Made by a program: the position numbers and the translations under genes
In this document: positions 1-64,000 of the stretch, in pieces
Layout of the letters: every line of letters starts with the position of its first letter
Numbering within the stretch: position 1 is the first letter of the stretch
Assembly (NCBI GenBank): GCA_958296185.1
Contig: CATQIB010000006.1
Coordinates: 197,001 to 261,000, forward strand
Source: an uncultured Mesonia sp.
Lineage (GTDB): Bacteria; Bacteroidota; Bacteroidia; Flavobacteriales; Flavobacteriaceae
DNA: 64,000 bases
Direction of reading: 5' to 3'
The notes under the pieces: generated by a model
Databases searched by the model: none
Seen by the model: only the letters and a program-made list of their open reading frames with translations
What the model was told of the DNA's origin: nothing

Positions 1-1
1 T

Positions 2-340
2 TTGGGTCATCAAATCATCGCCTTAGCTCACGGGGTGAATACTTTTAAGATGCACAATGGGCATCGCGGAATAAACCATCCTGTTCTTAATTTGAGCACG
101 AAATGTGGTGAAATCACCTCGCAAAATCATGGTTTTGCAGTGAGCCGAGAGGCTTTAGAAAACAATAATAGTCTAGAGATTACCCATGTGCATTTAAATG
201 ATAATACCGTTGCAGGTTTAAAAGTGAAAGACAAAAATTGCTTTAGTGTTCAATATCATCCAGAGGCAAGCCCAGGACCAAATGATTCCTTATATTTATT
301 TGATCAATTTTTAGAAAATATAAAAATATTTAAAAACTAA
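2..340 (+). CDS. carA: carbamoyl-phosphate synthase small subunit, C-terminal part (cut by window edge)
   Basis: This is the end of the glutaminase subunit of carbamoyl-phosphate synthase, which hydrolyses glutamine and passes ammonia to CarB for arginine and pyrimidine synthesis. The visible 112 residues are the second half of a class I glutamine amidotransferase domain. They start at LGHQ, just after the expected nucleophile cysteine, which lies outside the window. They include the [11 protein letters not shown] segment and the catalytic His-Glu pair in YHPEASPGP. The frame is open to the left edge, so the first TTG is not a real start. The gene ends 42 bp before eno. Confidence 0.95.
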
Positions 341-1675
<1,335 letters not shown>

Positions 1676-1710
1676 ACCATCAGATTAATAAAATCTTAGT
1701 TTATTAAAAG

Positions 1711-1747
1711 CAACCTAACTTATATTTTTGTTAGGTTGTTTTTTTTT
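1711..1747 (+). terminator. rho-independent terminator of eno
   Basis: A perfect 9-bp inverted repeat, CAACCTAAC (1711-1719) and GTTAGGTTG (1730-1738), with a 10-nt loop is followed directly by nine T. It lies 35 bp after the eno stop. Confidence 0.88.
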
Positions 1748-1866
1748 AAGAATATATTAACCAAACATCCACGAAAAAGCTATAATTTTAGAGGGATTTA
1801 CATAAAAAAATACTAGTATTTTTTGTAAATTAGCAGCAGAAAAATTAAAAATAATATAGTTACAAT

Positions 1867-3153
1867 ATGTCAAAAAAAGCTACGATAGAATTTGATGGAA
1901 AAAAATATGAATTTCCAATAGTAGTAGGAACCGAAAATGAGGTTGCTATTCAAATCAAATCCTTAAGAGGAGATACTGGTGGGTTAATAACTTTAGATCC
2001 TGGGTATAAAAATACTGGATCATGTGAAAGTGCAATTACTTTCCTAAATGGAGAAGAAGGGATTTTGCGTTATAGAGGATATGCCATCGAAGAATTAGCC
2101 GATAATGCTAGTTTCCTTGAAGTAGCGTATTTATTGATTTTTGGAGAACTTCCAACTCAACAGCAATTAGATAAATTGTATGCCGATATAAAGCGCGAGT
2201 CCAATGTAGATGAAGAGATGAAGAAAATCTTAGATGGTTTTCCTAAATCAGCGCATCCTATGGGAGTTCTTTCTTCATTAACCAGTGCTTTGATAGCATT
2301 TAACCCAAGTGCCGTTAACGTTGACTCCGAAGAAGATATGTACAATGCTATCATCAAACTTTTGGCTAAATTCCCGGTTTTAGTAGCTTGGACTTTACGC
2401 AAAAGACAAGGTCAACCACTTGATTATGGTGATAGTAGCTTAGGTTATGTAGAGAATATTTTAAAAATGATGTTCAAGAAACCTAGCGAAAATTATGAGG
2501 TAGACCCAGTAGTGGCTTCGGCCTTAAACAAACTATTGATTTTACACGCAGACCACGAACAGAATTGTTCAACATCAACCGTACGTATTGTAGGTTCTTC
2601 TCACGCAGGTTTATTTGCATCGATTTCAGCAGGAATATCTGCTTTGTGGGGTCCTCTTCACGGGGGAGCAAATCAAGCGGTTATCGAAATGCTTGAGGGT
2701 ATAAAACAAGATGGTGGAGACACTAAGAAGTACATGAAAAAAGCTAAGGATAAAAACGATCCTTTCAGATTAATGGGCTTTGGACACCGCGTTTACAAAA
2801 ATTTTGATCCTCGGGCAAAAATCATAAAAAAATCTGCAGACGAAGTTCTTGGAAAATTAGGGGTGCAAGATCCTGTGCTAGATATTGCTAAAGGTTTAGA
2901 AAAAGAAGCATTAGAAGATAGTTACTTTGTAGATAGAAAATTATATCCAAATGTTGACTTTTATTCAGGAATTATTTATCGTGCACTAGGTATTCCTACA
3001 GAAATGTTTACGGTGATGTTTGCTTTGGGTAGACTCCCAGGCTGGATCGCACAATGGAGAGAAATGCGCTTAAAGAAGGAGCCAATTGGTAGACCAAGAC
3101 AAGTTTACACTGGTGAAAATTTAAGAAGTTTTAAACCTATGGAAAATAGATAG
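1867..3153 (+). CDS. gltA: citrate synthase (type II)
   Basis: Citrate synthase condenses acetyl-CoA with oxaloacetate at the entry of the TCA cycle. The 428-residue protein has the N-terminal beta domain found in the hexameric type II enzymes. Catalytic residues are recognisable: His265 in WGPLHGGANQA, His307 in FGHRVYKNFDPRA and Asp364 in VDFYSGIIYRALG. The HADHEQNCSTSTVR motif is present around residues 227-240. A strong terminator follows 20 bp after the stop, so the gene looks monocistronic. Malate dehydrogenase lies about 23 kb further on, not in the same unit. Confidence 0.98.
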   Translation: MSKKATIEFDGKKYEFPIVVGTENEVAIQIKSLRGDTGGLITLDPGYKNTGSCESAITFLNGEEGILRYRGYAIEELADNASFLEVAYLLIFGELPTQQQLDKLYADIKRESNVDEEMKKILDGFPKSAHPMGVLSSLTSALIAFNPSAVNVDSEEDMYNAIIKLLAKFPVLVAWTLRKRQGQPLDYGDSSLGYVENILKMMFKKPSENYEVDPVVASALNKLLILHADHEQNCSTSTVRIVGSSHAGLFASISAGISALWGPLHGGANQAVIEMLEGIKQDGGDTKKYMKKAKDKNDPFRLMGFGHRVYKNFDPRAKIIKKSADEVLGKLGVQDPVLDIAKGLEKEALEDSYFVDRKLYPNVDFYSGIIYRALGIPTEMFTVMFALGRLPGWIAQWREMRLKKEPIGRPRQVYTGENLRSFKPMENR

Positions 3154-3170
3154 ATTTAAAATATAAATCC

Positions 3171-3208
3171 AAAAAAAGCTTCATTAAAATATGAAGCTTT
3201 TTTTTAAT
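3171..3208 (+). terminator. rho-independent terminator of gltA
   Basis: AAAGCTTCAT (3175-3184) and ATGAAGCTTT (3191-3200) form a 10-bp stem with a 6-nt loop. It is flanked by A and T tracts, so it could work in both directions. It ends shortly before the next start. Confidence 0.88.
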
Positions 3209-3223
3209 TAAAAGAGATATAGA

Positions 3224-4138
3224 ATGTTAAATTTGAATATAAAAAACGAAACATCTCGCTTGCGATCGGTTATTCTAGGAACGGCCGAAAGCAATGGTCC
3301 AACACCAACTATAGAGGAGGCGTATGACCCAAAATCTGCAGAGTATATTAGAGCAGGAACTTACCCTCTAGAAGAAGATATGCGCAAAGAAATGGCAGCA
3401 GTTGATGCAGTTTTAAAGAAGTATGATGTTCAAGTTTTTAGACCAGAATTAATCGCTGATTACAATCAAATCTTTTCTCGAGATATAGGTTTTGTGATTG
3501 ATGATACCTTTATTAAGGCTAATATTTTACCAGACCGGGAGCGTGAATTGGAGGCCATTCAATACGTTATAGATCAAATTCATCCGAGTAAAGTTATTCG
3601 ACTGCCAGAAGATTGTCATATTGAAGGTGGAGATGTTATGCCCGTTCAAGACTATATTTTTATAGGAACCTACAGAGAAGCAGATTACCCCAACTACATA
3701 ACGGCCAGAACCAATATGAAGGCTGTTCATAAAATGCAGGAGATTTTTCCTAACCGAAAAGTAATATCATTTAACTTGCGAAAATCTAGTACAGATCCTC
3801 GCTTAAATGCATTGCATTTAGATTGCTGTTTTCAACCAGTCGGAAAAGACAAAGCTATAATTCATGAAAATGGTTTTTTAAATAAAGATGAATTTGAATG
3901 GTTGGTGAATTTCTACGGTAAAGAAAACTTATTCTTTATTGATAGTGATGAAATGTATTCAATGAATAGCAATATCTTTTCAATCGCGGAAGACGTAGTG
4001 ATTTCAGAGAAAAACTTTACTCGCTTAAATAAATGGTTACGCGCAAATAACATAACTGTAGAAGAGGTTCCTTACGCAGAAATTTCGAAACAAGAGGGGC
4101 TTTTACGTTGCTCTACCTTACCCCTTATTAGAGACTAA
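3224..4138 (+). CDS. DDAH/arginine deiminase-like guanidino-group hydrolase
   Basis: This is a member of the guanidine-modifying enzyme superfamily (arginine deiminase, DDAH, amidinotransferase). These enzymes act on the guanidino or ureido carbon of arginine-like substrates through a cysteine thiolate. The 304 residues carry FSRDIGFVIDD (84-94), EGGDV with candidate Glu134 and Asp137, a catalytic-type His198 (LHLDCCF) and a C-terminal nucleophile Cys296 (GLLRCSTLPL). The complete triad suggests an active enzyme. Substrate is not settled: methylarginine, arginine and agmatine-type compounds are all possible. A second superfamily member (CtlX) starts 32 bp after the stop on the same strand, so the two probably form an operon for arginine or citrulline breakdown. 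Confidence 0.82.
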   Translation: MLNLNIKNETSRLRSVILGTAESNGPTPTIEEAYDPKSAEYIRAGTYPLEEDMRKEMAAVDAVLKKYDVQVFRPELIADYNQIFSRDIGFVIDDTFIKANILPDRERELEAIQYVIDQIHPSKVIRLPEDCHIEGGDVMPVQDYIFIGTYREADYPNYITARTNMKAVHKMQEIFPNRKVISFNLRKSSTDPRLNALHLDCCFQPVGKDKAIIHENGFLNKDEFEWLVNFYGKENLFFIDSDEMYSMNSNIFSIAEDVVISEKNFTRLNKWLRANNITVEEVPYAEISKQEGLLRCSTLPLIRD

Positions 4139-4170
4139 TATTTAGGCTGAAATTTTATAAGAAAATTATT

Positions 4171-5103
4171 ATGAAACAAATAACAGATAGTATTTTAATG
4201 ATAAGGCCCGTTGCTTTTCGGATGAATGAAGAGACGGCAGTTAATAATTATTTTCAAAAAGGAACCGCTACGGCGAATGATGAAATTACGCAAAAAGCTC
4301 AATTTGAATTTGATACTTTTGTAAGTAAGTTAAGAAAGATAGGGGTTAAAGTTACAATAGTTGATGATATTTTAGAAAACGATACGCCAGATTCTATTTT
4401 TCCAAATAACTGGATCTCTTTTCATCAAAACGGTGATGTAGCATTATACCCGATGTTTGCAGAAAACAGAAGAAGGGAGAGGCGTGAAGATATTTTAGAT
4501 ATTCTAGAAGATGAAGGCTTTGTAATCAATAATATTTTTGATTATACAAAAGCAGAACAAGATGAAATTTTCTTAGAAGGTACAGGAAACTTAATTTTAG
4601 ATCGGGTAAACGCTAAAGCTTATTGCGCTTTGTCGCCTCGAGCAAATGAAGAATTGTTAATTGAATTTTGTGAAGATTTTGAGTTGTTCCCTGTTATCTT
4701 TCACGCATATCAAAGTGTAGAAAACGAAAGAAAGCTAATTTATCACACCAATGTTATGATGTGTTTGGCTGATGATTTTGCGGTTATTTGTTTAGATACA
4801 ATTGATGATAAAAAAGAAAGGAAACTTGTAATTTCAAGTCTTAAAGAAGATAATAAAGAAATTATAGCTATAAGTGAAACTCAAATGCACGCCTTTGCAG
4901 GAAATATGTTGCAAGTTGAAGGTGCTTTTGGTAAAAAATACTTGGTTATGAGTACAACGGCTTACAACGCTTTAACCAAAGAGCAAGTCTCAAAAATTAC
5001 AGCCCATTGCGAAATATTGCATAGTGATATTTCTACCATTGAAACTTTAGGTGGTGGTAGTGCACGTTGTATGATGGCCGAAGTTTTTTTACCCAAGAAA
5101 TAA
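4171..5103 (+). CDS. ctlX: citrulline utilization hydrolase CtlX-like protein
   Basis: This is a second guanidine-modifying-superfamily protein, only distantly similar to its upstream neighbour. It resembles the CtlX group of arginine-deiminase-related proteins. The 310 residues include the substrate-loop motif PDSIFPNNWISFH (73-85), Glu136 in FLEGTGN, His192 in IYHTNVM and the nucleophile Cys300 in GGGSARCMMAEV. All catalytic-type positions are kept. The reaction is inferred from the family name (hydrolysis of citrulline); the sequence itself shows only the fold and triad. The gene ends 3 bp before a convergent gene, with no terminator between them. Confidence 0.82.
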   Translation: MKQITDSILMIRPVAFRMNEETAVNNYFQKGTATANDEITQKAQFEFDTFVSKLRKIGVKVTIVDDILENDTPDSIFPNNWISFHQNGDVALYPMFAENRRRERREDILDILEDEGFVINNIFDYTKAEQDEIFLEGTGNLILDRVNAKAYCALSPRANEELLIEFCEDFELFPVIFHAYQSVENERKLIYHTNVMMCLADDFAVICLDTIDDKKERKLVISSLKEDNKEIIAISETQMHAFAGNMLQVEGAFGKKYLVMSTTAYNALTKEQVSKITAHCEILHSDISTIETLGGGSARCMMAEVFLPKK

Positions 5104-5105
5104 AA

Positions 5106-6533
5106 CTAAACTTGAGCAATTTTTTTTAGCATTCCGGCAAATATAAAATAGTGAAAAGGCAACATGCTGTACCAATACAATCTGCCTAATAGACCTCGAG
5201 GTCTAAAGGTGGCGGTTTGGTGTATCACGTTGTCTTTATCTATCTTGAATTCTAACCAAGCTTCGCCAGGTATTTTCATTTCAGCAAAGAGTAAAAGGCG
5301 TTTTTCTTCATAATCGGCAAATAAAACTCTCCAGAAATCTAATGAATCGCCAGTATTTATGGTGTGATAATTTGTTCTTCCTCGGCGAAGACCAACACCA
5401 CCTACTAGTTTATCAATAAATCCTCTAATTTTCCACAGATGGTTAGCATAATACCAGCCATTTTTACCGCCGATTTCCCAAATTTTATCCAGCGACTTTT
5501 CAGGCGAATCGGCTTTTAAACTTTGATAGTCCACTAAACAACCATGTGTGGGCACCTGAATAAATTGATTAAGATCAACTTTTGTAAAACGACTACTTAC
5601 TTTAGAGTCTTTCCAGCTTGATATAACTTGATTTTGTTCAATTTTATCGAATGCCGCCCGTATGGCCTTTTCATAAGTAAGTGGTCTAATATCTAGTAGT
5701 TTTGTTAAATGGTTGTCTTTTGAAATCACCTCTACTTTCATACTATCAACAAGATTTACTGCCAAATTGTAAGAAGTGGAAGTGACAAAATACAACCAAT
5801 ATGATGATAATCTAGGCGACATAAAAGGAACGTCTAAAATATGGAGTTTTAAGCCTCGAATTTTGCAATAGGTTAGCATCATGTCCCTATAGGTTAAGAC
5901 GTCTGGTCCGGCTATATCAAAAGCATCATTGTAGGTTTCTTCACGGCCCAACGACTTTTCAAGAAACTGTAAAACATTGCGAATAGCAATGGGTTGCGTT
6001 TTTGTTTTTACCCATTTAGGAGTGATCATAACGGGTAATTTTTCACATAAATCTCTTATTATCTCAAATGAGGCACTACCAGAACCCACTATAATTCCTG
6101 CTTGAAGACAAGTAAGTGCAAAATTACCTTCTTTTAATATGTCAGCTACTTGTTTTCTTGAGCTAAGATGTTTTGAGGTTTGATTTTCGTTGGTCATACC
6201 CGTTAAATAGATTACCTGTTTAACATTTAAGGGCGCTAAAAGTTTATTAAAATTGTTGGCAGCCTTAGCTTCTAACTCATCAAAATCTTTGGTAGAACCA
6301 CTCATAGAGTGTATTAAATAATAGGCTGCATCAATATCACTTGGTAAAATATTGTTATTTTTCTTTTCTAAAAAATCTATTTCAACAATTTGTACTTTTC
6401 GTTTAACACTAGGACTTACAGAAAATCGGTCGGCACTACGTACAGCGCAAATAACCTCATGACCTTTTGCAAGTAAAATAGGAAGAAGGCGCATTCCTAT
6501 ATAGCCGTTTGCGCCTGTTAAGAAGATTTTCAT
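5106..6533 (-). CDS. SDR-family NAD(P)-binding protein with C-terminal DUF2867 domain
   Basis: An extended/atypical SDR. The Rossmann fingerprint TGANGYIG sits at the very N-terminus, followed by an NmrA-like segment (AAYYLIHSMSG, QVIYLTGMT). The C-terminal ~150 residues match the DUF2867 region seen in this group, including VGGVGLRRGR and the FRPRGLLGRLYWYSMLPFH ending. The start is placed at the ATG 6533 (MKIFLTGANG) because the longer frame begins with TTG at 6557 and adds residues before the first beta strand. The substrate is unknown. It converges with ctlX and has a short divergent gap to a small membrane protein. Confidence 0.8.
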   Translation of the reverse strand: MKIFLTGANGYIGMRLLPILLAKGHEVICAVRSADRFSVSPSVKRKVQIVEIDFLEKKNNNILPSDIDAAYYLIHSMSGSTKDFDELEAKAANNFNKLLAPLNVKQVIYLTGMTNENQTSKHLSSRKQVADILKEGNFALTCLQAGIIVGSGSASFEIIRDLCEKLPVMITPKWVKTKTQPIAIRNVLQFLEKSLGREETYNDAFDIAGPDVLTYRDMMLTYCKIRGLKLHILDVPFMSPRLSSYWLYFVTSTSYNLAVNLVDSMKVEVISKDNHLTKLLDIRPLTYEKAIRAAFDKIEQNQVISSWKDSKVSSRFTKVDLNQFIQVPTHGCLVDYQSLKADSPEKSLDKIWEIGGKNGWYYANHLWKIRGFIDKLVGGVGLRRGRTNYHTINTGDSLDFWRVLFADYEEKRLLLFAEMKIPGEAWLEFKIDKDNVIHQTATFRPRGLLGRLYWYSMLPFHYFIFAGMLKKIAQV

Positions 6534-6600
6534 TTTAGTTTTTCTTATGTTATGCAATTATTTCTGTAAATTTATCCGTAAAAAGTAATTGCTTTCCATT

Positions 6601-6801
6601 ATGCAAAATACCTTAAAATATGTACTTCTATTATTTGGCGTAATCATTATCTCGCTAGCAAGCCATAAAATATTATTTGATTTTCAACCGATTAAAAGTG
6701 ACCAACCTTTTACAGAGCAGCCTTTACCTCAAAATATAGCAATGCTGTTTACAGGATTACTATTACTATTAGCTGGATTCTCCTTTAGAAAACGCAAATA
6801 A
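6601..6801 (+). CDS. small two-helix membrane protein, unknown function
   Basis: A 66-residue protein starting at ATG 6601; the frame can be extended to TTG 6589. It has two hydrophobic segments, roughly residues 5-24 (KYVLLLFGVIIISLAS) and 47-61 (NIAMLFTGLLLLLAG). They are joined by a polar Pro/Gln-rich loop, and the protein ends in a basic FRKRK tail that should stay in the cytoplasm. I do not recognise a family. It stands alone between two minus-strand genes and converges with the next one at a distance of 2 bp. Confidence 0.6.
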   Translation: MQNTLKYVLLLFGVIIISLASHKILFDFQPIKSDQPFTEQPLPQNIAMLFTGLLLLLAGFSFRKRK

Positions 6802-6803
6802 TT

Positions 6804-7211
6804 TTAGGAGCAAGCTAAAACCTTTTGTTGCATTACTTTTTTTATAAATTTATGGGTTTTATCACGATCTGCCTTTAACTTTAAAAAATAATGATCCATG
6901 TAAATGCTGTATTCCTGGGCTTTCCCTTTGTATAATACCAGTTTATAATAAGGTATTACCAGTGAATAAGACTCTAACAAAGACCTAAATCCAATCAAAA
7001 TACCTTTTGGCCTTAACTCGATATTACAGCAGTTTTGGTTATTGTCTAAAATCAATAAGTTATGAATCGCTAAACAGGTAGAGTTTATAATAATTTTACC
7101 AGATCCTATGCCTTTTAATTTAAAGCGTTCGCTTAAAGTAAACGGCTCCCCTACCAACATATTAATTTTGCGTTTTAACTCTGGTTTATTATAAGAAACA
7201 TTAACCAACAT
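6804..7211 (-). CDS. hypothetical cytosolic protein
   Basis: A 135-residue protein without signal peptide or membrane segments. The middle contains LRPKGILIGFRSLLESYSLV, which gives the impression of a PH-like or small beta-rich domain with a C-terminal basic helix (DKTHKFIKKVMQQK); that reading is weak. I cannot name a family. It is divergent from argS across about 60 bp. That gap holds TATCTTTA on the minus strand just upstream of this ATG, a reasonable -7 element. Confidence 0.62.
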   Translation of the reverse strand: MLVNVSYNKPELKRKINMLVGEPFTLSERFKLKGIGSGKIIINSTCLAIHNLLILDNNQNCCNIELRPKGILIGFRSLLESYSLVIPYYKLVLYKGKAQEYSIYMDHYFLKLKADRDKTHKFIKKVMQQKVLACS

Positions 7212-7250
7212 TTTTTATTTTAAAGATAACTAAAACAAACCTTTTAATTT

Positions 7251-7258
7251 TATCTTTG
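7251..7258 (+). promoter_or_regulatory. -7 promoter element for argS
   Basis: TATCTTTG is an exact match to TAnnTTTG, 15 nt upstream of the argS ATG, in the divergent gap with the 6804-7211 gene. Confidence 0.6.
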
Positions 7259-7273
7259 CACAAAATTTAACCT

Positions 7274-9049
7274 ATGTTCAATACTGACTTTTTATCGAGT
7301 AAAATAAGTGCAGCCCTAAAAGAACTGTACCAAGTAGATGTGCAAGATTTTGAATTTCAAGCAACACGTAAGGAATTCCCTGGTGATCAAACCTTAGTGG
7401 TATTTTCTTTGTTGCGCCACATTAAAACCAACCCAGTAAAATTAGGGGAGGACATAGGTGCATTCTTAAAAAAGAATGTAGATGAGGTTGATGATTTCAA
7501 TGTAGTAAAAGGATTTTTAAACCTTGAATTTTCTGATTCTTATTTTTTAAATCAGGTTAAGGCTATTTATTCAAAAGAAGAATATGGCCTTGTTGCAGCA
7601 GATGAATCTTCTCCCAAAATTATGGTAGAGTATTCTTCACCCAATACCAATAAACCATTGCATTTAGGGCATATAAGAAATAACCTTTTAGGTTTTTCTG
7701 TAGCCGAAATTTTAAAAGCAGCAGGAAACCAAGTTTATAAGACGCAAATTATAAATGATCGTGGTATACATATTTGTAAGAGCATGTTGGCTTGGCAAAA
7801 GTTTGGAGAAGGAGAAACTCCTAGCAGTTCTAACTTAAAAGGAGATAAGTTAGTTGGAGCATACTACGTAAAATTTGACCAAGAGTATAAAGCCCAAGTA
7901 AATGAACTCAAAGCTAAAGGCTTAGATGAAAAAGAGGCTAAGGAACAAGCTCCTTTATTAAAAGAAGCAAAAAAAATGCTTCAAGCCTGGGAAGCCGGCG
8001 ATAAAGAAGTGTTAGCTCTATGGGAAAAAATGAATCAATGGGTATACGATGGTTTTGAAAAAACGTATAAGCGATTAGGAGTTAACTTTGATAGAAACTA
8101 CTATGAAAGCGACACCTATTTATTGGGTAAAGAAGTGGTTACAGATGGTCTTGAAAAAGGAGTTTTTTATAAGAAAGAAGATGGTAGTGTGTGGATAGAT
8201 CTTACCGATGAAGGTCTTGATGAGAAAATTGTTCTTCGTTCAGACGGCACCGCCGTCTACATGACACAAGACATTGGTACGGCTATACAACGTGTAAAAG
8301 ATTATTCTATAAATGGTATGGTTTACACCGTTGGGAATGAGCAAGATTATCATTTTAAGGTACTTTTTTTAATTCTTAAAAAGTTAGGTTTTGCCTGGGC
8401 AGACCATCTATACCACCTAAGCTATGGCATGGTCGATCTGCCTAGTGGAAAAATGAAAAGTAGAGAGGGTACAGTTGTAGATGCAGATGACTTAATGGAT
8501 GAAATGACGCAAACGGCTAAAAGGATTTCAGATGATTTAGGCAAGTTAGAAGGATTTTCACTCCAAGAAAAAGAAGAGCTTTACGAAACTATTGGCTTAG
8601 GCGCATTAAAATATTATATCTTAAAAGTAGATCCGCGAAAGCGTATCTTATTTAACCCAGAAGAATCTGTAGATTTTCAAGGAAATACCGGTCCTTTTGT
8701 ACAATATACCTACGCCCGTATTCAATCGATTTTAAGAAAGGGAGAAAAATTACTTTCGCAAACTGTTGAGGATTATACTTTTGAAGAAAAAGAAAAAGCA
8801 GTAATCAAACATTTGCTTGCATGGCCAGAAACAATTCAACTGGCAGCAAAACAATATAGCCCCGCAATAATAGCCAATTACACTTACGACTTAGTACGTG
8901 ATTTTAATTCTTTTTATCAAAACGTTTCTATTCTAGCAGCTGAGCAAGAAGATCAGCAAATTTTGCGGGTGCAATTAGCAAAGCTCACTGGAGAGGTAAT
9001 TAAAAATGCTTTTAAGTTGTTAGGAATAAAAGTTCCTAGTCAAATGTAG
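7274..9049 (+). CDS. argS: arginine--tRNA ligase
   Basis: Class I aminoacyl-tRNA synthetase that charges tRNA-Arg. The 591 residues show the ArgS N-terminal domain (Add1, residues ~1-90). The HIGH-type motif lies in SSPNTNKPLHLGHIRNNLLG, followed by the long Rossmann catalytic region with an Arg-RS-specific insert. The KMSK-like loop is GKMKSREGTVVDADDL, and the C-terminal DALR helical domain ends with KLLGIKVPSQM. The length is normal. The stop lies 11 bp from the stop of the convergent TonB-receptor gene. Confidence 0.97.
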   Translation: MFNTDFLSSKISAALKELYQVDVQDFEFQATRKEFPGDQTLVVFSLLRHIKTNPVKLGEDIGAFLKKNVDEVDDFNVVKGFLNLEFSDSYFLNQVKAIYSKEEYGLVAADESSPKIMVEYSSPNTNKPLHLGHIRNNLLGFSVAEILKAAGNQVYKTQIINDRGIHICKSMLAWQKFGEGETPSSSNLKGDKLVGAYYVKFDQEYKAQVNELKAKGLDEKEAKEQAPLLKEAKKMLQAWEAGDKEVLALWEKMNQWVYDGFEKTYKRLGVNFDRNYYESDTYLLGKEVVTDGLEKGVFYKKEDGSVWIDLTDEGLDEKIVLRSDGTAVYMTQDIGTAIQRVKDYSINGMVYTVGNEQDYHFKVLFLILKKLGFAWADHLYHLSYGMVDLPSGKMKSREGTVVDADDLMDEMTQTAKRISDDLGKLEGFSLQEKEELYETIGLGALKYYILKVDPRKRILFNPEESVDFQGNTGPFVQYTYARIQSILRKGEKLLSQTVEDYTFEEKEKAVIKHLLAWPETIQLAAKQYSPAIIANYTYDLVRDFNSFYQNVSILAAEQEDQQILRVQLAKLTGEVIKNAFKLLGIKVPSQM

Positions 9050-9060
9050 TCTGTGCCATT

Positions 9061-11358
9061 TTAATGAATTTTTATTCTAAAAATTAAATTAGGTGTAATT
9101 CTTAAAGCCTCCTGTTGAATAAAAAATATTTCGCTGTTTTCTTGTAAATAATAGGCATTAATGATATTGGAAGAGTTGAATAAGTTCCAGACAGATAGGC
9201 CAATATAAGCATTTACCTTTTTGTCTAGTTTAAATTCTTGACCTGCAGAAAAGTCTGTTCTAAAATAGCTGGGGAGTTGTGCGCTATTTGATGGAGAATA
9301 TAAAAACAGGTTATTGGTTAAATTTTCTTGGCTTATTGGGGTGTAAGCTTTCCCAGAACGCCACTTGAGACCTAGAGAAACTTGAAGTCCATTTTGTTCA
9401 TAACTGGTGTTAAAACTTAATGAATTGGCAATTGCCGTATTACTTGGGAAACTATTTTGGCTAATCTCGTTAAAACGATAGTCATTATTTGTGAGCGAAT
9501 AGCCAGCCCAAAAATTAAACCTTTTAAACTCTTTACGGATTAAAAAATCTATACCTCTAATATAATAATCGCCAGAAAAGGGTGCATACTGGTATTGATC
9601 TTGAAAGCCCTGACTAGAAGCTGTAATGTTGTTTACCTTTTTGGCGTACCCTTCAATACTCGCTAACCAATTGTTTTTAGTATAATGTAAACCTAAAGAA
9701 AGTTGCATACTTTGCATTAATGGTATATCTTGATTATTAGCTCCTTGCCATTTGTTGTTTTGAATGCCTAAGAAATCTTTTTGGGCACCGTTAATTTGTG
9801 TATGGTATTGACTCTTTACTTCTCCCAAGAATTCAAAGGCCAAATTCTCAACTACTTTTTGGTTTAAACTAAAACGCGGCTCAAATTGAAACTGGTCTAG
9901 TTGTGAAAAATAATTGAGACGCGAACCCAAATGCAAACTGGTTTTATTGTCTATACTCTTAAACGAATAGGTGCCATAGATGGCTTGAGTCGAGGTGTAT
10001 CGTGTTGAGAAAAAACCGTCAAGCGGATTGCTTTGGCGGGTAAAATTCTCAATTTGCGCGTAAATATGTTCAAAGCCTATTTGTAAATCAGATAAATGGT
10101 TAAGATTTAAAGTATTTTCAATTTTCAAACCATGTTCCCTTACCTTATTTTTTTGACGGCTGATTCTATTTTTTTTTCGCTCTTCATTGCTAGCTTCTAA
10201 ATTATAAAGCGAATAATAGTATTGTAGCTTAGTTTTTATACCTTCATTCCATTGCCGGGCATAATTCAATCCAATTCCTAAATTATTTTGGGATAAACCG
10301 CTGGTTTTTGGATCAATTTGATTGCCCTGTAAGAAATCCTCACGATAGTTTAAGTTGTTAGATAAATAAATGAAGCTTAGCTTAAATTTGTTTCTTTTAT
10401 TTGGTTGGTAGAGGTAACGAAGGGTGGTGTCATAAAAATGAAACTCGTCATTCTGTTTAATGCTTTCCTGTTCAAGCGGGTCTAAGATAGAATTTTGAAA
10501 GGCCTGCTCGTAGTATTGATTGTAAGTGGGTGTTCTGAAGTAATTGTTTATAGAGCTCCTAGCCGCCAGTCTTAAACTTGAACGCTTACCTAGTGGAGTG
10601 TCAATCAAACCAAAACCATAAAGATAGTTTATTCCTGCTTCAGCACTGAATTTTCGATTTATTTCATCGCTTGTTTGTAATGATATTACTCCCGATACGC
10701 TGTTGCCGTAAGAAGCGTCTGTACCATTCTTGACTAATGCTACCTCATCTACGAAATAGGGGTTTATGGCAGATATAAGGCCAAAAAAATGACCGTATTG
10801 GTACATACGAATTCCATCCCAAAGTATCAAATTCTGGTCGGGTGTTCCCCCTCGAATATTTAAATCGCTAACTTTTTCGTTAATGCTTTCTATTCCTGGT
10901 AGCACCTGAAGTGCTTGTAAGGCATCGGGTTCAATAAGACCAGGGAACGTAGGAAGCTGGTTTAGGTCAATATCAAATACACCTTGGTCTTTTTTGGTAA
11001 TACTTTTATTAAGGTAATTTTGAATAATAACTTCTTCCAAATCTAAAACTTTATCCGCTTCAAGCGGATTTTTAAGACGTATCGCAATAAAATCCTGACT
11101 TAAAAACTCAAACTCGAGGTTGCTATTGCGTTCAATTTCAGCAATTATTTGCCTTGGCGATAAATTTGAATTAATTGTAAAGGGAGGTAGTTGCTCTAAC
11201 TCATTTTCAAGGTAGGAAAACTTAAACGATGTTTGTTTCTCAAATCGTTTAATAATATCTAAAATACTAAGGCTCTCCTTGGTTTTTACCTGTGCTAAAA
11301 GTAGGATAGGAAAAAGCAAAAAAGTAAAAAACAGCTGAACTTTAATTTTTTTGTTCAC
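9061..11358 (-). CDS. TonB-dependent outer-membrane receptor with N-terminal STN signalling domain
   Basis: A 765-residue outer-membrane receptor of the FecA type. A signal peptide ends near LLLAQ. It is followed by an STN-like domain (residues ~25-95), the plug (~130-230, with DLNIRGGTPDQNLILWDGI and YGNSVSGVISLQT) and a beta-barrel ending RITPNLIFRIKIH. The STN domain is the part that contacts a FecR anti-sigma factor, and fecR is immediately upstream. The start codon is GTG at 11358; it overlaps the end of fecR by 17 bp, with no ATG nearby. There is no carboxypeptidase-like N-terminal extension and no SusD gene beside it, so a metal or siderophore ligand is more likely than a glycan. The ligand is not shown by the sequence. 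Confidence 0.9.
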   Translation of the reverse strand: MNKKIKVQLFFTFLLFPILLLAQVKTKESLSILDIIKRFEKQTSFKFSYLENELEQLPPFTINSNLSPRQIIAEIERNSNLEFEFLSQDFIAIRLKNPLEADKVLDLEEVIIQNYLNKSITKKDQGVFDIDLNQLPTFPGLIEPDALQALQVLPGIESINEKVSDLNIRGGTPDQNLILWDGIRMYQYGHFFGLISAINPYFVDEVALVKNGTDASYGNSVSGVISLQTSDEINRKFSAEAGINYLYGFGLIDTPLGKRSSLRLAARSSINNYFRTPTYNQYYEQAFQNSILDPLEQESIKQNDEFHFYDTTLRYLYQPNKRNKFKLSFIYLSNNLNYREDFLQGNQIDPKTSGLSQNNLGIGLNYARQWNEGIKTKLQYYYSLYNLEASNEERKKNRISRQKNKVREHGLKIENTLNLNHLSDLQIGFEHIYAQIENFTRQSNPLDGFFSTRYTSTQAIYGTYSFKSIDNKTSLHLGSRLNYFSQLDQFQFEPRFSLNQKVVENLAFEFLGEVKSQYHTQINGAQKDFLGIQNNKWQGANNQDIPLMQSMQLSLGLHYTKNNWLASIEGYAKKVNNITASSQGFQDQYQYAPFSGDYYIRGIDFLIRKEFKRFNFWAGYSLTNNDYRFNEISQNSFPSNTAIANSLSFNTSYEQNGLQVSLGLKWRSGKAYTPISQENLTNNLFLYSPSNSAQLPSYFRTDFSAGQEFKLDKKVNAYIGLSVWNLFNSSNIINAYYLQENSEIFFIQQEALRITPNLIFRIKIH

Positions 11359-12244
11359 TTAAGTTTACGGATTTTCCATCAATATGATACGTAAGCCCAA
11401 ACGGAATGCAGACAGATTTTAAGGCCATATCAAGATTGCTATGGGTGAAACTCCCAGTAAAATAACTATTTTTTTCTAAATCTATGTTTTTGCGAAGCAC
11501 TTTAACGTCATATTGGCGTTCAATTTCTTGTATTACCAGTATTAATGGTACTCTTTTAAATTTACTCTGTCCGTTTAGCCAACTGGGTTCTAAATCTTCT
11601 ATTTGACCAATTTTGTATTTTGCGTTATAAAAATTAACCATTTTGCCCGCTGGTAATTCTATCGTATCTTGTTCTTGAATAACGCGCACCAAACCCTCAA
11701 AACAAGAAACACCAAAATAGTTTTGTCGCTGCTTTACGTTAAAAGCGGTTCCTAAAACTTCTATCTTCCCCAACGGAGTATGTACACTAAATTTTTTCCC
11801 TTTTTCAACTTCAAAATAAGCTTCTCCTATTAGATCTAATTGGCGTTCATTTTCCCACTTATTATTATGGTATTGTATTTGACTTCCAGCATTGAGTTGT
11901 GCCAAAGAGCCATCTGGCAATTCTATGCTTTTTTGTTCAGAATTTACAGTATTAATTAAAATAATGTTTTGCTGGTTGTACCAAAATGCGGCTAAAGCAA
12001 TTATAACAACAGCCGCAGCGCTACTAGCCCAAGTGAGTATTCGTTTTTTTCTTTTTTGTTTTTTAGCCCTTTTTAAAAGGTTTGCACTATTATTTTTTGC
12101 AAGAACGGGAGCTTTAAAATAACCAGCATTATCGAGCAGTTTTTTATACACTTGGTAATCGGGGTGTAACTCCAATTCATTTAATTGTGATTGGGTTAGT
12201 GCTTTACCCATTAACCATTTATGTAAAATATCTTCTTTTTTCAT
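11342..12244 (-). CDS. FecR-family anti-sigma factor
   Basis: A single-pass inner-membrane anti-sigma/sigma-activator protein. The 300 residues have a cytoplasmic N-terminal part, a transmembrane helix near residues 69-88 (ILTWASSAAAVVIIALAAFW), the FecR domain (ELPDGSLAQLNAGS through GTAFNVKQR) and the C-terminal DUF4974 domain (KRVPLILVIQEIERQYDVKV). It lies between its sigma factor and its receptor in the canonical order. The receptor's GTG overlaps the fecR 3' end, which suggests coupled translation. Confidence 0.93.
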   Translation of the reverse strand: MKKEDILHKWLMGKALTQSQLNELELHPDYQVYKKLLDNAGYFKAPVLAKNNSANLLKRAKKQKRKKRILTWASSAAAVVIIALAAFWYNQQNIILINTVNSEQKSIELPDGSLAQLNAGSQIQYHNNKWENERQLDLIGEAYFEVEKGKKFSVHTPLGKIEVLGTAFNVKQRQNYFGVSCFEGLVRVIQEQDTIELPAGKMVNFYNAKYKIGQIEDLEPSWLNGQSKFKRVPLILVIQEIERQYDVKVLRKNIDLEKNSYFTGSFTHSNLDMALKSVCIPFGLTYHIDGKSVNLSEQKN

Positions 12245-12291
12245 CTCATTGTACTTACCTCTATAACAATTTAATAAGCTATTTTCCTACC

Positions 12292-12807
12292 TTAAAGTTC
12301 TGTTAATTCTACTTTTAATTTTTTTAATGCACTATAAAGGTGCTTTTCAACGGTTTTTGTCGATATGTCTAGCAAAGCCGACACTTCTTTATGAGGTTTT
12401 CCTTCAATTTTACAAAGGCTAAATACCAGTCGTTGTTTTTCGGTTAATGAGCTAAGCGCGCGCTCATATTTCTCTAGGTATTGTTTTTCTTCTAGTAAAA
12501 ATTCTGGACTTTGTTTATTAGTATTTTCTTTAATGTTTTTGTTGTATTTAAGTTTTACTTTTTTATGTTTAACCTCGTTAAGCATTAAGTTATTAGCAAC
12601 TGTAAAAAGAAACGACTTGGCTTTACTGTAAGTAACATCTTCGCATTTATGCCATAGCTTTACGAAGGCCTCGTGCATTTTATCTTCGTGATTGTAGCCA
12701 TTACCAAATTTGTAGTACAAAAAATCATGAAGATCTTTTGCATAATCATTGTATATTCTTTCAAAAACAGAATCTACACAAATATTCTCGAATATTTTTT
12801 TAGGCAT
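12292..12807 (-). CDS. ECF RNA polymerase sigma factor (FecI-like)
   Basis: A 171-residue sigma-70 family ECF factor. Region 2 is visible around residues 15-85 (DYAKDLHDFLYYKFGN, HEAFVKLWHKC, AKSFLFTVANNLMLNEVKHKK). Region 4 covers ~115-165, with SLTEKQRLVFSLCKIEG and the HTH KEVSALLDISTKTVEKHLYSALKK split over its two helices. It heads a three-gene sigma/FecR/receptor unit and would direct transcription of its own receptor when ligand is bound. Confidence 0.93.
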   Translation of the reverse strand: MPKKIFENICVDSVFERIYNDYAKDLHDFLYYKFGNGYNHEDKMHEAFVKLWHKCEDVTYSKAKSFLFTVANNLMLNEVKHKKVKLKYNKNIKENTNKQSPEFLLEEKQYLEKYERALSSLTEKQRLVFSLCKIEGKPHKEVSALLDISTKTVEKHLYSALKKLKVELTEL

Positions 12808-12966
12808 AAGCTTTAATTCTAGCTAAAAATAATAAAAAATCTGTTATCCAGAAGGAGTCTTGATTTTCTAGAGTTGCGTGATTACTAGCTTTACGGATTA
12901 AAAATCGGTTCTAAACAAAATTAAAGTATATTTATGAGAAGTTTTTAATCTTAACAATCTAATTCA

Positions 12967-12974
12967 TAACTTTG
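12967..12974 (+). promoter_or_regulatory. -7 promoter element for ffh
   Basis: TAACTTTG matches TAnnTTTG exactly, 25 nt upstream of the ffh ATG. The divergent gap to the sigma-factor gene is 192 bp. Confidence 0.55.
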
Positions 12975-12999
12975 CAACTCTTAAAAACAACCGAAAATT

Positions 13000-14328
13000 A
13001 TGTTTGATAATTTAAGTGATAAGTTAGATAAAGCCTTTCATGTTCTTAAGGGGCACGGTCAAATTACCGAAGTGAATGTTGCCGAAACCTTGAAAGAAGT
13101 GCGCCGAGCATTGGTAGACGCCGATGTGAATTATAAAATTGCTAAAGATTTTACAAAGACTGTAAAAGATAAAGCGATAGGCCAAGATGTACTCAGCAGT
13201 TTAAAACCTGGAGAGTTGATGGTGAAGTTGGTGAAAGACGAGCTTACTGCGCTTATGGGTGGCGACGCAAAGGGTATCAATTTATCAGGAAATCCAAGCG
13301 TAATATTAATGTCGGGGTTGCAAGGAAGTGGTAAAACTACTTTTTCAGGTAAGTTAGCCAACTTTCTTAAGAACAAAAAAACCAAAAAACCTTTATTAGT
13401 AGCTTGTGATGTATACCGGCCAGCGGCAATCGATCAGTTGCATGTTGTAGGTGAACAAATTGGAGTTGAAGTTTACTCCAATAGAGAGACCAAAGATCCT
13501 GTAAAAATTTCACAAGACGCTATTGCGCACGCAAAAGAGAACGGGTATAATGTGGTGATAATAGATACCGCCGGTCGATTGGCAGTTGATGAAGCCATGA
13601 TGACCGAGATATCAAATATTCATAAGGCTATTCAACCACAAGAAACCTTGTTTGTAGTAGATTCTATGACTGGTCAAGATGCGGTAAATACGGCAAAAGC
13701 TTTTAATGATATACTAAATTTTGATGGTGTTATTTTAACCAAGCTAGATGGTGATACTCGTGGCGGTGCAGCGATTTCGATTAAATCTGTTGTAGACAAA
13801 CCCATAAAATTTATAGGTACGGGTGAGAAAATGGAAGCTATTGATGTTTTCTACCCTGAACGTATGGCCGATAGAATTTTGGGGATGGGTGATGTGGTGT
13901 CATTAGTTGAGAGAGCCCAAGAGCAATATGATGAAGAAGAAGCTAGAAAACTTCAAAAGAAAATCGCCAAAAATCAATTTGGTTTTGATGATTTCTTGAA
14001 TCAAATCCAGCAGGTTAAGAAGATGGGTAACATGAAAGACCTTATCGGGATGATACCTGGCGCCGGAAAAATGATGAAAGATATAGACATTGATGATGAT
14101 GCTTTTAAACATATTGAAGCCATTATACATTCTATGACTCCAGAAGAAAGAGCCAAACCAAGTATTATAAATGCTAGTCGAAAAAAACGAATAGGAAAAG
14201 GTTCTGGTACTTCCGTAACGCAAGTAAATCAGCTGTTAAAGCAATTTAATCAAATGAGTAAAATGATGAAGATGATGCAAGGCGGAGGCGGCAAAAAGAT
14301 GATGCAAATGATGAAAGGATTAAGATAA
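13000..14328 (+). CDS. ffh: signal recognition particle protein Ffh (SRP54)
   Basis: The GTPase of the signal recognition particle, which binds signal sequences and 4.5S RNA and targets nascent proteins to FtsY. The 442 residues have an N domain, a G domain with P-loop GLQGSGKTTFSGKLA, DTAGR and TKLDGD, and a methionine-rich M domain from about residue 320. The M domain ends in a glycine/methionine stretch (MMKMMQGGGGKKMMQMM). The length is typical. A terminator lies a few bases after the stop. Confidence 0.98.
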   Translation: MFDNLSDKLDKAFHVLKGHGQITEVNVAETLKEVRRALVDADVNYKIAKDFTKTVKDKAIGQDVLSSLKPGELMVKLVKDELTALMGGDAKGINLSGNPSVILMSGLQGSGKTTFSGKLANFLKNKKTKKPLLVACDVYRPAAIDQLHVVGEQIGVEVYSNRETKDPVKISQDAIAHAKENGYNVVIIDTAGRLAVDEAMMTEISNIHKAIQPQETLFVVDSMTGQDAVNTAKAFNDILNFDGVILTKLDGDTRGGAAISIKSVVDKPIKFIGTGEKMEAIDVFYPERMADRILGMGDVVSLVERAQEQYDEEEARKLQKKIAKNQFGFDDFLNQIQQVKKMGNMKDLIGMIPGAGKMMKDIDIDDDAFKHIEAIIHSMTPEERAKPSIINASRKKRIGKGSGTSVTQVNQLLKQFNQMSKMMKMMQGGGGKKMMQMMKGLR

Positions 14329-14334
14329 AACAAG

Positions 14335-14366
14335 AAAAGCTGAGTTGGAAACAACTTGGCTTTTTT
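14335..14366 (+). terminator. rho-independent terminator of ffh
   Basis: GCTGAGTT (14339-14346) pairs with AACTTGGC (14353-14360) through eight pairs, two of them G-U, with a 6-nt loop followed by six T. It lies inside the longest open frame of folD, which supports the later folD start. Confidence 0.75.
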
Positions 14367-14385
14367 GCATTATATAACACACGAC

Positions 14386-15279
14386 ATGACAATTTTAGAC
14401 GGTAAAAAGGTAAGTAGCGATATAAAAGATGAAATCGCTATTGAAGTAGAAAAAATGAAAGAACGGGGCGAAAAGGTACCCCATTTAGCAGCCATTATTG
14501 TTGGGAATGATGGTGCTAGTATGACCTATGTAAATTCTAAAGTGAAAGCTTGCGAGCGGGTTGGTTTTGAATCTACTATGGTGAGAATGTCTAGTAATTC
14601 TTCAGAGATAGAACTGTTAGACAAAATAGAGGAGTTAAATAATAACGAAGCCATAGATGGTTTTATCATTCAGCTACCTTTACCACCCCAGATAAACACC
14701 CAACGCGTTTTAATGGCGGTTGATCCCGATAAAGATGTAGACGGTTTTCACCCTACCAATTTTGGTAAAATGTCTTTAGATATGACATCATTTATTCCGG
14801 CTACACCTTATGGAATTTTAGAGCTGTTGGAGCGTTATGATATTCCTACAAAGGGAAAGCATACCGTTGTAATAGGGCGAAGCCATATTGTAGGAAGACC
14901 TATGAGTATTTTGATGGGAAGAGTTGGCTTTCCTGGAAACTCAACGGTTACGCTCACACATCGATACACCAAAAATATAACACAAATAACTTCTCAAGCA
15001 GATATTATTATCATCGCCGTAGGAACACCTAATTTCCTTAAAGCCGAAATGGTTAAAGATGATGCGGTTATAATAGATGTAGGGATCACTAGAGTACCAG
15101 ATGATAACGCTTCAAAAGGATATGTGATAACCGGTGATGTTGATTTTGAGAATGTAAAGAAGAAGGCTTCTTATATTACTCCTGTACCAGGGGGGGTGGG
15201 ACCTATGACCATTGCCATGCTGCTTAAAAACACTTTATTAGCGCGAGAACGACATAGAATGAGAAACCCATTAAATTAA
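14386..15279 (+). CDS. folD: methylenetetrahydrofolate dehydrogenase / methenyltetrahydrofolate cyclohydrolase
   Basis: The bifunctional FolD interconverts 5,10-methylene-, methenyl- and 10-formyl-tetrahydrofolate with NADP. The 297-residue protein begins MTILDGKKVSSDIKDEI. It has the FolD substrate region (TYVNSKVKACERVG), the VIGRSHIVGRPMSILM nucleotide-binding turn and the C-terminal signature TPVPGGVGPMTIAMLLKNT. The start was moved from the TTG at 14356 to ATG 14386 because the extra upstream codons lie in the ffh terminator. A terminator follows 10 bp after the stop. Confidence 0.97.
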   Translation: MTILDGKKVSSDIKDEIAIEVEKMKERGEKVPHLAAIIVGNDGASMTYVNSKVKACERVGFESTMVRMSSNSSEIELLDKIEELNNNEAIDGFIIQLPLPPQINTQRVLMAVDPDKDVDGFHPTNFGKMSLDMTSFIPATPYGILELLERYDIPTKGKHTVVIGRSHIVGRPMSILMGRVGFPGNSTVTLTHRYTKNITQITSQADIIIIAVGTPNFLKAEMVKDDAVIIDVGITRVPDDNASKGYVITGDVDFENVKKKASYITPVPGGVGPMTIAMLLKNTLLARERHRMRNPLN

Positions 15280-15288
15280 TTAAGAAAT

Positions 15289-15314
15289 GGCCCTTTTGAA
15301 ATAGGGCCTTTTTT
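15289..15314 (+). terminator. rho-independent terminator of folD
   Basis: GGCCCT (15289-15294) and AGGGCC (15303-15308) form a 6-bp GC-rich stem, with an A tract before it and six T after it. It touches the end of the convergent gene at 15313, so it may also stop that transcript. Confidence 0.8.
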
Positions 15315-15708
15315 ATTCTTCTTTGTTAATTTTCCAGTCCAGGTAGTTATGTAAATCGCTCTCTATAAATCGCAAGGCAAAGGTAAACACACTTAAATCA
15401 TCAATATAGCCTAGTCCTGGAATAAAATCGGGAACTACATCAAGTGGATTTAAAACATAAATGAGCGAAAATACAATAGATCCTATGGTAAACCAAGGTA
15501 CCTCGGTATATAAGCCTCGCCTATAATCCTTGAGCATCAATAGCATCTGCTTAGCCATCTCTGCGTATTTTTCAAATACCCCAGCGTTTTTAATTTTCTG
15601 TTCAATCTCATTTTCTTGCGCCAATGTATTATCGACATCACTCTTGGTAATGCCAGAAACTTTACGCTCAAAATAATTTTCGTCTATCTTTTTCCTACTT
15701 GTAGCCAT
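15313..15708 (-). CDS. YkvA-family (DUF1232) protein
   Basis: A 131-residue protein with the DUF1232/YkvA signature at residues ~75-115: one hydrophobic segment, then NPLDVVPDFIPGLGYIDDL. The N-terminal half is a charged helix. Its function is unknown in this family. It starts 4 bp after the stop of the AI-2E-type permease gene and looks like the last gene of a four-gene minus-strand run. Confidence 0.82.
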   Translation of the reverse strand: MATSRKKIDENYFERKVSGITKSDVDNTLAQENEIEQKIKNAGVFEKYAEMAKQMLLMLKDYRRGLYTEVPWFTIGSIVFSLIYVLNPLDVVPDFIPGLGYIDDLSVFTFALRFIESDLHNYLDWKINKEE

Positions 15709-15711
15709 ATG

Positions 15712-16806
15712 TTACAATTTTTTGTTTTGGTGTAAGTTATCTAATTCGTGATTTTCTGTGTCAGCGGTTTCGGTTGAGTTAACTTCTTTTTTTCCATATT
15801 CTTTCTTATAAATTTTTACCATTAATAAAAATAATGAGATAAGTAGAGGGCCAAAAATTAGACCAATAAAACCAAAAAGGGGTACCCCTACTACAACTCC
15901 GATAAGGGTTAAAAGCGGATGGACATCAGATAAGCGTTTTAATACATAAAGTCGAATAATGTTATCGGTAGACCCGATAACTACTACGCCATAAATGAGC
16001 ATGGCAATAGCTTCCCAATTTTGGCCTTGGGAAAAAAGCAAAATAGTTACCGGCAGAATTCCAATAGCTGTACCCACAAAAGGAATCATAGAGCCAATGG
16101 TGGTAATCACAAACCAAAAGAATGGATCTGGAACTCCTAGTATTAAAAAGCCTATAAGGGCTATTATACCCTGACAAATAGCTACTAGAGGTATGCCAAT
16201 GGCATTTGCCTTAACCATGGATGTGCTTTCTTGTCCGATTAGGGTAAGGTTTTCTTTATTGATAGGAATATAATCACTTAACATTTTTCGCATTTCGTCT
16301 CTCTTGGTGAGCATATAATACAGCAGAAAATACATTATACCTATGGCTATAAAGGCATCAAAAGTGCCCCCAGCTAAGTTCTGAAGGTTGCTTGAAATTA
16401 AATTGGTAACCTCATTCGTGTTTATTTGTTTGGTAATATCAAAGTTAGAAGAGTATTGATTGATAAGCGTATTTAAATCTTGTAATTGTGCGTTGATAGC
16501 CTGTAATACTTTTTCTGAGTTATTAACGGCTTTACTTACTTTTGAAGTAAGCAAAAGGACCATTCCACTTACTGGTATTAAAATTCCAATAAAAGAAAAC
16601 AACATCAAAACCGTTGCGGCAAGATCTTTATTCCAGTTTCTTTTTTCTAGTTTTACCATCCACTTTTTTAGGAGTACATAAAAGGTGATAGCTCCAAGAA
16701 CACCTGAAAAGTAGGGTAACATTTCAGCAAAAATCAAAAATCCGGAAACTCCTATAATTAGAAGAATGAATAATTGTCTGACCAATTTAGGATGTAATTG
16801 TTTCAT
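15712..16806 (-). CDS. AI-2E-family (PerM/YdiK-like) membrane permease
   Basis: A 364-residue inner-membrane protein with about eight hydrophobic segments: two near the N-terminus, a long soluble stretch at residues ~85-145, then a membrane-rich C-terminal half. The latter contains VPDPFFWFVITTIGSMIPFVG and LIGVVVGVPLFGFIGLIFGP (split helices), characteristic of the AI-2E exporter family. The substrate cannot be inferred, since the family includes Na/H antiporters and exporters. Its ATG overlaps the stop of the upstream VOC gene by one base (TAATG), so translation is probably coupled. Confidence 0.87.
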   Translation of the reverse strand: MKQLHPKLVRQLFILLIIGVSGFLIFAEMLPYFSGVLGAITFYVLLKKWMVKLEKRNWNKDLAATVLMLFSFIGILIPVSGMVLLLTSKVSKAVNNSEKVLQAINAQLQDLNTLINQYSSNFDITKQINTNEVTNLISSNLQNLAGGTFDAFIAIGIMYFLLYYMLTKRDEMRKMLSDYIPINKENLTLIGQESTSMVKANAIGIPLVAICQGIIALIGFLILGVPDPFFWFVITTIGSMIPFVGTAIGILPVTILLFSQGQNWEAIAMLIYGVVVIGSTDNIIRLYVLKRLSDVHPLLTLIGVVVGVPLFGFIGLIFGPLLISLFLLMVKIYKKEYGKKEVNSTETADTENHELDNLHQNKKL

Positions 16807-17228
16807 TAAACGCTGAATATTTCGTTGGTATTTTTATAGGCTTTAAACTCTAGAGCGTTTCCAGAGGGGTCTTTAAAAAATAAAACTTTTTGTTCTCCGG
16901 GTTGATTTTGAAATCGAACACAGGGAGGAATGGTGTAATCGATATTTTCAAGATCTAACTGAGCTGAAAATTCATCGAAAAAAAACCAGTCTAAAATCAG
17001 CCCAAAATGAGGAACCGGGACCGTTTGATCATCAACTTTATTGCCAAAGGCAGGAGGCTGATACTGCGAAACCTCATGTATAACTAATTGGTGACCACCA
17101 AAGTTATAATCAACCCAAAGTGGGCTGCTTCGACCTTCTTCTAGTTTAAGACGTTGACTATAAAAATACCTTGATACCGTAAGATTTTTAACGGGTATCG
17201 CCAAGTGAAATAAGGGAACTTCTTTCAT
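16806..17228 (-). CDS. VOC-family (glyoxalase/dioxygenase-fold) protein
   Basis: A 140-residue protein with two beta-alpha-beta-beta-beta modules of the vicinal-oxygen-chelate fold. The first begins PLFHLAIPVKNLTVSRYFYS, and the end carries FFKDPSGNALEFKAY. The metal-ligand-type residues His8, Glu (near the end, NALEFK) and an internal His are present. The reaction is unknown; bleomycin/glyoxalase-type labels would be over-reading. It lies 2 bp from the upstream small-protein gene. Confidence 0.85.
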   Translation of the reverse strand: MKEVPLFHLAIPVKNLTVSRYFYSQRLKLEEGRSSPLWVDYNFGGHQLVIHEVSQYQPPAFGNKVDDQTVPVPHFGLILDWFFFDEFSAQLDLENIDYTIPPCVRFQNQPGEQKVLFFKDPSGNALEFKAYKNTNEIFSV

Positions 17229-17230
17229 AA

Positions 17231-17470
17231 TTAGTTATTGCGTAGGGCTTTGATAAGTTCATCCTTATTCATATTAGACCGACCGTCAATATCAACTTCT
17301 TTGGCTCGATCATATAATTCTTGCTTAGTCCAATCCTCATAAGACGAAGCCTTTCCTCCTTTTTCACCAGCATTTTTGGTATTGGCAATGCGAGCGGCCT
17401 TTTCTTTGCTATATCCCTGCTCTTTTAAAGCTTCGTATTGTTCTTCATTTTTTATACTTGGTCTGCTCAT
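17231..17470 (-). CDS. small basic protein with LEM/Rho_N-like C-terminal helix pair (DUF7218-like)
   Basis: A 79-residue hydrophilic protein. The N-terminal half (EEQYEALKEQGYSKEKAARI, then AGEKGGKAS) resembles proteins of the Rho-termination-factor-like DUF7218 group. The C-terminal ~35 residues (WTKQELYDRAKEVDIDGRSN to ELIKAL) form a HeH/SAP-like helix-extended loop-helix that often binds nucleic acid. Its role is unknown. It is the first gene of the run that continues with the VOC, AI-2E and YkvA genes. Confidence 0.72.
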   Translation of the reverse strand: MSRPSIKNEEQYEALKEQGYSKEKAARIANTKNAGEKGGKASSYEDWTKQELYDRAKEVDIDGRSNMNKDELIKALRNN

Positions 17471-17550
17471 ATCTTATCTTTTGCTTTAAATTTACCAAGT
17501 ATTTTTAAATATCCCCCTTAAAAGAATGTTAGATTTTTGGATTGACCATT

Positions 17551-18291
17551 TTATTTACCTCGTGAATGTGTTTTTTTTGAGTTCTTGAGAATGGTTTGTA
17601 GATCAGTTAATTCTTGTTGGGTCAGTTCCCTATACTTGCCTACAGGAACATCTAGAGGAATATTTATTATTCGCGTTCTTTTAAGTTGAACCACTTGGTA
17701 ACCTAAATACTCGCACATGCGTCTTATTTGCCTGTTTAAACCTTGAGTAAGGACAATTTCAAAATCGTGACTTCCTGTTTTCTTCACGTGGCATTTCTTT
17801 GTGACCGTACCTAAAATCGGGATTCCGTTCGCCATACGCTTGATAAATTGTTGGGTTACCGGCCGATTCACTTTTACTTGGTATTCTTTACCGTGGTTGT
17901 TGTTAGAGCGCAAAATTTTATTCACAATATCTCCGTCGTTGGTTAATAATAATAAACCTTCACTAGGCTTGTCTAACCTACCTATAGGGAAAATCCTCGT
18001 AGGGTAATTTATATAGTCTATTACATTATTTTTTTCAACGCGAGTATCGGTTGTACAAACAATTCCTACCGGTTTATGAAAAGCAAGATAAACAGGTTTT
18101 TCTTTAGCGACAACGATTTTACCGTTTACGGCTACCTGATCTTCTGGTTGCACTTTTGTTCCCATTTCGGGTATTTCCCCGTTTATAGTTACTACTCCAG
18201 CCGCAATGAGTTCATCGGCTTTGCGTCTTGAGCAAAAGCCAGCTTCACTTAAAAATTTATTTATTCTTTTGCCTTGTGGGGTATCACTCAT
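17551..18291 (-). CDS. rluF: 23S rRNA pseudouridine(2604) synthase RluF-like
   Basis: An RsuA/RluB-family pseudouridine synthase of 246 residues. The N-terminal S4 RNA-binding domain is GKRINKFLSEAGFCSRRKAD, followed by the catalytic motif PIGRLDKPSEGLLLLTNDGD with the nucleophile aspartate. The C-terminal motif is QGLNRQIRRMCEYLGYQV, which is typical of RluF rather than RluB or RsuA. It should modify 23S rRNA in the peptidyl-transferase region. Its ATG lies 2 bp after the stop of the upstream hydrolase gene. Confidence 0.9.
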   Translation of the reverse strand: MSDTPQGKRINKFLSEAGFCSRRKADELIAAGVVTINGEIPEMGTKVQPEDQVAVNGKIVVAKEKPVYLAFHKPVGIVCTTDTRVEKNNVIDYINYPTRIFPIGRLDKPSEGLLLLTNDGDIVNKILRSNNNHGKEYQVKVNRPVTQQFIKRMANGIPILGTVTKKCHVKKTGSHDFEIVLTQGLNRQIRRMCEYLGYQVVQLKRTRIINIPLDVPVGKYRELTQQELTDLQTILKNSKKTHSRGK

Positions 18292-18293
18292 GA

Positions 18294-19133
18294 CTAATTT
18301 GCATTTAAAAATTTTATTATTTCCGTGTTCACTTCGGGGCTGTATAATGAATGACCTAATCCTTCTGTTTCAATCAAAAACGAATTTTGCCAAGCATTAT
18401 GTATACTTCTCGATGCATAAACGGGCGCAATTTTATCATACTTATCGTGAATTATTAAACCAGGTACCTTTAGACTCTTAGCAAATTTTGCAATAGAAAA
18501 ATCATTGTATTTATAGCCGAGATTTTTAAAAAAATAATTTTCTAAATCCTGAATTAATGCAGGCCTAAGTTTTAAAATAGCTTGGTAATCGCTTATTATT
18601 TTTTGCAATTCTGATGGAGGGCCAAGTAAAACCAATTTTTCAATTGGTGATTTATAGGTGTATTGTTCGTAAACGCTAGCCATAGCGCCCATGCTGTGCC
18701 CAATAACATAGGCGGGATTTATTTTTTGTAGCGATTGATGAATTACTTGAGCATATAGAGGCACGTGTATGATTTTTCCCTTTGAATTGCCGTGTGCTGG
18801 AGCATCTAACGCATAAACATCAAATGATTGCTCTTGGAGTTCTTCAATAAGTTTTTTCCACCGGTGTGTATTGCTTTCCCAACCATGAATTAATAAAACC
18901 TTTTTACCTTCTCCAGGCCATCTGTAGCATTGAATTGAGGTGCCTTCAACCATTATTTCTTGGGTCTTCGCCGGATTTAAAAATGTATTATGGTGAGGTT
19001 TAGCTTTTCCTAATCTTGGCGTACAAAAAAGCTTAAAGGCTTTTTTAGTGGCTTTTGCCGAATGTACTAAATGTAGCGAATTTAGTTGCGCTCCTATTAT
19101 TTTAGGTAGAAATTTTTTAATGGTCTTTTTCAT
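18294..19133 (-). CDS. alpha/beta hydrolase
   Basis: A 279-residue alpha/beta-hydrolase-fold protein. It has the oxyanion strand LLIHGWESNTHRW (~80-92), the nucleophile elbow GHSMGA with Ser147, an acid in DKYDKIAP (Asp233 probable) and His261 in GLGHSLY. No signal peptide is present; the N-terminal 30 residues are basic and amphipathic, so membrane association is possible. The substrate is unknown. It is closely spaced with rluF (2 bp) and likely co-transcribed. Confidence 0.87.
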   Translation of the reverse strand: MKKTIKKFLPKIIGAQLNSLHLVHSAKATKKAFKLFCTPRLGKAKPHHNTFLNPAKTQEIMVEGTSIQCYRWPGEGKKVLLIHGWESNTHRWKKLIEELQEQSFDVYALDAPAHGNSKGKIIHVPLYAQVIHQSLQKINPAYVIGHSMGAMASVYEQYTYKSPIEKLVLLGPPSELQKIISDYQAILKLRPALIQDLENYFFKNLGYKYNDFSIAKFAKSLKVPGLIIHDKYDKIAPVYASRSIHNAWQNSFLIETEGLGHSLYSPEVNTEIIKFLNAN

Positions 19134-19156
19134 ATTTCCGAAAAGTAAAAAATATA

Positions 19157-19771
19157 TTAATTAACCTGATGTGCTTTAACAAATTTTAAAGCAGCCTGCT
19201 CGTCTTGCCAAGAAAGCACTTTCTGGTAAGGGCCCAGTCGGTAATCTTCAAAATATCTATTTATTGTTTTGATAATGTCAAGGTGGTTGGTGGCGAGTTC
19301 TTCAAAATTTCGAAAGGGAGGCCAAAGCCCAGGAGGGTTAGATTCAATTCCCACTAATTTATAAGTGATAGAGTCTTGAGTAGCAATTTCAAGTAGTGCC
19401 AATAATTTCACATCAATGGTTTGTGCCTGTTTGGCATTAGTATTTAGCAAAAGAACTTCTAGTGGTCTTCTTGATTTGCTCAATTGAATTTGGGTAGCTG
19501 GTATGAAGCCAATACTAAAAGGCAGGGCAAGGTACTTTATGTGGCCTTGTTTTAAAAAACTGGTATCAGCAACAAATCGGTTATATTTAATTTGATAGGT
19601 GTTTTTGGTTATTGATCCTGCTGTTGTGGTTATAACCGATTGTAAATCACCATTTTTGAATGTATTTTGATCATATAAGTTGGTTAAACTAGGGGTTTGT
19701 TGTCTACAGCTAACCATGCTTATAAATCCCATAAGCAATAACCAAATCTGGTATTTACCGCTTAGTCCCAT
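19157..19771 (-). CDS. lipoprotein with degenerate inorganic-pyrophosphatase fold
   Basis: A 204-residue predicted lipoprotein (SMVSC, Cys22). By eye it is colinear with family I inorganic pyrophosphatase: PFSIGFIPATQIQL for the family's NYGYI/GFIP segment, RRPLEVLLLN for DGDPVDVLV, LLALLEIATQDSITYKLVGI for the metal-site strand, and RYFEDYR followed by VLSWQDEQAALKF for the C-terminal HFFEHYK...W..AE..A region. The aspartates that bind metal and catalyse hydrolysis (DGDPxD and the two in the DEAGEDAK loop) are replaced by Ser/Arg/Glu and Thr. The protein therefore looks like a non-enzymatic, membrane-anchored relative. Its ATG lies within the last codons of the upstream lipoprotein gene (10-bp overlap). 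Confidence 0.7.
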   Translation of the reverse strand: MGLSGKYQIWLLLMGFISMVSCRQQTPSLTNLYDQNTFKNGDLQSVITTTAGSITKNTYQIKYNRFVADTSFLKQGHIKYLALPFSIGFIPATQIQLSKSRRPLEVLLLNTNAKQAQTIDVKLLALLEIATQDSITYKLVGIESNPPGLWPPFRNFEELATNHLDIIKTINRYFEDYRLGPYQKVLSWQDEQAALKFVKAHQVN

Positions 19772-20313
19772 CCTAAATAAAGGTGTTTGATTGTTGCTTG
19801 ATCTTGAATTTGACTGGGTGCAATGGGTAAATTGGTATTGAATTTGGCATCTCCGCTTACAAATTCTTTATCGATGCTTAAGTATAGATTCTGCTCGTTT
19901 AGAAAAATTACCGCTGTACGTAGCGTATTTTCAATTCGGGAAATTTTATAATGTTCTTGAATATCTTTGAAAGTAGAATTTGTTGAGAGCCCTTTTGAGG
20001 TTTGAAATAAAGAGTCTTTGATTTGAATATTGGCTATAGTGCTTGTAGAATCAAACCCCTTTTTTGGTATTAAAATTAGACGTTCCCGACCTTCTTTTGA
20101 GTAGACAATAAATTCATCTTGGCTGCTAAACCTACTATTAACACTCCGCTTCACAACCGAATCATTCTTAAATATAGCGTCTAAAGAATAGATAGGCGTA
20201 TCCTTTTGTAAAGAGCCAATTTGGTTAGGCTGAATCAATAAGGATTGGTCGGTTTTTGAAGGTTGACAGGCATTTAAAACAAGGATAATTAATAGGGCGC
20301 TTAAAAGTCTCAT
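19762..20313 (-). CDS. lipoprotein, unknown function
   Basis: A 183-residue predicted lipoprotein with lipobox LNAC (Cys16). The mature part is beta-rich and ends with IKHLYLGWD. The middle contains the helical STFKDIQEHYKISRIENTLR, followed by a strand carrying LYLSIDKEF, similar to DUF1131-like envelope lipoproteins; that resemblance is only an impression. It overlaps the following pyrophosphatase-like lipoprotein gene by 10 bp, so the two are almost certainly co-translated and may act together in the periplasm. Confidence 0.75.
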   Translation of the reverse strand: MRLLSALLIILVLNACQPSKTDQSLLIQPNQIGSLQKDTPIYSLDAIFKNDSVVKRSVNSRFSSQDEFIVYSKEGRERLILIPKKGFDSTSTIANIQIKDSLFQTSKGLSTNSTFKDIQEHYKISRIENTLRTAVIFLNEQNLYLSIDKEFVSGDAKFNTNLPIAPSQIQDQATIKHLYLGWD

Positions 20314-20414
20314 AAAGTTAAAAAATTAAGCTGCAAAATTAGTAATACTAACTTGGTTCAAGAAATTTAAGTATATAATATTTGTTAAGTCTACTTTTTA
20401 AAAAGGGTATTGTT

Positions 20415-20422
20415 TATCTTTG
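20415..20422 (+). promoter_or_regulatory. -7 promoter element for queE
   Basis: TATCTTTG matches TAnnTTTG exactly and lies only 6 nt before the ATG at 20429. The transcript would be leaderless or nearly so. The element covers the alternative TTG start at 20420 and so rules it out. Confidence 0.6.
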
Positions 20423-20428
20423 CGGCCT

Positions 20429-21061
20429 ATGACAAATAAAGAACAGGAAAAACTGGTAAGTACGGGCGAAATGTTACCCTTGATGGAAGAATTCTACACC
20501 ATACAAGGAGAGGGTTTTTATAAGGGAACAGCCGCTTATTTTATAAGAATTGGAGGCTGTGATGTAGGCTGTCATTGGTGTGATGTTAAAGAAAGCTGGG
20601 ACGCAGAAAAGCATCCGCCAAGTTTAACCACAACCATCGTAAAGAAAGCTTTAGATAATAGCAAAACAGTGGTAGTTACAGGGGGAGAGCCTTTAATGTG
20701 GAACATGAACCCTATCACTAAAGCCATAAAACAGGGGGGTGGCAATACCCATATCGAAACTTCTGGCGCCTATGAAGTTACTGGAGTTTGGGATTGGTTT
20801 TGCCTATCGCCAAAGAAAAATAAATTACCAACTTTAGAAGCTTATAAACGCGCAAATGAGCTTAAGGTAATTGTTTACAATAAACACGATTTTAAATTCG
20901 CAGAAGAACAAGCTGCTCAAGTAGGCGAGGATTGTATTTTGTATTTGCAGCCAGAATGGAGCGTTAGAGATAAGATGATTCCGTTTATGGTTGATTATGT
21001 AATGCAAAATCCTAAATGGAAAATCTCATTGCAAACCCATAAATATCTTAATATACCTTAA
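20429..21061 (+). CDS. queE: 7-carboxy-7-deazaguanine synthase (radical SAM)
   Basis: QueE makes 7-carboxy-7-deazaguanine from 6-carboxytetrahydropterin in the queuosine pathway. The 210-residue protein has the radical-SAM cluster motif Cys44-x3-Cys48-x2-Cys51 (GGCDVGCHWC), preceded by FYTIQGEGFYKG, the QueE signature. Further on are VVVTGGEPLMW and the HIETSGAYE strand. The ATG at 20429 was chosen because the promoter -7 element overlaps the upstream TTG. GTP cyclohydrolase (folE), which supplies the pathway's precursor, lies 12 kb away in this window. It converges with the DUF2911 gene and overlaps it by 4 bp. Confidence 0.95.
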   Translation: MTNKEQEKLVSTGEMLPLMEEFYTIQGEGFYKGTAAYFIRIGGCDVGCHWCDVKESWDAEKHPPSLTTTIVKKALDNSKTVVVTGGEPLMWNMNPITKAIKQGGGNTHIETSGAYEVTGVWDWFCLSPKKNKLPTLEAYKRANELKVIVYNKHDFKFAEEQAAQVGEDCILYLQPEWSVRDKMIPFMVDYVMQNPKWKISLQTHKYLNIP

Positions 21062-21594
21062 TCTGAAGTTTTTTTAAAAGGAATCTTTATAAAAGTATCG
21101 TCCCAGCCTATAAATAAATTGATGCCGTTTTGGGCCGGCTGAAAGGCTATAGAGAAAACTTCGATTATACTAGCCGCTCTTTGCGCAGGAACCTTTACTC
21201 TAAGAGCATCAAGCTTTTCGTTATAATTAAAGGCACCCCAAGCATTTTGAGCTTTGTTAAAAATAACTGTCCAAATTTTTTCGTCAGGAATGGTGTAAAG
21301 ACTATACGTGCCCGGGTCTAGACAAATACCGTTAATATACAACTCTTCATAAAGAGTAATCTCTGTAGACTCATTGGCACCTGTGCGCCAAACTTGATTA
21401 AACGGAACCAGCGCGCCAAAAATTTCTCTATCCTTTTTACGAGGTCGACTGTAAATAATTCGAGCCAACGGCGAGTTATCTATATTTCGAATAACGCTTA
21501 CATCCATAGGGCTTTCATCTAAATCTTTGAAGTCTTGTGCCCAACCCGTTTGGTAGGTGCTTAAGAATAAGAAAAAGATGATGAGGTAACGCAT
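21058..21594 (-). CDS. secreted DUF2911 protein
   Basis: A 178-residue protein with a signal peptide (residues 1-19, ending QTGWAQ) and a single DUF2911 domain. The typical segments are SPLARIIYSRPRKKDREIFG, VWRTGANESTEITL, LDPGTYSLYTIPDEKIWTVI and NLFIGWDDT. The domain is common in Bacteroidota periplasmic proteins and its function is unknown. The stop overlaps that of queE by 4 bp in convergent orientation. Confidence 0.88.
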   Translation of the reverse strand: MRYLIIFFLFLSTYQTGWAQDFKDLDESPMDVSVIRNIDNSPLARIIYSRPRKKDREIFGALVPFNQVWRTGANESTEITLYEELYINGICLDPGTYSLYTIPDEKIWTVIFNKAQNAWGAFNYNEKLDALRVKVPAQRAASIIEVFSIAFQPAQNGINLFIGWDDTFIKIPFKKTSD

Positions 21595-21705
21595 AACTAT
21601 TTTTTTGCTAAGATACTAAAATTGAAAACCAGACAAAGAGTAAAAAAATGTTAATAACTTAAAATTGAATGGAGAGTTAGGCTTTTTTTACCCACGTGCT
21701 TTTGC

Positions 21706-21713
21706 TATATTTG
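21706..21713 (+). promoter_or_regulatory. -7 promoter element for gyrB
   Basis: TATATTTG matches TAnnTTTG, 19 nt upstream of the gyrB ATG. Confidence 0.55.
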
Positions 21714-21723
21714 TTGATAATAA

Positions 21724-23670
<1,947 letters not shown>

Positions 23671-23690
23671 CATATTTTAGCTTCGTTTAA

Positions 23691-23721
23691 AAAAAACCTG
23701 CTTATTACAGCAGGTTTTTTT
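23691..23721 (+). terminator. rho-independent terminator of gyrB
   Basis: AACCTGCT (23695-23702) and AGCAGGTT (23709-23716) form an 8-bp stem followed by a T tract, 25 bp after the gyrB stop. Confidence 0.87.
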
Positions 23722-23758
23722 ATAGAAAAAAATGTACATTTAACAAAAATTAACGCTT

Positions 23759-24772
23759 TTGATTGTTAGAACCTATTCCTTATGCATTCTTTTTTTGATT
23801 AGCTGTCAAATTCAGGCGCAAGAAGATTTAAATACATTTGTCGAGCATTTAGTTAAAGATGTGAGTCAATTTGGTGAAGCTTTTGTAGATCCTGCTGCAA
23901 GTGGGCTAATGTTTAATGTGAGCAATGCTTGGTATAGTTCGGCTAAGACCAAAAAATGGGGTGAATTAGATTTTAGCCTGGCCTCTAATATAACCTTTGT
24001 AGATCGTAGCAAAAATAGTTTTACCCTCAACACAAAAGATTATTATAATTTAAGATTTAAAGATGGTAGTGACATTAAAGATGTAGCCAGCATCTTTGGT
24101 GCAAACGAGCCAGATGTAAATGTATTGATAGATTATCAAGTAGGAGATGAGCAGGAAGTTATCGAAATAAGATTGCCCCAAGGTGTAGACGAAAATTTTA
24201 GATTGGCTCCGCAGGTTTTTATGCAAGCTGATATTGGTTTGCCTTGGGCTAGCGAGCTTAAATTGAGGTATTCACCAAATATCGCTTATGGTCCAATCGA
24301 GCGTAGTATGTGGGGGCTAGGTTTGCAACACGAACTCACCCATTGGTTCAAAACCGAAAACTGGTCTTTGTCTGCCTTAATCGCTTTCAATAAATTTGAA
24401 GGCTTTTTTGACACAAAGGAGTCTGGTGAAATTCAAAATGAGAAGCAAGGAATCAATACGCAGATGGATATTGTACATGCTGCTCTCATAGTGTCAAAAG
24501 TTTTAGGAAAGTTTGATTTTTATGGAGGGGGAGGTTTTTTTACTGCGAAAGCCACTACGCATTTTAATGGTGTTTATGAAATTGATAGACAAAATGAATT
24601 ATTTCAATCCCTTGTGAAAAAGTTTTCTGTTGAAAATAAAGCAACCAATTTCAATTTTACTGCAGGTGTAAAATACAATATTAGCAGTGCCTTAAGTACA
24701 AGATTAGCTGCAAGTTTACAGCAATTCTACGCCATTCATTTAGGGGTTTCCTATAAAATATATTATAGATGA
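23759..24772 (+). CDS. DUF6588-family secreted protein (first of a tandem pair)
   Basis: A 337-residue protein with a signal peptide (SLCILFLISCQIQAQ), then a mature part rich in beta strands ending in LGVSYKIYY, as in outer-membrane or porin-like proteins. It matches the DUF6588 pattern: a short helix, FVDPAASGLMFNVSNAWYSS, FTLNTKDYYNLRF and VNVLIDYQVGDE. The only possible start in this frame is TTG at 23759, since an in-frame stop lies six codons upstream and no ATG precedes the signal peptide. The stop overlaps the next gene's ATG (ATGA). Confidence 0.78.
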   Translation: MIVRTYSLCILFLISCQIQAQEDLNTFVEHLVKDVSQFGEAFVDPAASGLMFNVSNAWYSSAKTKKWGELDFSLASNITFVDRSKNSFTLNTKDYYNLRFKDGSDIKDVASIFGANEPDVNVLIDYQVGDEQEVIEIRLPQGVDENFRLAPQVFMQADIGLPWASELKLRYSPNIAYGPIERSMWGLGLQHELTHWFKTENWSLSALIAFNKFEGFFDTKESGEIQNEKQGINTQMDIVHAALIVSKVLGKFDFYGGGGFFTAKATTHFNGVYEIDRQNELFQSLVKKFSVENKATNFNFTAGVKYNISSALSTRLAASLQQFYAIHLGVSYKIYYR

Positions 24773-25791
24773 TAAACAAGTCAATTTTTAAGACAGGAAT
24801 TCTGACGTCACTTTTATTAATTGGATTCATCGCTAAGGCGCAGACAGAGGTTCAAGATATTCTGCAAGCCGGTTTAAGTGACGCCAAAACCTACCTTGGA
24901 AAATATATAGAACCAGCAACTTCAACCCTGGGTTACTTGGTAAATACAGGCTGGTATTATCGAGGTAAAGCAAAAGATGCGGGACGTTTTGAGCTTTCGC
25001 TGATTGCTAATGCAGCTTTTTTACCAGAAGAAAAGCAAAGATTTTTATTTAGAGAATCAGATTATGAACATTTGATTTTGCCCTCTGGTCAAAAACAAGA
25101 TTATGTGCCAACTTTAATGGGCTCTAAAGAAAGTGTAAATGTTTTGGTGCGATTTGAGGATGAAAACGGAGATACGCAAAGTTTTTCATTAATGTTGCCT
25201 GGTGGCTTACTAGATGAAAAACTTAACACTGTGCCTTCGGCATTTCTACAAGGATCGGTTGGTTTAGGATGGGGCCTTGAACTTAAGGCTCGAGTGATAC
25301 CTAAAATTAATTATGACGATGTAGAAACTGGACTTTATGGGGCTGGACTGCAATATGAAATCTCAGGGTTGTTTAGCAAAAAAGATGATGCTAATATTGC
25401 TGTTTCATTGTTAGCTGGTTACACCAGGCTTGAGGCTAGTTATGCCTTAGAATCTGCACAGGTTTCATCCGCGAAAGCGAACTTAGAATCAAATGTTTCG
25501 GCCTGGCAATTTGCTTTAGTAGGTTCTACCAATTTTAAAACTTTGAATTTTTATGGGGGCCTAAACTATAATCTGCAAAATAGAGAGACTGGTTTAATGG
25601 GGCGTTATACTATAAGTGAGGGGGAGTTGGCAGGACAAACCATTACCAATCCGTTTACAATAGTTCAAGATGATGCTGTGGTCTCAGGAACCTTGGGTTT
25701 GAATCTGCGGCTTGGTTTTTTTGACCTGAACGCAGCCTATAATTTTCAAGAGATAAATACCCTAAATGTGGGATTAAATTTTGGTATTTAA
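24769..25791 (+). CDS. DUF6588-family secreted protein (second of a tandem pair)
   Basis: A 340-residue paralogue of the preceding protein. The signal peptide ends LIGFIAKAQ. Matching segments are YIEPATSTLGYLVNTGWYY, LFRESDYEHLIL, VNVLVRFEDENGD and a barrel-like end LNVGLNFGI. ATGA overlap with the upstream gene indicates one transcript with coupled translation. The two proteins line up over their whole length but have diverged strongly, so they probably have separate roles at the outer membrane. The function is unknown. Confidence 0.8.
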   Translation: MINKSIFKTGILTSLLLIGFIAKAQTEVQDILQAGLSDAKTYLGKYIEPATSTLGYLVNTGWYYRGKAKDAGRFELSLIANAAFLPEEKQRFLFRESDYEHLILPSGQKQDYVPTLMGSKESVNVLVRFEDENGDTQSFSLMLPGGLLDEKLNTVPSAFLQGSVGLGWGLELKARVIPKINYDDVETGLYGAGLQYEISGLFSKKDDANIAVSLLAGYTRLEASYALESAQVSSAKANLESNVSAWQFALVGSTNFKTLNFYGGLNYNLQNRETGLMGRYTISEGELAGQTITNPFTIVQDDAVVSGTLGLNLRLGFFDLNAAYNFQEINTLNVGLNFGI

Positions 25792-25872
25792 AGTCTGCAT
25801 TTAGCTATAAAATAAATGCTTTTTGTATTTTAGCATCTCAAAATCATTCAATTAATTAAAATATATAAAACT

Positions 25873-26799
25873 ATGAAAGTTACTGTTGTAGGTGCAGGAG
25901 CAGTTGGTGCTAGTTGTGCAGAGTATATCGCTATTAAGAATTTTGCTTCAGAAGTGGTATTGTTAGACATTAAAGAAGATTACGCAGAAGGGAAAGCGAT
26001 GGATTTGATGCAAACCGCCTCGTTAAACGGATTTGACACCAAGATAACTGGAAGCACAAACGATTATGCTAAGACGGCAGGCAGTGATATTGCTGTAATT
26101 ACAAGTGGAATTCCACGTAAACCAGGAATGACAAGAGAAGAACTTATTGGTATTAATGCGGGAATTGTAAAAGAGGTTTCTAGCAACATTATTAAGCATT
26201 CTCCAGATGTTATAATCATTGTAGTAAGTAACCCAATGGATACAATGACCTATTTAGTGCATAAAACTACCAATTTACCTAAGAATAGAATCATTGGTAT
26301 GGGAGGGGCTTTAGATAGTGCACGATTTAAATATAGATTAGCAGAGGCTTTAGAGGCTCCAATTTCTGATGTAGACGGTATGGTGATTGGAGGGCACAGC
26401 GATAAAGGAATGGTTCCCTTAACGCGTTTGGCAACTCGCAATAGTGTGCTGGTTTCAGAATTTATTTCTGACGAGCGTTTAAATCAAGTGGCTGCAGATA
26501 CTAAAGTAGGCGGAGCAACCTTGACCAAGATGTTAGGGACTAGTGCTTGGTATGCGCCAGGAGCCGCGGTTTCTGGTTTAGTACAGGCAATCGCGTGTGA
26601 CCAGAAAAAAATGTTTCCTTGTTCTACGCTTTTAGAGGGTGAGTACGGATTAAACGATCTTTGTATTGGAACCCCTGTAATTTTAGGTAGAAATGGAATT
26701 GAAAAGATTGTTGAAATCGAACTAGATGAAAACGAAAAGAATCAACTTCACGAAAGTGCTGAGGGTGTTAAAAAAACAAACGGTTTATTAGATTTGTAA
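25873..26799 (+). CDS. mdh: malate dehydrogenase
   Basis: NAD-dependent malate dehydrogenase of the lactate-dehydrogenase-like type, oxidising malate to oxaloacetate in the TCA cycle. The 308 residues include the Rossmann motif VGAGAVGASCAEYIA, the substrate-loop arginines in SGIPRKPGMTREEL (the MDH pattern), VVSNPMDTMTYL and the catalytic His in VIGGHSDKGMVPLTR. No terminator with a T tract follows; instead a long hairpin lies about 20 bp downstream. Confidence 0.97.
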   Translation: MKVTVVGAGAVGASCAEYIAIKNFASEVVLLDIKEDYAEGKAMDLMQTASLNGFDTKITGSTNDYAKTAGSDIAVITSGIPRKPGMTREELIGINAGIVKEVSSNIIKHSPDVIIIVVSNPMDTMTYLVHKTTNLPKNRIIGMGGALDSARFKYRLAEALEAPISDVDGMVIGGHSDKGMVPLTRLATRNSVLVSEFISDERLNQVAADTKVGGATLTKMLGTSAWYAPGAAVSGLVQAIACDQKKMFPCSTLLEGEYGLNDLCIGTPVILGRNGIEKIVEIELDENEKNQLHESAEGVKKTNGLLDL

Positions 26800-26817
26800 A
26801 CCACAATATATCAAGAT

Positions 26818-26880
26818 AGGCTGTTTAAAAAAAAATATTTTGTCTTCTAGCAAGATGATATTAAGTTTTTTAGACAGCCT
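26818..26880 (+). repeat. long imperfect hairpin between mdh and secDF
   Basis: A 15-bp stem, 26818-26832 against 26866-26880, with one G-U pair. The outer arms are AGGCTGTTTAAAAAA and TTTTTTAGACAGCCT, and the loop is 33 nt. There is no T tract after the stem, so it is not a standard intrinsic terminator. It may still end mdh transcription, protect the mRNA 3' end, or be a stray inverted repeat. Confidence 0.6.
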
Positions 26881-26909
26881 TATTTGTGAAATTTATCTTT
26901 ATAAAAATA

Positions 26910-26940
26910 TTGGCAATTCTTTTTCGAAAGCCTATATTTG
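26910..26940 (+). promoter_or_regulatory. promoter of secDF
   Basis: TATATTTG (26933-26940) matches the -7 consensus exactly. TTGG (26910-26913) is a near match to the -33 TTTG, with 19 nt between them. The secDF ATG follows 41 nt after the -7 element. Confidence 0.6.
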
Positions 26941-26981
26941 TCCGTTTTATAAAAATAAACTATTAATTAACTTAAAGAATA

Positions 26982-29900
26982 ATGCAGAATAAGGGAATAA
27001 TCAAGCTATTCGCAATTCTATTCGGTTTGGTAAGTATTTACCAATTATCGTTTACATTTATCGCAAACAGTGTCGAGGAAGACGCAGAGGCATATGCGAA
27101 GCAAAAAATAAGCACTGAGGTTCAAAATTACTCAAGTTTAAGAGAAATTGAAGAAGGTAGATATCTAGATTCTGTAGGGAATCAAGAGATATTTGCTGGT
27201 ATAACCTACAATACCTCAAAAGACAAAGAATTAAATAAGGGGTTAGATCTTAAAGGAGGTATAAATGTTATTTTACAGATTTCTGTAAAAGACATTTTAA
27301 GAGAATTGGCGAACAATTCTAAAGATCCTGCCTTTAATAAAGCTTTAGCTAGAGCCGATGAGTTGCAAAAAGAATCGCAAGATGATTATGTAAACTTATT
27401 TTTTGAAGCATTTGAAGAGACGCCTGATGCCAAAATGGCCTCACCTGATGTTTTTGCCAATAAAAATTTGAGCGACGATATCAATTTTGAGATGAGTAAT
27501 GCTCAAGTAAAACCAATCATTAGAAAACGTATAGATGAAAGTATAACTTCGGCATTTGAAGTACTTAGAAAGCGTATTGATAAGTTTGGTGTTACCCAAC
27601 CAAATATTCAACGTTTGGGTAATTCTGGAAGAATCTTGGTAGAGCTTCCGGGAGCAAAAGATATAGATCGAGTTAAAAAATTACTTCAAAGTACAGCTCA
27701 GTTAGAATTTTGGCATGTATTCAAAGGGCAGGAATTAGCCCCCTTCTTGGCGCAAGCAAACGCTAAGTTGAAGGAAATGCAAGCATCAAAAACAGAAGAA
27801 GTAGCAAATGATAAGCCACAAGATTCTACAAGTACAGATCAAGATATTGATGATCTTATCGCAGATGCGGAAACTGATGATGCTGCTGATATCGCTAAAA
27901 ATAATCCTTTGTTTAGTAAATTACAGCCTGTTGCTGGTCAAGGGCCAGTTTTAGGAACTGCAAATATTAAAGATACGGCTGCGGTTGGCGCTTACCTAAG
28001 AATGCCACAAATTCGCAATTTGCTTCCCGCTAATCAGCGTTATGCAAAATTTGTTTGGGGAAAACCAGTAAACGGCAGCGAATTTATTGACTTATATGCT
28101 CTAAAGGCGAATAAAACCAATACACCAGACCTTAGTGGTGGAGTAATTACTAACGCTACCCAAACGTATGATCAATTGGGGAGAATAGCGGTTTCTATGG
28201 AGATGAACGGGAAAGGAGCAAAAACCTGGGAAGAAATGACTACGGTAGCCTTCAACAACCAATCTCAAATTGCTATTGTTTTAGATGATATTGTATATTC
28301 TGCACCAGGAATTTCGAGTGGTCCAATCTCAGGGGGTCGTAGTGAAATAACAGGTAGTTTTACGATTACTGAGGGGCAAGATTTGGCCAATGTTTTGCGT
28401 GCGGGTAAACTTCCAGCTTCAGCAGATATCGTGCAAAGTGAGGTGGTAGGACCTTCTTTAGGTCAAGAAGCAATAGATAGTGGTATTCTTTCTTTTGCTA
28501 TAGCACTAGCTTTTGTCCTACTTTGGATGGTGTTTTATTACGGGAAAGCAGGTCTTTTTGCAGATGTTGCCTTAGCCGTTAATATCTTATTTATCTTTGG
28601 TATTTTGGCAGGATTAGGCGCTGTACTTACACTTCCAGGTATTGCTGGTATTGTTCTGACCATTGGTATGTCTGTAGATGCCAACGTACTTATTTTTGAA
28701 CGTATTCGAGAAGAACTTGCCAAAGGTAAAGCGCAAGTGGACGCGATTAAAGACGGATTTAGCAATGCTTTATCCTCTATTTTAGACGCCAATATTACAA
28801 CTGGTCTTACCGGAATTATTCTATTGGTTTTTGGAACTGGACCTATTAAAGGTTTCGCTACAACCTTGTTAATTGGTATTTGTACATCTTTATTTACGGC
28901 TATTTTTATTACTCGTTTGTTTATTGGCGGTTACGGTAAAAACGGTAAATCATTAGATTTTGCTACTGCAGCAACTAAAAATCTGTTTAAAAATGTAAAT
29001 ATCAAGTTCATTGTAAAACGTAAGATTTCTTATGTTGTTTCAGGGATTTTAGTTGTAGCCAGTGTGGCAGCCTTATTTACTACTGGGCTTAATCAAGGGG
29101 TAGATTTTGTGGGAGGAAGAACCTATACCGTTCGTTTTGATAAATCAGTTACTGCTTCAGAAATTGAGACCAAATTGGTAGATGTTTTTGGTAGTGCAGA
29201 AGCTAAAACTTTTGGAGCCGATAATCAGTTAAAAATTACCACGAAATATAAGGTAGAAGAAGAAGGTACAGAAGTAGATAATGAAATAAGCAATATGCTG
29301 TTTGATGCGCTTAAAGCGGATTTACCGGAAGGATTAACTTACGAAGAATTTAACCTTTCAAGTGGAGAAGGTCACCAAGTTGGAGTGATGTCTTCTATGA
29401 AAGTAGGGCCTACCATAGCAGATGATATTAAAAAAGCTTCTGTTTGGGCCGTGTTAGGTTCATTAATCGTTGTATTCTTATATATTTTATTCAGATTTAG
29501 AAAGTGGCAATTTAGTTTAGGAGCGGTAGCTGCGGTATTCCACGATGTTGTTATAATTTTAGGAATATTTTCAATTGCAAAAGGTTTTATGCCTTTTAGC
29601 ATGGAAATAGATCAAGCCTTTATTGCGGCTATTTTAACGGTTGTTGGATATTCATTAAATGATACGGTGGTAGTATTCGATCGTATTAGAGAGTATTTTA
29701 ATGAGCACACCACTTGGCCTTTTAAGAAAACTATTAATGCTGCTTTGAATAGTACCATTAGTAGAACAGTGAATACATCGTTAACAACGCTTATTGTTTT
29801 ATTAGCAATTTTCATCTTTGGTGGAGAAAGCATTCGAGGATTCATGTTTGCATTAATTATTGGTGTGTTAGTAGGTACTTACTCATCTTTGTTTATCGCA

Positions 29901-29990
29901 ACACCCTTAATGTATGATACGGCTAAGAAGAAAAGCGATGAGTTATTAGCTAAAAAAGAGGAAGAAATTGAAGAAGAAGTTATAGCTTAA
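26982..29990 (+). CDS. secDF: protein translocase SecDF fusion
   Basis: A 1002-residue fusion of SecD and SecF, which use the proton gradient to help pull proteins through SecYEG. SecD occupies roughly residues 1-610: an N-terminal TM, LDLKGGINVILQIS, a periplasmic domain and the TM block with GIVLTIGMSVDANVLIFERI. SecF occupies roughly 650-990 and carries GLNQGVDFVGGRTYTV and YSLNDTVVVFDRIRE. The periplasmic part holds an acidic low-complexity insert near residues 265-310 rich in Asp and Ala. The fusion is normal for Bacteroidota. A bidirectional-type terminator follows 20 bp after the stop. Confidence 0.97.
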   Translation: MQNKGIIKLFAILFGLVSIYQLSFTFIANSVEEDAEAYAKQKISTEVQNYSSLREIEEGRYLDSVGNQEIFAGITYNTSKDKELNKGLDLKGGINVILQISVKDILRELANNSKDPAFNKALARADELQKESQDDYVNLFFEAFEETPDAKMASPDVFANKNLSDDINFEMSNAQVKPIIRKRIDESITSAFEVLRKRIDKFGVTQPNIQRLGNSGRILVELPGAKDIDRVKKLLQSTAQLEFWHVFKGQELAPFLAQANAKLKEMQASKTEEVANDKPQDSTSTDQDIDDLIADAETDDAADIAKNNPLFSKLQPVAGQGPVLGTANIKDTAAVGAYLRMPQIRNLLPANQRYAKFVWGKPVNGSEFIDLYALKANKTNTPDLSGGVITNATQTYDQLGRIAVSMEMNGKGAKTWEEMTTVAFNNQSQIAIVLDDIVYSAPGISSGPISGGRSEITGSFTITEGQDLANVLRAGKLPASADIVQSEVVGPSLGQEAIDSGILSFAIALAFVLLWMVFYYGKAGLFADVALAVNILFIFGILAGLGAVLTLPGIAGIVLTIGMSVDANVLIFERIREELAKGKAQVDAIKDGFSNALSSILDANITTGLTGIILLVFGTGPIKGFATTLLIGICTSLFTAIFITRLFIGGYGKNGKSLDFATAATKNLFKNVNIKFIVKRKISYVVSGILVVASVAALFTTGLNQGVDFVGGRTYTVRFDKSVTASEIETKLVDVFGSAEAKTFGADNQLKITTKYKVEEEGTEVDNEISNMLFDALKADLPEGLTYEEFNLSSGEGHQVGVMSSMKVGPTIADDIKKASVWAVLGSLIVVFLYILFRFRKWQFSLGAVAAVFHDVVIILGIFSIAKGFMPFSMEIDQAFIAAILTVVGYSLNDTVVVFDRIREYFNEHTTWPFKKTINAALNSTISRTVNTSLTTLIVLLAIFIFGGESIRGFMFALIIGVLVGTYSSLFIATPLMYDTAKKKSDELLAKKEEEIEEEVIA

Positions 29991-30011
29991 ATCTTGCTCA
30001 AATAAATATTT

Positions 30012-30051
30012 AAAAAAAAGTTGCTTCACTAATTGAAGCAACTTTTTTTTT
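30012..30051 (+). terminator. rho-independent terminator of secDF
   Basis: GTTGCTTC (30020-30027) and GAAGCAAC (30035-30042) form a perfect 8-bp stem, extended by A/T pairs, followed by T8-9. The A tract on the other side would let it act in the opposite direction too. Confidence 0.9.
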
Positions 30052-30052
30052 A

Positions 30053-30450
30053 AAACCATTTTTCTGAGAAATAATATATCTTTTCGCATCAATGGGAATC
30101 CCGAAAAAACAAAGAGTTAAAAAACGGATTGTGGTTTAGAATTTTTCAATTACCTGTTCAGAAACTTTTAGAGGTTCATCGAAATACAGTGCAGAAATCA
30201 ACAAAATAAGCTAAAATAATAATGGTTTAAAAGGACCCAGTAGCAACCTTAATTTTTTTTAATGGATTTAAAAGGGTTGTTGTAATTGGCCGTTATTGTC
30301 TTCGTACTTTATTTGTTTTGTAATTCAATAAGTAAACGTACATACTAGTCTTATTATTTGCGGTGACCTATATTTTAAAATTCGCTTTACGGAAATGTCG
30401 AATCTAAGCATTCAGGTTTAGGTTTACCTGATTAATCGATTTTTTCATCA
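30053..30450. other. 400-bp region without a recognisable gene
   Basis: No open frame longer than about 15 codons with a plausible start is present on the plus strand, and I see no convincing RNA gene. A CAGGT/ACCTG hairpin (30413-30430), followed about ten bases later by T6, could end a small plus-strand transcript. No promoter with correct spacing was found for one. The region separates the convergent ends of secDF and lgt. Confidence 0.5.
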
Positions 30451-30451
30451 T

Positions 30452-30479
30452 AAAAAAAACAGTAAAATATCTTTTACTG
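30452..30479 (-). terminator. rho-independent terminator of lgt
   Basis: On the minus strand CAGTAAAA and TTTTACTG form a perfect 8-bp stem with a 4-nt loop, followed by eight T. It lies 46 bp after the lgt stop. Confidence 0.8.
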
Positions 30480-30524
30480 GTTACATAATAAAGTCCGGTT
30501 AAGTTTCCTTTAAGGGAGGCAATA

Positions 30525-31349
30525 TTAATTCTTCGAGAATTGTTGCTGGGCGCGAACAATTAATAATAAACCGATGGCAATGAAAGGTAAACTTAGCCAT
30601 TGACCTGTATTTAAAGCCCATTCGGCACGTTGATCTACTTGTGCTTCCTTAACAAATTCTACCATAAAGCGAACACTCCAGAGCATTACTAAAAATGCCC
30701 CGAAGATAAAACCAAGTTTTTCTTTACTATTGGTGCTCCAATAAAGATAAGAAAGGATTATGAACACGATAACATAACAGCCGGCCTCATATAATTGCGC
30801 TGGATGTCTGGGGAAATTTTCTCCCAATTGTGCAAAAATTACTCCATAGTCTGAAAAAGTAGGTTTACCTATAATTTCAGAATTAATAAAATTACCTATC
30901 CGAATAAAAACCCCACCAATGGCAACAGGTAATACAATGCGATCTAGTATAAATAGCATTGGTTTTTTTAGAATTTTTTTGGAATACAGATACATCGCTA
31001 AGATAATACCTATGGCCGCACCGTGACTGGCCAAACCTTGAAAACCTGTAAATTCAAATTCTGGATTAAATCTGGCTGGTAAAAGAATAGATAATGGGTC
31101 TTCAAAAATTAATTCAGATTGATAAAAGAAAACATGGCCTAAGCGAGCTCCTAGTAGCGTCGCGATAACGGTATAAAGAAATAAAGGATCTAGTTTTTCT
31201 TCCGAAATATTTTCGTGGGCAAACATCTTTTTGATGATATACCACCCCAATGCAAACGCAATAACATACATCATACTGTAATATCTAAGCGTAAAAAAGC
31301 CTAAATCAATTCCTAAAGACGGATCCCATACTATGGCATTACTTATCAT
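30525..31349 (-). CDS. lgt: prolipoprotein diacylglyceryl transferase
   Basis: Lgt transfers diacylglycerol to the lipobox cysteine of prolipoproteins in the inner membrane. The 274-residue protein has seven or so membrane segments. It carries the family signature RIGNFINSEIIGKPT with the essential arginine, plus ARLGHVFFYQ and GLASHGAAIG. This fits the numerous predicted lipoproteins in the window. A gap of about 110 bp separates it from yidD, so it may have its own promoter. Confidence 0.96.
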   Translation of the reverse strand: MISNAIVWDPSLGIDLGFFTLRYYSMMYVIAFALGWYIIKKMFAHENISEEKLDPLFLYTVIATLLGARLGHVFFYQSELIFEDPLSILLPARFNPEFEFTGFQGLASHGAAIGIILAMYLYSKKILKKPMLFILDRIVLPVAIGGVFIRIGNFINSEIIGKPTFSDYGVIFAQLGENFPRHPAQLYEAGCYVIVFIILSYLYWSTNSKEKLGFIFGAFLVMLWSVRFMVEFVKEAQVDQRAEWALNTGQWLSLPFIAIGLLLIVRAQQQFSKN

Positions 31350-31434
31350 ATACTAATTTTTACTGTTGACAGCGTAAATATAAGGATATATTTAGCTTAG
31401 AGTAGAGATTGTAGAATTAAATCCGTTGTTTGAA

Positions 31435-31659
31435 TTAAGGAACGGGATCATAGCCACTTTCTCCCCAAGGATGACATTTTAAGAATCTTTTAAAGCTTAA
31501 ATAACCACCTTTAAATAATCCATGTTTTTTTAGTGCTTCTTGTGCGTAAGAAGAACAGGTTGGACTAAATCGACAAGTCGCAGGTGTAAGCGGCGAGATA
31601 AATTTTTTATAGAGCCAAATTAAAGCTAAGAAAGGCGTTATAAATATTTTCTTAATCAT
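31435..31659 (-). CDS. yidD: membrane protein insertion efficiency factor YidD
   Basis: A small (74-residue) amphipathic membrane-associated protein that assists YidC-dependent insertion. It has the family pattern [35 protein letters not shown] and the C-terminal GYDPVP. The start at ATG 31659 (MIKKIF) was chosen over 31686: it overlaps the cysS stop by 8 bp, a normal coupling arrangement, while the longer frame runs further into cysS. Confidence 0.93.
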
Positions 31660-33145
31660 TTTTAATGGTAAAAGATGTGCCTTCACGGCTATCTTTTAAC
31701 TGAATACCCACTTTATTAAGCTCATCTCTTATTAAGTCACTAAGTGCAAAATCTTTGTTGTCGCGAGCCTTTTTTCTTAAACTAATAAGTAATTCTACTA
31801 ATTTTTCTACGCGATTTCTATCTTGATCACTAACAAGGTTAACATTAGGAATTAAGCCCATAACATCAAAAACAAAATCATGCATTGTTTTAGATAGAAG
31901 CGCTTTGTCTAAAGCGGTTATTTTCGCTTGATCTGTGCGAACTGCGTTTATCATTTTTACCGCTTCGAAAAGATGCGCAATTAGAATTGGACTATTAAAA
32001 TCATCATTCATAGCATCGTAGCAGTTTTGGCGCCATTTACTGATGTTCAAACTGCTTTGATTTGATTCGGGAAGTGATTCGACTAAACTTATGGCTTCCA
32101 TTAAGCGATTAAAACCTTTTTCTGCCGCCTGCAGAGCTTCATCTGAAAAATCGAGAATACTTCTGTAGTTGGCCTGAAGCATAAAAAATCGAGTAACAGA
32201 GGGACTATAAGATTTACTCAATACATCATTGTTACCAGAAAATAATTCTTTTGGTAAAATATTATTACCGGTACTTTTGGCCATTTTTTTACCATTTAAG
32301 GTAAGCATGTTGGCATGCATCCAATAGTTCACAGGAGACTTATCGTGTGCGGCTTCTCCTTGAGCAATTTCACATTCGTGGTGAGGGAATTTTAAGTCCA
32401 TTCCTCCTCCGTGAATATCAAATGACTCTCCTAAATATTTGGAGCTCATTACGGTGCATTCTAGGTGCCAACCGGGAAACCCAACACCCCAAGGGGACGG
32501 CCAGCGCATAATGTGCTGCGGTTCAGCTTTTTTCCATAAAGCAAAATCTTGTGGATTCTTTTTATCTGATTGCCCGTCGAGTTCGCGGGTATTCGCAATC
32601 ATATCTTCCAATTTTCTTTTGCTCAGAATACCATAGTGTTTACTTTGGTTATATTTTATAACATCAAAGTAAACAGAGCCGTTGGCTTCATAAGCTAAGC
32701 CTTTTTCAATAATTTTTTTGATCAGTTCTATTTGCTCAATAATATGACCTGTCGCAGTAGGCTCAATGCTTGGCGGTAAGTTATTGAATTGATGTAAAAT
32801 TTGGTGAAAGTCTACCGTGTATTTTTGAACCACTTCCATGGGTTCAATTTCTTCTAAACGAGCCTTCTTTGCAATTCGATCTTCGCCAGTTTCGGCATCG
32901 TTTTCTAAATGACCAGCGTCTGTTATATTACGCACGTAACGCACTTTATACCCTAAATGCTTTAAATACCTGAAAACTAAATCAAAAGAAATAAAGGTTC
33001 GGCAGTTCCCTAAATGCACGTTACTGTAGACAGTGGGGCCACAAACATACATTCCCACATAATCTTTCGTGATAGGCTTAAAACGTTCTTTTTCTCCCGT
33101 AAGAGAATTGTAAATTTTTAACTCTTGATTTTCGTATAAGGGCAT
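31652..33145 (-). CDS. cysS: cysteine--tRNA ligase
   Basis: Class I synthetase charging tRNA-Cys. The 497-residue protein has the zinc-site Cys and HIGH motif in [19 protein letters not shown], further zinc-ligand regions ([20 protein letters not shown]), the KMSKS loop [12 protein letters not shown] and a C-terminal DALR-like helical domain. The length is slightly above the ~460 typical of E. coli CysS, as is usual in this phylum. It overlaps yidD at the 3' end and follows folE. Confidence 0.97.
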
Positions 33146-33183
33146 GGGTATAATTTTTAACTTGGTGTAATGAATTTAAAATT

Positions 33184-33861
33184 TTAAAATTCAGTATCCA
33201 TATTGATGTAGTCTAAAAACTCTCTTTTTATATTCTTGTCTTTAAACTTACCACCAAATTCGCTTGTAACGGTACTACTTTCAATATCTCGTATTCCTCG
33301 ACTGTTGACACACAGATGCTTGGCGTCGATAACACAAGCCACATCGTCTGTGCCTAGTGCTTTTTGAAGTTCAGCTACAATTTGCATAGTTAAGCGCTCT
33401 TGCACTTGAGGTCTTTTGGCATAATAGTCTACAATTCTATTCATTTTTGATAGGCCCACAACAGTACCATTTGAAATATAGGCCACGTGAGCGCGACCAA
33501 CGATAGGTAGTAAATGGTGTTCACAAGTAGAATAAACCGTAATGTTTTTCTCTACTAGCATTTCCCCATATTTGTAATTGTTTTGAAAAACAGAAGCTTT
33601 AGGTTTTCTCTTGGGGTGTAAACCGGCAAAAGACTCATTCACAAACATTTTAGCAACGCGAAGAGGAGTTCCTTTTAAGCTATCGTCTTCTAAGTCTAAA
33701 CCTAAAGTCATTAATATATTGTGAACGTCTTGCTGTATTATGGCAATCTTTTCTTCATCTGTTTTTTCAAACGCATCTTTTCTTAGCGGATTCTCTGCGC
33801 TAGAACTTACATGGTTGTCACCAATTTCATCTATATTTTCCAAGATATTATCAATTTTCAT
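33184..33861 (-). CDS. folE: GTP cyclohydrolase I
   Basis: FolE converts GTP to 7,8-dihydroneopterin triphosphate, the first step for folate and, through QueD/QueE, queuosine. With ATG at 33861 the protein has 225 residues. The zinc ligands are Cys113, His116 (STCEHHLLPI) and Cys184 (KHLCVNSRG), and the catalytic His115 region is intact. The open frame extends to 33903. The upstream part contains an exact -7 promoter element (33891-33898), so the longer start would lie before the transcript begins. Confidence 0.96.
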   Translation of the reverse strand: MKIDNILENIDEIGDNHVSSSAENPLRKDAFEKTDEEKIAIIQQDVHNILMTLGLDLEDDSLKGTPLRVAKMFVNESFAGLHPKRKPKASVFQNNYKYGEMLVEKNITVYSTCEHHLLPIVGRAHVAYISNGTVVGLSKMNRIVDYYAKRPQVQERLTMQIVAELQKALGTDDVACVIDAKHLCVNSRGIRDIESSTVTSEFGGKFKDKNIKREFLDYINMDTEF

Positions 33862-33890
33862 TTTATAAACCTCTATCGATTTTAAGTGGG

Positions 33891-33898
33891 CAAAGATA
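33891..33898 (-). promoter_or_regulatory. -7 promoter element for folE
   Basis: On the minus strand TATCTTTG matches TAnnTTTG exactly, 29 nt upstream of ATG 33861. It lies inside the longer open frame and decides the start. Confidence 0.6.
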
Positions 33899-34055
33899 AG
33901 CATTTATGTTTTTCTAAACTAAAGCTTTATTCGGCAAGGCGAAAACATTATAGTTTTTAACTTAATTTTGGCCTATGATTAAGTTTTCAAAAATTGTAAC
34001 AAAAGCTTTACACCTAAAGAATTGGTAATAAACAGACAGAACTTATACTGCTTGC

Positions 34056-35588
34056 CTACATATCAAATATAAAACTCATTATGTAGTTAGAATCATTTCT
34101 TTCTAATTGCACGGTATTGCTTAAGCCTGTTTTTAATAGGTCTTGTTGCATGTTTACCTGATAGTAGCTGTAGGCAAAATCTATTTTTATTCGACCAAAA
34201 TTATATCCTAAACCAGCTGAAAATCCGTAAAGATCGTCTTGTAAATCCTTATTTTCAAATGGGGATTGTTCAAAACGAGCTCCGGAACGTAAACTCCAAT
34301 TCTTAATACGATGTTCTGCACCCATCTTAATGCTTGAGGCAGCAGTTAGTCCATCGCTTAAGTTTTTATTTTGTATTTCAAAGTTTTGATTTTCTCTAGA
34401 TTGCAATTTAATATTACCATAGTTTTTATAGCCATAATCTAAACTAACTAGTGTTGAAGGTGCAAAAATCAAAGCTGCACTTGCTTTAATTTGACCAGGT
34501 GTTCTAAGTTTATAATTTGGAAAAACATTCACAATAAAAGGATTAGCAGTGGCATTACCAAATTCTTGACTTGAGGTGCTTAGATATTGAGTCGTTTCGT
34601 CAGAAATGGTGTACCAGGTGGGGGAGTCGTAACTTAATCCAAGTCGTAAAACCTCATTGACCTTAGCTATTCCACCTAATTGAAAAGAAAATCCAGAACC
34701 TATTGTGCTCAGGTTGTTTTCGAAGTAAATTGAGGATAATCTGCTGCCTTGATTTGGTCTTTCAAAATAACTTGTAATGCGTTCATAATTAATGAAATGA
34801 GCGTTTAGGTTGAGACCTATATAAAATCTATTTTGCAAGGCTAAGGAACCGTTTAAAGAGAATTTGCCGTTAAAGCCTGTGCCTTGTTGGCTATAGGAAT
34901 GATAAGTGTTATTGGTGGTAGTATTTGAAATATATTGCGTGTTTTCTATGTCATTCGGATCTGTTGGATCAAAAAGATAAGTTTCGTAACCCAAGTAAGC
35001 TGTTTGTAGTTCGGAGTTTGTAACTCCTAGGTTATTAAAATTAGTTTCACCCAAAAATCGATATAAATCATCTAAAGATTCACCAGGCCGTGTGGTGAAC
35101 AAATCAAGGGGAATACCATTAGCTAAATTTGTAAAGTAGGAACCGATAGACTCGTTGCTTGTTCCGCGAGCAAGAAAATTTTGTTCCAAATTTTTTTGCT
35201 GATCATAGGTGAGACCAAAACTGAATTTATTTACAGTGGCTTGCGGATTGTAATTTTCAAAAACATAGACTGCTCCAGCTTGAGGAATGTGAAATTCATC
35301 TTCTTTCGCAGCTCCATTTTTACCGGCAAAAGAAGAATTGTTTTTGAGATGCTGGTAACCAAAGGTAAACCCAGCGGTGTTATGCAGAAAAATTGAAGAT
35401 CCAGCAGGATTTACTTGGAGCGCAGATAAATCACCACCTAAAGCGCCGAAAGCTCCGCTCATGGCCGTAAAACGTGCCGTTCCTAAAACATCAGACTGTC
35501 CAAAATTGAGAGCCTCATTAATACTTTGAGCAGCACCTATTGTTGAGATAAATGCTGCTGTTATTATACTTATATATTTCTTTTTCAT
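34056..35588 (-). CDS. OmpP1/FadL-family outer-membrane porin
   Basis: A 510-residue outer-membrane protein. The signal peptide (TAAFISTIGAAQ) is followed by the FadL-type N-terminal hatch (GQSDVLGTARFTAMSGAFGA, then LSALQVNPAGSSIF). A 14-strand-type barrel follows, ending YIMSFIFDM. FadL-like porins carry hydrophobic compounds such as fatty acids or aromatics across the outer membrane; the substrate here is unknown. It lies 11 bp after the upstream Arg/Ser-rich lipoprotein gene and is likely in one transcript with it. Confidence 0.88.
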   Translation of the reverse strand: MKKKYISIITAAFISTIGAAQSINEALNFGQSDVLGTARFTAMSGAFGALGGDLSALQVNPAGSSIFLHNTAGFTFGYQHLKNNSSFAGKNGAAKEDEFHIPQAGAVYVFENYNPQATVNKFSFGLTYDQQKNLEQNFLARGTSNESIGSYFTNLANGIPLDLFTTRPGESLDDLYRFLGETNFNNLGVTNSELQTAYLGYETYLFDPTDPNDIENTQYISNTTTNNTYHSYSQQGTGFNGKFSLNGSLALQNRFYIGLNLNAHFINYERITSYFERPNQGSRLSSIYFENNLSTIGSGFSFQLGGIAKVNEVLRLGLSYDSPTWYTISDETTQYLSTSSQEFGNATANPFIVNVFPNYKLRTPGQIKASAALIFAPSTLVSLDYGYKNYGNIKLQSRENQNFEIQNKNLSDGLTAASSIKMGAEHRIKNWSLRSGARFEQSPFENKDLQDDLYGFSAGLGYNFGRIKIDFAYSYYQVNMQQDLLKTGLSNTVQLERNDSNYIMSFIFDM

Positions 35589-35599
35589 AAAGATGTTTT

Positions 35600-36718
35600 T
35601 TATCTAGGAGAACGACGAGAAGAACTACCTCTGCTACTTCTTGTTCCGCTACTTGATCGGCTAGAGCTAGAAGATCTTGTAGAGCTCGAACTGCGGGTTG
35701 ATTGACTAGGCGAATAAGTGCGATTACTTGAATTTGTAGACCTACGGTTTATAGAGTTCGAACTTCTGGTGCTAGGACGTGCGCTTCGGTTGTAGTAACC
35801 ACTTCTTCTACTGTTTTGAGTAGCCGATGAATTTCTGTTTACGCCTCGATTGCTTTGGTAACGGCTATCACCTCTCGCATTAATGCCACGGGTGTTTTTT
35901 ATGGTCGTTCTTGATTGACTTCTCCGAATGCTATTATTGCTACTTCTGTTTATACCGCTATTTGAATTTCTACGGTAGCTTTCTGAGGCATTTCTACGAT
36001 AGCTATCACCGGCATTGCGTCTGTAATTGCTATTACGCGTGTTGCGATAATTTCTAGTTGCATCGTGATAGGCTATTGAGTGTCTATAATTATGATAGGC
36101 AGGATGATAAGCCACGCCACCATAAAATGGGTGATTCCAAGCGCCCCAGTAATTATAAGGGTGTCCCCATCCCCAATAGGCCGATCCCCAGCCAAATCGA
36201 GGGTTGTGCCAACCCCATCCCCAAGCGCCGTAATAACCGCCATACCAGGCGCCGTGAAAAGGAGCGCTCCATATCCCCCAAGGGTGATAAAAACCAGAAA
36301 ATAAATAGGGATTTCTATCGATAACGGTGATGTTAACCTCGGTTGGGTTAGATCCCCAACTAGCATTGTTGTAGGTGTATTCCTCATCTTCGTAGATTAT
36401 ATCTTCCTGACCGTTGTTTTGATAATTGCTCTGCGTAGTGTAATTGTCAATATCGGTAAAAACTTCATTCTCTTGGTTTACTCCTTGAGCCATAGTGATT
36501 TGCTCGCCTTGCTCTTTAAAGTAATTCTGGTAGTAACCAGCTTTTTCATTTTGTCGTTGCTGTTGTGCAGCAGTAGGTCGATTTAAGTTTTGATTGTAGA
36601 TGCCATCTTGAGGAATAGACGTATTCTGATACGTGCCACACGATAGCAGTAAAAATAGCATCCCTATCCCAAGTGGCCAAGATGCGTATTTCAATATATT
36701 TATAGAATTAAGATGCAT
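35600..36718 (-). CDS. lipoprotein with aromatic/glycine core and long Arg/Ser-rich tail
   Basis: A 372-residue predicted lipoprotein (lipobox LLSC, Cys27). There are three compositional zones: residues ~28-130 polar and Gln/Asn/Glu-rich; ~135-215 extremely rich in Trp, Tyr, Gly, His and Phe (for example YGAWGWGWHNPRFGWG); and ~220-372 almost only Arg, Ser, Asn and Tyr, ending in SSRGSSSRRSPR. I recognise no catalytic motif. The basic tail suggests contact with acidic polymers (LPS, polysaccharide or DNA) at the cell surface; that is inference. Low-complexity coding produces several antisense open frames here that are not genes. Confidence 0.75.
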   Translation of the reverse strand: MHLNSINILKYASWPLGIGMLFLLLSCGTYQNTSIPQDGIYNQNLNRPTAAQQQRQNEKAGYYQNYFKEQGEQITMAQGVNQENEVFTDIDNYTTQSNYQNNGQEDIIYEDEEYTYNNASWGSNPTEVNITVIDRNPYLFSGFYHPWGIWSAPFHGAWYGGYYGAWGWGWHNPRFGWGSAYWGWGHPYNYWGAWNHPFYGGVAYHPAYHNYRHSIAYHDATRNYRNTRNSNYRRNAGDSYRRNASESYRRNSNSGINRSSNNSIRRSQSRTTIKNTRGINARGDSRYQSNRGVNRNSSATQNSRRSGYYNRSARPSTRSSNSINRRSTNSSNRTYSPSQSTRSSSSTRSSSSSRSSSGTRSSRGSSSRRSPR

Positions 36719-36818
36719 ATCTTTTGTATTTTATTGTTGAACATTTCAAATTTAACTAGTTTTGCCTAAACTAAAAATTCATTAATAATAGCACAAGCAT
36801 TGTGCCAAAGATAAATAT

Positions 36819-38297
36819 ATGGCAAATAAGCTAACCTCAAGAAGTACAGATTATTCAAAGTGGTATAATGAGCTTGTTGTACAAGCAGATCTAGCAGAGA
36901 ACTCTGCTGTTAGAGGGTGTATGGTGATTAAACCTTATGGCTATGCCATATGGGAAAAAATGCAAGCTCAGCTAGATAAGCGTTTTAAAGAGACGGGGCA
37001 TCAGAATGCTTATTTTCCTTTATTTGTACCGAAAAGTTTATTTGAAGCCGAGGAAAAAAATGCCGAGGGATTTGCGAAAGAATGTGCGGTAGTAACTCAC
37101 TATAGATTAAAAACTGATCCTAATGATGCATCAAAATTAATTGTAGATCCAGAGGCAAAATTAGAAGAAGAACTAGTGGTTAGGCCAACCTCAGAGGCTA
37201 TTATTTGGAATACCTACAAAGGTTGGATACAATCTTACCGTGATTTACCTATTAAGATTAACCAATGGGCCAATGTGGTACGCTGGGAAATGCGTACACG
37301 TTTGTTTTTAAGAACAGCCGAATTTTTGTGGCAAGAAGGGCATACCGCTCACGAAACAAGAGAAGAGGCTCTGTTTGAAACCAAGCAAATGAATGACGTG
37401 TATGCTGATTTTGTAGAAAATTTTATGGCAATTCCGGTTATTCAGGGTAAAAAGACCGAAAGTGAACGTTTTGCGGGTGCAGAAGAAACTTATTGTATTG
37501 AAGCCCTTATGCAAGATGGGAAGGCCCTTCAAGCTGGAACTTCACATTTTTTAGGTCAAAATTTTGCTAAAGCCTTTGATGTGAAATATGCTAGCAAAGA
37601 AGGTAAATTGGAACACGTTTGGGCCACAAGTTGGGGGGTGTCTACGCGATTAATGGGAGCCCTAATTATGACCCATAGCGATGATAAAGGACTTGTATTG
37701 CCGCCAAAATTAGCTCCTAACCAAGTAGTTATAGTTCCTATTTATAAAGGACAAGAACAGTTGAAACAAATTAGCGAAAAGGGGCAAATAATTGCTCAAA
37801 ATCTTAGAGAAGCTGGTATTTCTGTGAAATTTGACGATCGAGATACACATAAACCAGGCTGGAAATTTGCTCAATATGAATTACAAGGGGTTCCTGTACG
37901 TTTGGCGATAGGGCCAAAAGATTTAGAAAAAGGTACAGTAGAGTTAGCTAGACGCGACACTTTAACTAAAGAATTTGTAAAACAAGATGAGCTTGTAGAG
38001 ACAGTGAAAGCTCTAATGATTGAGATTCAAGATAATCTCTTTAATAAGGCACTTAACTATAGAGATGAACACATTTCTAAGGTAGAAGATTTTGATACGT
38101 TTAAGAAAGTATTAAAAGAGAAAGGTGGATTTATTTCGGCTCACTGGGATGGGACAACCGAAACGGAAGAGAGAATTAAAGAGCTGACTAAGGCAACCAT
38201 TCGTTGTATTCCTTTTGATGCTGAAAATGAATCAGGTAACTGCGTATTGACTGGTAAGCCGTCTAATCAACGTGTTTTGTTTGCTAAGGCTTATTAA
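36819..38297 (+). CDS. proS: proline--tRNA ligase (short, eukaryote/archaea-like type)
   Basis: Class II synthetase charging tRNA-Pro. The 492-residue protein lacks the large editing insert of the bacterial-type enzyme. It has motif 2 ([20 protein letters not shown] region), the motif [35 protein letters not shown] and the anticodon-binding domain ([12 protein letters not shown]). The C-terminal zinc-like domain retains few cysteines (RCIPF and GNCVLTG) and ends in AKAY. A ~100-bp divergent gap separates it from the Arg/Ser-rich lipoprotein. Confidence 0.96.
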
Positions 38298-38325
38298 AAA
38301 AAGTTTAAAAAAAAATGAAATTTTG

Positions 38326-38356
38326 TTTGGTGCATTTAAAATAAGTCTTATTTTTG
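38326..38356 (+). promoter_or_regulatory. promoter of the tRNA-Glu pair
   Basis: A textbook Bacteroidota promoter: TTTG (38326-38329) and TATTTTTG (38349-38356) with 19 nt between them. The first tRNA-Glu starts 21 nt after the -7 element. Confidence 0.75.
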
Positions 38357-38377
38357 CATCCGCATTCAAACAATAAT

Positions 38378-38449
38378 GGTCCGTTCGTCTAGGGGTTAGG
38401 ACGCCAGGTTTTCATCCTGGTAACAGGGGTTCGAATCCCCTACGGACTA
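38378..38449 (+). tRNA. tRNA-Glu (UUC)
   Basis: A 72-nt cloverleaf. The acceptor GGTCCGT pairs with ACGGACT (G-U at the first pair). The anticodon stem CCAGG/CCTGG encloses loop TTTTCAT with anticodon TTC. The T arm is AGGGG/CCCCT with loop TTCGAAT. The 3' CCA is not encoded. Confidence 0.97.
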
Positions 38450-38494
38450 CAAAGTAACAAACAACTGGTTTGTTTTTGAAATAAGTAAGCTAAT

Positions 38495-38566
38495 GGTCCG
38501 TTCGTCTAGGGGTTAGGACGCCAGGTTTTCATCCTGGTAACAGGGGTTCGAATCCCCTACGGACTA
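38495..38566 (+). tRNA. tRNA-Glu (UUC), second identical copy
   Basis: Base-for-base identical to the tRNA at 38378-38449, starting 45 nt after its end. It has no separate promoter in the spacer that I can see, so both are probably processed from one transcript that continues toward rpsT. Confidence 0.97.
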
Positions 38567-38597
38567 CAATTTAATTAATGAGATAAGAAATAGAGTT

Positions 38598-38846
38598 ATG
38601 GCAAATCATAAGTCGGCATTAAAGAGAATACGTAGTAATGATGTGAAGCGTTTGAGAAATCGCTATCAGCATAAAACTACCCGTAATGCCATAAAGAAAT
38701 TAAAAGCGGCTGATAAGGCGGAGGCAGAGAAGCTATATCCTTCTGTTGTTTCAATGATCGATAAATTAGCGAAGAAAAATGTAATTCACACTAATAAAGC
38801 AAGTAATTTAAAATCTAAATTAGCAAAGCACGTTGCTGCTCTGTAA
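38598..38846 (+). CDS. rpsT: 30S ribosomal protein S20
   Basis: An 82-residue, highly basic helical protein that binds 16S rRNA. Family landmarks are [21 protein letters not shown] split over the N-terminal helix, and the C-terminal [19 protein letters not shown]. It lies 31 bp after the second tRNA-Glu and is followed by its own terminator. Confidence 0.97.
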
Positions 38847-38873
38847 GTTTTAGTTAGTGTTCAAAAATTTTGA

Positions 38874-38899
38874 AACCTTCCTTTATGGAAGGTTTTTTT
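38874..38899 (+). terminator. rho-independent terminator of rpsT
   Basis: AACCTTCC (38874-38881) and GGAAGGTT (38887-38894) form a perfect 8-bp stem with a 5-nt loop and a T7 tract. Confidence 0.9.
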
Positions 38900-38940
38900 A
38901 TTTCTAGTTAGAGCGTGAAGTTTTTATAGCTCTTAATAAT

Positions 38941-38980
38941 AAAAAAACCGATTGGTATGTATAATCCCAATCGGTTTTTA
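38941..38980 (-). terminator. bidirectional terminator downstream of rho
   Basis: CCGATTGG (38948-38955) and CCAATCGG (38967-38974) form a perfect 8-bp stem, extended by A/T pairs on both sides. T tracts follow in both orientations. It lies 23 bp after the rho stop on the minus strand. Confidence 0.85.
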
Positions 38981-39002
38981 TATTGAGTGTCTTACGATCT
39001 TT

Positions 39003-40673
39003 TTATCCGTTCATAGAGATAAGAAATTCTTCGTTGTTTAAACTATTTCTTACTTTGTCGTTTATAAACTCCATGGCCTCTATAGGGTTCATATCTGCTA
39101 GATATTTTCTAAGTACCCACATACGCTGAATTGTATTCTCGTCGTGTAGCATATCATCTCTACGGGTACTTGAAGAGGTAAGGTCTATAGCTGGGAATAT
39201 TCTGCGGTTAGCAATTTTACGGTCTAACTGCAGTTCCATATTACCCGTACCTTTAAATTCTTCAAAAATCACCTCATCCATCTTAGAGCCTGTATCGGTT
39301 AAAGCGGTCGCTATAATAGATAAAGACCCTCCTTTTTCAATATTTCTTGCCGCACCAAAAAAGCGTTTTGGTTTGTGTAAGGCATTTGCATCTACACCAC
39401 CACTTAGTACTTTTCCACTGGCGGGTTGTACAGTGTTGTAAGCTCGTGCCAATCGGGTAATAGAGTCAAGTAAAATTACTACGTCGTGGCCGCATTCAAC
39501 CAAGCGTTTTGCTTTTTCTAGTACGATATTGGCAACGCGAACATGTTCGTGCGCTTCTTTGTCAAAGGTTGAAGCTACAACTTCACCATTTACGTGGCGC
39601 TGCATGTCGGTTACTTCTTCCGGGCGCTCATCTATTAATAAAACGATCTGATAAACTTCTGGGTGATTGGCAGCAATGGCATTAGCGATATCTTTCAATA
39701 GCATCGTTTTACCGGTTTTAGGTTGCGAGACAATCATACCTCTTTGCCCTTTTCCTATAGGAGAGAATAAATCAATTATGCGCGTAGATAAATTGCTTTC
39801 TCTTTCGGCTAGTTTAAACTTTTCTTGTGGAAATAGAGGAGTAAGGTGCTCAAAAGATACACGGTCTCTAACCACTTGTGGGTCTAAACCATTTATTTTA
39901 CTAATTTTGATTAACGGGAAATATTTTTCGCCCTCCTTTGGAGGTCTTATTTGTCCTAAAACGGTATCTCCAGTTTTTAACCCGAATAGTTTAATCTGTG
40001 ATTGAGATACGTAGATGTCGTCGGGTGAAGAAAGGTAGTTATAGTCTGATGAGCGTAAAAACCCGTAGCCATCTTGCATAATATCTAGAACCCCTTCACT
40101 TTCTATAATGGCATCGAACTCATAATTGGGCTCGCGGTATTTATTGCGTTTATCTTTGTTACCATTTTGTGATTTATTTTTATGCTGAGGGTCTTTTTTA
40201 TCGTTTGATCGATCGCCCTGCTTTTTACTTTGCTCGTGTTTGGGGTGCTGGTTTTGCCTTTCTTTTTGGGGATTCGAGCGACCAGAATTAGAATTAGAGC
40301 TCTCGTTTGCTTTTTTTCCTTGATCAGGATGCGAAGTGGTCTTTTTAGTTTGTTTGGAGGGTTGTCTTTTAGATCTATCTGATTTTTGATCTTTCTCTCC
40401 TTCTTTATGAGGAGATTTTTTTAACGGCTTTGAATGATTGTTAGGTTTTTCTTCCTTTCTAGCCTCTGCAATATTTTTTTCTTTAGGTTTTGTTTGTGGC
40501 TCTTCTTCGCTTAACGCCTCCTTGGTTTTGTGAGGGTTAGCCGCTTGATAATCTAAAATTTGATAAACTAAATCTAATTTTTTTAAGCGGTTGTACTTAG
40601 GTACATTGAGCGATTTGGCAATCTCTTTAAGCTCGGGTAGCTTTTTTGCTTTTAATTCTGATATTTCTAACAT
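39003..40673 (-). CDS. rho: transcription termination factor Rho with long disordered insert
   Basis: The RNA helicase that terminates transcription. The 556-residue protein has the N-terminal Rho_N helices (residues 1-40), then ~150 residues of disordered sequence rich in Lys, Gln, Asn, Ser and Glu, then the cold-shock RNA-binding domain ([20 protein letters not shown]). The hexameric ATPase core has P-loop [15 protein letters not shown], Walker [17 protein letters not shown] and [20 protein letters not shown]. The insert makes it about 135 residues longer than E. coli Rho. Such inserts are known in Bacteroidota. Confidence 0.97.
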
Positions 40674-40872
40674 CTATTGAGAAAATATATTATTGAATGT
40701 TTTGTGTTAATACCCAAACCTTTGTATGAAAAAACGACGGTTTGGTAAAATGTATGTTTTTTTGAAAAAATTATGAAGTTCTAAGTAACCTTGTTTGAAG
40801 TGGTTACGTATAGATACTGCAATAATACAATTTTATTTTCTTTTTTAGGGTTTTCAAATACAATAAATATTA

Positions 40873-40880
40873 TATTTTTG
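40873..40880 (+). promoter_or_regulatory. -7 promoter element for the DUF4293 gene
   Basis: TATTTTTG matches TAnnTTTG exactly, 21 nt upstream of ATG 40902. It lies inside the longer open frame that starts at 40791. Confidence 0.55.
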
Positions 40881-40901
40881 TATCCATATCAAAAGGTAAA
40901 A

Positions 40902-41312
40902 ATGATTCAACGCATTCAAAGTATTTATTTATTGCTGAGTATGGTAGTCAGCGTTTTGGGGGCATTTGTATTTAGCTTGTGGTTGAATCCCAATGCAAAT
41001 CCAATTTATGCCACAGATCTACCTTATGTTTTAGCCGGACTTCTGTTGAGTGCTTTATTGGCATTGGTAAGTATCTTTTTATTTAAAAATAGAAAATTGC
41101 AGTTTGTTATGAACAGACTCAACATCATATTAAACTTTATTTTACTAGGATTTTTCGTGTACTGGTCTCTAATCGTACCTGGAGAGATGAATATCTCAGA
41201 GAAAGGTATTGGGTTGTTTCTTCCTATCATTTCTATCGTTTTTTTAGTGTTGGCTAATAAAGCCATCAAAAAGGATGAAGCACTTGTAAAATCTGTAGAC
41301 CGATTGCGATAA
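40902..41312 (+). CDS. DUF4293 membrane protein
   Basis: A 136-residue inner-membrane protein with four hydrophobic helices, starting MIQRIQSIYLLL as is characteristic of DUF4293. Residues ~75-85 form a short basic loop (FKNRKLQFVMNR). The role is unknown; the gene is widespread beside rho in this phylum. The start at 40902 replaces the upstream frame start, because a promoter -7 element lies between them. A terminator follows 34 bp after the stop. Confidence 0.85.
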   Translation: MIQRIQSIYLLLSMVVSVLGAFVFSLWLNPNANPIYATDLPYVLAGLLLSALLALVSIFLFKNRKLQFVMNRLNIILNFILLGFFVYWSLIVPGEMNISEKGIGLFLPIISIVFLVLANKAIKKDEALVKSVDRLR

Positions 41313-41340
41313 ACCTAATATCTTAGTAGTATTAGTGCGT

Positions 41341-41371
41341 AAAAATCCAGTGGTTTCCACTGGGTTTTTTA
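41341..41371 (+). terminator. rho-independent terminator of the DUF4293 gene
   Basis: CCAGTGG (41347-41353) and CCACTGG (41357-41363) form a 7-bp stem with a 3-nt loop, followed by G and T6. It abuts the stop of the convergent phosphodiesterase gene. Confidence 0.82.
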
Positions 41372-41875
41372 TTTTAAATTACCCCGTTTTCCTAGCTCAA
41401 TAACTTCTAGCTTTTCAATTTTTTCTTTATTAATTTCGAACCGGAGCATTGTGCGAACATGATGAAAACCGTGGGTACCACAAGCACCAGGGTTCATATG
41501 TAAAACCTGATTGTTTTTATCGTACATCACTTTTAAAATGTGTGAATGTCCACAAATAAAAAGTTGAGGTTGTTCGGCTTTGATCAAATGCTTCACTCGG
41601 GCATTATATCTTCCTGGATAGCCACCAATATGAGTCATATATACTTTTACTTGCTCGCAGTTAAAGATCAAGTCTAAAGGGAAACTGCGCCGGGCTTTAT
41701 CATCGTCTATATTTCCGTATACAGCTCTTAAAGGTTTTATCCTACTTAAAGTATCGGTTACTTCTAAATTTCCAATATCGCCGGCGTGCCATATTTCATC
41801 CGCTTGACGGGCATAAGTAATTATGCGATCATCAAGATGTGAATGGGTGTCACTTAAAAGAAGAATCTTTTTCAA
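41369..41875 (-). CDS. YfcE/MJ0936-type metallophosphodiesterase
   Basis: A 168-residue calcineurin-like phosphoesterase. Metal-binding motifs are in order: LLSDTHSHLD, WHAGDIGN, VYGNIDD, YMTHIGGYPGRYN and FICGHSHILKV. These small enzymes hydrolyse phosphodiesters such as cyclic nucleotides in vitro; the cellular substrate is unknown. The start is TTG at 41875, since no ATG precedes the first motif. It is divergent from truA. Confidence 0.88.
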   Translation of the reverse strand: MKKILLLSDTHSHLDDRIITYARQADEIWHAGDIGNLEVTDTLSRIKPLRAVYGNIDDDKARRSFPLDLIFNCEQVKVYMTHIGGYPGRYNARVKHLIKAEQPQLFICGHSHILKVMYDKNNQVLHMNPGACGTHGFHHVRTMLRFEINKEKIEKLEVIELGKRGNLK

Positions 41876-41936
41876 AAAATAAGAGGTTTTTAACAGGGTT
41901 TAATGCTTTAAGACCTACATGGTCTATAGATTCTTG

Positions 41937-41944
41937 TATATTTG
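41937..41944 (+). promoter_or_regulatory. -7 promoter element for truA
   Basis: TATATTTG matches TAnnTTTG exactly, 23 nt upstream of the truA TTG start. A small inverted repeat AGACC/GGTCT lies just upstream at 41911-41925. Confidence 0.55.
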
Positions 41945-41967
41945 CAAAGCAAAAATAGGTAAATAGT

Positions 41968-42723
41968 TTGAGGTATTTTATCGAATTGGCTTACAACGGT
42001 ACAGCTTATTTTGGCTGGCAGAGGCAACCGAATGTAATTAGCGTACAAGAAGTCTTAGAAGAAAAGCTGCAAATTGCTTTGCAAAATTACACGCCTGTTG
42101 TGGGTGCAGGCCGTACCGATGCTGGTGTTCACGCTAAGCAATTGTTTGCTCATTTTGATTGTGATGAAAGCTTAAACGAAACCGATTTCTGTTTCAAAAT
42201 GAATACCCTGTTGCCGAAAGATATTGCGATTTCTCAACTTTTTGAGGTGCCTGGTGAGGCACATGCGCGCTTTGATGCCACTGCGCGTAGTTATGAATAT
42301 ATAATTGATACGCAAAAGAATCCTTTTACAAATCAAGGAAGTTATTTTGTGAAACGTCCGTTAGATATAAAGAAAATGCAAGAGGCGGCCGATATTTTAT
42401 TGGATTATACCGATTTTGAATCTTTTTCAAAAGTTAAGACAGATGTTTTTACTTTTGATTGCTCGGTTATGCATGCTAGTTGGAAGCAAGTGGACCATCA
42501 ACTTATTTTTAGTATAAAAGCAAATCGTTTTTTGCGTAATATGGTGCGGGCCATTGTAGGAACTTTGCTAGAGGTAGGAAAAGGAAAACGCGAACCGCAA
42601 ACAATGCATCAAATCATTCAATCTAAAAACAGGTCTAATGCTGGGGCTTCTGTGCCAGCGCGAGGGCTTTATTTAACGCAGGTAGATTATCCTGCAAATA
42701 TTTTAACCAATTATGGCAAATAA
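41968..42723 (+). CDS. truA: tRNA pseudouridine(38-40) synthase
   Basis: TruA isomerises uridines 38-40 in the anticodon arm. The 251-residue protein starts RYFIELAYNGTAYFGWQRQ and carries the catalytic Asp51 in GAGRTDAGVHA. The C-terminal NRFLRNMVRAIVGTLLEVG is also diagnostic. The start is TTG at 41968, with no ATG that would keep the first beta strand. The 3' end overlaps the following ABC transporter gene by 11 bp. Confidence 0.95.
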   Translation: MRYFIELAYNGTAYFGWQRQPNVISVQEVLEEKLQIALQNYTPVVGAGRTDAGVHAKQLFAHFDCDESLNETDFCFKMNTLLPKDIAISQLFEVPGEAHARFDATARSYEYIIDTQKNPFTNQGSYFVKRPLDIKKMQEAADILLDYTDFESFSKVKTDVFTFDCSVMHASWKQVDHQLIFSIKANRFLRNMVRAIVGTLLEVGKGKREPQTMHQIIQSKNRSNAGASVPARGLYLTQVDYPANILTNYGK

Positions 42724-44476
42724 AACGGGTAGCGCATTTGATTTTAGGTTGTTTAAGCGTTTGCTCACGTATACTAATCCGTATAAAAAAACCTTTTATT
42801 TTGTAGCTTTTACAGCTATTTTACTCTCCTTACTTGGGGTGGTTAATCCTTACTTAACAAAAGTGGTCATCAACCAAAGCATAGTGCCTAAAGACGCAAG
42901 CCTGCTGGTCAACTTTTTAATGTTGATGCTTGGAGCTTTACTTTTGGAAGTGCTTACCCAGTTTGGATTTATTTATTTTGCTAATTGGCTTGGGCAGCAA
43001 GTTATACGCGATATACGGGTTAAGTTATTTGCGCATATGCTGCAATTTAAAAAGCAATATTATGATCAGTCTGCTGTAGGTAGATTAGTTACTCGTGCAG
43101 TAAGTGATATTGAAACCATTGCAAGTATTTTTAGTCAGGGTCTTTTTATGATTATTAGTGACTTGTTAAAAATGCTCGTGGTAGTTGGGTTTATGTTATA
43201 TCAAAGCTGGAGGTTAAGCCTGTTGGTTTTCCTTATCCTGCCACTGATTATTTATGCTACGCGTGTTTTTCAAAAAAAAATGAAAGTGGCTTTTGAAGAG
43301 GTTAGAACACAAGTTTCTAACCTTAACACATTTGTGCAAGAAAGGCTCACTGGAATGAAAATAGTGCAGATTTTTCACCGAGAGAAAGTAGAATATGCCC
43401 GGTTTAAAGCCATTAACGAGAAGCACAAAAATGCTTGGATTAAAACGGTTTGGTACAATTCTATCTTTTTTCCTATTGCAGAAATGGCAACTTCGGTGGC
43501 CATTGGTTTAGTGGTTTGGTTCGGAGGGCTACGAGTTATTGCAGGTGAGGAGTTAAATTTGGGAATAATCGTCATGTTTATCCAACTGATACAAATGTTA
43601 TTTAGACCTTTAAGGCAAATAGCCGATAAATTTAATACCTTGCAAATGGGAATGGTAGCCGCCAATCGTGTTTTTGCGGTCTTAGATACACAAGCTACAA
43701 TAAAAGATCAAGGTACTCAAGTTGCCAAAAATCTTCAAGGAGATATCGAATTTAAACAAGTAACTTTTGGGTATATACCAGATGAGTTGGTGCTCAAAGG
43801 CATAGATTTGAAGGTGAATGCTGGTGAAACAGTAGCTATTGTTGGTGCAACTGGTGCTGGTAAAAGTACTATTATAAATTTGTTAAGCAGGTTTTATGAA
43901 ATTAATGACGGAAGTATTAGTATAGATGGTATTAACATAAAGGATTTTCAGCTTAGATCTTTACGGAATGAAATTGCTGTTGTATTACAAGATGTTTTTT
44001 TGTTCGCCGATACTATTGAAAATAATATTACGCTAGAAAACCCCAATATTAGTTTGCAGGATGTAATCGCTGCAGCAAAAGAAATAGGTGTACACGATTT
44101 CATAAGTACTTTACCTGGAGGGTACAAATATAATGTAAAAGAACGCGGCACGATGTTGTCTAGCGGGCAACGGCAATTAATAGCATTTTTAAGGGCCTAT
44201 GTAAGCAAACCAAGTATATTGGTTTTAGATGAAGCTACCTCTAGTGTAGATAGTTATAGCGAACAATTGATTCAAGAGGCTACCGATAAAATTACGAAAG
44301 GAAGAACCTCTATTATTATAGCGCACCGATTGGCAACTGTTAAAAAAGCAGATAGGATTATCGTAATGGATGCTGGTAAAATTGTTGAAATAGGAACACA
44401 TCAACAATTGCTTCAAAAAGAAGATGGGTATTATAAAAGCCTTTATGAAGTGCAGTTTCTCGAATACGATTTGTAA
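42713..44476 (+). CDS. ABC exporter, fused permease and ATPase (MsbA-like)
   Basis: A 587-residue half-transporter: a six-helix membrane domain (residues ~15-320) followed by an ATPase domain. The ATPase carries Walker A GATGAGKSTIINLL, the Q-loop (VLQDVFLF), a signature LSSGQRQLI, Walker B ILVLDEATSSVD and the H-loop IIIAHRLATV. It probably works as a homodimer exporting lipid or drug-like compounds; the substrate is unknown. It overlaps truA by 11 bp, so the two are translated from one message. Confidence 0.92.
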   Translation: MANKTGSAFDFRLFKRLLTYTNPYKKTFYFVAFTAILLSLLGVVNPYLTKVVINQSIVPKDASLLVNFLMLMLGALLLEVLTQFGFIYFANWLGQQVIRDIRVKLFAHMLQFKKQYYDQSAVGRLVTRAVSDIETIASIFSQGLFMIISDLLKMLVVVGFMLYQSWRLSLLVFLILPLIIYATRVFQKKMKVAFEEVRTQVSNLNTFVQERLTGMKIVQIFHREKVEYARFKAINEKHKNAWIKTVWYNSIFFPIAEMATSVAIGLVVWFGGLRVIAGEELNLGIIVMFIQLIQMLFRPLRQIADKFNTLQMGMVAANRVFAVLDTQATIKDQGTQVAKNLQGDIEFKQVTFGYIPDELVLKGIDLKVNAGETVAIVGATGAGKSTIINLLSRFYEINDGSISIDGINIKDFQLRSLRNEIAVVLQDVFLFADTIENNITLENPNISLQDVIAAAKEIGVHDFISTLPGGYKYNVKERGTMLSSGQRQLIAFLRAYVSKPSILVLDEATSSVDSYSEQLIQEATDKITKGRTSIIIAHRLATVKKADRIIVMDAGKIVEIGTHQQLLQKEDGYYKSLYEVQFLEYDL

Positions 44477-44501
44477 TCATAATTTATGAAATAGATGAGC
44501 T

Positions 44502-45287
44502 CTAAGAAAGATCTTCTTCTAACTTTTTTTCTAATTCTTCCAAATCATCGTATAAATCAAAACTTCCATCTTTGATATAGGAGGTATGCCCAGTTTCCTC
44601 ACTAACCACTAAGGCAACAGCATCTGTTTTTTCAGTTATGCCGATAGCAGCCCGGTGCCTTAGCCCAAAGCGCAACGGAATGTTCCTATCATTAGAAACA
44701 GGTAAAATAACTCGTGTTGCTGTTATAGTATTGTCCTCGATCACCATAGCTCCATCGTGTAAAGGAGAATTAGGGTAAAACACAGATTCTATAATAGGCT
44801 GGTTTACTTTGATTCGCATACTGTCTCCTGAGCTTTTTATAAAATCTAAACTGGTATTTCTTTTAATAACAATTAACGCACCCGTGTTGTTTTGACCCAT
44901 TTTTTGACATGCCTTAATTATAGATTTGAAATCGGTTTTAAGTGGTTTACCATTGTTTTTATTAAATTTAAACTGTCGCAGAAAGTTTCGCCTACTGCCA
45001 AAATTGGTAGAGCCAACCATCAGTAAGAACTTTCTTATTTCTTGCTGAAAAACCACAATCAATGCAAACATCCCAGCCCCAATAAACTGACCTAAAATAC
45101 TGCTCAGCATCTCCATTTGAAGCAATTGGGTTAATTTCCATACCAGGTAAATAATTACAATTCCTATAAATATATTGATGGCTGCACTGCCTTTAACCAA
45201 GCGGTAAACGTAGTATAGTAGTATAGCCACCAGTAAAATGTCTATAATGTCTAATATTCTGAGTTCTAAAAAACTAATGCTATCCAA
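44502..45287 (-). CDS. dacA: diadenylate cyclase (CdaA/DacA type)
   Basis: Makes the second messenger c-di-AMP from two ATP. The 261 residues comprise three N-terminal membrane helices (to ~85) and a DAC domain with the catalytic motifs DGA (178-180, in PLHDGAMVIE) and RHR (210-212, in GLRHRAAIG). The start is TTG at 45287, giving MDSISFLELR; no in-frame ATG precedes the first helix. No CdaR or GlmM gene adjoins it, unlike in Firmicutes. It sits 27 bp after folP on the minus strand and could be in one operon with it. Confidence 0.94.
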   Translation of the reverse strand: MDSISFLELRILDIIDILLVAILLYYVYRLVKGSAAINIFIGIVIIYLVWKLTQLLQMEMLSSILGQFIGAGMFALIVVFQQEIRKFLLMVGSTNFGSRRNFLRQFKFNKNNGKPLKTDFKSIIKACQKMGQNNTGALIVIKRNTSLDFIKSSGDSMRIKVNQPIIESVFYPNSPLHDGAMVIEDNTITATRVILPVSNDRNIPLRFGLRHRAAIGITEKTDAVALVVSEETGHTSYIKDGSFDLYDDLEELEKKLEEDLS

Positions 45288-45314
45288 AAAAAAAGATTTT
45301 CGTAAATTTATAAA

Positions 45315-46139
45315 TTAATCTTTAAGTTGATCTAGTATACGCACACATTCTTTAGCTTCTTTAACATCGTGAACCCGAAGAATCTGCGCACCCTTTTGTA
45401 ACGCCAGTGTGTGTAAGACCGTACTTCCGTTCAAAGCTTCTTGGGCGTTAGTGTCTAAAAGCTTGTAAATCATTGATTTTCTTGAAACGCCAATTAAGAT
45501 TGGTGATTGAAGCTGCTGTAAAAGTTCAAGCTCATTTAGCAAGGTATAATTTTGAGTCAAGGTTTTAGCAAATCCGAATCCTGGATCTATAATAATATCA
45601 TTAAGACCAAGATCACGAGCTTGCTGTGTTTTCTTTGAAAAGTAAAAAATAATTTCTTGAGTAAGATTTTGGTATTGTGTTAAGCTTTGCATGGTTTTTG
45701 GGTTTCCTCGCATATGCATCATAATGTAGGGCACCTGTAATTTGGCTGCTGTTGATAACATAGCCTGATCTAATTCTCCTGCAGAGATATCGTTAATAAT
45801 TGCTGCTCCTGCGCCAATGCTCTTTTTGGCCACCTCACTTCTAAAAGTGTCTATAGATATAAGTGTCTCAGGAAAGTGTTTTAGAATAAGCTCTATTACT
45901 GGTAGCACGCGCTGGCACTCTTCAGTTGCACCCACTTCTTTTGCTCCTGGTCGAGAACTATATCCGCCAAGGTCGATAAAATCAGCTCCTTCGCTAAGCA
46001 TTTTTTCAGTTTGCCGAAGTATTTGTATTTCAGATTTATATTGTCCACCATCATAAAAAGAATCGGGTGTTAGGTTTAATATTCCCATTATTTTAGGCGA
46101 ACTCAAATCGATGAGACTTCCTTTGCAATTAATTGTCAT
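45315..46139 (-). CDS. folP: dihydropteroate synthase
   Basis: Condenses dihydropterin pyrophosphate with p-aminobenzoate in folate synthesis. The 274-residue TIM-barrel protein has MGILNLTPDSFYDGG, the FIDLGGYSSRPGA motif, IINDISAGELD, IIDPGFGFAKT and IGVSRKSMIYKLL. It is divergent from the DUF1599 gene, with ATGs about 60 bp apart. folD and folE are also in the window but in separate units. Confidence 0.96.
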   Translation of the reverse strand: MTINCKGSLIDLSSPKIMGILNLTPDSFYDGGQYKSEIQILRQTEKMLSEGADFIDLGGYSSRPGAKEVGATEECQRVLPVIELILKHFPETLISIDTFRSEVAKKSIGAGAAIINDISAGELDQAMLSTAAKLQVPYIMMHMRGNPKTMQSLTQYQNLTQEIIFYFSKKTQQARDLGLNDIIIDPGFGFAKTLTQNYTLLNELELLQQLQSPILIGVSRKSMIYKLLDTNAQEALNGSTVLHTLALQKGAQILRVHDVKEAKECVRILDQLKD

Positions 46140-46197
46140 CTTAAAAATTGATTATTTTAATTATAAATGCGAAATTTACGCAAAATTCATCTTTTCT

Positions 46198-46749
46198 ATG
46201 CAACAAACAGCGCAGCAATACGATGCCGTAATCCAAAAATGTAGAGCTCTTTTTAGTCAGAAAATGCAAGATTACTCCAGCGCATGGCGTATTCTGCGAT
46301 TACCTTCCTTAACCGATCAAATATTTATTAAAGCACAACGCATTCGCGGATTGCAAGAAAATCAAGTTCAAAAAGTTGACGAAGGAGAAATTCCAGAATT
46401 TATAGGAATCATCAACTACAGTATAATGGCTTTAATTCAGCTTAAAAAGGGCATCGCACAACAGCCCGACTTGTCATTAGAGCAAGCTTTAGAAGTCTAT
46501 GATGAGCAAATTGCGGTAACTAAGCAATTGATGTTGGATAAAAACCACGATTACGGTGAAGCTTGGCGCGAAATGCGGGTAAGTTCTTTAACCGATTTGA
46601 TTTTGCAAAAATTGTTACGCGTAAAACAAATCGAAAATAACCAAGGCAAAACGCTTGTGAGCGAGGGTATTGATGCTAACTATCAAGATATGATAAACTA
46701 TGCCGTATTTGCCCTTATATTACTTAATTTCAATCAGCAAAAAAAATAA
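46198..46749 (+). CDS. DUF1599 protein with an internal duplication
   Basis: A 183-residue cytosolic protein made of two copies of the DUF1599 unit. The first copy (residues ~14-85) has QDYSSAWRILRLPSLTDQ; the second (~105-178) has HDYGEAWREMRVSSLTDL. Each ends with an INYxxxALI-type helix. The function is unknown; the motif has been linked to nucleotide or DNA modification contexts only by association. The start is ATG 46198, as the longer frame overlaps folP. It is separated from the BT_3928 gene by 2 bp and probably heads a small operon. Confidence 0.85.
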   Translation: MQQTAQQYDAVIQKCRALFSQKMQDYSSAWRILRLPSLTDQIFIKAQRIRGLQENQVQKVDEGEIPEFIGIINYSIMALIQLKKGIAQQPDLSLEQALEVYDEQIAVTKQLMLDKNHDYGEAWREMRVSSLTDLILQKLLRVKQIENNQGKTLVSEGIDANYQDMINYAVFALILLNFNQQKK

Positions 46750-46751
46750 TT

Positions 46752-47849
46752 ATGAAAGCAGTTGTAAACTTTGCACGCATATTTGTAGGTGTACTTTTTA
46801 TCTTTAGCGGTTTAGTAAAACTTAACGACCCCGTAGGGTTTTCGTTTAAGCTACAAGATTATTTTGCAGCCAGTGTACTTAATCTACCCTTTTTAGTGCC
46901 CTATGCATTGGCTTTGGCGGTTTTCATTGTAATTTTTGAGGTGCTTTTGGGCGTAAACCTACTGCTAGGTTACCTTAAAAAATTTACCAGTTGGAGTTTG
47001 TTGTTAATGATTATATTTTTCACGTTTTTAACTTTCTACTCGGCCTATTTCAATAAAGTAACCGATTGCGGATGCTTTGGCGATGCTATCCCCTTAACGC
47101 CCTGGGAAAGCTTTTATAAAGATGTTGTCTTAAGTGTACTTATTCTTATAATTTTCTTTAATCAAAAATATTTACAACCAATTTTTAATCCCAATTCCCA
47201 CAAATGGATATTCTTTGCGGCCTTTATAGGTTGTTTGGGCTTAGCTTATCATGTATTAATGCATTTGCCGGTAGTAGATTTTAGAGCTTATAAAGAAGGG
47301 GTTAACATTCAAGAGGCCATGCGAGTTCCAGAAGGTGCACCAGAAGCAATTTATGACTACCATTGGAAATTCAAGGTAGGTGGTGAGGAAAAAATTTACA
47401 CTACGCAAGGCAACTATCCACAAGTTGATGGAGAGTTTATTGAGGTAGAAACCGAAATGGTTGCTGAAGGTTATGTGCCACCCATCCACGATTTTGCATT
47501 AGAAATAAACGGTAAAGACTTAACCGGAGAAATATTAAATGAACCAAAAGTTTTAATCGTAAGCGCTTATAATTTATCTAAAACCGAACGTAAAGGCTGG
47601 GCCAAAATCAAGCCATTTCTCCAACAGGCTCAAGAGAAAGGTTATAAAGTAATAGCTTTATCGGCTTCTGGAGCGGCAGAATACCAAGAAATTAATAAAG
47701 ATTTTCAACTGGACTTAGATTTTTATTTTGCCGATGAAACCACTATAAAAACTATTGTGCGTTCTAATCCCGGTTTGGTTTTGCTTCACGAGGGAACCAT
47801 CAAACAAAAACTGCATTGGAATGATGCTCAAAAAATTGCTTTAGATTAA
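46752..47849 (+). CDS. BT_3928-family DoxX-like membrane protein with thioredoxin-like tail
   Basis: A 365-residue protein. The N-terminal four-helix DoxX/MauE-type membrane domain (to about residue 150) contains SGLVKLNDPVGF and a CGCFGD motif in the loop after helix 4. The periplasmic C-terminal ~115 residues resemble a thioredoxin fold (KVLIVSAYNLSKTE, YKVIALSASG, NPGLVLLHEG) but lack a CXXC pair. A role in envelope redox is possible, but the missing cysteines argue against classical disulfide exchange. It is tightly spaced with the upstream DUF1599 gene and the downstream permease. Confidence 0.82.
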   Translation: MKAVVNFARIFVGVLFIFSGLVKLNDPVGFSFKLQDYFAASVLNLPFLVPYALALAVFIVIFEVLLGVNLLLGYLKKFTSWSLLLMIIFFTFLTFYSAYFNKVTDCGCFGDAIPLTPWESFYKDVVLSVLILIIFFNQKYLQPIFNPNSHKWIFFAAFIGCLGLAYHVLMHLPVVDFRAYKEGVNIQEAMRVPEGAPEAIYDYHWKFKVGGEEKIYTTQGNYPQVDGEFIEVETEMVAEGYVPPIHDFALEINGKDLTGEILNEPKVLIVSAYNLSKTERKGWAKIKPFLQQAQEKGYKVIALSASGAAEYQEINKDFQLDLDFYFADETTIKTIVRSNPGLVLLHEGTIKQKLHWNDAQKIALD

Positions 47850-47852
47850 ATT

Positions 47853-48929
47853 TTGATAACATATATTGGTAAAAAGATAGTTTATGCAGCCTTAACCCTT
47901 TGGGGTGTAATAAGTGTTATTTTCTTGCTGTTTCAAGTTTTACCAGGCGACCCAGCTCAAATGATGCTCGGCCAAAATGAAAGTGAAGAGCAATTGCAAA
48001 TCATCCGAGAGAAGTATGGTTTTGATCAAAGCTTAACCACGCAATACGGCTATTATTTAAACGACTTGTCGCCAATATCGATTCACGCAAATAACAAAAC
48101 ACACTATACCTCTCTAAAAACGGGTAAATATGACGCTATTGTCTTGTTTAAAACCAACTCATTCACTTGGGTTCTAAAACGTCCGTACCTACGAGAGTCT
48201 TTTCAGAAAAACAATAAGCAGGTTGTTCAAGTAATCGCCGAAACGCTACCCAATACCATTGTTTTGGCATTTTCGGCTATTAGTATTGCCTTGCTTTTGG
48301 GAGTTTTTATGGGTATTTTGTCAGCCTTAAAAAAAGATTCTTGGTTAGATAAAAGTATTCAAGTGTTAAGTACACTGGGTATGAGTGTCCCATCATTCTT
48401 TAGTGCCATTATATTTGCTTGGCTGTTTGGCTTTGTTTTGCATAACTATACTGGTCTTAATACAACGGGGAGCTTGTATGAATTAGATGATTTTGGCGAA
48501 GCCAATCACTTGCAGCTTAAGAATTTAATTTTGCCCGCGTTGGTTTTAGGTATCAGGCCATTGGCTGTGGTGATTCAATTAATGCGAAACTCACTGCTTG
48601 ATGTATTAAGCCAAGATTATATTCGAACCGCAAAAGCCAAAGGCTTAGCCACATCTCAAATTGTTTGGAGACATGCTTTGAAAAATGCTATGAATCCGGT
48701 TGTAACCGCCATTTCAGGTTGGTTCGCATCTATGTTGGCAGGTGCTGTTTTTGTTGAGTATATCTTTGGTTGGAATGGTTTAGGAAAAGAAATTGTAGAT
48801 GCTTTAAATACCTTAGATTTACCTATCATTATGGGCGCTGTAATTGTTATAGCATGCATGTTTATGCTTATCAATATTTTAGTAGATGTAATCTATGCCT
48901 ATTTAGATCCAAAAATAAGAACGAATTAA
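47853..48929 (+). CDS. Opp/Dpp-type ABC transporter permease, without adjacent partners
   Basis: A 358-residue binding-protein-dependent permease of the DppB type. The N-terminus AALTLWGVISVIFLLFQVLPGDP is typical. A ~45-residue extracytoplasmic insert (about 75-120) follows the first helix. The EAA loop is present near residues 255-275 (TAKAKGLATSQIVWRHALKN). The start is TTG at 47853, with no alternative ATG. No DppC, ATPase or binding-protein gene is present in the window, so its partners must be encoded elsewhere. It lies 3 bp after the BT_3928 gene and 10 bp before tpiA. Confidence 0.85.
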   Translation: MITYIGKKIVYAALTLWGVISVIFLLFQVLPGDPAQMMLGQNESEEQLQIIREKYGFDQSLTTQYGYYLNDLSPISIHANNKTHYTSLKTGKYDAIVLFKTNSFTWVLKRPYLRESFQKNNKQVVQVIAETLPNTIVLAFSAISIALLLGVFMGILSALKKDSWLDKSIQVLSTLGMSVPSFFSAIIFAWLFGFVLHNYTGLNTTGSLYELDDFGEANHLQLKNLILPALVLGIRPLAVVIQLMRNSLLDVLSQDYIRTAKAKGLATSQIVWRHALKNAMNPVVTAISGWFASMLAGAVFVEYIFGWNGLGKEIVDALNTLDLPIIMGAVIVIACMFMLINILVDVIYAYLDPKIRTN

Positions 48930-48939
48930 ATAAAAAATT

Positions 48940-49689
48940 ATGCGAGATAAAATTGTTGCAGGAAACTGGAAGATGAATAACAACCTGCCCGAATCAATAA
49001 CTTTGTTAGAGGCTTTAAAACAAAATGAAATCGATGCAACGGTAAAAGTGATGGTTGCGCCTAGCTTTCCGTTATTATTTCCAGTCAAAGAAATGCTAAA
49101 AGATTCTGTTATACAAGTAATTGCACAAAACTGTAATGCACATAAACAAGGAGCCCATACGGGAGAGGTTGCCGCTTCAATGTTAACCAGTATTGGAATT
49201 AAGACCGTAATTATAGGTCACTCTGAGCGTAGACACTTGTATAATGAAACCGATGAAATATTGGCGAGAAAGGTAAATACGGCGCTAGAAGAATCGATGC
49301 AAATAATTTTTTGTGTGGGAGAAGAGCTAGAGGCTCGAAAAGCCAATCGTCAAAATGAAACCATTAAAAGCCAACTTGAAAATAGTCTCTTTCATCTAAA
49401 TGCAGAGCAAATGAAGAGCGTTATAATTGCCTATGAACCGGTTTGGGCAATTGGAACTGGTGAAACGGCTACTCCCGAACAGGCCCAGGAAATGCATGAG
49501 TTTATCAGACAACAGATCACTGAGCGCTTTGACACTGATTTATCTGAAAATACCTCTATTTTATATGGTGGTAGCGTAAAGCCTAACAACGCCAAAGAAC
49601 TTTTTTCAAAACTCGATGTAGATGGCGGATTGATAGGTGGTGCATCGCTTAAAGCGGATGATTTTTCAGCTATTATAAATGCTTTTTAA
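48940..49689 (+). CDS. tpiA: triosephosphate isomerase
   Basis: Interconverts dihydroxyacetone phosphate and glyceraldehyde 3-phosphate. The 249-residue TIM barrel has Lys11 in AGNWKMNNN, the catalytic His in IIGHSERRH, the catalytic Glu in AYEPVWAIGTGETAT and the phosphate loop YGGSVKPNNA. It is the last gene of a run that starts at the DUF1599 gene and is followed by a terminator. Confidence 0.98.
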   Translation: MRDKIVAGNWKMNNNLPESITLLEALKQNEIDATVKVMVAPSFPLLFPVKEMLKDSVIQVIAQNCNAHKQGAHTGEVAASMLTSIGIKTVIIGHSERRHLYNETDEILARKVNTALEESMQIIFCVGEELEARKANRQNETIKSQLENSLFHLNAEQMKSVIIAYEPVWAIGTGETATPEQAQEMHEFIRQQITERFDTDLSENTSILYGGSVKPNNAKELFSKLDVDGGLIGGASLKADDFSAIINAF

Positions 49690-49713
49690 TGTTTTCGAGC
49701 ATCAATATTTTGA

Positions 49714-49741
49714 AACTGCTCCATTGTGAGCAGTTTTTTTT
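49714..49741 (+). terminator. rho-independent terminator of tpiA
   Basis: AACTGCTC (49714-49721) and GAGCAGTT (49728-49735) form a perfect 8-bp stem with a 6-nt loop, followed by a T tract. Confidence 0.9.
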
Positions 49742-50053
49742 ATGACAAAAGTCACTATTTAAAAAAATAAGCGAAATTTATTGAGATGATTTTTTACTTC
49801 TAAATGCAAACTTTAATCAAGTTAAAAACAGGTGTAGATTTTTTTGAAAGATAAATTGATACTTATTTATAACTATGCTTGCGGTAAGTTTTTGAAAATT
49901 AAAATCTTATAGTTTGGGTTGATAAAGCTATAAGATAAAACTATTCTGTTTTTTTATTTTTTAATCCTTTGTTGATTTAAAGCTAATAAAATTATTGAGA
50001 TAGGGCCTAAGATAAGGCTGATTTAAGTCATTTTTATCACTTTAAACTAAAAC
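49742..50053. other. AT-rich upstream region of the ompW-like gene, no gene seen
   Basis: About 310 bp, strongly AT-rich, with no open frame longer than about ten codons. It contains the hairpin at 49904-49936 and, just beyond its right end, a TAAATTTG promoter element at 50054-50061. The length is unusual next to the 20-100 bp gaps common elsewhere in the window, so it may hold regulatory sites for the porin gene. Confidence 0.5.
49904..49936 (+). promoter_or_regulatory. 12-bp inverted repeat upstream of the ompW-like gene
   Basis: ATCTTATAGTTT (49904-49915) pairs with AAGCTATAAGAT (49925-49936), with one G-U pair and a 9-nt loop. No T tract follows directly. Nearly 170 bp separate it from the ompW-like start, so it is either an operator for a dimeric regulator or an RNA hairpin in a long leader. 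Confidence 0.45.
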
Positions 50054-50061
50054 TAAATTTG
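50054..50061 (+). promoter_or_regulatory. -7 promoter element for the ompW-like gene
   Basis: TAAATTTG matches TAnnTTTG exactly, 43 nt upstream of the ATG at 50105. No clear TTTG lies at the -33 position. Confidence 0.45.
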
Positions 50062-50104
50062 CTAATAAATAACAAATAAATTCTAATTTTAAATACTATT
50101 AATT

Positions 50105-50758
50105 ATGAAAAAGGTAGTTTTAGCATTATTAGTGACTATGCTCGTACCGTTTGCCGGTAAAGCACAAGAAATCTCAAAAAATGAGCAAACCGATTATTCT
50201 AAATGGCAATTTAGACTTAGGGGTGTAGTAGTTACTCCAGATGAAAGTGCCAATATCGAGGCTATTGGTGGAGATGTTGACATTTCAACAACAGTAATTC
50301 CAGAATTGGATATCACTTATTTCTTCACTAAGAATATCGCAGCTGAATTAATTTTAGGGACGACCAAACACGAGGTCTCGGCGATTAATACGGCTGTTGG
50401 AGAAATAGATTTAGGTTCAGTATGGTTATTGCCACCTACTTTAACCGCTCAATATCACTTCTATAATGGTAATTTCAAGCCTTATTTGGGGGCAGGGATT
50501 AATTATACCATATTTTATGGAGAAGACGAAGGTCCTGTTGCCGATAATTTAACCTATGATAACAATATTAGTTTCGCCTTACAATTGGGTCTAGATTATA
50601 CCTTAAATAATAATTGGTTTCTAAATTTAGATGTCAAAAAATTATTTTTAAATACAGATGTAGAGGTAGACGCTACCAGTGCACTAGGGGCAACTGTTGG
50701 GGCAGATGTTGATATTAATCCTTGGTTAATAGGATTTGGGGTAGGATATAAATTATAA
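50105..50758 (+). CDS. OmpW-family outer-membrane protein
   Basis: A 217-residue protein with signal peptide LALLVTMLVPFAGKAQ and an eight-stranded-barrel pattern like OmpW: WQFRLRGVVVTPDESA, TYFFTKNIAAELILGTTKHE, LPPTLTAQYHFYNGNFKPYL and the C-terminal INPWLIGFGVGYKL. OmpW proteins form narrow hydrophobic channels. It is preceded by a long untranslated-looking region and followed by its own terminator. Confidence 0.92.
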   Translation: MKKVVLALLVTMLVPFAGKAQEISKNEQTDYSKWQFRLRGVVVTPDESANIEAIGGDVDISTTVIPELDITYFFTKNIAAELILGTTKHEVSAINTAVGEIDLGSVWLLPPTLTAQYHFYNGNFKPYLGAGINYTIFYGEDEGPVADNLTYDNNISFALQLGLDYTLNNNWFLNLDVKKLFLNTDVEVDATSALGATVGADVDINPWLIGFGVGYKL

Positions 50759-50780
50759 TTTAAAGTAAATAGATAGATAA

Positions 50781-50804
50781 AACCCGGTGAGATACCGGGT
50801 TTTT
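50781..50804 (+). terminator. rho-independent terminator of the ompW-like gene
   Basis: AACCCGG (50781-50787) and CCGGGTT (50795-50801) form a 7-bp GC-rich stem with a T tract. It ends directly at the stop of the convergent regulator gene. Confidence 0.85.
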
Positions 50805-51566
50805 CTACTTATTTAAATTATTGATTTTATTTTTTAGTTCTTGCATAGAAGCCTGCAATTCCCGCAAAATACCATTGTCTGAGTTGGCATCTAGATTAAA
50901 AGTAAGTTTAGAATTGACTTGCCATAATTCCTGAATTTCAGCTACATTTACTTCAAAGGCAGGATACTCGTCATTAAAAGAAATTAATCGAACACGGCTA
51001 GGATCGGCTAACTTATGCAATTTTTTTACCACTACACTATCATACATAACCACCACATATACACGGTGGTCATTCGCATCACTTATGCTGGGAACAGCTT
51101 TGGCTAACACCCATTCATCTGGTCTAAAATTGGGCAGCATACTATCACCTTCTATTTGAAAACCGCGATAAGTTGCATTTCTAAATTGAGGCAGTGGCAT
51201 ATCAAAAGCGGGCAATTGCCTGTACCAATCAACATCTTGAACATTATGAGGATAACCTGCAGCAGCTTTCTGGTTTACCATAACAATGTTTTCATTCTCT
51301 TCAGAATTAAGGCTAATTACCTTTGGCATGGTATCTACTCGATGCAGAGGCAAACGTTTTTGATTACTTTCACCAAACAACCATAAAGGGTTTATACTAA
51401 ACTGCTTGAGTAACTCCATTACTACACTTCCGCTTAGCTTAGTACGACCGCGTTCAATATCGGCGGTTGAGGTTTTAACTCCTAAAAGAGAAGCAAACTC
51501 GGCTTGAGTTGCACCTTGCTCTTCTCTAATTTCTTTAAATCGACGTATTTCTATTGGTAATTCCAT
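50805..51566 (-). CDS. LexA-like HTH regulator with S24 self-cleavage domain
   Basis: A 253-residue repressor-type protein. The N-terminal XRE helix-turn-helix spans residues ~8-60 (GATQAEFASLLGVKTSTADI). The C-terminal peptidase S24 domain has a putative cleavage site Ala103-Gly104 (KAAAGYP), nucleophile Ser142 (EGDSMLPNF) and Lys181 (SVVVKKL). Spacings of 38 and 39 residues are close to those of LexA/UmuD (34 and 37). The tail (ILRELQASMQELKNKINN) is a probable coiled coil. The start is ATG 51566: the open frame reaches TTG 51572, but that codon lies in the promoter -7 element. It is divergent from a radical-SAM repair-type gene and faces palindromes in the shared gap. Confidence 0.88.
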   Translation of the reverse strand: MELPIEIRRFKEIREEQGATQAEFASLLGVKTSTADIERGRTKLSGSVVMELLKQFSINPLWLFGESNQKRLPLHRVDTMPKVISLNSEENENIVMVNQKAAAGYPHNVQDVDWYRQLPAFDMPLPQFRNATYRGFQIEGDSMLPNFRPDEWVLAKAVPSISDANDHRVYVVVMYDSVVVKKLHKLADPSRVRLISFNDEYPAFEVNVAEIQELWQVNSKLTFNLDANSDNGILRELQASMQELKNKINNLNK

Positions 51567-51569
51567 ATC

Positions 51570-51602
51570 CAAATATACATTATTTAGCGGATATTTTCCA
51601 AA
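51570..51602 (-). promoter_or_regulatory. promoter of the S24 regulator gene
   Basis: On the minus strand: TTTG at 51599-51602 and TATATTTG at 51570-51577, 21 nt apart. The -7 element ends only 3 nt before ATG 51566, which implies a leaderless message. The spacer contains the motif CGGATATTTTCC (51588-51599). Confidence 0.68.
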
Positions 51603-51642
51603 ACTTATTCGGTTATTTTCCGTTTAAACGGATTTAATCCGT
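51588..51642. promoter_or_regulatory. operator-like inverted repeats between the S24 regulator and the radical-SAM gene
   Basis: The perfect 14-bp palindrome TCCGTTTAAACGGA lies at 51619-51632. Overlapping it is ACGGATT-T-AATCCGT (51628-51642), also perfect, with a 1-nt centre. CGGATATTTTCC (51588-51599) resembles CGGATTTAATCC (51629-51640) in the other promoter, 41 bp away. CGGTTATTTTCCG (51610-51622) adds another CGG/CCG pair. The sites cover the -33 to -7 region of the radical-SAM promoter and the spacer of the regulator promoter, as expected for an autoregulating repressor. Confidence 0.6.
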
Positions 51643-51649
51643 AAATTTG
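51642..51649 (+). promoter_or_regulatory. -7 promoter element for the radical-SAM gene
   Basis: TAAATTTG matches TAnnTTTG exactly, 16 nt upstream of ATG 51666. The nested palindromes occupy the region immediately upstream, including the expected -33 position. Confidence 0.6.
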
Positions 51650-51665
51650 TATAAAATCCATATGA

Positions 51666-52928
51666 ATGAATTTTGATAGAATCAAAGAAAAACTTAGCAT
51701 ACTAGCCGATGCGGCTAAATATGATGTTTCTTGTTCGAGTAGTGGCAGCAAGCGAACCAATAAGAAAAAAGGTTTAGGCGATTCAAGTGGAATGGGGATT
51801 TGCCATACCTATACGGCCGATGGTCGATGCGTTTCACTGTTAAAAATTTTGCTTACCAATCATTGTATTTTCGACTGTGCTTACTGTGTAACGAGAAAAA
51901 GCAATGATATTAAACGTGCCGCTTTTAAAGTACAAGAAGTAGTCGATTTAACAATCAATTTCTATAGGCGCAATTATATAGAAGGACTATTTTTAAGTTC
52001 AGGTATTTTTAAAAATGCCGATTATACGATGGAACGCCTCATTTTAGTAGCTAAAAAATTGCGGTTAGAAGAAAACTTCAACGGCTATATTCACTTAAAA
52101 TCTATTCCTGGGGCGAGTGATGATTTGATGTATGAGGCAGGCTTGTATGCCGATCGACTTTCGGTAAATATAGAGATTCCTACTCAAAATGGGTTAAAAT
52201 TACTGGCTCCCGAAAAAAACCGCGAAGATTTTTTAAAACCGATGAAAAAGGTGCGTAATGAGATAGTTAAGTATAAATCTGAAAAAAAACTGATTAAAAG
52301 TACGCCAGTGTATGCGCCGGCCGGGCAAAGTACGCAAATGATTGTAGGGGCTACCAATGAGACCGATGCCCAAGTTATGTATACGGCAGCTCATCTATAT
52401 AAAAAGTATAATATGAAACGGGTGTATTACTCGGGCTACGTTCCTATTTCTTATGATTCTCGACTTCCTGCAATTGGTACAGAGGTTCCCATGCTTAGAG
52501 AAAACCGACTTTATCAAACCGATTGGTTGCTAAGATTTTACGGCTTTTCAATCGAGGAATTATTAAATCAGAAACATCCTAACTTAGACAGTGATATAGA
52601 CCCAAAATTAAGTTGGGCATTACGAAATTTACATCTTTTTCCTGTGGATATAAACAAAGCTGATAAACAACAACTCGCTCGCATACCTGGTGTGGGATTA
52701 AAATCTGTATACAAGATTCTGCAAGCCAGAAAGTACCGTAAACTAGGCTGGCATCACTTAAAGAAAATGGGCATTGCTTTGAATAGAGCTCAATATTTTA
52801 TTTTATGCGATTCACGTGATTTTCTAAAGGCTGATATGAGTCCGCAACAAATAAAATCAAAAATACTTGCTCAAGGAAATAGCAAATACAAGCCTTTGTT
52901 TAATTCTCAATTAAATTTATTTGAATAA
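51666..52928 (+). CDS. putative DNA modification/repair radical SAM protein with C-terminal HhH
   Basis: A 420-residue radical-SAM protein. The 4Fe-4S motif is Cys67-x3-Cys71-x2-Cys74 (HCIFDCAYC), preceded by an N-terminal Ser/Lys-rich and Cys-containing stretch. The C-terminal ~90 residues hold a helix-hairpin-helix DNA-binding motif (NKADKQQLARIPGVGLKSV). It matches the family described as a radical SAM protein linked to a uracil-DNA-glycosylase-like partner (TIGR03916). The partner-type gene follows directly and overlaps the stop region. The chemistry on DNA is unproven. A self-cleaving-type repressor is encoded divergently, which suggests induction by DNA damage. Confidence 0.9.
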   Translation: MNFDRIKEKLSILADAAKYDVSCSSSGSKRTNKKKGLGDSSGMGICHTYTADGRCVSLLKILLTNHCIFDCAYCVTRKSNDIKRAAFKVQEVVDLTINFYRRNYIEGLFLSSGIFKNADYTMERLILVAKKLRLEENFNGYIHLKSIPGASDDLMYEAGLYADRLSVNIEIPTQNGLKLLAPEKNREDFLKPMKKVRNEIVKYKSEKKLIKSTPVYAPAGQSTQMIVGATNETDAQVMYTAAHLYKKYNMKRVYYSGYVPISYDSRLPAIGTEVPMLRENRLYQTDWLLRFYGFSIEELLNQKHPNLDSDIDPKLSWALRNLHLFPVDINKADKQQLARIPGVGLKSVYKILQARKYRKLGWHHLKKMGIALNRAQYFILCDSRDFLKADMSPQQIKSKILAQGNSKYKPLFNSQLNLFE

Positions 52929-52929
52929 A

Positions 52930-53700
52930 ATGAAAATTGTGCTATTTGATCACAGCTTTGAGGGTTTGTTATCTGCCGTTTTTGAGGTGTTTCATTTAAA
53001 ATTAAAAGAGGCAAAATTGATAGGGCAAAACAACCATACTGCATCTTTTTTTGATGAAGAAATTTGGGTAAGCACAGATCAAGAAAAGGCCGCTCGTGTG
53101 GCCAAGGGAATTGTTAAGGTTGGCGGTAAAAGCGATCTCACTTGGTTATACCGATGCTTTTTGAGCGAGTTGGCAGAGGTGCCGCAGTTAATACTTGAAT
53201 ATATACGCCAATTGATGGTTGATAAGCATAGTGGTAAAAATGACTTTAGTCGAAATGTAGTCATACAATTGCAAAAGATTAATAAAATGATTGGGAGAGA
53301 AAAGCATCGAATGGATGCATTTGTGCGTTTCGAAAAAACGGCAGACGGTCTGTATTTTGCGGGTATAGCTCCCGATTTTAATGTGTTACCCTTAAATGCT
53401 AAGCATTTTAAAAATCGTTATGCCGATCAACATTGGTGTATATATGATGTAAAACGAGATTATGGTTTGTTATACAATTTAGAATCCTTAAGGCATGTGC
53501 ACTTGCCATCGGTAAATGCCAACTTACATAGTACGCCATCAAATCTGTTAGCTGAAGATGAAGTGGCTTATAAAAAATTATGGAAAAATTACTTTGAAAG
53601 TACCAACATTCAAGAACGCGCCAATAAAAAACTGCACACTCAACACGTTCCTAAACGATATTGGAAATACTTGAGTGAAAAATATATTTTGGATTATTAA
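52930..53700 (+). CDS. TIGR03915/DUF4130-family probable DNA metabolism protein
   Basis: A 256-residue protein of the DUF4130 type, the constant partner of the radical-SAM/HhH protein upstream. Typical segments are VLFDHSFEGLLSAVFEVF at the N-terminus, KMIGREKHRMDAFVRFEKT in the centre and FKNRYADQHWCIYDVKRDYG. The C-terminal part of this family is related to uracil-DNA glycosylase-like domains. ATG 52930 was used instead of TTG 52921, which lies in the upstream reading frame's last codons. The stop shares TTAA with the convergent ZIP gene. Confidence 0.88.
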   Translation: MKIVLFDHSFEGLLSAVFEVFHLKLKEAKLIGQNNHTASFFDEEIWVSTDQEKAARVAKGIVKVGGKSDLTWLYRCFLSELAEVPQLILEYIRQLMVDKHSGKNDFSRNVVIQLQKINKMIGREKHRMDAFVRFEKTADGLYFAGIAPDFNVLPLNAKHFKNRYADQHWCIYDVKRDYGLLYNLESLRHVHLPSVNANLHSTPSNLLAEDEVAYKKLWKNYFESTNIQERANKKLHTQHVPKRYWKYLSEKYILDY

Positions 53701-54401
53701 ATTATTTTCTCGCCAATCATACCAATGCAAAACCCTAATATTGCTCCTAGGGTGGGAAGGTAAGTGTTTCTTAATTTACTTTCAGGAATGAGATCTTGTA
53801 CGAGAAGATATAAAATTCCGCCACTTGCGAAGGTCATTAAATAAGCTGTTAAGTCAGGGTAATCACTTAAGAAATAATGACCTGCTAAGGCACCGCCTAT
53901 TCCAAAAAAACTTAAAAAGAAAAAAAGTAGCAGGGTTTTACGGGTACTAAAACCACTTTGGGTCAAGTCTCTAAAAGCATTGAAGGCTTCGGGCAAATTT
54001 TGCAAACCAATAAAAACGGCGAGTAATTTGGCCATTTGAGACTGTGATGCAAAAACAGCTCCCAGAGCAATGGATTCTGGTATAAAATCCATTAGCATTG
54101 CCAGTAAGGTGGCGGTTTGACCGCCTTTTTTACTCAAATACCAATCGATTAATAAAAAACAGAGCGCCCCTGCTAAAAAAGTAATAACGAGCGGCCATAC
54201 CGCTAACTCCTCAAGTCCTTTAGGAATTAAAACCAAAGTTACTGCCGATAGGATAATCCCTGAGCCAAACGCCATAAAACTATGGCTTAACTCATATTTT
54301 ATAGGAGTGTCTTTAAGGTGATGATTAAAAAAATAGGCTAGAATTCCGCCAATAAAAACACTAACCCCAGCTAAAAACGAAAAGAATAATAATTTTTCCA
54401 T
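53697..54401 (-). CDS. ZIP-family metal transporter
   Basis: A 234-residue inner-membrane protein with about eight helices. Metal-site motifs appear in helices 4 and 5: MDFIPESIALGAVFA and GLQNLPEAFNAF, the H/N-P-E type pattern of ZIP proteins. It probably moves zinc, iron or another divalent ion. ATG 54401 (MEKLLFFSFLAG) was chosen over the longer frame start at 54434, since it begins at the first helix. The stop overlaps that of the DUF4130 gene by 4 bp in convergent orientation. Confidence 0.87.
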   Translation of the reverse strand: MEKLLFFSFLAGVSVFIGGILAYFFNHHLKDTPIKYELSHSFMAFGSGIILSAVTLVLIPKGLEELAVWPLVITFLAGALCFLLIDWYLSKKGGQTATLLAMLMDFIPESIALGAVFASQSQMAKLLAVFIGLQNLPEAFNAFRDLTQSGFSTRKTLLLFFFLSFFGIGGALAGHYFLSDYPDLTAYLMTFASGGILYLLVQDLIPESKLRNTYLPTLGAILGFCIGMIGEKII

Positions 54402-54458
54402 AGTTAGGTTTTTAACGTAAAATAAAAAAACCAAACCGGCTGTTGAGGCTACTCTATA

Positions 54459-54734
54459 TTATTGGATCTCGGCACTAATTCCCGCTTCTAGTAAGGCAGA
54501 ACAACGCGGTTTTAAATCTTCATAATCTCCCGTTTTTACGGCGCATTTCCCTTTATAATGTATAATAAGCGTGCATTGCTCGGCTTGTATAGCGTCGTGA
54601 TCACAACTCTTAATTAGCATTTCAATTACATGATCAAAAGTGTTGACATCATCATTAAAAACAATAATTTGGTTTTGTTCTTCTTCGGCGGTTTCTGTCG
54701 CTCTCTTTTCTAGTACTTCCTCCTGAACACTCAT
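54459..54734 (-). CDS. clpS: ATP-dependent Clp protease adaptor ClpS
   Basis: The N-end rule adaptor that delivers substrates to ClpAP (or ClpC). The 91-residue protein contains VFNDDVNTFDHVIEMLIKSC and the CTLIIHYKGKCAV strand, then LEAGISAEI. The start was set at ATG 54734 (MSVQEEVLEKR) because the longer frame overlaps prmA and adds an untypical N-terminus. It follows prmA by 49 bp and is probably in the same transcript, a common order in this family. Confidence 0.94.
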   Translation of the reverse strand: MSVQEEVLEKRATETAEEEQNQIIVFNDDVNTFDHVIEMLIKSCDHDAIQAEQCTLIIHYKGKCAVKTGDYEDLKPRCSALLEAGISAEIQ

Positions 54735-54783
54735 AGTGGTAAAGCTTGTTTCTTTCAAAAATAAATAATTTTGAATGTAAATT

Positions 54784-55620
54784 TTAATTTTTAACAAATT
54801 TTGCACCCACCCAGTTATCTTTAATGAAGTGATTTACATATTGCAATCCTAATTGCTTGCATTTTTCGTTTATGAGACTTAAATCTTCTTCGTAAAAACC
54901 GCTTAATAATATAGTGCCTTCTTGATGCAACACCTTTTCGTACATTGGGAGATCTTGAAGAAGAATATTACGGTTGATATTGGCGATGATTAAATCGAAT
55001 TTTTTAGAACCTAGCAATGACGCGTCTCCTTCAAAAACCTCAATTGACGGGTAGTTATTGCGAGCTACATTTTCTTGTGTGTTTAAAAAGCACCAATGGT
55101 CTATATCTATAGCGGTTATATCTGTAGCACCTCGCATACCGGCCAAAATGGCAAGAATACCCGTGCCACAGCCCATGTCTAAAACCGTTTTATCGGTGCA
55201 ATCTAGTTGCAACAAGTGTTGTACCATCATATGGGTGGTGGCGTGATGCCCAGTGCCAAAAGACATTTTGGGTTCGATAACAATATCATAAGTCGTCTCT
55301 TGCTTGGCGTGAAAGGGAGCTCTAATTTGGCAGATATCATCCACTAAAATAGGTTGGAAATTTCGTTCCCACTCCTCATTCCAATTTACCTGTTCAATTT
55401 CCTTAACTTCAAAGTCTATCTTAAAATCAGGATTTTGAAAAACGTATAATTCTTTAACTGCCTCGGGTTGATGAAGAGATTTCTCTATATAAGCCTCTAA
55501 TCCTGTTTCGGTTTCAACAAAACTATCAAAGCCTAATTCGTTAAGTTCAGCGATTAATATTTCGGCTAGCGGTTGTACCGGTTGCAAGCGAAAGAAGTAT
55601 CCTATATAAATTGGGGTCAT
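54784..55620 (-). CDS. prmA: ribosomal protein L11 methyltransferase
   Basis: PrmA trimethylates ribosomal protein L11 with S-adenosylmethionine. The 278-residue protein has the N-terminal substrate-binding part (residues 1-90), then MSFGTGHHATTHMM, the SAM motif VLDMGCGTGILAILAG, DITAIDIDHW and the catalytic-type motif IIANINRNIL. It starts at ATG 55620 with an exact -7 element (TACTTTTG) 18 nt upstream. Confidence 0.95.
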   Translation of the reverse strand: MTPIYIGYFFRLQPVQPLAEILIAELNELGFDSFVETETGLEAYIEKSLHQPEAVKELYVFQNPDFKIDFEVKEIEQVNWNEEWERNFQPILVDDICQIRAPFHAKQETTYDIVIEPKMSFGTGHHATTHMMVQHLLQLDCTDKTVLDMGCGTGILAILAGMRGATDITAIDIDHWCFLNTQENVARNNYPSIEVFEGDASLLGSKKFDLIIANINRNILLQDLPMYEKVLHQEGTILLSGFYEEDLSLINEKCKQLGLQYVNHFIKDNWVGAKFVKN

Positions 55621-55638
55621 GGTTTACAATATTTAGTG

Positions 55639-55646
55639 CAAAAGTA
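55639..55646 (-). promoter_or_regulatory. -7 promoter element for prmA-clpS
   Basis: On the minus strand TACTTTTG matches TAnnTTTG, 18 nt before ATG 55620. Confidence 0.55.
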
Positions 55647-55684
55647 AGTAAGATTTTTAGTAGCTGAGAAACTTAGTTCGTATT

Positions 55685-57757
55685 TTATTCCGCTAAAGCG
55701 ACATTCTTTTCAGTTTTCTTTTGAGGATAAATGCTTACAATCACCTGGGTACCTCTAGGTATTTGGTGTTCATCTATTAAATCAATTATTTTATAAGTGA
55801 TTTCACCTTGAAAGGATTTGTTATATAATTCTATTCGTTCTTTGATAATTGAAACCCCCATGCTTTTATGTTTTTTTTGCGAATTGGGCTTGGGTCGGCG
55901 TCCTATTCCGTTATCGGTGATGCTTATGCTGGTTTTTGTTGTGTTGTGATGGATAACTATACTTATTTTTTTCTTTTTTTTATCACTGAGCATTAAGCCA
56001 TGCCAGATGGCATTTTCTAAAAAAGGCTGTAACAAAAGCGGAGGTATCTTGACCTCTTGAATTTCTGGCTGATCGTCACCAACAAATTGGATTTCCAAGT
56101 CTTGTTCAAAGCGATTTTCTTCTAGTTGTAGGTAATAGTTGGCCAGTTTAAGTTCTTCAGGTAATGAAATAACGTGTTGTTTTGAAGTTTCAAGAACCAT
56201 TCGGGTATACCTGCTGAATAATTTTAGGTATTTAATTGCTTTATCATTTTGCTTGATTTGAATCAAGTAGGTGATGGCATTTAAACTATTGAATAAAAAA
56301 TGCGGATTTACCCTTAACCGGGTAACTAATATTTCGGCTTGCGCTAAATTACGTTCGTAAATTGCATTTAGTTTTTCTTTCTCTTCTTGATTAATTCTGG
56401 CGTTGGTGGTTTTTCTTTCTTTGTAATTACGGTATTGCAAATACAAAATAATAAGTATTAAAAGCAGACTAATCCCTAGAAAAAAACTGATGAGGTTACG
56501 CCTAGCAAGCAATTCATTTTGATTAGCCAGTTTAACAGCTTGCAGAGCTTTATCTTTTTTTAATAGCGCAATTTCATTTTCCTTTTTAGCCAAATTGTAC
56601 TGTTTGGTAAGTGCGTCTATTTTAACATTTTGCTCATGAATCTTTAAACTATCCGCGAAAGCTTGTGCCTGCTTATAGTGTTGTAAGGCATCGGCAAATT
56701 GGTTTTGTTCTTCGTGCAATTGCGCCAATAGCTCATGATTACCTTGCAAAACAGCGGTTTGCTTGTTTGTCGTGGCCAATTTTTGCGATTGTTGTATATA
56801 ATTATTGGCTTGGGTGTAATTTTTTCTATTTAAAAAAGTATGCCCTAATTGATGCAGTACTTCTGCTTCTTTATGACGGTTTTCAAGTTGAACATAACCC
56901 GCAAGCGCTTTTTTATAGTAAATAACAGCTTGAGTAAGATTTTTGTTTTCCTCAAGATAGGTTAGACCCAAATACTCATAAGCGATAGCCAAGCCAAAAA
57001 CGCTGTTCATTTCTTGATTGATACGCAGTAAGCGGTTAAGGTAAGATTTGGCCAAAACATAATTTTCGGTTTCAATATGATAGTCTGCAATCGATAAATA
57101 ATTCATGGCTGTACCCAGCTTATTGCCGCGTTGTTGTTCGGCTTTTAAAGAACGATTAAAGTAAGATAAGGCTTCTTTTTGTTTTCCTGGGATTTGACTT
57201 AAAGCATTGCCAATACCATTACTGGCAATAGCGATATTTTTTAAGTCTTTTTCCTCCTCGGCCAACTGCAGGGCTTTCATATAAAAATCTACTGCTATAG
57301 CATATTTCTGGTTGTACCGACTGGCTACTCCTGCATTGTTGGCAAAAATCATTTTGTACAGTTTGTCAACTGATTTATTTTCAATCCACTCAAAAGCGCG
57401 TTGATGATAAGCAAAAGCGGTAGCATAATTTTTATGGTAGCGGTAAAGCAAGCCTAAATTGTCATTTGCTCGAGCCATCAAAAGGGTGTCGTTTAGTTTT
57501 TCTGCTAAAAGTATGGCTTGCTGTGCCAAGGCAAATTCTAAACTGTCTTGTTGCTTCTTTTTATGCAACTCACGTGAACGATTTATAAGTGCGAGTACCT
57601 GGGTGCTGTCTGGGGCTCGAACAAAAAGCTCTGTATCCATATTTTGGGCTCGACCAATACTAAAACTCACCAAAATATTCATCCATAGAAAGCATAATAG
57701 CTTAAGGTTTAAAGTCTTTACAAAATTAAATAAAGTTTGGAGAGCTGTTGATAACAA
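55685..57757 (-). CDS. TPR-containing sensor histidine kinase (LytS/YehU type)
   Basis: A 690-residue sensor. A signal-anchor-like segment (LKLLCFLWMNILVSFSIG) is followed by ~350 residues of tetratricopeptide repeats in the periplasm (many A-x-AYxxxAL-type units), a coiled coil, a TM helix near residue 430 (LISFFLGISLLLILIILY) and the cytoplasmic kinase. The kinase has the His_kinase motif RVNPHFLFNSLNAITYLIQ and a GHKL ATPase with FLENAIWHGL and ITDNGIGR. The longest frame starts with TTG 57757; ATG 57682 is possible but would shorten the signal segment. Its response regulator lies 34 bp upstream in the same orientation. Confidence 0.9.
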   Translation of the reverse strand: MLSTALQTLFNFVKTLNLKLLCFLWMNILVSFSIGRAQNMDTELFVRAPDSTQVLALINRSRELHKKKQQDSLEFALAQQAILLAEKLNDTLLMARANDNLGLLYRYHKNYATAFAYHQRAFEWIENKSVDKLYKMIFANNAGVASRYNQKYAIAVDFYMKALQLAEEEKDLKNIAIASNGIGNALSQIPGKQKEALSYFNRSLKAEQQRGNKLGTAMNYLSIADYHIETENYVLAKSYLNRLLRINQEMNSVFGLAIAYEYLGLTYLEENKNLTQAVIYYKKALAGYVQLENRHKEAEVLHQLGHTFLNRKNYTQANNYIQQSQKLATTNKQTAVLQGNHELLAQLHEEQNQFADALQHYKQAQAFADSLKIHEQNVKIDALTKQYNLAKKENEIALLKKDKALQAVKLANQNELLARRNLISFFLGISLLLILIILYLQYRNYKERKTTNARINQEEKEKLNAIYERNLAQAEILVTRLRVNPHFLFNSLNAITYLIQIKQNDKAIKYLKLFSRYTRMVLETSKQHVISLPEELKLANYYLQLEENRFEQDLEIQFVGDDQPEIQEVKIPPLLLQPFLENAIWHGLMLSDKKKKKISIVIHHNTTKTSISITDNGIGRRPKPNSQKKHKSMGVSIIKERIELYNKSFQGEITYKIIDLIDEHQIPRGTQVIVSIYPQKKTEKNVALAE

Positions 57758-57791
57758 AATATATTGTATTAAATTACAAATAAATCACTGC

Positions 57792-58508
57792 CTATACCCG
57801 ATCGAGAAAATCAGCTTTTTTGTTGCGTGACACGGGAATCTTTATGTTGTTTTTAAGCACAATATAAGCTTCGGCTTTTACAAACTCACATACTTGATCT
57901 AGATTTACCAAGTAGCTGTTATGTACTCTAAAAAAATGAGTGTCGGGAAGAAGGCATTGTATGTCTTTTAGCTTTTTTGATAAAAACAATTCATTACCGT
58001 CGCATAAATAAATGCGACAATAATTACCGTCGCTTTTACAATAGGCAATTTGCTGTGGTTCAATAAAAACTAATTTTCCGTCAACTGGAATGGCAACCCT
58101 TTTTTGATTGTTTAGACGCTCTTCTAGAATATCACTGGGATTTTGCTTTTCTTTATTATACTTTAACCGATTGATGGTAGATACCAAATCATCTGTATCA
58201 ATGGGTTTAAGCAAGTAATCAAAAGCACTTTCCTTAATGGCTTTTATAGCATATTGACTATAAGCGGTTACAAAAACAACTTCAAATTGACGGCTTTGAA
58301 ATTTGCTGATGAATTCTAGACCATCCATCTGGGGCATCTCTACATCGATGAATAAGCAATCAGGAGTATGATTTTTTAGGTACAAGAGAGCCTCGTTGGG
58401 GTTGGTGAAGGTTTTTAAAATTTTTACCCCTTGACAGTAATTTTCTATTTCCCACTCTAAACTTTTTACGGCTTTAAGCTCGTCATCCAGTAATACAATC
58501 TCTAACAT
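57792..58508 (-). CDS. LytTR-family response regulator
   Basis: A 238-residue regulator. The receiver domain (1-120) has the acidic pair LDDELK, the phosphoacceptor in CLFIDVEMPQMDG, VFVTAYSQYA and LLKPID. The C-terminal LytTR DNA-binding domain (~135-235) has IAYCKSDGNYCRIYL and HNSYLVNLDQV. It pairs with the TPR histidine kinase encoded immediately downstream. The pair's target genes are not visible here. Confidence 0.94.
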   Translation of the reverse strand: MLEIVLLDDELKAVKSLEWEIENYCQGVKILKTFTNPNEALLYLKNHTPDCLFIDVEMPQMDGLEFISKFQSRQFEVVFVTAYSQYAIKAIKESAFDYLLKPIDTDDLVSTINRLKYNKEKQNPSDILEERLNNQKRVAIPVDGKLVFIEPQQIAYCKSDGNYCRIYLCDGNELFLSKKLKDIQCLLPDTHFFRVHNSYLVNLDQVCEFVKAEAYIVLKNNIKIPVSRNKKADFLDRV

Positions 58509-58656
58509 TTTGTTGGTTATTTAGTCTATCTAATTTACGAAAAAATTGAATTAGATAGGGGTATATTGTATAGTTTGGATTAAAAACCGTATATCTGGTT
58601 AAAATACCTTGATGATTTTCAAGATGTTCATTTTCAGGTATCCAGTGGAGTTTAGT

Positions 58657-60192
58657 TTAGAAGTCATTTGGGTTATTTATTATCTTCTGAGCGCGTTCTT
58701 GATGCGCTTCTAAGGTAGATTTATCCATTTTATTAAGCATACTCATCATCATACTCATACGTTGGTTGTCTTTTAGCTTTTCGCGATGAGTAGCTAGAAA
58801 ATTCCAATAAAGCGCATTAAATGGACAGGCGCTTTCTCCGGTTTTTTCCTTTACCTTATAATGACAGTCTTGACAATAGTTACTCATTTTGTTGATGTAA
58901 CTACCGCTAGAGATGTAGGGTTTTGTGGCTACAATGCCACCATCGGCAAACTGACTCATACCGCGAGTATTTGGCATTTCAACCCACTCAATTGCATCTA
59001 TATATATGCCTAGATACCAGGCATCAACCTCATTGGGATGTACACCAGTGAGCAAGGCGAAATTACCTGTAACCATGAGCCGTTGAATGTGGTGCGCATA
59101 GGCAAGTTCTAGACTTTGCGAAATAGCCTGGCTAAGGCAATTCATTTTTGTTTTGCCGGTCCAATAAAAATCGGGGAGTTGGTTTTGGTGGTCCAGTTTA
59201 TTACTTCGGCGATACCCTGGCATTTCTTTCCAATAAATTCCACGCATATATTCGCGCCATCCCAAAATCTGACGTATAAATCCCTCTACTTGAGAAATAT
59301 TAATATCGTTATTGGCTTCGTAGTAAGTGTCTAGAACTTTATCGATAACCTCTTTAGGGGATAGCATTTTGGTGTTTAGTGCAAAAGAGAGTCTAGAATG
59401 AAAAAGGTAGTTTTCTTGCGTATGCATCGCATCTTGAAAATCACCAAAGTGTACTAAGAGCTCATCGCAGAAATACCGCAAAACTTTTAAGCTGTCTTTG
59501 CGCGAGATGGGCCAATTAAATTGTGTTTTGTCTATCTCTCCTATGCTTTTTATATCGGTTTTTCTTATTGCATCTACAATATCGGCTACGTCTTTTCTAA
59601 ATCCTTTTTCGTGCGGAATCGCAGGAGAGCCCTTCCACTTTTTCCGATTACTTTTATCAAAATTCCATTTTCCGCCCTCTGGGTTTTTCTCATCTTGCAT
59701 TAAAATACCATGCTTCTTTCGCATAGCACGATAAAAATACTCCATTACCAATTCTTTCTTGCCTTCAAAAAAATCGGCTAAGTCATGGCGTTGGGTAAAA
59801 AAATGTTCGGTATCATAGCTTTGGGTTTTTATATCTAACCCATCGGTAAGTTCTTTAAGCTGCTCATCTAGCCTATATTCATCGGGTAGGAGGTACTCAA
59901 AGCATTCAATGTCATATTCATCGATTAAGGCTTTTAGGTTGACATTTAAATCATGCTTGTTCTTTTTATCGGTCAGCGTATAGTACACTACTTTATGACC
60001 ACGCTCTTTGAGGTGTTCAGAAAAGTTACGCATTGCTGCAAAAAAACCTACAATTTTTTGAATGTGATGCTTAACATAATCGATTTCTTGCCTCATTTCG
60101 GCCATAAAATAAAGCACATTATCATCTGTAGTAGAGAACCAAGAATGCTTATAATTCAATTGGTCACCCAAAATTAAACGTAAGGTTTTCAT
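58657..60192 (-). CDS. Fe-S-type cryptochrome/photolyase (PhrB-like, (6-4) photolyase group)
   Basis: A 511-residue member of the deoxyribodipyrimidine photolyase-related family (Pfam DPRP). Features are [19 protein letters not shown] at the start, RQILGWREYMRGIYW in the FAD domain and four cysteines spaced as in the 4Fe-4S photolyases (KMNCLSQ, then SNYCQDCHYK, then ESACPFNALYW). These enzymes use blue light to repair (6-4) photoproducts and need FAD and an iron-sulfur cluster. ATG 60192 overlaps the stop of the DASH cryptochrome gene (ATGA), so it is used instead of the longer frame start 60216. Confidence 0.92.
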   Translation of the reverse strand: MKTLRLILGDQLNYKHSWFSTTDDNVLYFMAEMRQEIDYVKHHIQKIVGFFAAMRNFSEHLKERGHKVVYYTLTDKKNKHDLNVNLKALIDEYDIECFEYLLPDEYRLDEQLKELTDGLDIKTQSYDTEHFFTQRHDLADFFEGKKELVMEYFYRAMRKKHGILMQDEKNPEGGKWNFDKSNRKKWKGSPAIPHEKGFRKDVADIVDAIRKTDIKSIGEIDKTQFNWPISRKDSLKVLRYFCDELLVHFGDFQDAMHTQENYLFHSRLSFALNTKMLSPKEVIDKVLDTYYEANNDINISQVEGFIRQILGWREYMRGIYWKEMPGYRRSNKLDHQNQLPDFYWTGKTKMNCLSQAISQSLELAYAHHIQRLMVTGNFALLTGVHPNEVDAWYLGIYIDAIEWVEMPNTRGMSQFADGGIVATKPYISSGSYINKMSNYCQDCHYKVKEKTGESACPFNALYWNFLATHREKLKDNQRMSMMMSMLNKMDKSTLEAHQERAQKIINNPNDF

Positions 60193-61505
60193 GAAAATAG
60201 TTTGTTTTGTAGCCAAGTCTGTTGGTATTTACCCGATGCATCGTATCGGTTGGCTTGACTGTTAATATTAAATTTACGGTCCCGAGGGTCATTGCCTACA
60301 CCGCTGTTATACATCCAATTACCCCAGTTACTGTGCACATCATAATCTATTAGCATACTCTCTAAGTAGGCGGCGCCTATGCGCCAATCTTGTTTTAATT
60401 CCTTAGCCCAATAACTGTTGATATTTTGCCTGCCTCTGTTGCTCATAAATCCGGTTTGAGCTAATTCAATCATATTTGCATTTACAAACGGTTCGGCTGT
60501 TTTACCTTGTCGCCATTGTTCAAATACCTGTGGGTTGTTATGCCAGTTTAGTTTTTCTTTACGGATCCCTGATTGCTTAAAAATAGCATTACCGTGCTTG
60601 AGTGAAATGTATTTGAAGAAGTCTCGCCACAGCAACTCAAAAATTAACCAATAGGTGCTTTCATTTTTTGTAATTTCTTTTTCATAGTTTTTGACCTCCC
60701 AATAAATTTGCCTAGCCGATATACAACCCTTAGCCAGCCACGCCGATAGTTTTGAGCTGTAATCTGCACCCAATAGTCCATTTCTCGTTTTTTTGTAAAC
60801 GCTCAACTTCTGGGTTTTCCAAAAATAATCCTGTATTCTTTTAGAGGCCTCTTGTTCTCCTCCCTTAAAGGGGAAAGCTGAACGAAAATCGGGTTCAAAA
60901 GAATGTAGTCCTAGTTCTTCTAAAGTGGGGATAGCTTCTGAATGTTTACTAAGTGTCTGATGGTAGTTTTTTTGTGGTAGTGGTAGGCAAGCTCTTACCT
61001 TTGCTTCTTTTTCTACTTTTTTTCTAAATGCGGTAAAAACTTCAGGTATTTGGTTAAAACTAAAGGGAATGTCTTTTGGGTGATATAGCATTTGGTCAAA
61101 AAAGGAATGCGCTTTTAGTAGGCTGCACCGATTTTTAATTTTACTATATACCAAAAACTCTTCTTCTGTCCATTCTTTTTGGGAATAGAGAGCGGTAATA
61201 TTAAATTTTTCAACCAACTCGGGTATTTTATCTTCGGGTTTTGCCCTAAAAACCAATAAGTCTATGCCTAGTTTAGTCTTTAAATTCTGTTTTAATTGCT
61301 TTACACTCTCTATAAGAAATTGCGCTCTAAACTTCTCTGTTTTTTTAAAACCATAGGCGGTGGTAGCATAATGGCGAGGATCAAAGCAATAAACCGCATA
61401 TACTTGTGGGTGTTTTTTGCAAGCCGTGTATAAGCTTTTTTGATCGGTAACGCGCAGGTCGTTTCTAAACCAAACTAGTGCGCTGTCTTTTTGTTTTGTC
61501 TGCAT
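60189..61505 (-). CDS. DASH-family cryptochrome/photolyase
   Basis: A 438-residue photolyase-fold protein. The N-terminal antenna domain ([20 protein letters not shown]) is followed by an FAD-binding helical domain with [16 protein letters not shown], the [20 protein letters not shown] motif and [15 protein letters not shown], typical of the DASH branch. DASH proteins repair cyclobutane dimers in single-stranded DNA. The ATG overlaps the end of the DUF2256 gene by 31 bp, and the stop overlaps the next photolyase's start by 4 bp, so all three are translationally linked. Confidence 0.94.
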
Positions 61506-61615
61506 CTTTGGCTACAATATTTTACATGTTCCCAATCGCGCTGCCATTTTTTACGCCAAGTGAACGGACGCTGGCAAGTCACGCAAATCTTTACAGGAAG
61601 ATGTTTCTTATTCAT
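61475..61615 (-). CDS. DUF2256 zinc-ribbon-like small protein
   Basis: A 46-residue protein in a different frame between the flavin reductase and the DASH cryptochrome. It begins [20 protein letters not shown] and has four cysteines as CxxC (11,14) and Cys34/Cys38 (KYCSQRCRQ), plus the [11 protein letters not shown] segment that defines DUF2256. It overlaps the flavin reductase stop by 8 bp and runs into the cryptochrome gene by 31 bp. DUF2256 is regularly linked with cryptochrome/photolyase genes and its function is unknown. It is too short for most gene-calling cut-offs. Confidence 0.88.
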
Positions 61616-62240
61616 AAATACTTTTGGTGGGTACATTGGGTTTGGCGTAGGCCAGACGATCTAAAAGTTGAGGTAAGGCATAGGCATCTAAACCATTTAT
61701 ACACACCGTATCTTGTTGGGCTAATCCTAAAAAACCATCTTCTGCTGGCGAGGTTTCGGTAGTTACGCCTAAAATCTCTCCTACAATTAATCGGCATTTA
61801 TTCTCTTCTATAAAATAATGATTTTGCATTTTACAAGCTATTTGTACCGGTGCCTCTGCTACGAAAGGCGCTTCAAAACCGTTTTTATAGACTGGAGTAA
61901 GGCCGCTTTTCTCAAATTCCGACACATCACCACTATAGCGCGCCGAGGTATGATGAGCTTGTTGGTAAATCTTTTGGTTCACATGATTAACACTAAAAAC
62001 CCCAGTGCTATTAAGATTATCCCAAGTGTTGCGAATTGCAGAAGTAGGCCGCAAAATAAAGCCCAGTAAGGGCGGATGACTGCCTAAATGGATTACAGAG
62101 CTGAAAATAGCGAGATTTTCAATGCCATCTTGCGATCGTGTTCCAATCAGATTAGCCGATTTATATCCGCTCAAGCTATTGATAAAATTAGCACGATAGC
62201 GCTGGTCCATAGCTTTGATTTGTGATCCTGAAAAATACAT
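61608..62240 (-). CDS. flavin reductase family protein
   Basis: A 210-residue FMN-binding split-barrel flavin reductase. Features are an N-terminal [20 protein letters not shown], the flavin-binding strand [31 protein letters not shown] and the C-terminal [20 protein letters not shown]. It could provide reduced flavin to the photolyases encoded downstream; that role is inferred from context. It heads the four-gene unit and has an exact -7 element (62270-62277) 29 nt upstream. Confidence 0.9.
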
Positions 62241-62269
62241 ATGTTTAATAAATTTACTATTGTGTTAAA

Positions 62270-62277
62270 CAAAAGTA
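62270..62277 (-). promoter_or_regulatory. -7 promoter element for the photolyase operon
   Basis: On the minus strand TACTTTTG matches TAnnTTTG, 29 nt before ATG 62240. A terminator for the upstream small gene lies directly in front of it, so the operon is transcribed separately. Confidence 0.55.
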
Positions 62278-62287
62278 AGCTTTTGGC

Positions 62288-62314
62288 AAAAAAAAGACAG
62301 CTAAAACAACTGCC
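62288..62314 (-). terminator. rho-independent terminator after the 45-residue small gene
   Basis: On the minus strand GGCAG and CTGTC form a short stem (one G-U pair) around a ~9-nt loop, followed by T8. It lies about 30 bp after the small gene's stop. Confidence 0.6.
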
Positions 62315-62343
62315 TTTTTCAACAACTAAACTTAAAAATTAAA

Positions 62344-62481
62344 CTACTTTTTGTTTTTTTGATCTTTTATAGTTTTTTCATCAAAATCTACTTCATTGTT
62401 CTCGCGCTTTCGATTACCAAATGAATCTAAGGGCTGGTCTTGTTCTTTTCTCTTTCTGTGTTTCTCTTCAATTCGTCCCAT
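62344..62481 (-). CDS. small hydrophilic protein of 45 residues, unknown function
   Basis: ATG 62481 to TAG 62344 encodes 45 residues starting MGRIEEKHRKRKEQDQPLDS and ending DQKNKK. It is nearly all charged and polar, with basic and acidic patches, and has no cysteine and no hydrophobic helix. It is likely disordered or a nucleic-acid-associated peptide. The coding call rests on the uninterrupted frame, the AAAGAA purine stretch just before the ATG and the terminator just after it. No family is recognised. Confidence 0.55.
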   Translation of the reverse strand: MGRIEEKHRKRKEQDQPLDSFGNRKRENNEVDFDEKTIKDQKNKK

Positions 62482-62598
62482 TTCTTTTTTCTTTAAAATT
62501 AGGCTTATTTTTGGAGAAACATTTTAATAAAAAATTAAAATTTTGTTAAGTAGGTTTAAATTTAGCAAAATAAATTGATTAAGTATAATTTATTGCTA

Positions 62599-64000
62599 TT
62601 ATTTCTTTAAAATATTTGCTTTACGGATGAAAGCCTTGTTTTGGTTGTAATCTGAAGAAGTACAAAAACTTAAACTTACATATAAAATAAAAGCTCCACC
62701 AATACCTATTAGGGCTTGCTCTGTAGAAGCTACTTCCCAAGCCAGCGGTAAATCGGCCCCTAGGGCAATAGCAAAATGATAACTTGAGAATGCTAGACCG
62801 TAAAGCATGGTGTAAAAGGCGGCTTGGCTGCTGCCTCTATACCATAGAAAGCCCATAACCAAAGGTACAAATGCTCCGCTGGTTAAAAAATCTGAACCTA
62901 TCCAAGATACTTTTAATACCGATTTTATTTTTAGTGCAATAAATAAAGCAATTGCAGCCATGAGAAAGGTGGCTACTCGGGCGACCAAGATTTTCTCTTT
63001 ATTGCTCGATTGGGGTTTCAGGTGGTTCTGATAAATATCTACACTTAGTGCCATTGCACCGGTATTGAGCAGTGAATCCATTGTCGACATAATGGCGGCA
63101 CTCAAACCTACAAAAATCAAAGCACTTAGCATAGGATGCTCTATTTGCGCAACCATAGTGGGTACAATTCCGCTTGACGGAACATCTTCATATATTACAC
63201 TAGCGAACATTCCGGTATAGGTTACCATAAGGTATAATGGAATAAAGGCAATAAAACTGTACAGCATCATTCTTTTGGCATCGCTACCGCTTTTGGCGGC
63301 CGAAATTCTTTGCCAAACATTGGCTTGTATCATCCAGGAGGTGCCAAAGGTAATCACGTAGGCTAATTGGTCGGGAACCTTATGAAAAAAAGAGGTGAAT
63401 CCGGTTTTTTGTTGAAGCAGCGCTTGTTGTTGTACCGCCTGCATTCCGCCAGATGTGGTATAAGTAAAATAAAATAGAAAAATTCCCGCCAGTAAGAAAA
63501 ATACAAATTGGAGTAAATCGGTTACCACTACTCCTTTAAATCCGCCAAAGAGCGAATATAAGAGTACAATACCTGTACCTAAAAGGGCTCCGCTTTCGTA
63601 ACTTATAGCAAAGAAAGCTTCAAAAAATTTACCGATGACAATTACTTGTATGGCGGCAGCAATAAGCATAAAAAGCAGTATGAAAATACTAAGTAGTAAT
63701 CCGGTCCTTCGGTCATAACGGGCTTGCATCAATTGGGGTTGTGAAAGATGCCCTAAGTTTCTAATACCTTTTGAAAAAACATACATCAAGCCCGTTGCTA
63801 GCAAAACGGGTACTCCATAAATCCAAAAAGAGTTGAGGCCGTTGGCATGAGCATGGTCTACCAAGTCTATTGCCGATCCGCCTCCCCACCAACTGGCAAT
63901 GAAAGTGACGGCCAGTAACCACGCAGGTAGTTTGCGTGAAGCCAGAAAGTAATCTTCATTGTTTTTGCTCTTGCTGTAATAAATGCCTATACCCGCGATT
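62599..64000 (-). CDS. sodium:solute symporter family protein (5' end outside window)
   Basis: An SSF-family transporter of at least 467 visible residues, open to the right edge. The first visible residues (YYSKSKNNEDYFLASRKLP, then AWLLAVTFIASWWGGGSA) are the normal N-terminal region after helix 1, so only about 20-40 residues are missing. The TTG at 63864 is internal, not a start. Ten or more membrane helices follow, with SLFGGFKGVVVTDLLQF and VGLSAAIMSTMDSLLNTGA, typical of the family. The substrate is unknown (sugars, amino acids or carboxylates). Confidence 0.9.
   Translation of the reverse strand, partial: IAGIGIYYSKSKNNEDYFLASRKLPAWLLAVTFIASWWGGGSAIDLVDHAHANGLNSFWIYGVPVLLATGLMYVFSKGIRNLGHLSQPQLMQARYDRRTGLLLSIFILLFMLIAAAIQVIVIGKFFEAFFAISYESGALLGTGIVLLYSLFGGFKGVVVTDLLQFVFFLLAGIFLFYFTYTTSGGMQAVQQQALLQQKTGFTSFFHKVPDQLAYVITFGTSWMIQANVWQRISAAKSGSDAKRMMLYSFIAFIPLYLMVTYTGMFASVIYEDVPSSGIVPTMVAQIEHPMLSALIFVGLSAAIMSTMDSLLNTGAMALSVDIYQNHLKPQSSNKEKILVARVATFLMAAIALFIALKIKSVLKVSWIGSDFLTSGAFVPLVMGFLWYRGSSQAAFYTMLYGLAFSSYHFAIALGADLPLAWEVASTEQALIGIGGAFILYVSLSFCTSSDYNQNKAFIRKANILKK

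Follow-up and report, generated by a model that had tools for sequence, protein, structure and literature searches.

A head-to-head locus that looks like an SOS-induced, clamp-recruited radical-SAM repair enzyme facing its LexA in a Mesonia-like bacterium

Introduction

A fundamental question raised by this locus is why a gene for a radical-SAM enzyme should lie head-to-head with that of an S24 repressor, and how far the control of that repressor reaches. The TIGR03916/TIGR03915 pair to which the enzyme and its DUF4130 partner belong is widespread, with homologues in Alpha- and Betaproteobacteria, Fusobacteria, Clostridia and Gemmatimonadota, yet no assigned function for the pair was found in the literature. 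Within the Bacteroidota phylum alone, 93 of the 296 genomes sampled have a TIGR03916 match scoring over the cut-off. Our reading, which we hold to be probable, is that the genes make up the SOS master locus in a Mesonia-like member of the Flavobacteriaceae, in which a LexA would control a clamp-recruited radical-SAM repair enzyme acting with DUF4130. The window, meaning the whole 64,000-nucleotide stretch that was analyzed, contains the following genes and coding features:

50805 to 51572, minus strand: predicted non-canonical Bacteroidota LexA (HTH_3 + S24), likely ATG at 51566, with Ala103-Gly104, Ser142 and Lys181
51666 to 52928, plus strand: radical-SAM gene, TIGR03916 (E 1e-201 over residues 6-418) and PF04055
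51732 to 51830, plus strand: stretch with extra conserved Cys23, Cys46-His47 and Cys55, a candidate second metal site (102/103 aligned sequences)
51864 to 51887, plus strand: radical-SAM CX3CX2C (Cys67, Cys71, Cys74), kept in 103/103 aligned sequences
52644 to 52733, plus strand: helix-hairpin-helix (HhH), residues 327-356, PF12836 (E 1.5e-5; 25.4 bits, below the 27-bit cut-off)
52921 to 53700, plus strand: TIGR03915/DUF4130 protein with no UDG domain, likely ATG at 52930, one base past the preceding stop

The original prediction had placed an S24 gene head-to-head with a radical-SAM gene followed by a DUF4130 gene, and all three genes proved to be real and correctly placed. It had also described a repressor with an Ala-Gly site, a serine and a lysine at LexA-like spacing, and an enzyme with CxxxCxxC and HhH elements. 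Both descriptions were borne out by the domain and family matches, the HhH match being the one that falls below its Pfam cut-off.

Results and discussion

Identity of the S24 protein

The S24 protein matches HTH_3 (PF01381, E 3.3e-7) and Peptidase_S24 (PF00717, E 8.8e-11) in Pfam. Numbered from the likely ATG at 51566, Ala103-Gly104, Ser142 and Lys181 are each invariant in 97/97 distinct homologues drawn from 111 fetched loci; loss of the Ser/Lys dyad in close homologues, which had been set beforehand as a test, was thus not seen. The protein is the sole S24 match in the Mesonia sp. genome, which is 90% complete, and it shares 68% identity with the single match in the genome of Salegentibacter agarivorans. 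According to the available part of PMC8565304 (Sanchez-Osuna et al. 2021), non-canonical S24 proteins serve as LexA in Bacteroidota, and the S. agarivorans repressor binds GGA-N5-TCC (EMSA and site mutants) and is a global SOS regulator that controls SOS genes, with induction by mitomycin C reported. The sole S24 status and the identity to that repressor together identify the window protein, on sequence grounds, as a Bacteroidota non-canonical LexA, a kind already published. Its resemblance to the GGA-N5-TCC group as described in that part of the paper extends to the HTH_3 + S24 architecture, the Ala-Gly and Ser-Lys residues, the binding sites, a predicted regulon that includes dinB-dnaE and a COG1573-COG4277 pair, and a distribution mainly in Flavobacteriaceae. 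In contrast, the head-to-head arrangement of lexA and the radical-SAM operon was not found in the same portion of text.

The HTH of Bacteroidota LexA is CI-like (PMC8565304, available part), as would be expected if the S24 protein were a remnant of a phage CI repressor and the enzyme pair were phage cargo. However, the neighboring ORFs look housekeeping by eye (five were checked by Pfam), and among viral contigs a pattern-limited scan confirmed 2 TIGR03916 relatives. A prophage origin is for these reasons very improbable.

Operators and promoters in the shared gap

The 93-base gap between the divergent genes holds two GGA-N5-TCC sites and two candidate -7 promoter elements, for which the Bacteroidota consensus is TAnnTTTG:

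51570 to 51577, minus strand: TATATTTG, candidate -7 element for lexA, fitting the consensus but weak alone
51589 to 51599, no strand: predicted operator 1, GGATATTTTCC (GGA-N5-TCC, motif from PMC8565304, available part), retained in relatives
51630 to 51640, no strand: predicted operator 2, GGATTTAATCC (GGA-N5-TCC), within the palindrome CGGATTTAATCCG, retained in relatives
51642 to 51649, plus strand: TAAATTTG, candidate -7 element for the radical-SAM operon, fitting the consensus but weak alone

The two operator-like sites had gone unremarked in the original prediction. Over the whole window GGA-N5-TCC shows no excess, with 7 matches versus 7.35 expected from shuffles, and at this density the Poisson chance of two sites in the gap is ~6e-5. 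All 35 distinct head-to-head intergenic sequences, which include four of ~1.4 kb that could each accommodate one gene (L040-L043), carry at least one site and 33 carry at least two, whereas mononucleotide shuffles predict 0.71 regions with at least one. The window gap is thus predicted to be bound by the S24 protein, and the two sites before its own gene are what is expected of a Bacteroidota LexA. The TAnnTTTG match before lexA is weak alone because the window contains 110 such matches on both strands.

Reach of the repressor

Conserved linkage of the S24 and TIGR03916 genes, the check called for in the original prediction, held: of the 24 family genomes in the sample with both genes, 19 have them head-to-head. 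Together with the two operators in the shared gap, this linkage would suit a private repressor that acts on the radical-SAM pair only, as a self-contained damage response. No motif lies in the stretch fetched upstream of recA or of a second dinB (~1.5 kb), which points the same way and indicates that the LexA regulon in this genome, as predicted from motifs, may be small. However, linkage is conserved in the family but not universal. TIGR03916 lies in the fetched flank (4 kb, shorter at contig ends) of 17/80 S24 loci and is missing at 63, yet 62/62 usable unlinked loci have at least one motif in the 250 bp before S24, and 58 have at least two (L054, at a contig start, was left out). Elsewhere in the Mesonia sp. 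genome, two GGA-N5-TCC sites lie directly upstream of dinB, which is followed by a dnaE-like gene, so that the motif also precedes error-prone polymerase genes as expected of a Bacteroidota LexA. Finally, no other S24 protein turned up in the genome, and the S. agarivorans counterpart of the window protein is reported as a global regulator (PMC8565304, available part). Control confined to the pair is therefore improbable. Of the self-contained SOS-like unit originally proposed, the LexA-like S24 repressor, the divergent pair and the operators in the shared gap stand, and the self-containment falls, since the motif occurs twice before the distant dinB-dnaE operon. With those two sites and as the sole S24 protein, this protein most likely serves, judging from motif and homology, as the global repressor of the SOS response in this cell, and it most likely controls the head-to-head radical-SAM operon.

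Genome-wide, the operator patterns are no commoner than backwards controls (3 vs 2 per strand; 14 vs 16), and for this reason we relied on the promoters of named genes. Five genomes with an S24 orthologue have an unlinked or non-adjacent radical-SAM orthologue. One of them (G404) had no locus, and among the four examined the radical-SAM gene has one upstream GGA-N5-TCC site in S. agarivorans, two in Christiangramia, and none in the other 2. The second motif given in the available part of PMC8565304, CTAA-N5-TTAG, was also considered. Neither motif occurs at any of 9 further same-family TIGR03916 loci without an adjacent S24 gene (S24 status was checked for one). In other families, CTAA-N5-TTAG lies within 300 bp of TIGR03916 in 6/16 usable loci and GGA-N5-TCC in 1/16 (L012, at -186). 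These totals of 9 and 16 leave out L194-L198, which were retrieved without upstream sequence.

The radical-SAM enzyme and its C-terminal tail

Membership of the enzyme in TIGR03916 is clear from a score of 670.4 bits versus a cut-off of 343.5 (NCBIfam). TIGR03916 and TIGR03915, with TIGR03914 (UdgX), are putative DNA repair families, and the window pair resembles them in scoring far above the cut-offs and in its gene order. The conservation counts given here come from 103 aligned TIGR03916 sequences that are related and mostly from Bacteroidota, and are not 103 independent cases. The near-invariant Cys23, Cys46-His47 and Cys55 would make a candidate second metal site. The AlphaFold model of the protein is poor (mean pLDDT 39.9) and lends such a site no support. 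A family profile built from 14 close relatives gave five hits among solved structures at E up to 1, namely RuvA/ComEA-related HhH pieces and HydG/BATS radical-SAM pieces. The spore photoproduct lyase SplB is likewise a radical-SAM enzyme and is SOS-linked in Bacteroidota (PMC8565304, available part), but no SPL is among these five hits.

One further feature lies at the end of the enzyme:

52908 to 52922, plus strand: C-terminal QLNLF, residues 415-419, candidate beta-clamp-binding motif

Hda and UmuC, among other proteins that bind the beta clamp, carry a QL[S/D]LF-like peptide near the chain end, the Hda-like form being QLxLP. TIGR03916 has such a peptide in the pattern QLxL[F/P/L/W], and the predicted motif differs from those of Hda and UmuC in sitting on a radical-SAM enzyme. 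Among the 103 aligned sequences, Q is found in 103, the first L in 98 and the second in 101, and the last position is F in 81, P in 11, L in 7 and W in 2. Strict QLxLF occurs in 76/103 tails versus 1/869 control ORFs, and residues 381-414 just ahead of it are poorly conserved (mean conservation 0.41). The likeness to a clamp-docking tag hints at the enzyme's place of work. The tail is apparently new, and neither it nor the extra Cys/His set was found mentioned for these families in the available parts of the literature. If the near-invariant tail does bind the clamp, it would say where TIGR03916 acts, and this can be tested directly with a short peptide and the two partner genes.

In Arenibacter, an ORF of 59-62 residues with the same tail replaces the radical-SAM gene at this place, and the tail is kept without the enzyme core in 5/6 loci. 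Because this putatively LexA-controlled ORF with the candidate clamp peptide persists next to a DUF4130 whose C-terminus is altered, although the core is gone from this place, clamp access together with DUF4130 may have a job of its own there.

The DUF4130 partner and the proposed mechanism

The partner protein scores 254.3 bits against TIGR03915 (E 1.3e-75; cut-off 112.25, NCBIfam) and 171.6 bits against PF13566 (E 1.4e-50; cut-off 27, Pfam). The available part of PMC3765255 (2013) predicted DUF4130 to be a partner of an SplB-like radical-SAM enzyme and of uracil-DNA glycosylases, and that of PMC8565304 places a COG1573-COG4277 pair, described as uracil-glycosylase repair, in the predicted SOS regulon. 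An alternative hypothesis, suggested by the latter, is that the pair uses base-excision repair to deal with uracil or ribonucleotides that error-prone polymerases leave behind. The partner is indeed a TIGR03915-UdgX (TIGR03914) fusion in Azospirillum and Phaeobacter and is annotated UdgX in Paracoccus, and two UDG-domain proteins on other contigs of the Mesonia sp. genome could act in trans. However, no UDG or UdgX domain was found by Pfam in the window partner, unlike the published pair, or in 17 other Flavobacteriaceae partners, all 18 of which have DUF4130 alone. In NCBIfam the window partner likewise matches TIGR03915 alone, as do those of Spirosoma, Fusobacterium and Acetoanaerobium. The published uracil-glycosylase label fails here because the examined Bacteroidota partners lack a UDG domain; the uracil-repair explanation thereby drops out for the Bacteroidota branch, short of a UDG working in trans, and we consider it unlikely.

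The preferred reading, an SOS-induced enzyme recruited to the clamp, builds on computed gene identities and operator-like sites and on the conservation seen in the linkage, the tail and the Cys/His set. Upon DNA damage, RecA filaments would trigger self-cleavage of the S24 repressor at Ala103-Gly104, and its cleavage would induce the radical-SAM/DUF4130 operon. The QLxLF tail would then dock on the beta sliding clamp and, with the HhH, bring the enzyme to replicating or stalled DNA, where enzyme and DUF4130 would together repair or modify a lesion by radical chemistry. The chances seem to us about even that TIGR03916 is a sliding-clamp client with a probable second metal site, delivered to the fork by its tail for direct lesion repair with DUF4130 and no glycosylase.

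The structure model of DUF4130 is good (mean pLDDT 83.8), and its profile matched no solved structure at E up to 1. A relation to DHH proteins was considered and not upheld: the best Foldseek matches are two chains of one DHH-type PAP phosphatase (TM 0.40/0.39, rmsd 8.4), and when profiles were compared, a RecJ-like ORF of the genome (so called by eye) reached a probability of 0.3, so that no DHH relation is claimed.

A minor observation concerns CGGANWWWNTCCG, which occurs at three places: the window's own, between purE-like and purK-like ORFs, and inside a purH-like ORF, these ORFs being named by eye.

The S24 regulator and its published relative

All three genes of the original prediction, an S24 repressor encoded opposite a radical-SAM/HhH enzyme and its DUF4130 partner, were confirmed, with the HhH match of the TIGR03916 protein falling below the Pfam cut-off:

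50805-51572, minus strand, S24 gene, likely ATG at 51566
51666-52928, plus strand, TIGR03916 radical-SAM gene
52921-53700, TIGR03915/DUF4130 gene, likely ATG at 52930, one base past the TIGR03916 stop

The radical-SAM CX3CX2C motif corresponds to Cys67-71-74. A search of the genome, which is 90% complete, returned one S24 protein, that of the window, and its closest relatives among named genomes belong to Mesonia and other Flavobacteriaceae. All 97 distinct homologues carry the LexA-like Ala-Gly site, Ser and Lys read from the sequence, with no loss of the dyad seen. Salegentibacter agarivorans DSM 23515, on which Sanchez-Osuna et al. (PMC8565304) worked, contains a sole match to the window's S24 protein, 68% identical, and for this reason the tested protein is, by sequence, most likely its orthologue. 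Their paper reports that S. agarivorans LexA binds GGA-N5-TCC, based on EMSA with site mutants, and that mitomycin C induces SOS genes; one sentence of its text swaps the motifs of the two species. The window locus belongs to an SOS system already in print and is well conserved.

Operators and linkage

Two GGA-N5-TCC sites lie within the 93-base gap between the S24 and TIGR03916 genes, and the motif shows no excess across the whole window. Among 41 head-to-head loci, representing 35 distinct intergenic sequences, at least one site is present in 35/35 and at least two in 33/35, where mononucleotide shuffles predict 0.71 of 35 with at least one. The motif also precedes S24 in all 62 usable S24 loci that have no nearby radical-SAM gene. 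S. agarivorans carries one site immediately before the radical-SAM gene and Christiangramia carries two. No site was found in the TIGR03916 promoters of the nine sampled genomes (eight plus G021, locus L034) that have TIGR03916 and no close S24 orthologue (E < 1e-60). The gene also lacks the motif at nine loci of the family that have no S24 gene next to it; L034 is among these and is the one locus at which S24 status was checked. Where the S24 orthologue is unlinked, GGA-N5-TCC precedes TIGR03916 in two of the four genomes examined and is absent in two. Of 16 usable loci from other Bacteroidota families, six have the other motif in print, CTAA-N5-TTAG, no more than 300 bp from TIGR03916.

The proposed conserved divergent neighbourhood was borne out within the family. 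TIGR03916 is present in 33 of 149 sampled Flavobacteriaceae genomes, 24 of which hold a close S24 orthologue (the two samples are apparently one draw); the genes are head-to-head within 500 bp in 19 of these 24, divergent within 6 kb in two, and far apart or on another contig in three. Among 80 named S24 loci, a radical-SAM gene faces S24 inside the flank in 17, and four do so across a gap of ~1.4 kb. At locus L040 (2725-3948) a gene resembling, by eye, a major-facilitator transporter separates the radical-SAM gene from lexA, each of which has GGA-N5-TCC sites close by; the gaps at L041-L043 are similar in size.

Reach of the regulon

The suggestion of a self-contained unit did not hold, as elsewhere in the genome two GGA-N5-TCC sites lie directly upstream of a dinB gene, which a dnaE-like gene follows in a predicted second LexA operon:

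L163 (contig C15 of the window's genome, G000), 1439-1468, two copies of GGAATAAATCC just upstream of the dinB start codon

No site was found in about 1.5 kb upstream of recA or of a second dinB, and genome-wide counts of extended operator patterns were not above controls. Taken together, these observations indicate that the repressor is most likely global, with perhaps a small regulon. At L094 (2612-4759), an S24 locus without nearby TIGR03916, lexA lies head-to-head with a gene that is dinB-like by eye. Two adjoining genes at window 58657-61505 appear by eye to encode a photolyase-related protein and a cryptochrome/photolyase; a motif scan of the window found no GGA-N5-TCC near them.

The DUF4130 partner

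PMC8565304 describes the TIGR03916/TIGR03915 pair as a uracil-glycosylase system. Azospirillum and Phaeobacter partners are TIGR03915 fused to UdgX (TIGR03914); however, this label does not fit the partners of the window and 17 Flavobacteriaceae relatives, which are DUF4130 alone, or those of Spirosoma, Fusobacterium and Acetoanaerobium, which are TIGR03915 alone. The DUF4130 partner is fast-evolving, being ~45-51% identical where the enzyme is 76-83% (linked loci among the 80, two near-identical loci excepted). The best Foldseek matches of a DUF4130 model (window 52930-53697) were DHH phosphoesterase chains, at TM 0.40, and sequence profiles gave no support for this likeness.

A conserved C-terminal tail on the radical-SAM enzyme

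We aligned 103 distinct TIGR03916 sequences, the window's own included, mostly from Bacteroidota, with others from Fusobacteria, Clostridia, Alpha- and Betaproteobacteria, a distant Gemmatimonadota homologue and one viral contig. The C-terminus reads QLxL[F/P/L/W], with Q in 103/103, then L in 98, M in four and I in one, a second L in 101/103, and a last position of F (81), P (11), L (7) or W (2); mean conservation of the preceding residues 381-414 is 0.41. Strict QLxLF occurs in 76 of 103 tails versus 1 of 869 control ORFs (100 residues or longer, drawn from these loci and from the window, with spurious ORFs among them), and a relaxed pattern in 90 versus 8. Of the 13 tails outside the relaxed form, 11 end in Q[LM]xLPG, every one from a single family (f17), one reads QLQLTF, and one has QLSLF further upstream. 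The motif fits the beta-clamp-binding consensus, and the Q[LM]xLPG tails resemble the Hda motif. The tail may therefore bind the clamp.

Cys23, Cys46, His47 and Cys55 are each conserved in 102 of 103 sequences, the exception presumably being the Gemmatirosa homologue, whose N-terminus lacks all four. Such a set could form a second metal site.

The Arenibacter variant

At six Arenibacter loci, LexA faces the DUF4130 gene across three GGA-N5-TCC sites, and the radical-SAM gene is absent from the lexA-facing place:

L099, L103, L108, L109, L112 and L113, about 2900-4000, lexA / short ORF / DUF4130

The C-terminal part of DUF4130 is not alignable at these loci. In five of the six, an ORF of 59-62 residues upstream of DUF4130 ends in QLSLFD or QLNLFD (at L099, 59 residues from an inner ATG and 107 by the longest reading); one such ORF is the single strict control match. 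No intact short ORF precedes DUF4130 at L109. TIGR03916 was not found in five of the six genomes, for which no completeness is given; in the sixth it is present in full length at another place, with no motif before the gene. The short ORF, whose start resembles TIGR03916 by eye, looks like an enzyme that lost its core and kept its tail.

Relation to earlier work

Among the literature matches listed, there was no functional study of the TIGR03916/TIGR03915 pair and no clamp motif described on it. The tail is an apparently new clue, open to testing, to an uncharacterised enzyme. Such a radical-SAM gene is reported to be up-regulated under desiccation in Acinetobacter Tol 5 (PMC13130816). In a plasmid collection, records H2, H3 and H4, of 2.1-4.1 Mb (e.g. 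Fusobacterium, Acetoanaerobium and one under the name Acinetobacter baumannii that matched at 62%), look like mislabelled chromosomes or organisms.
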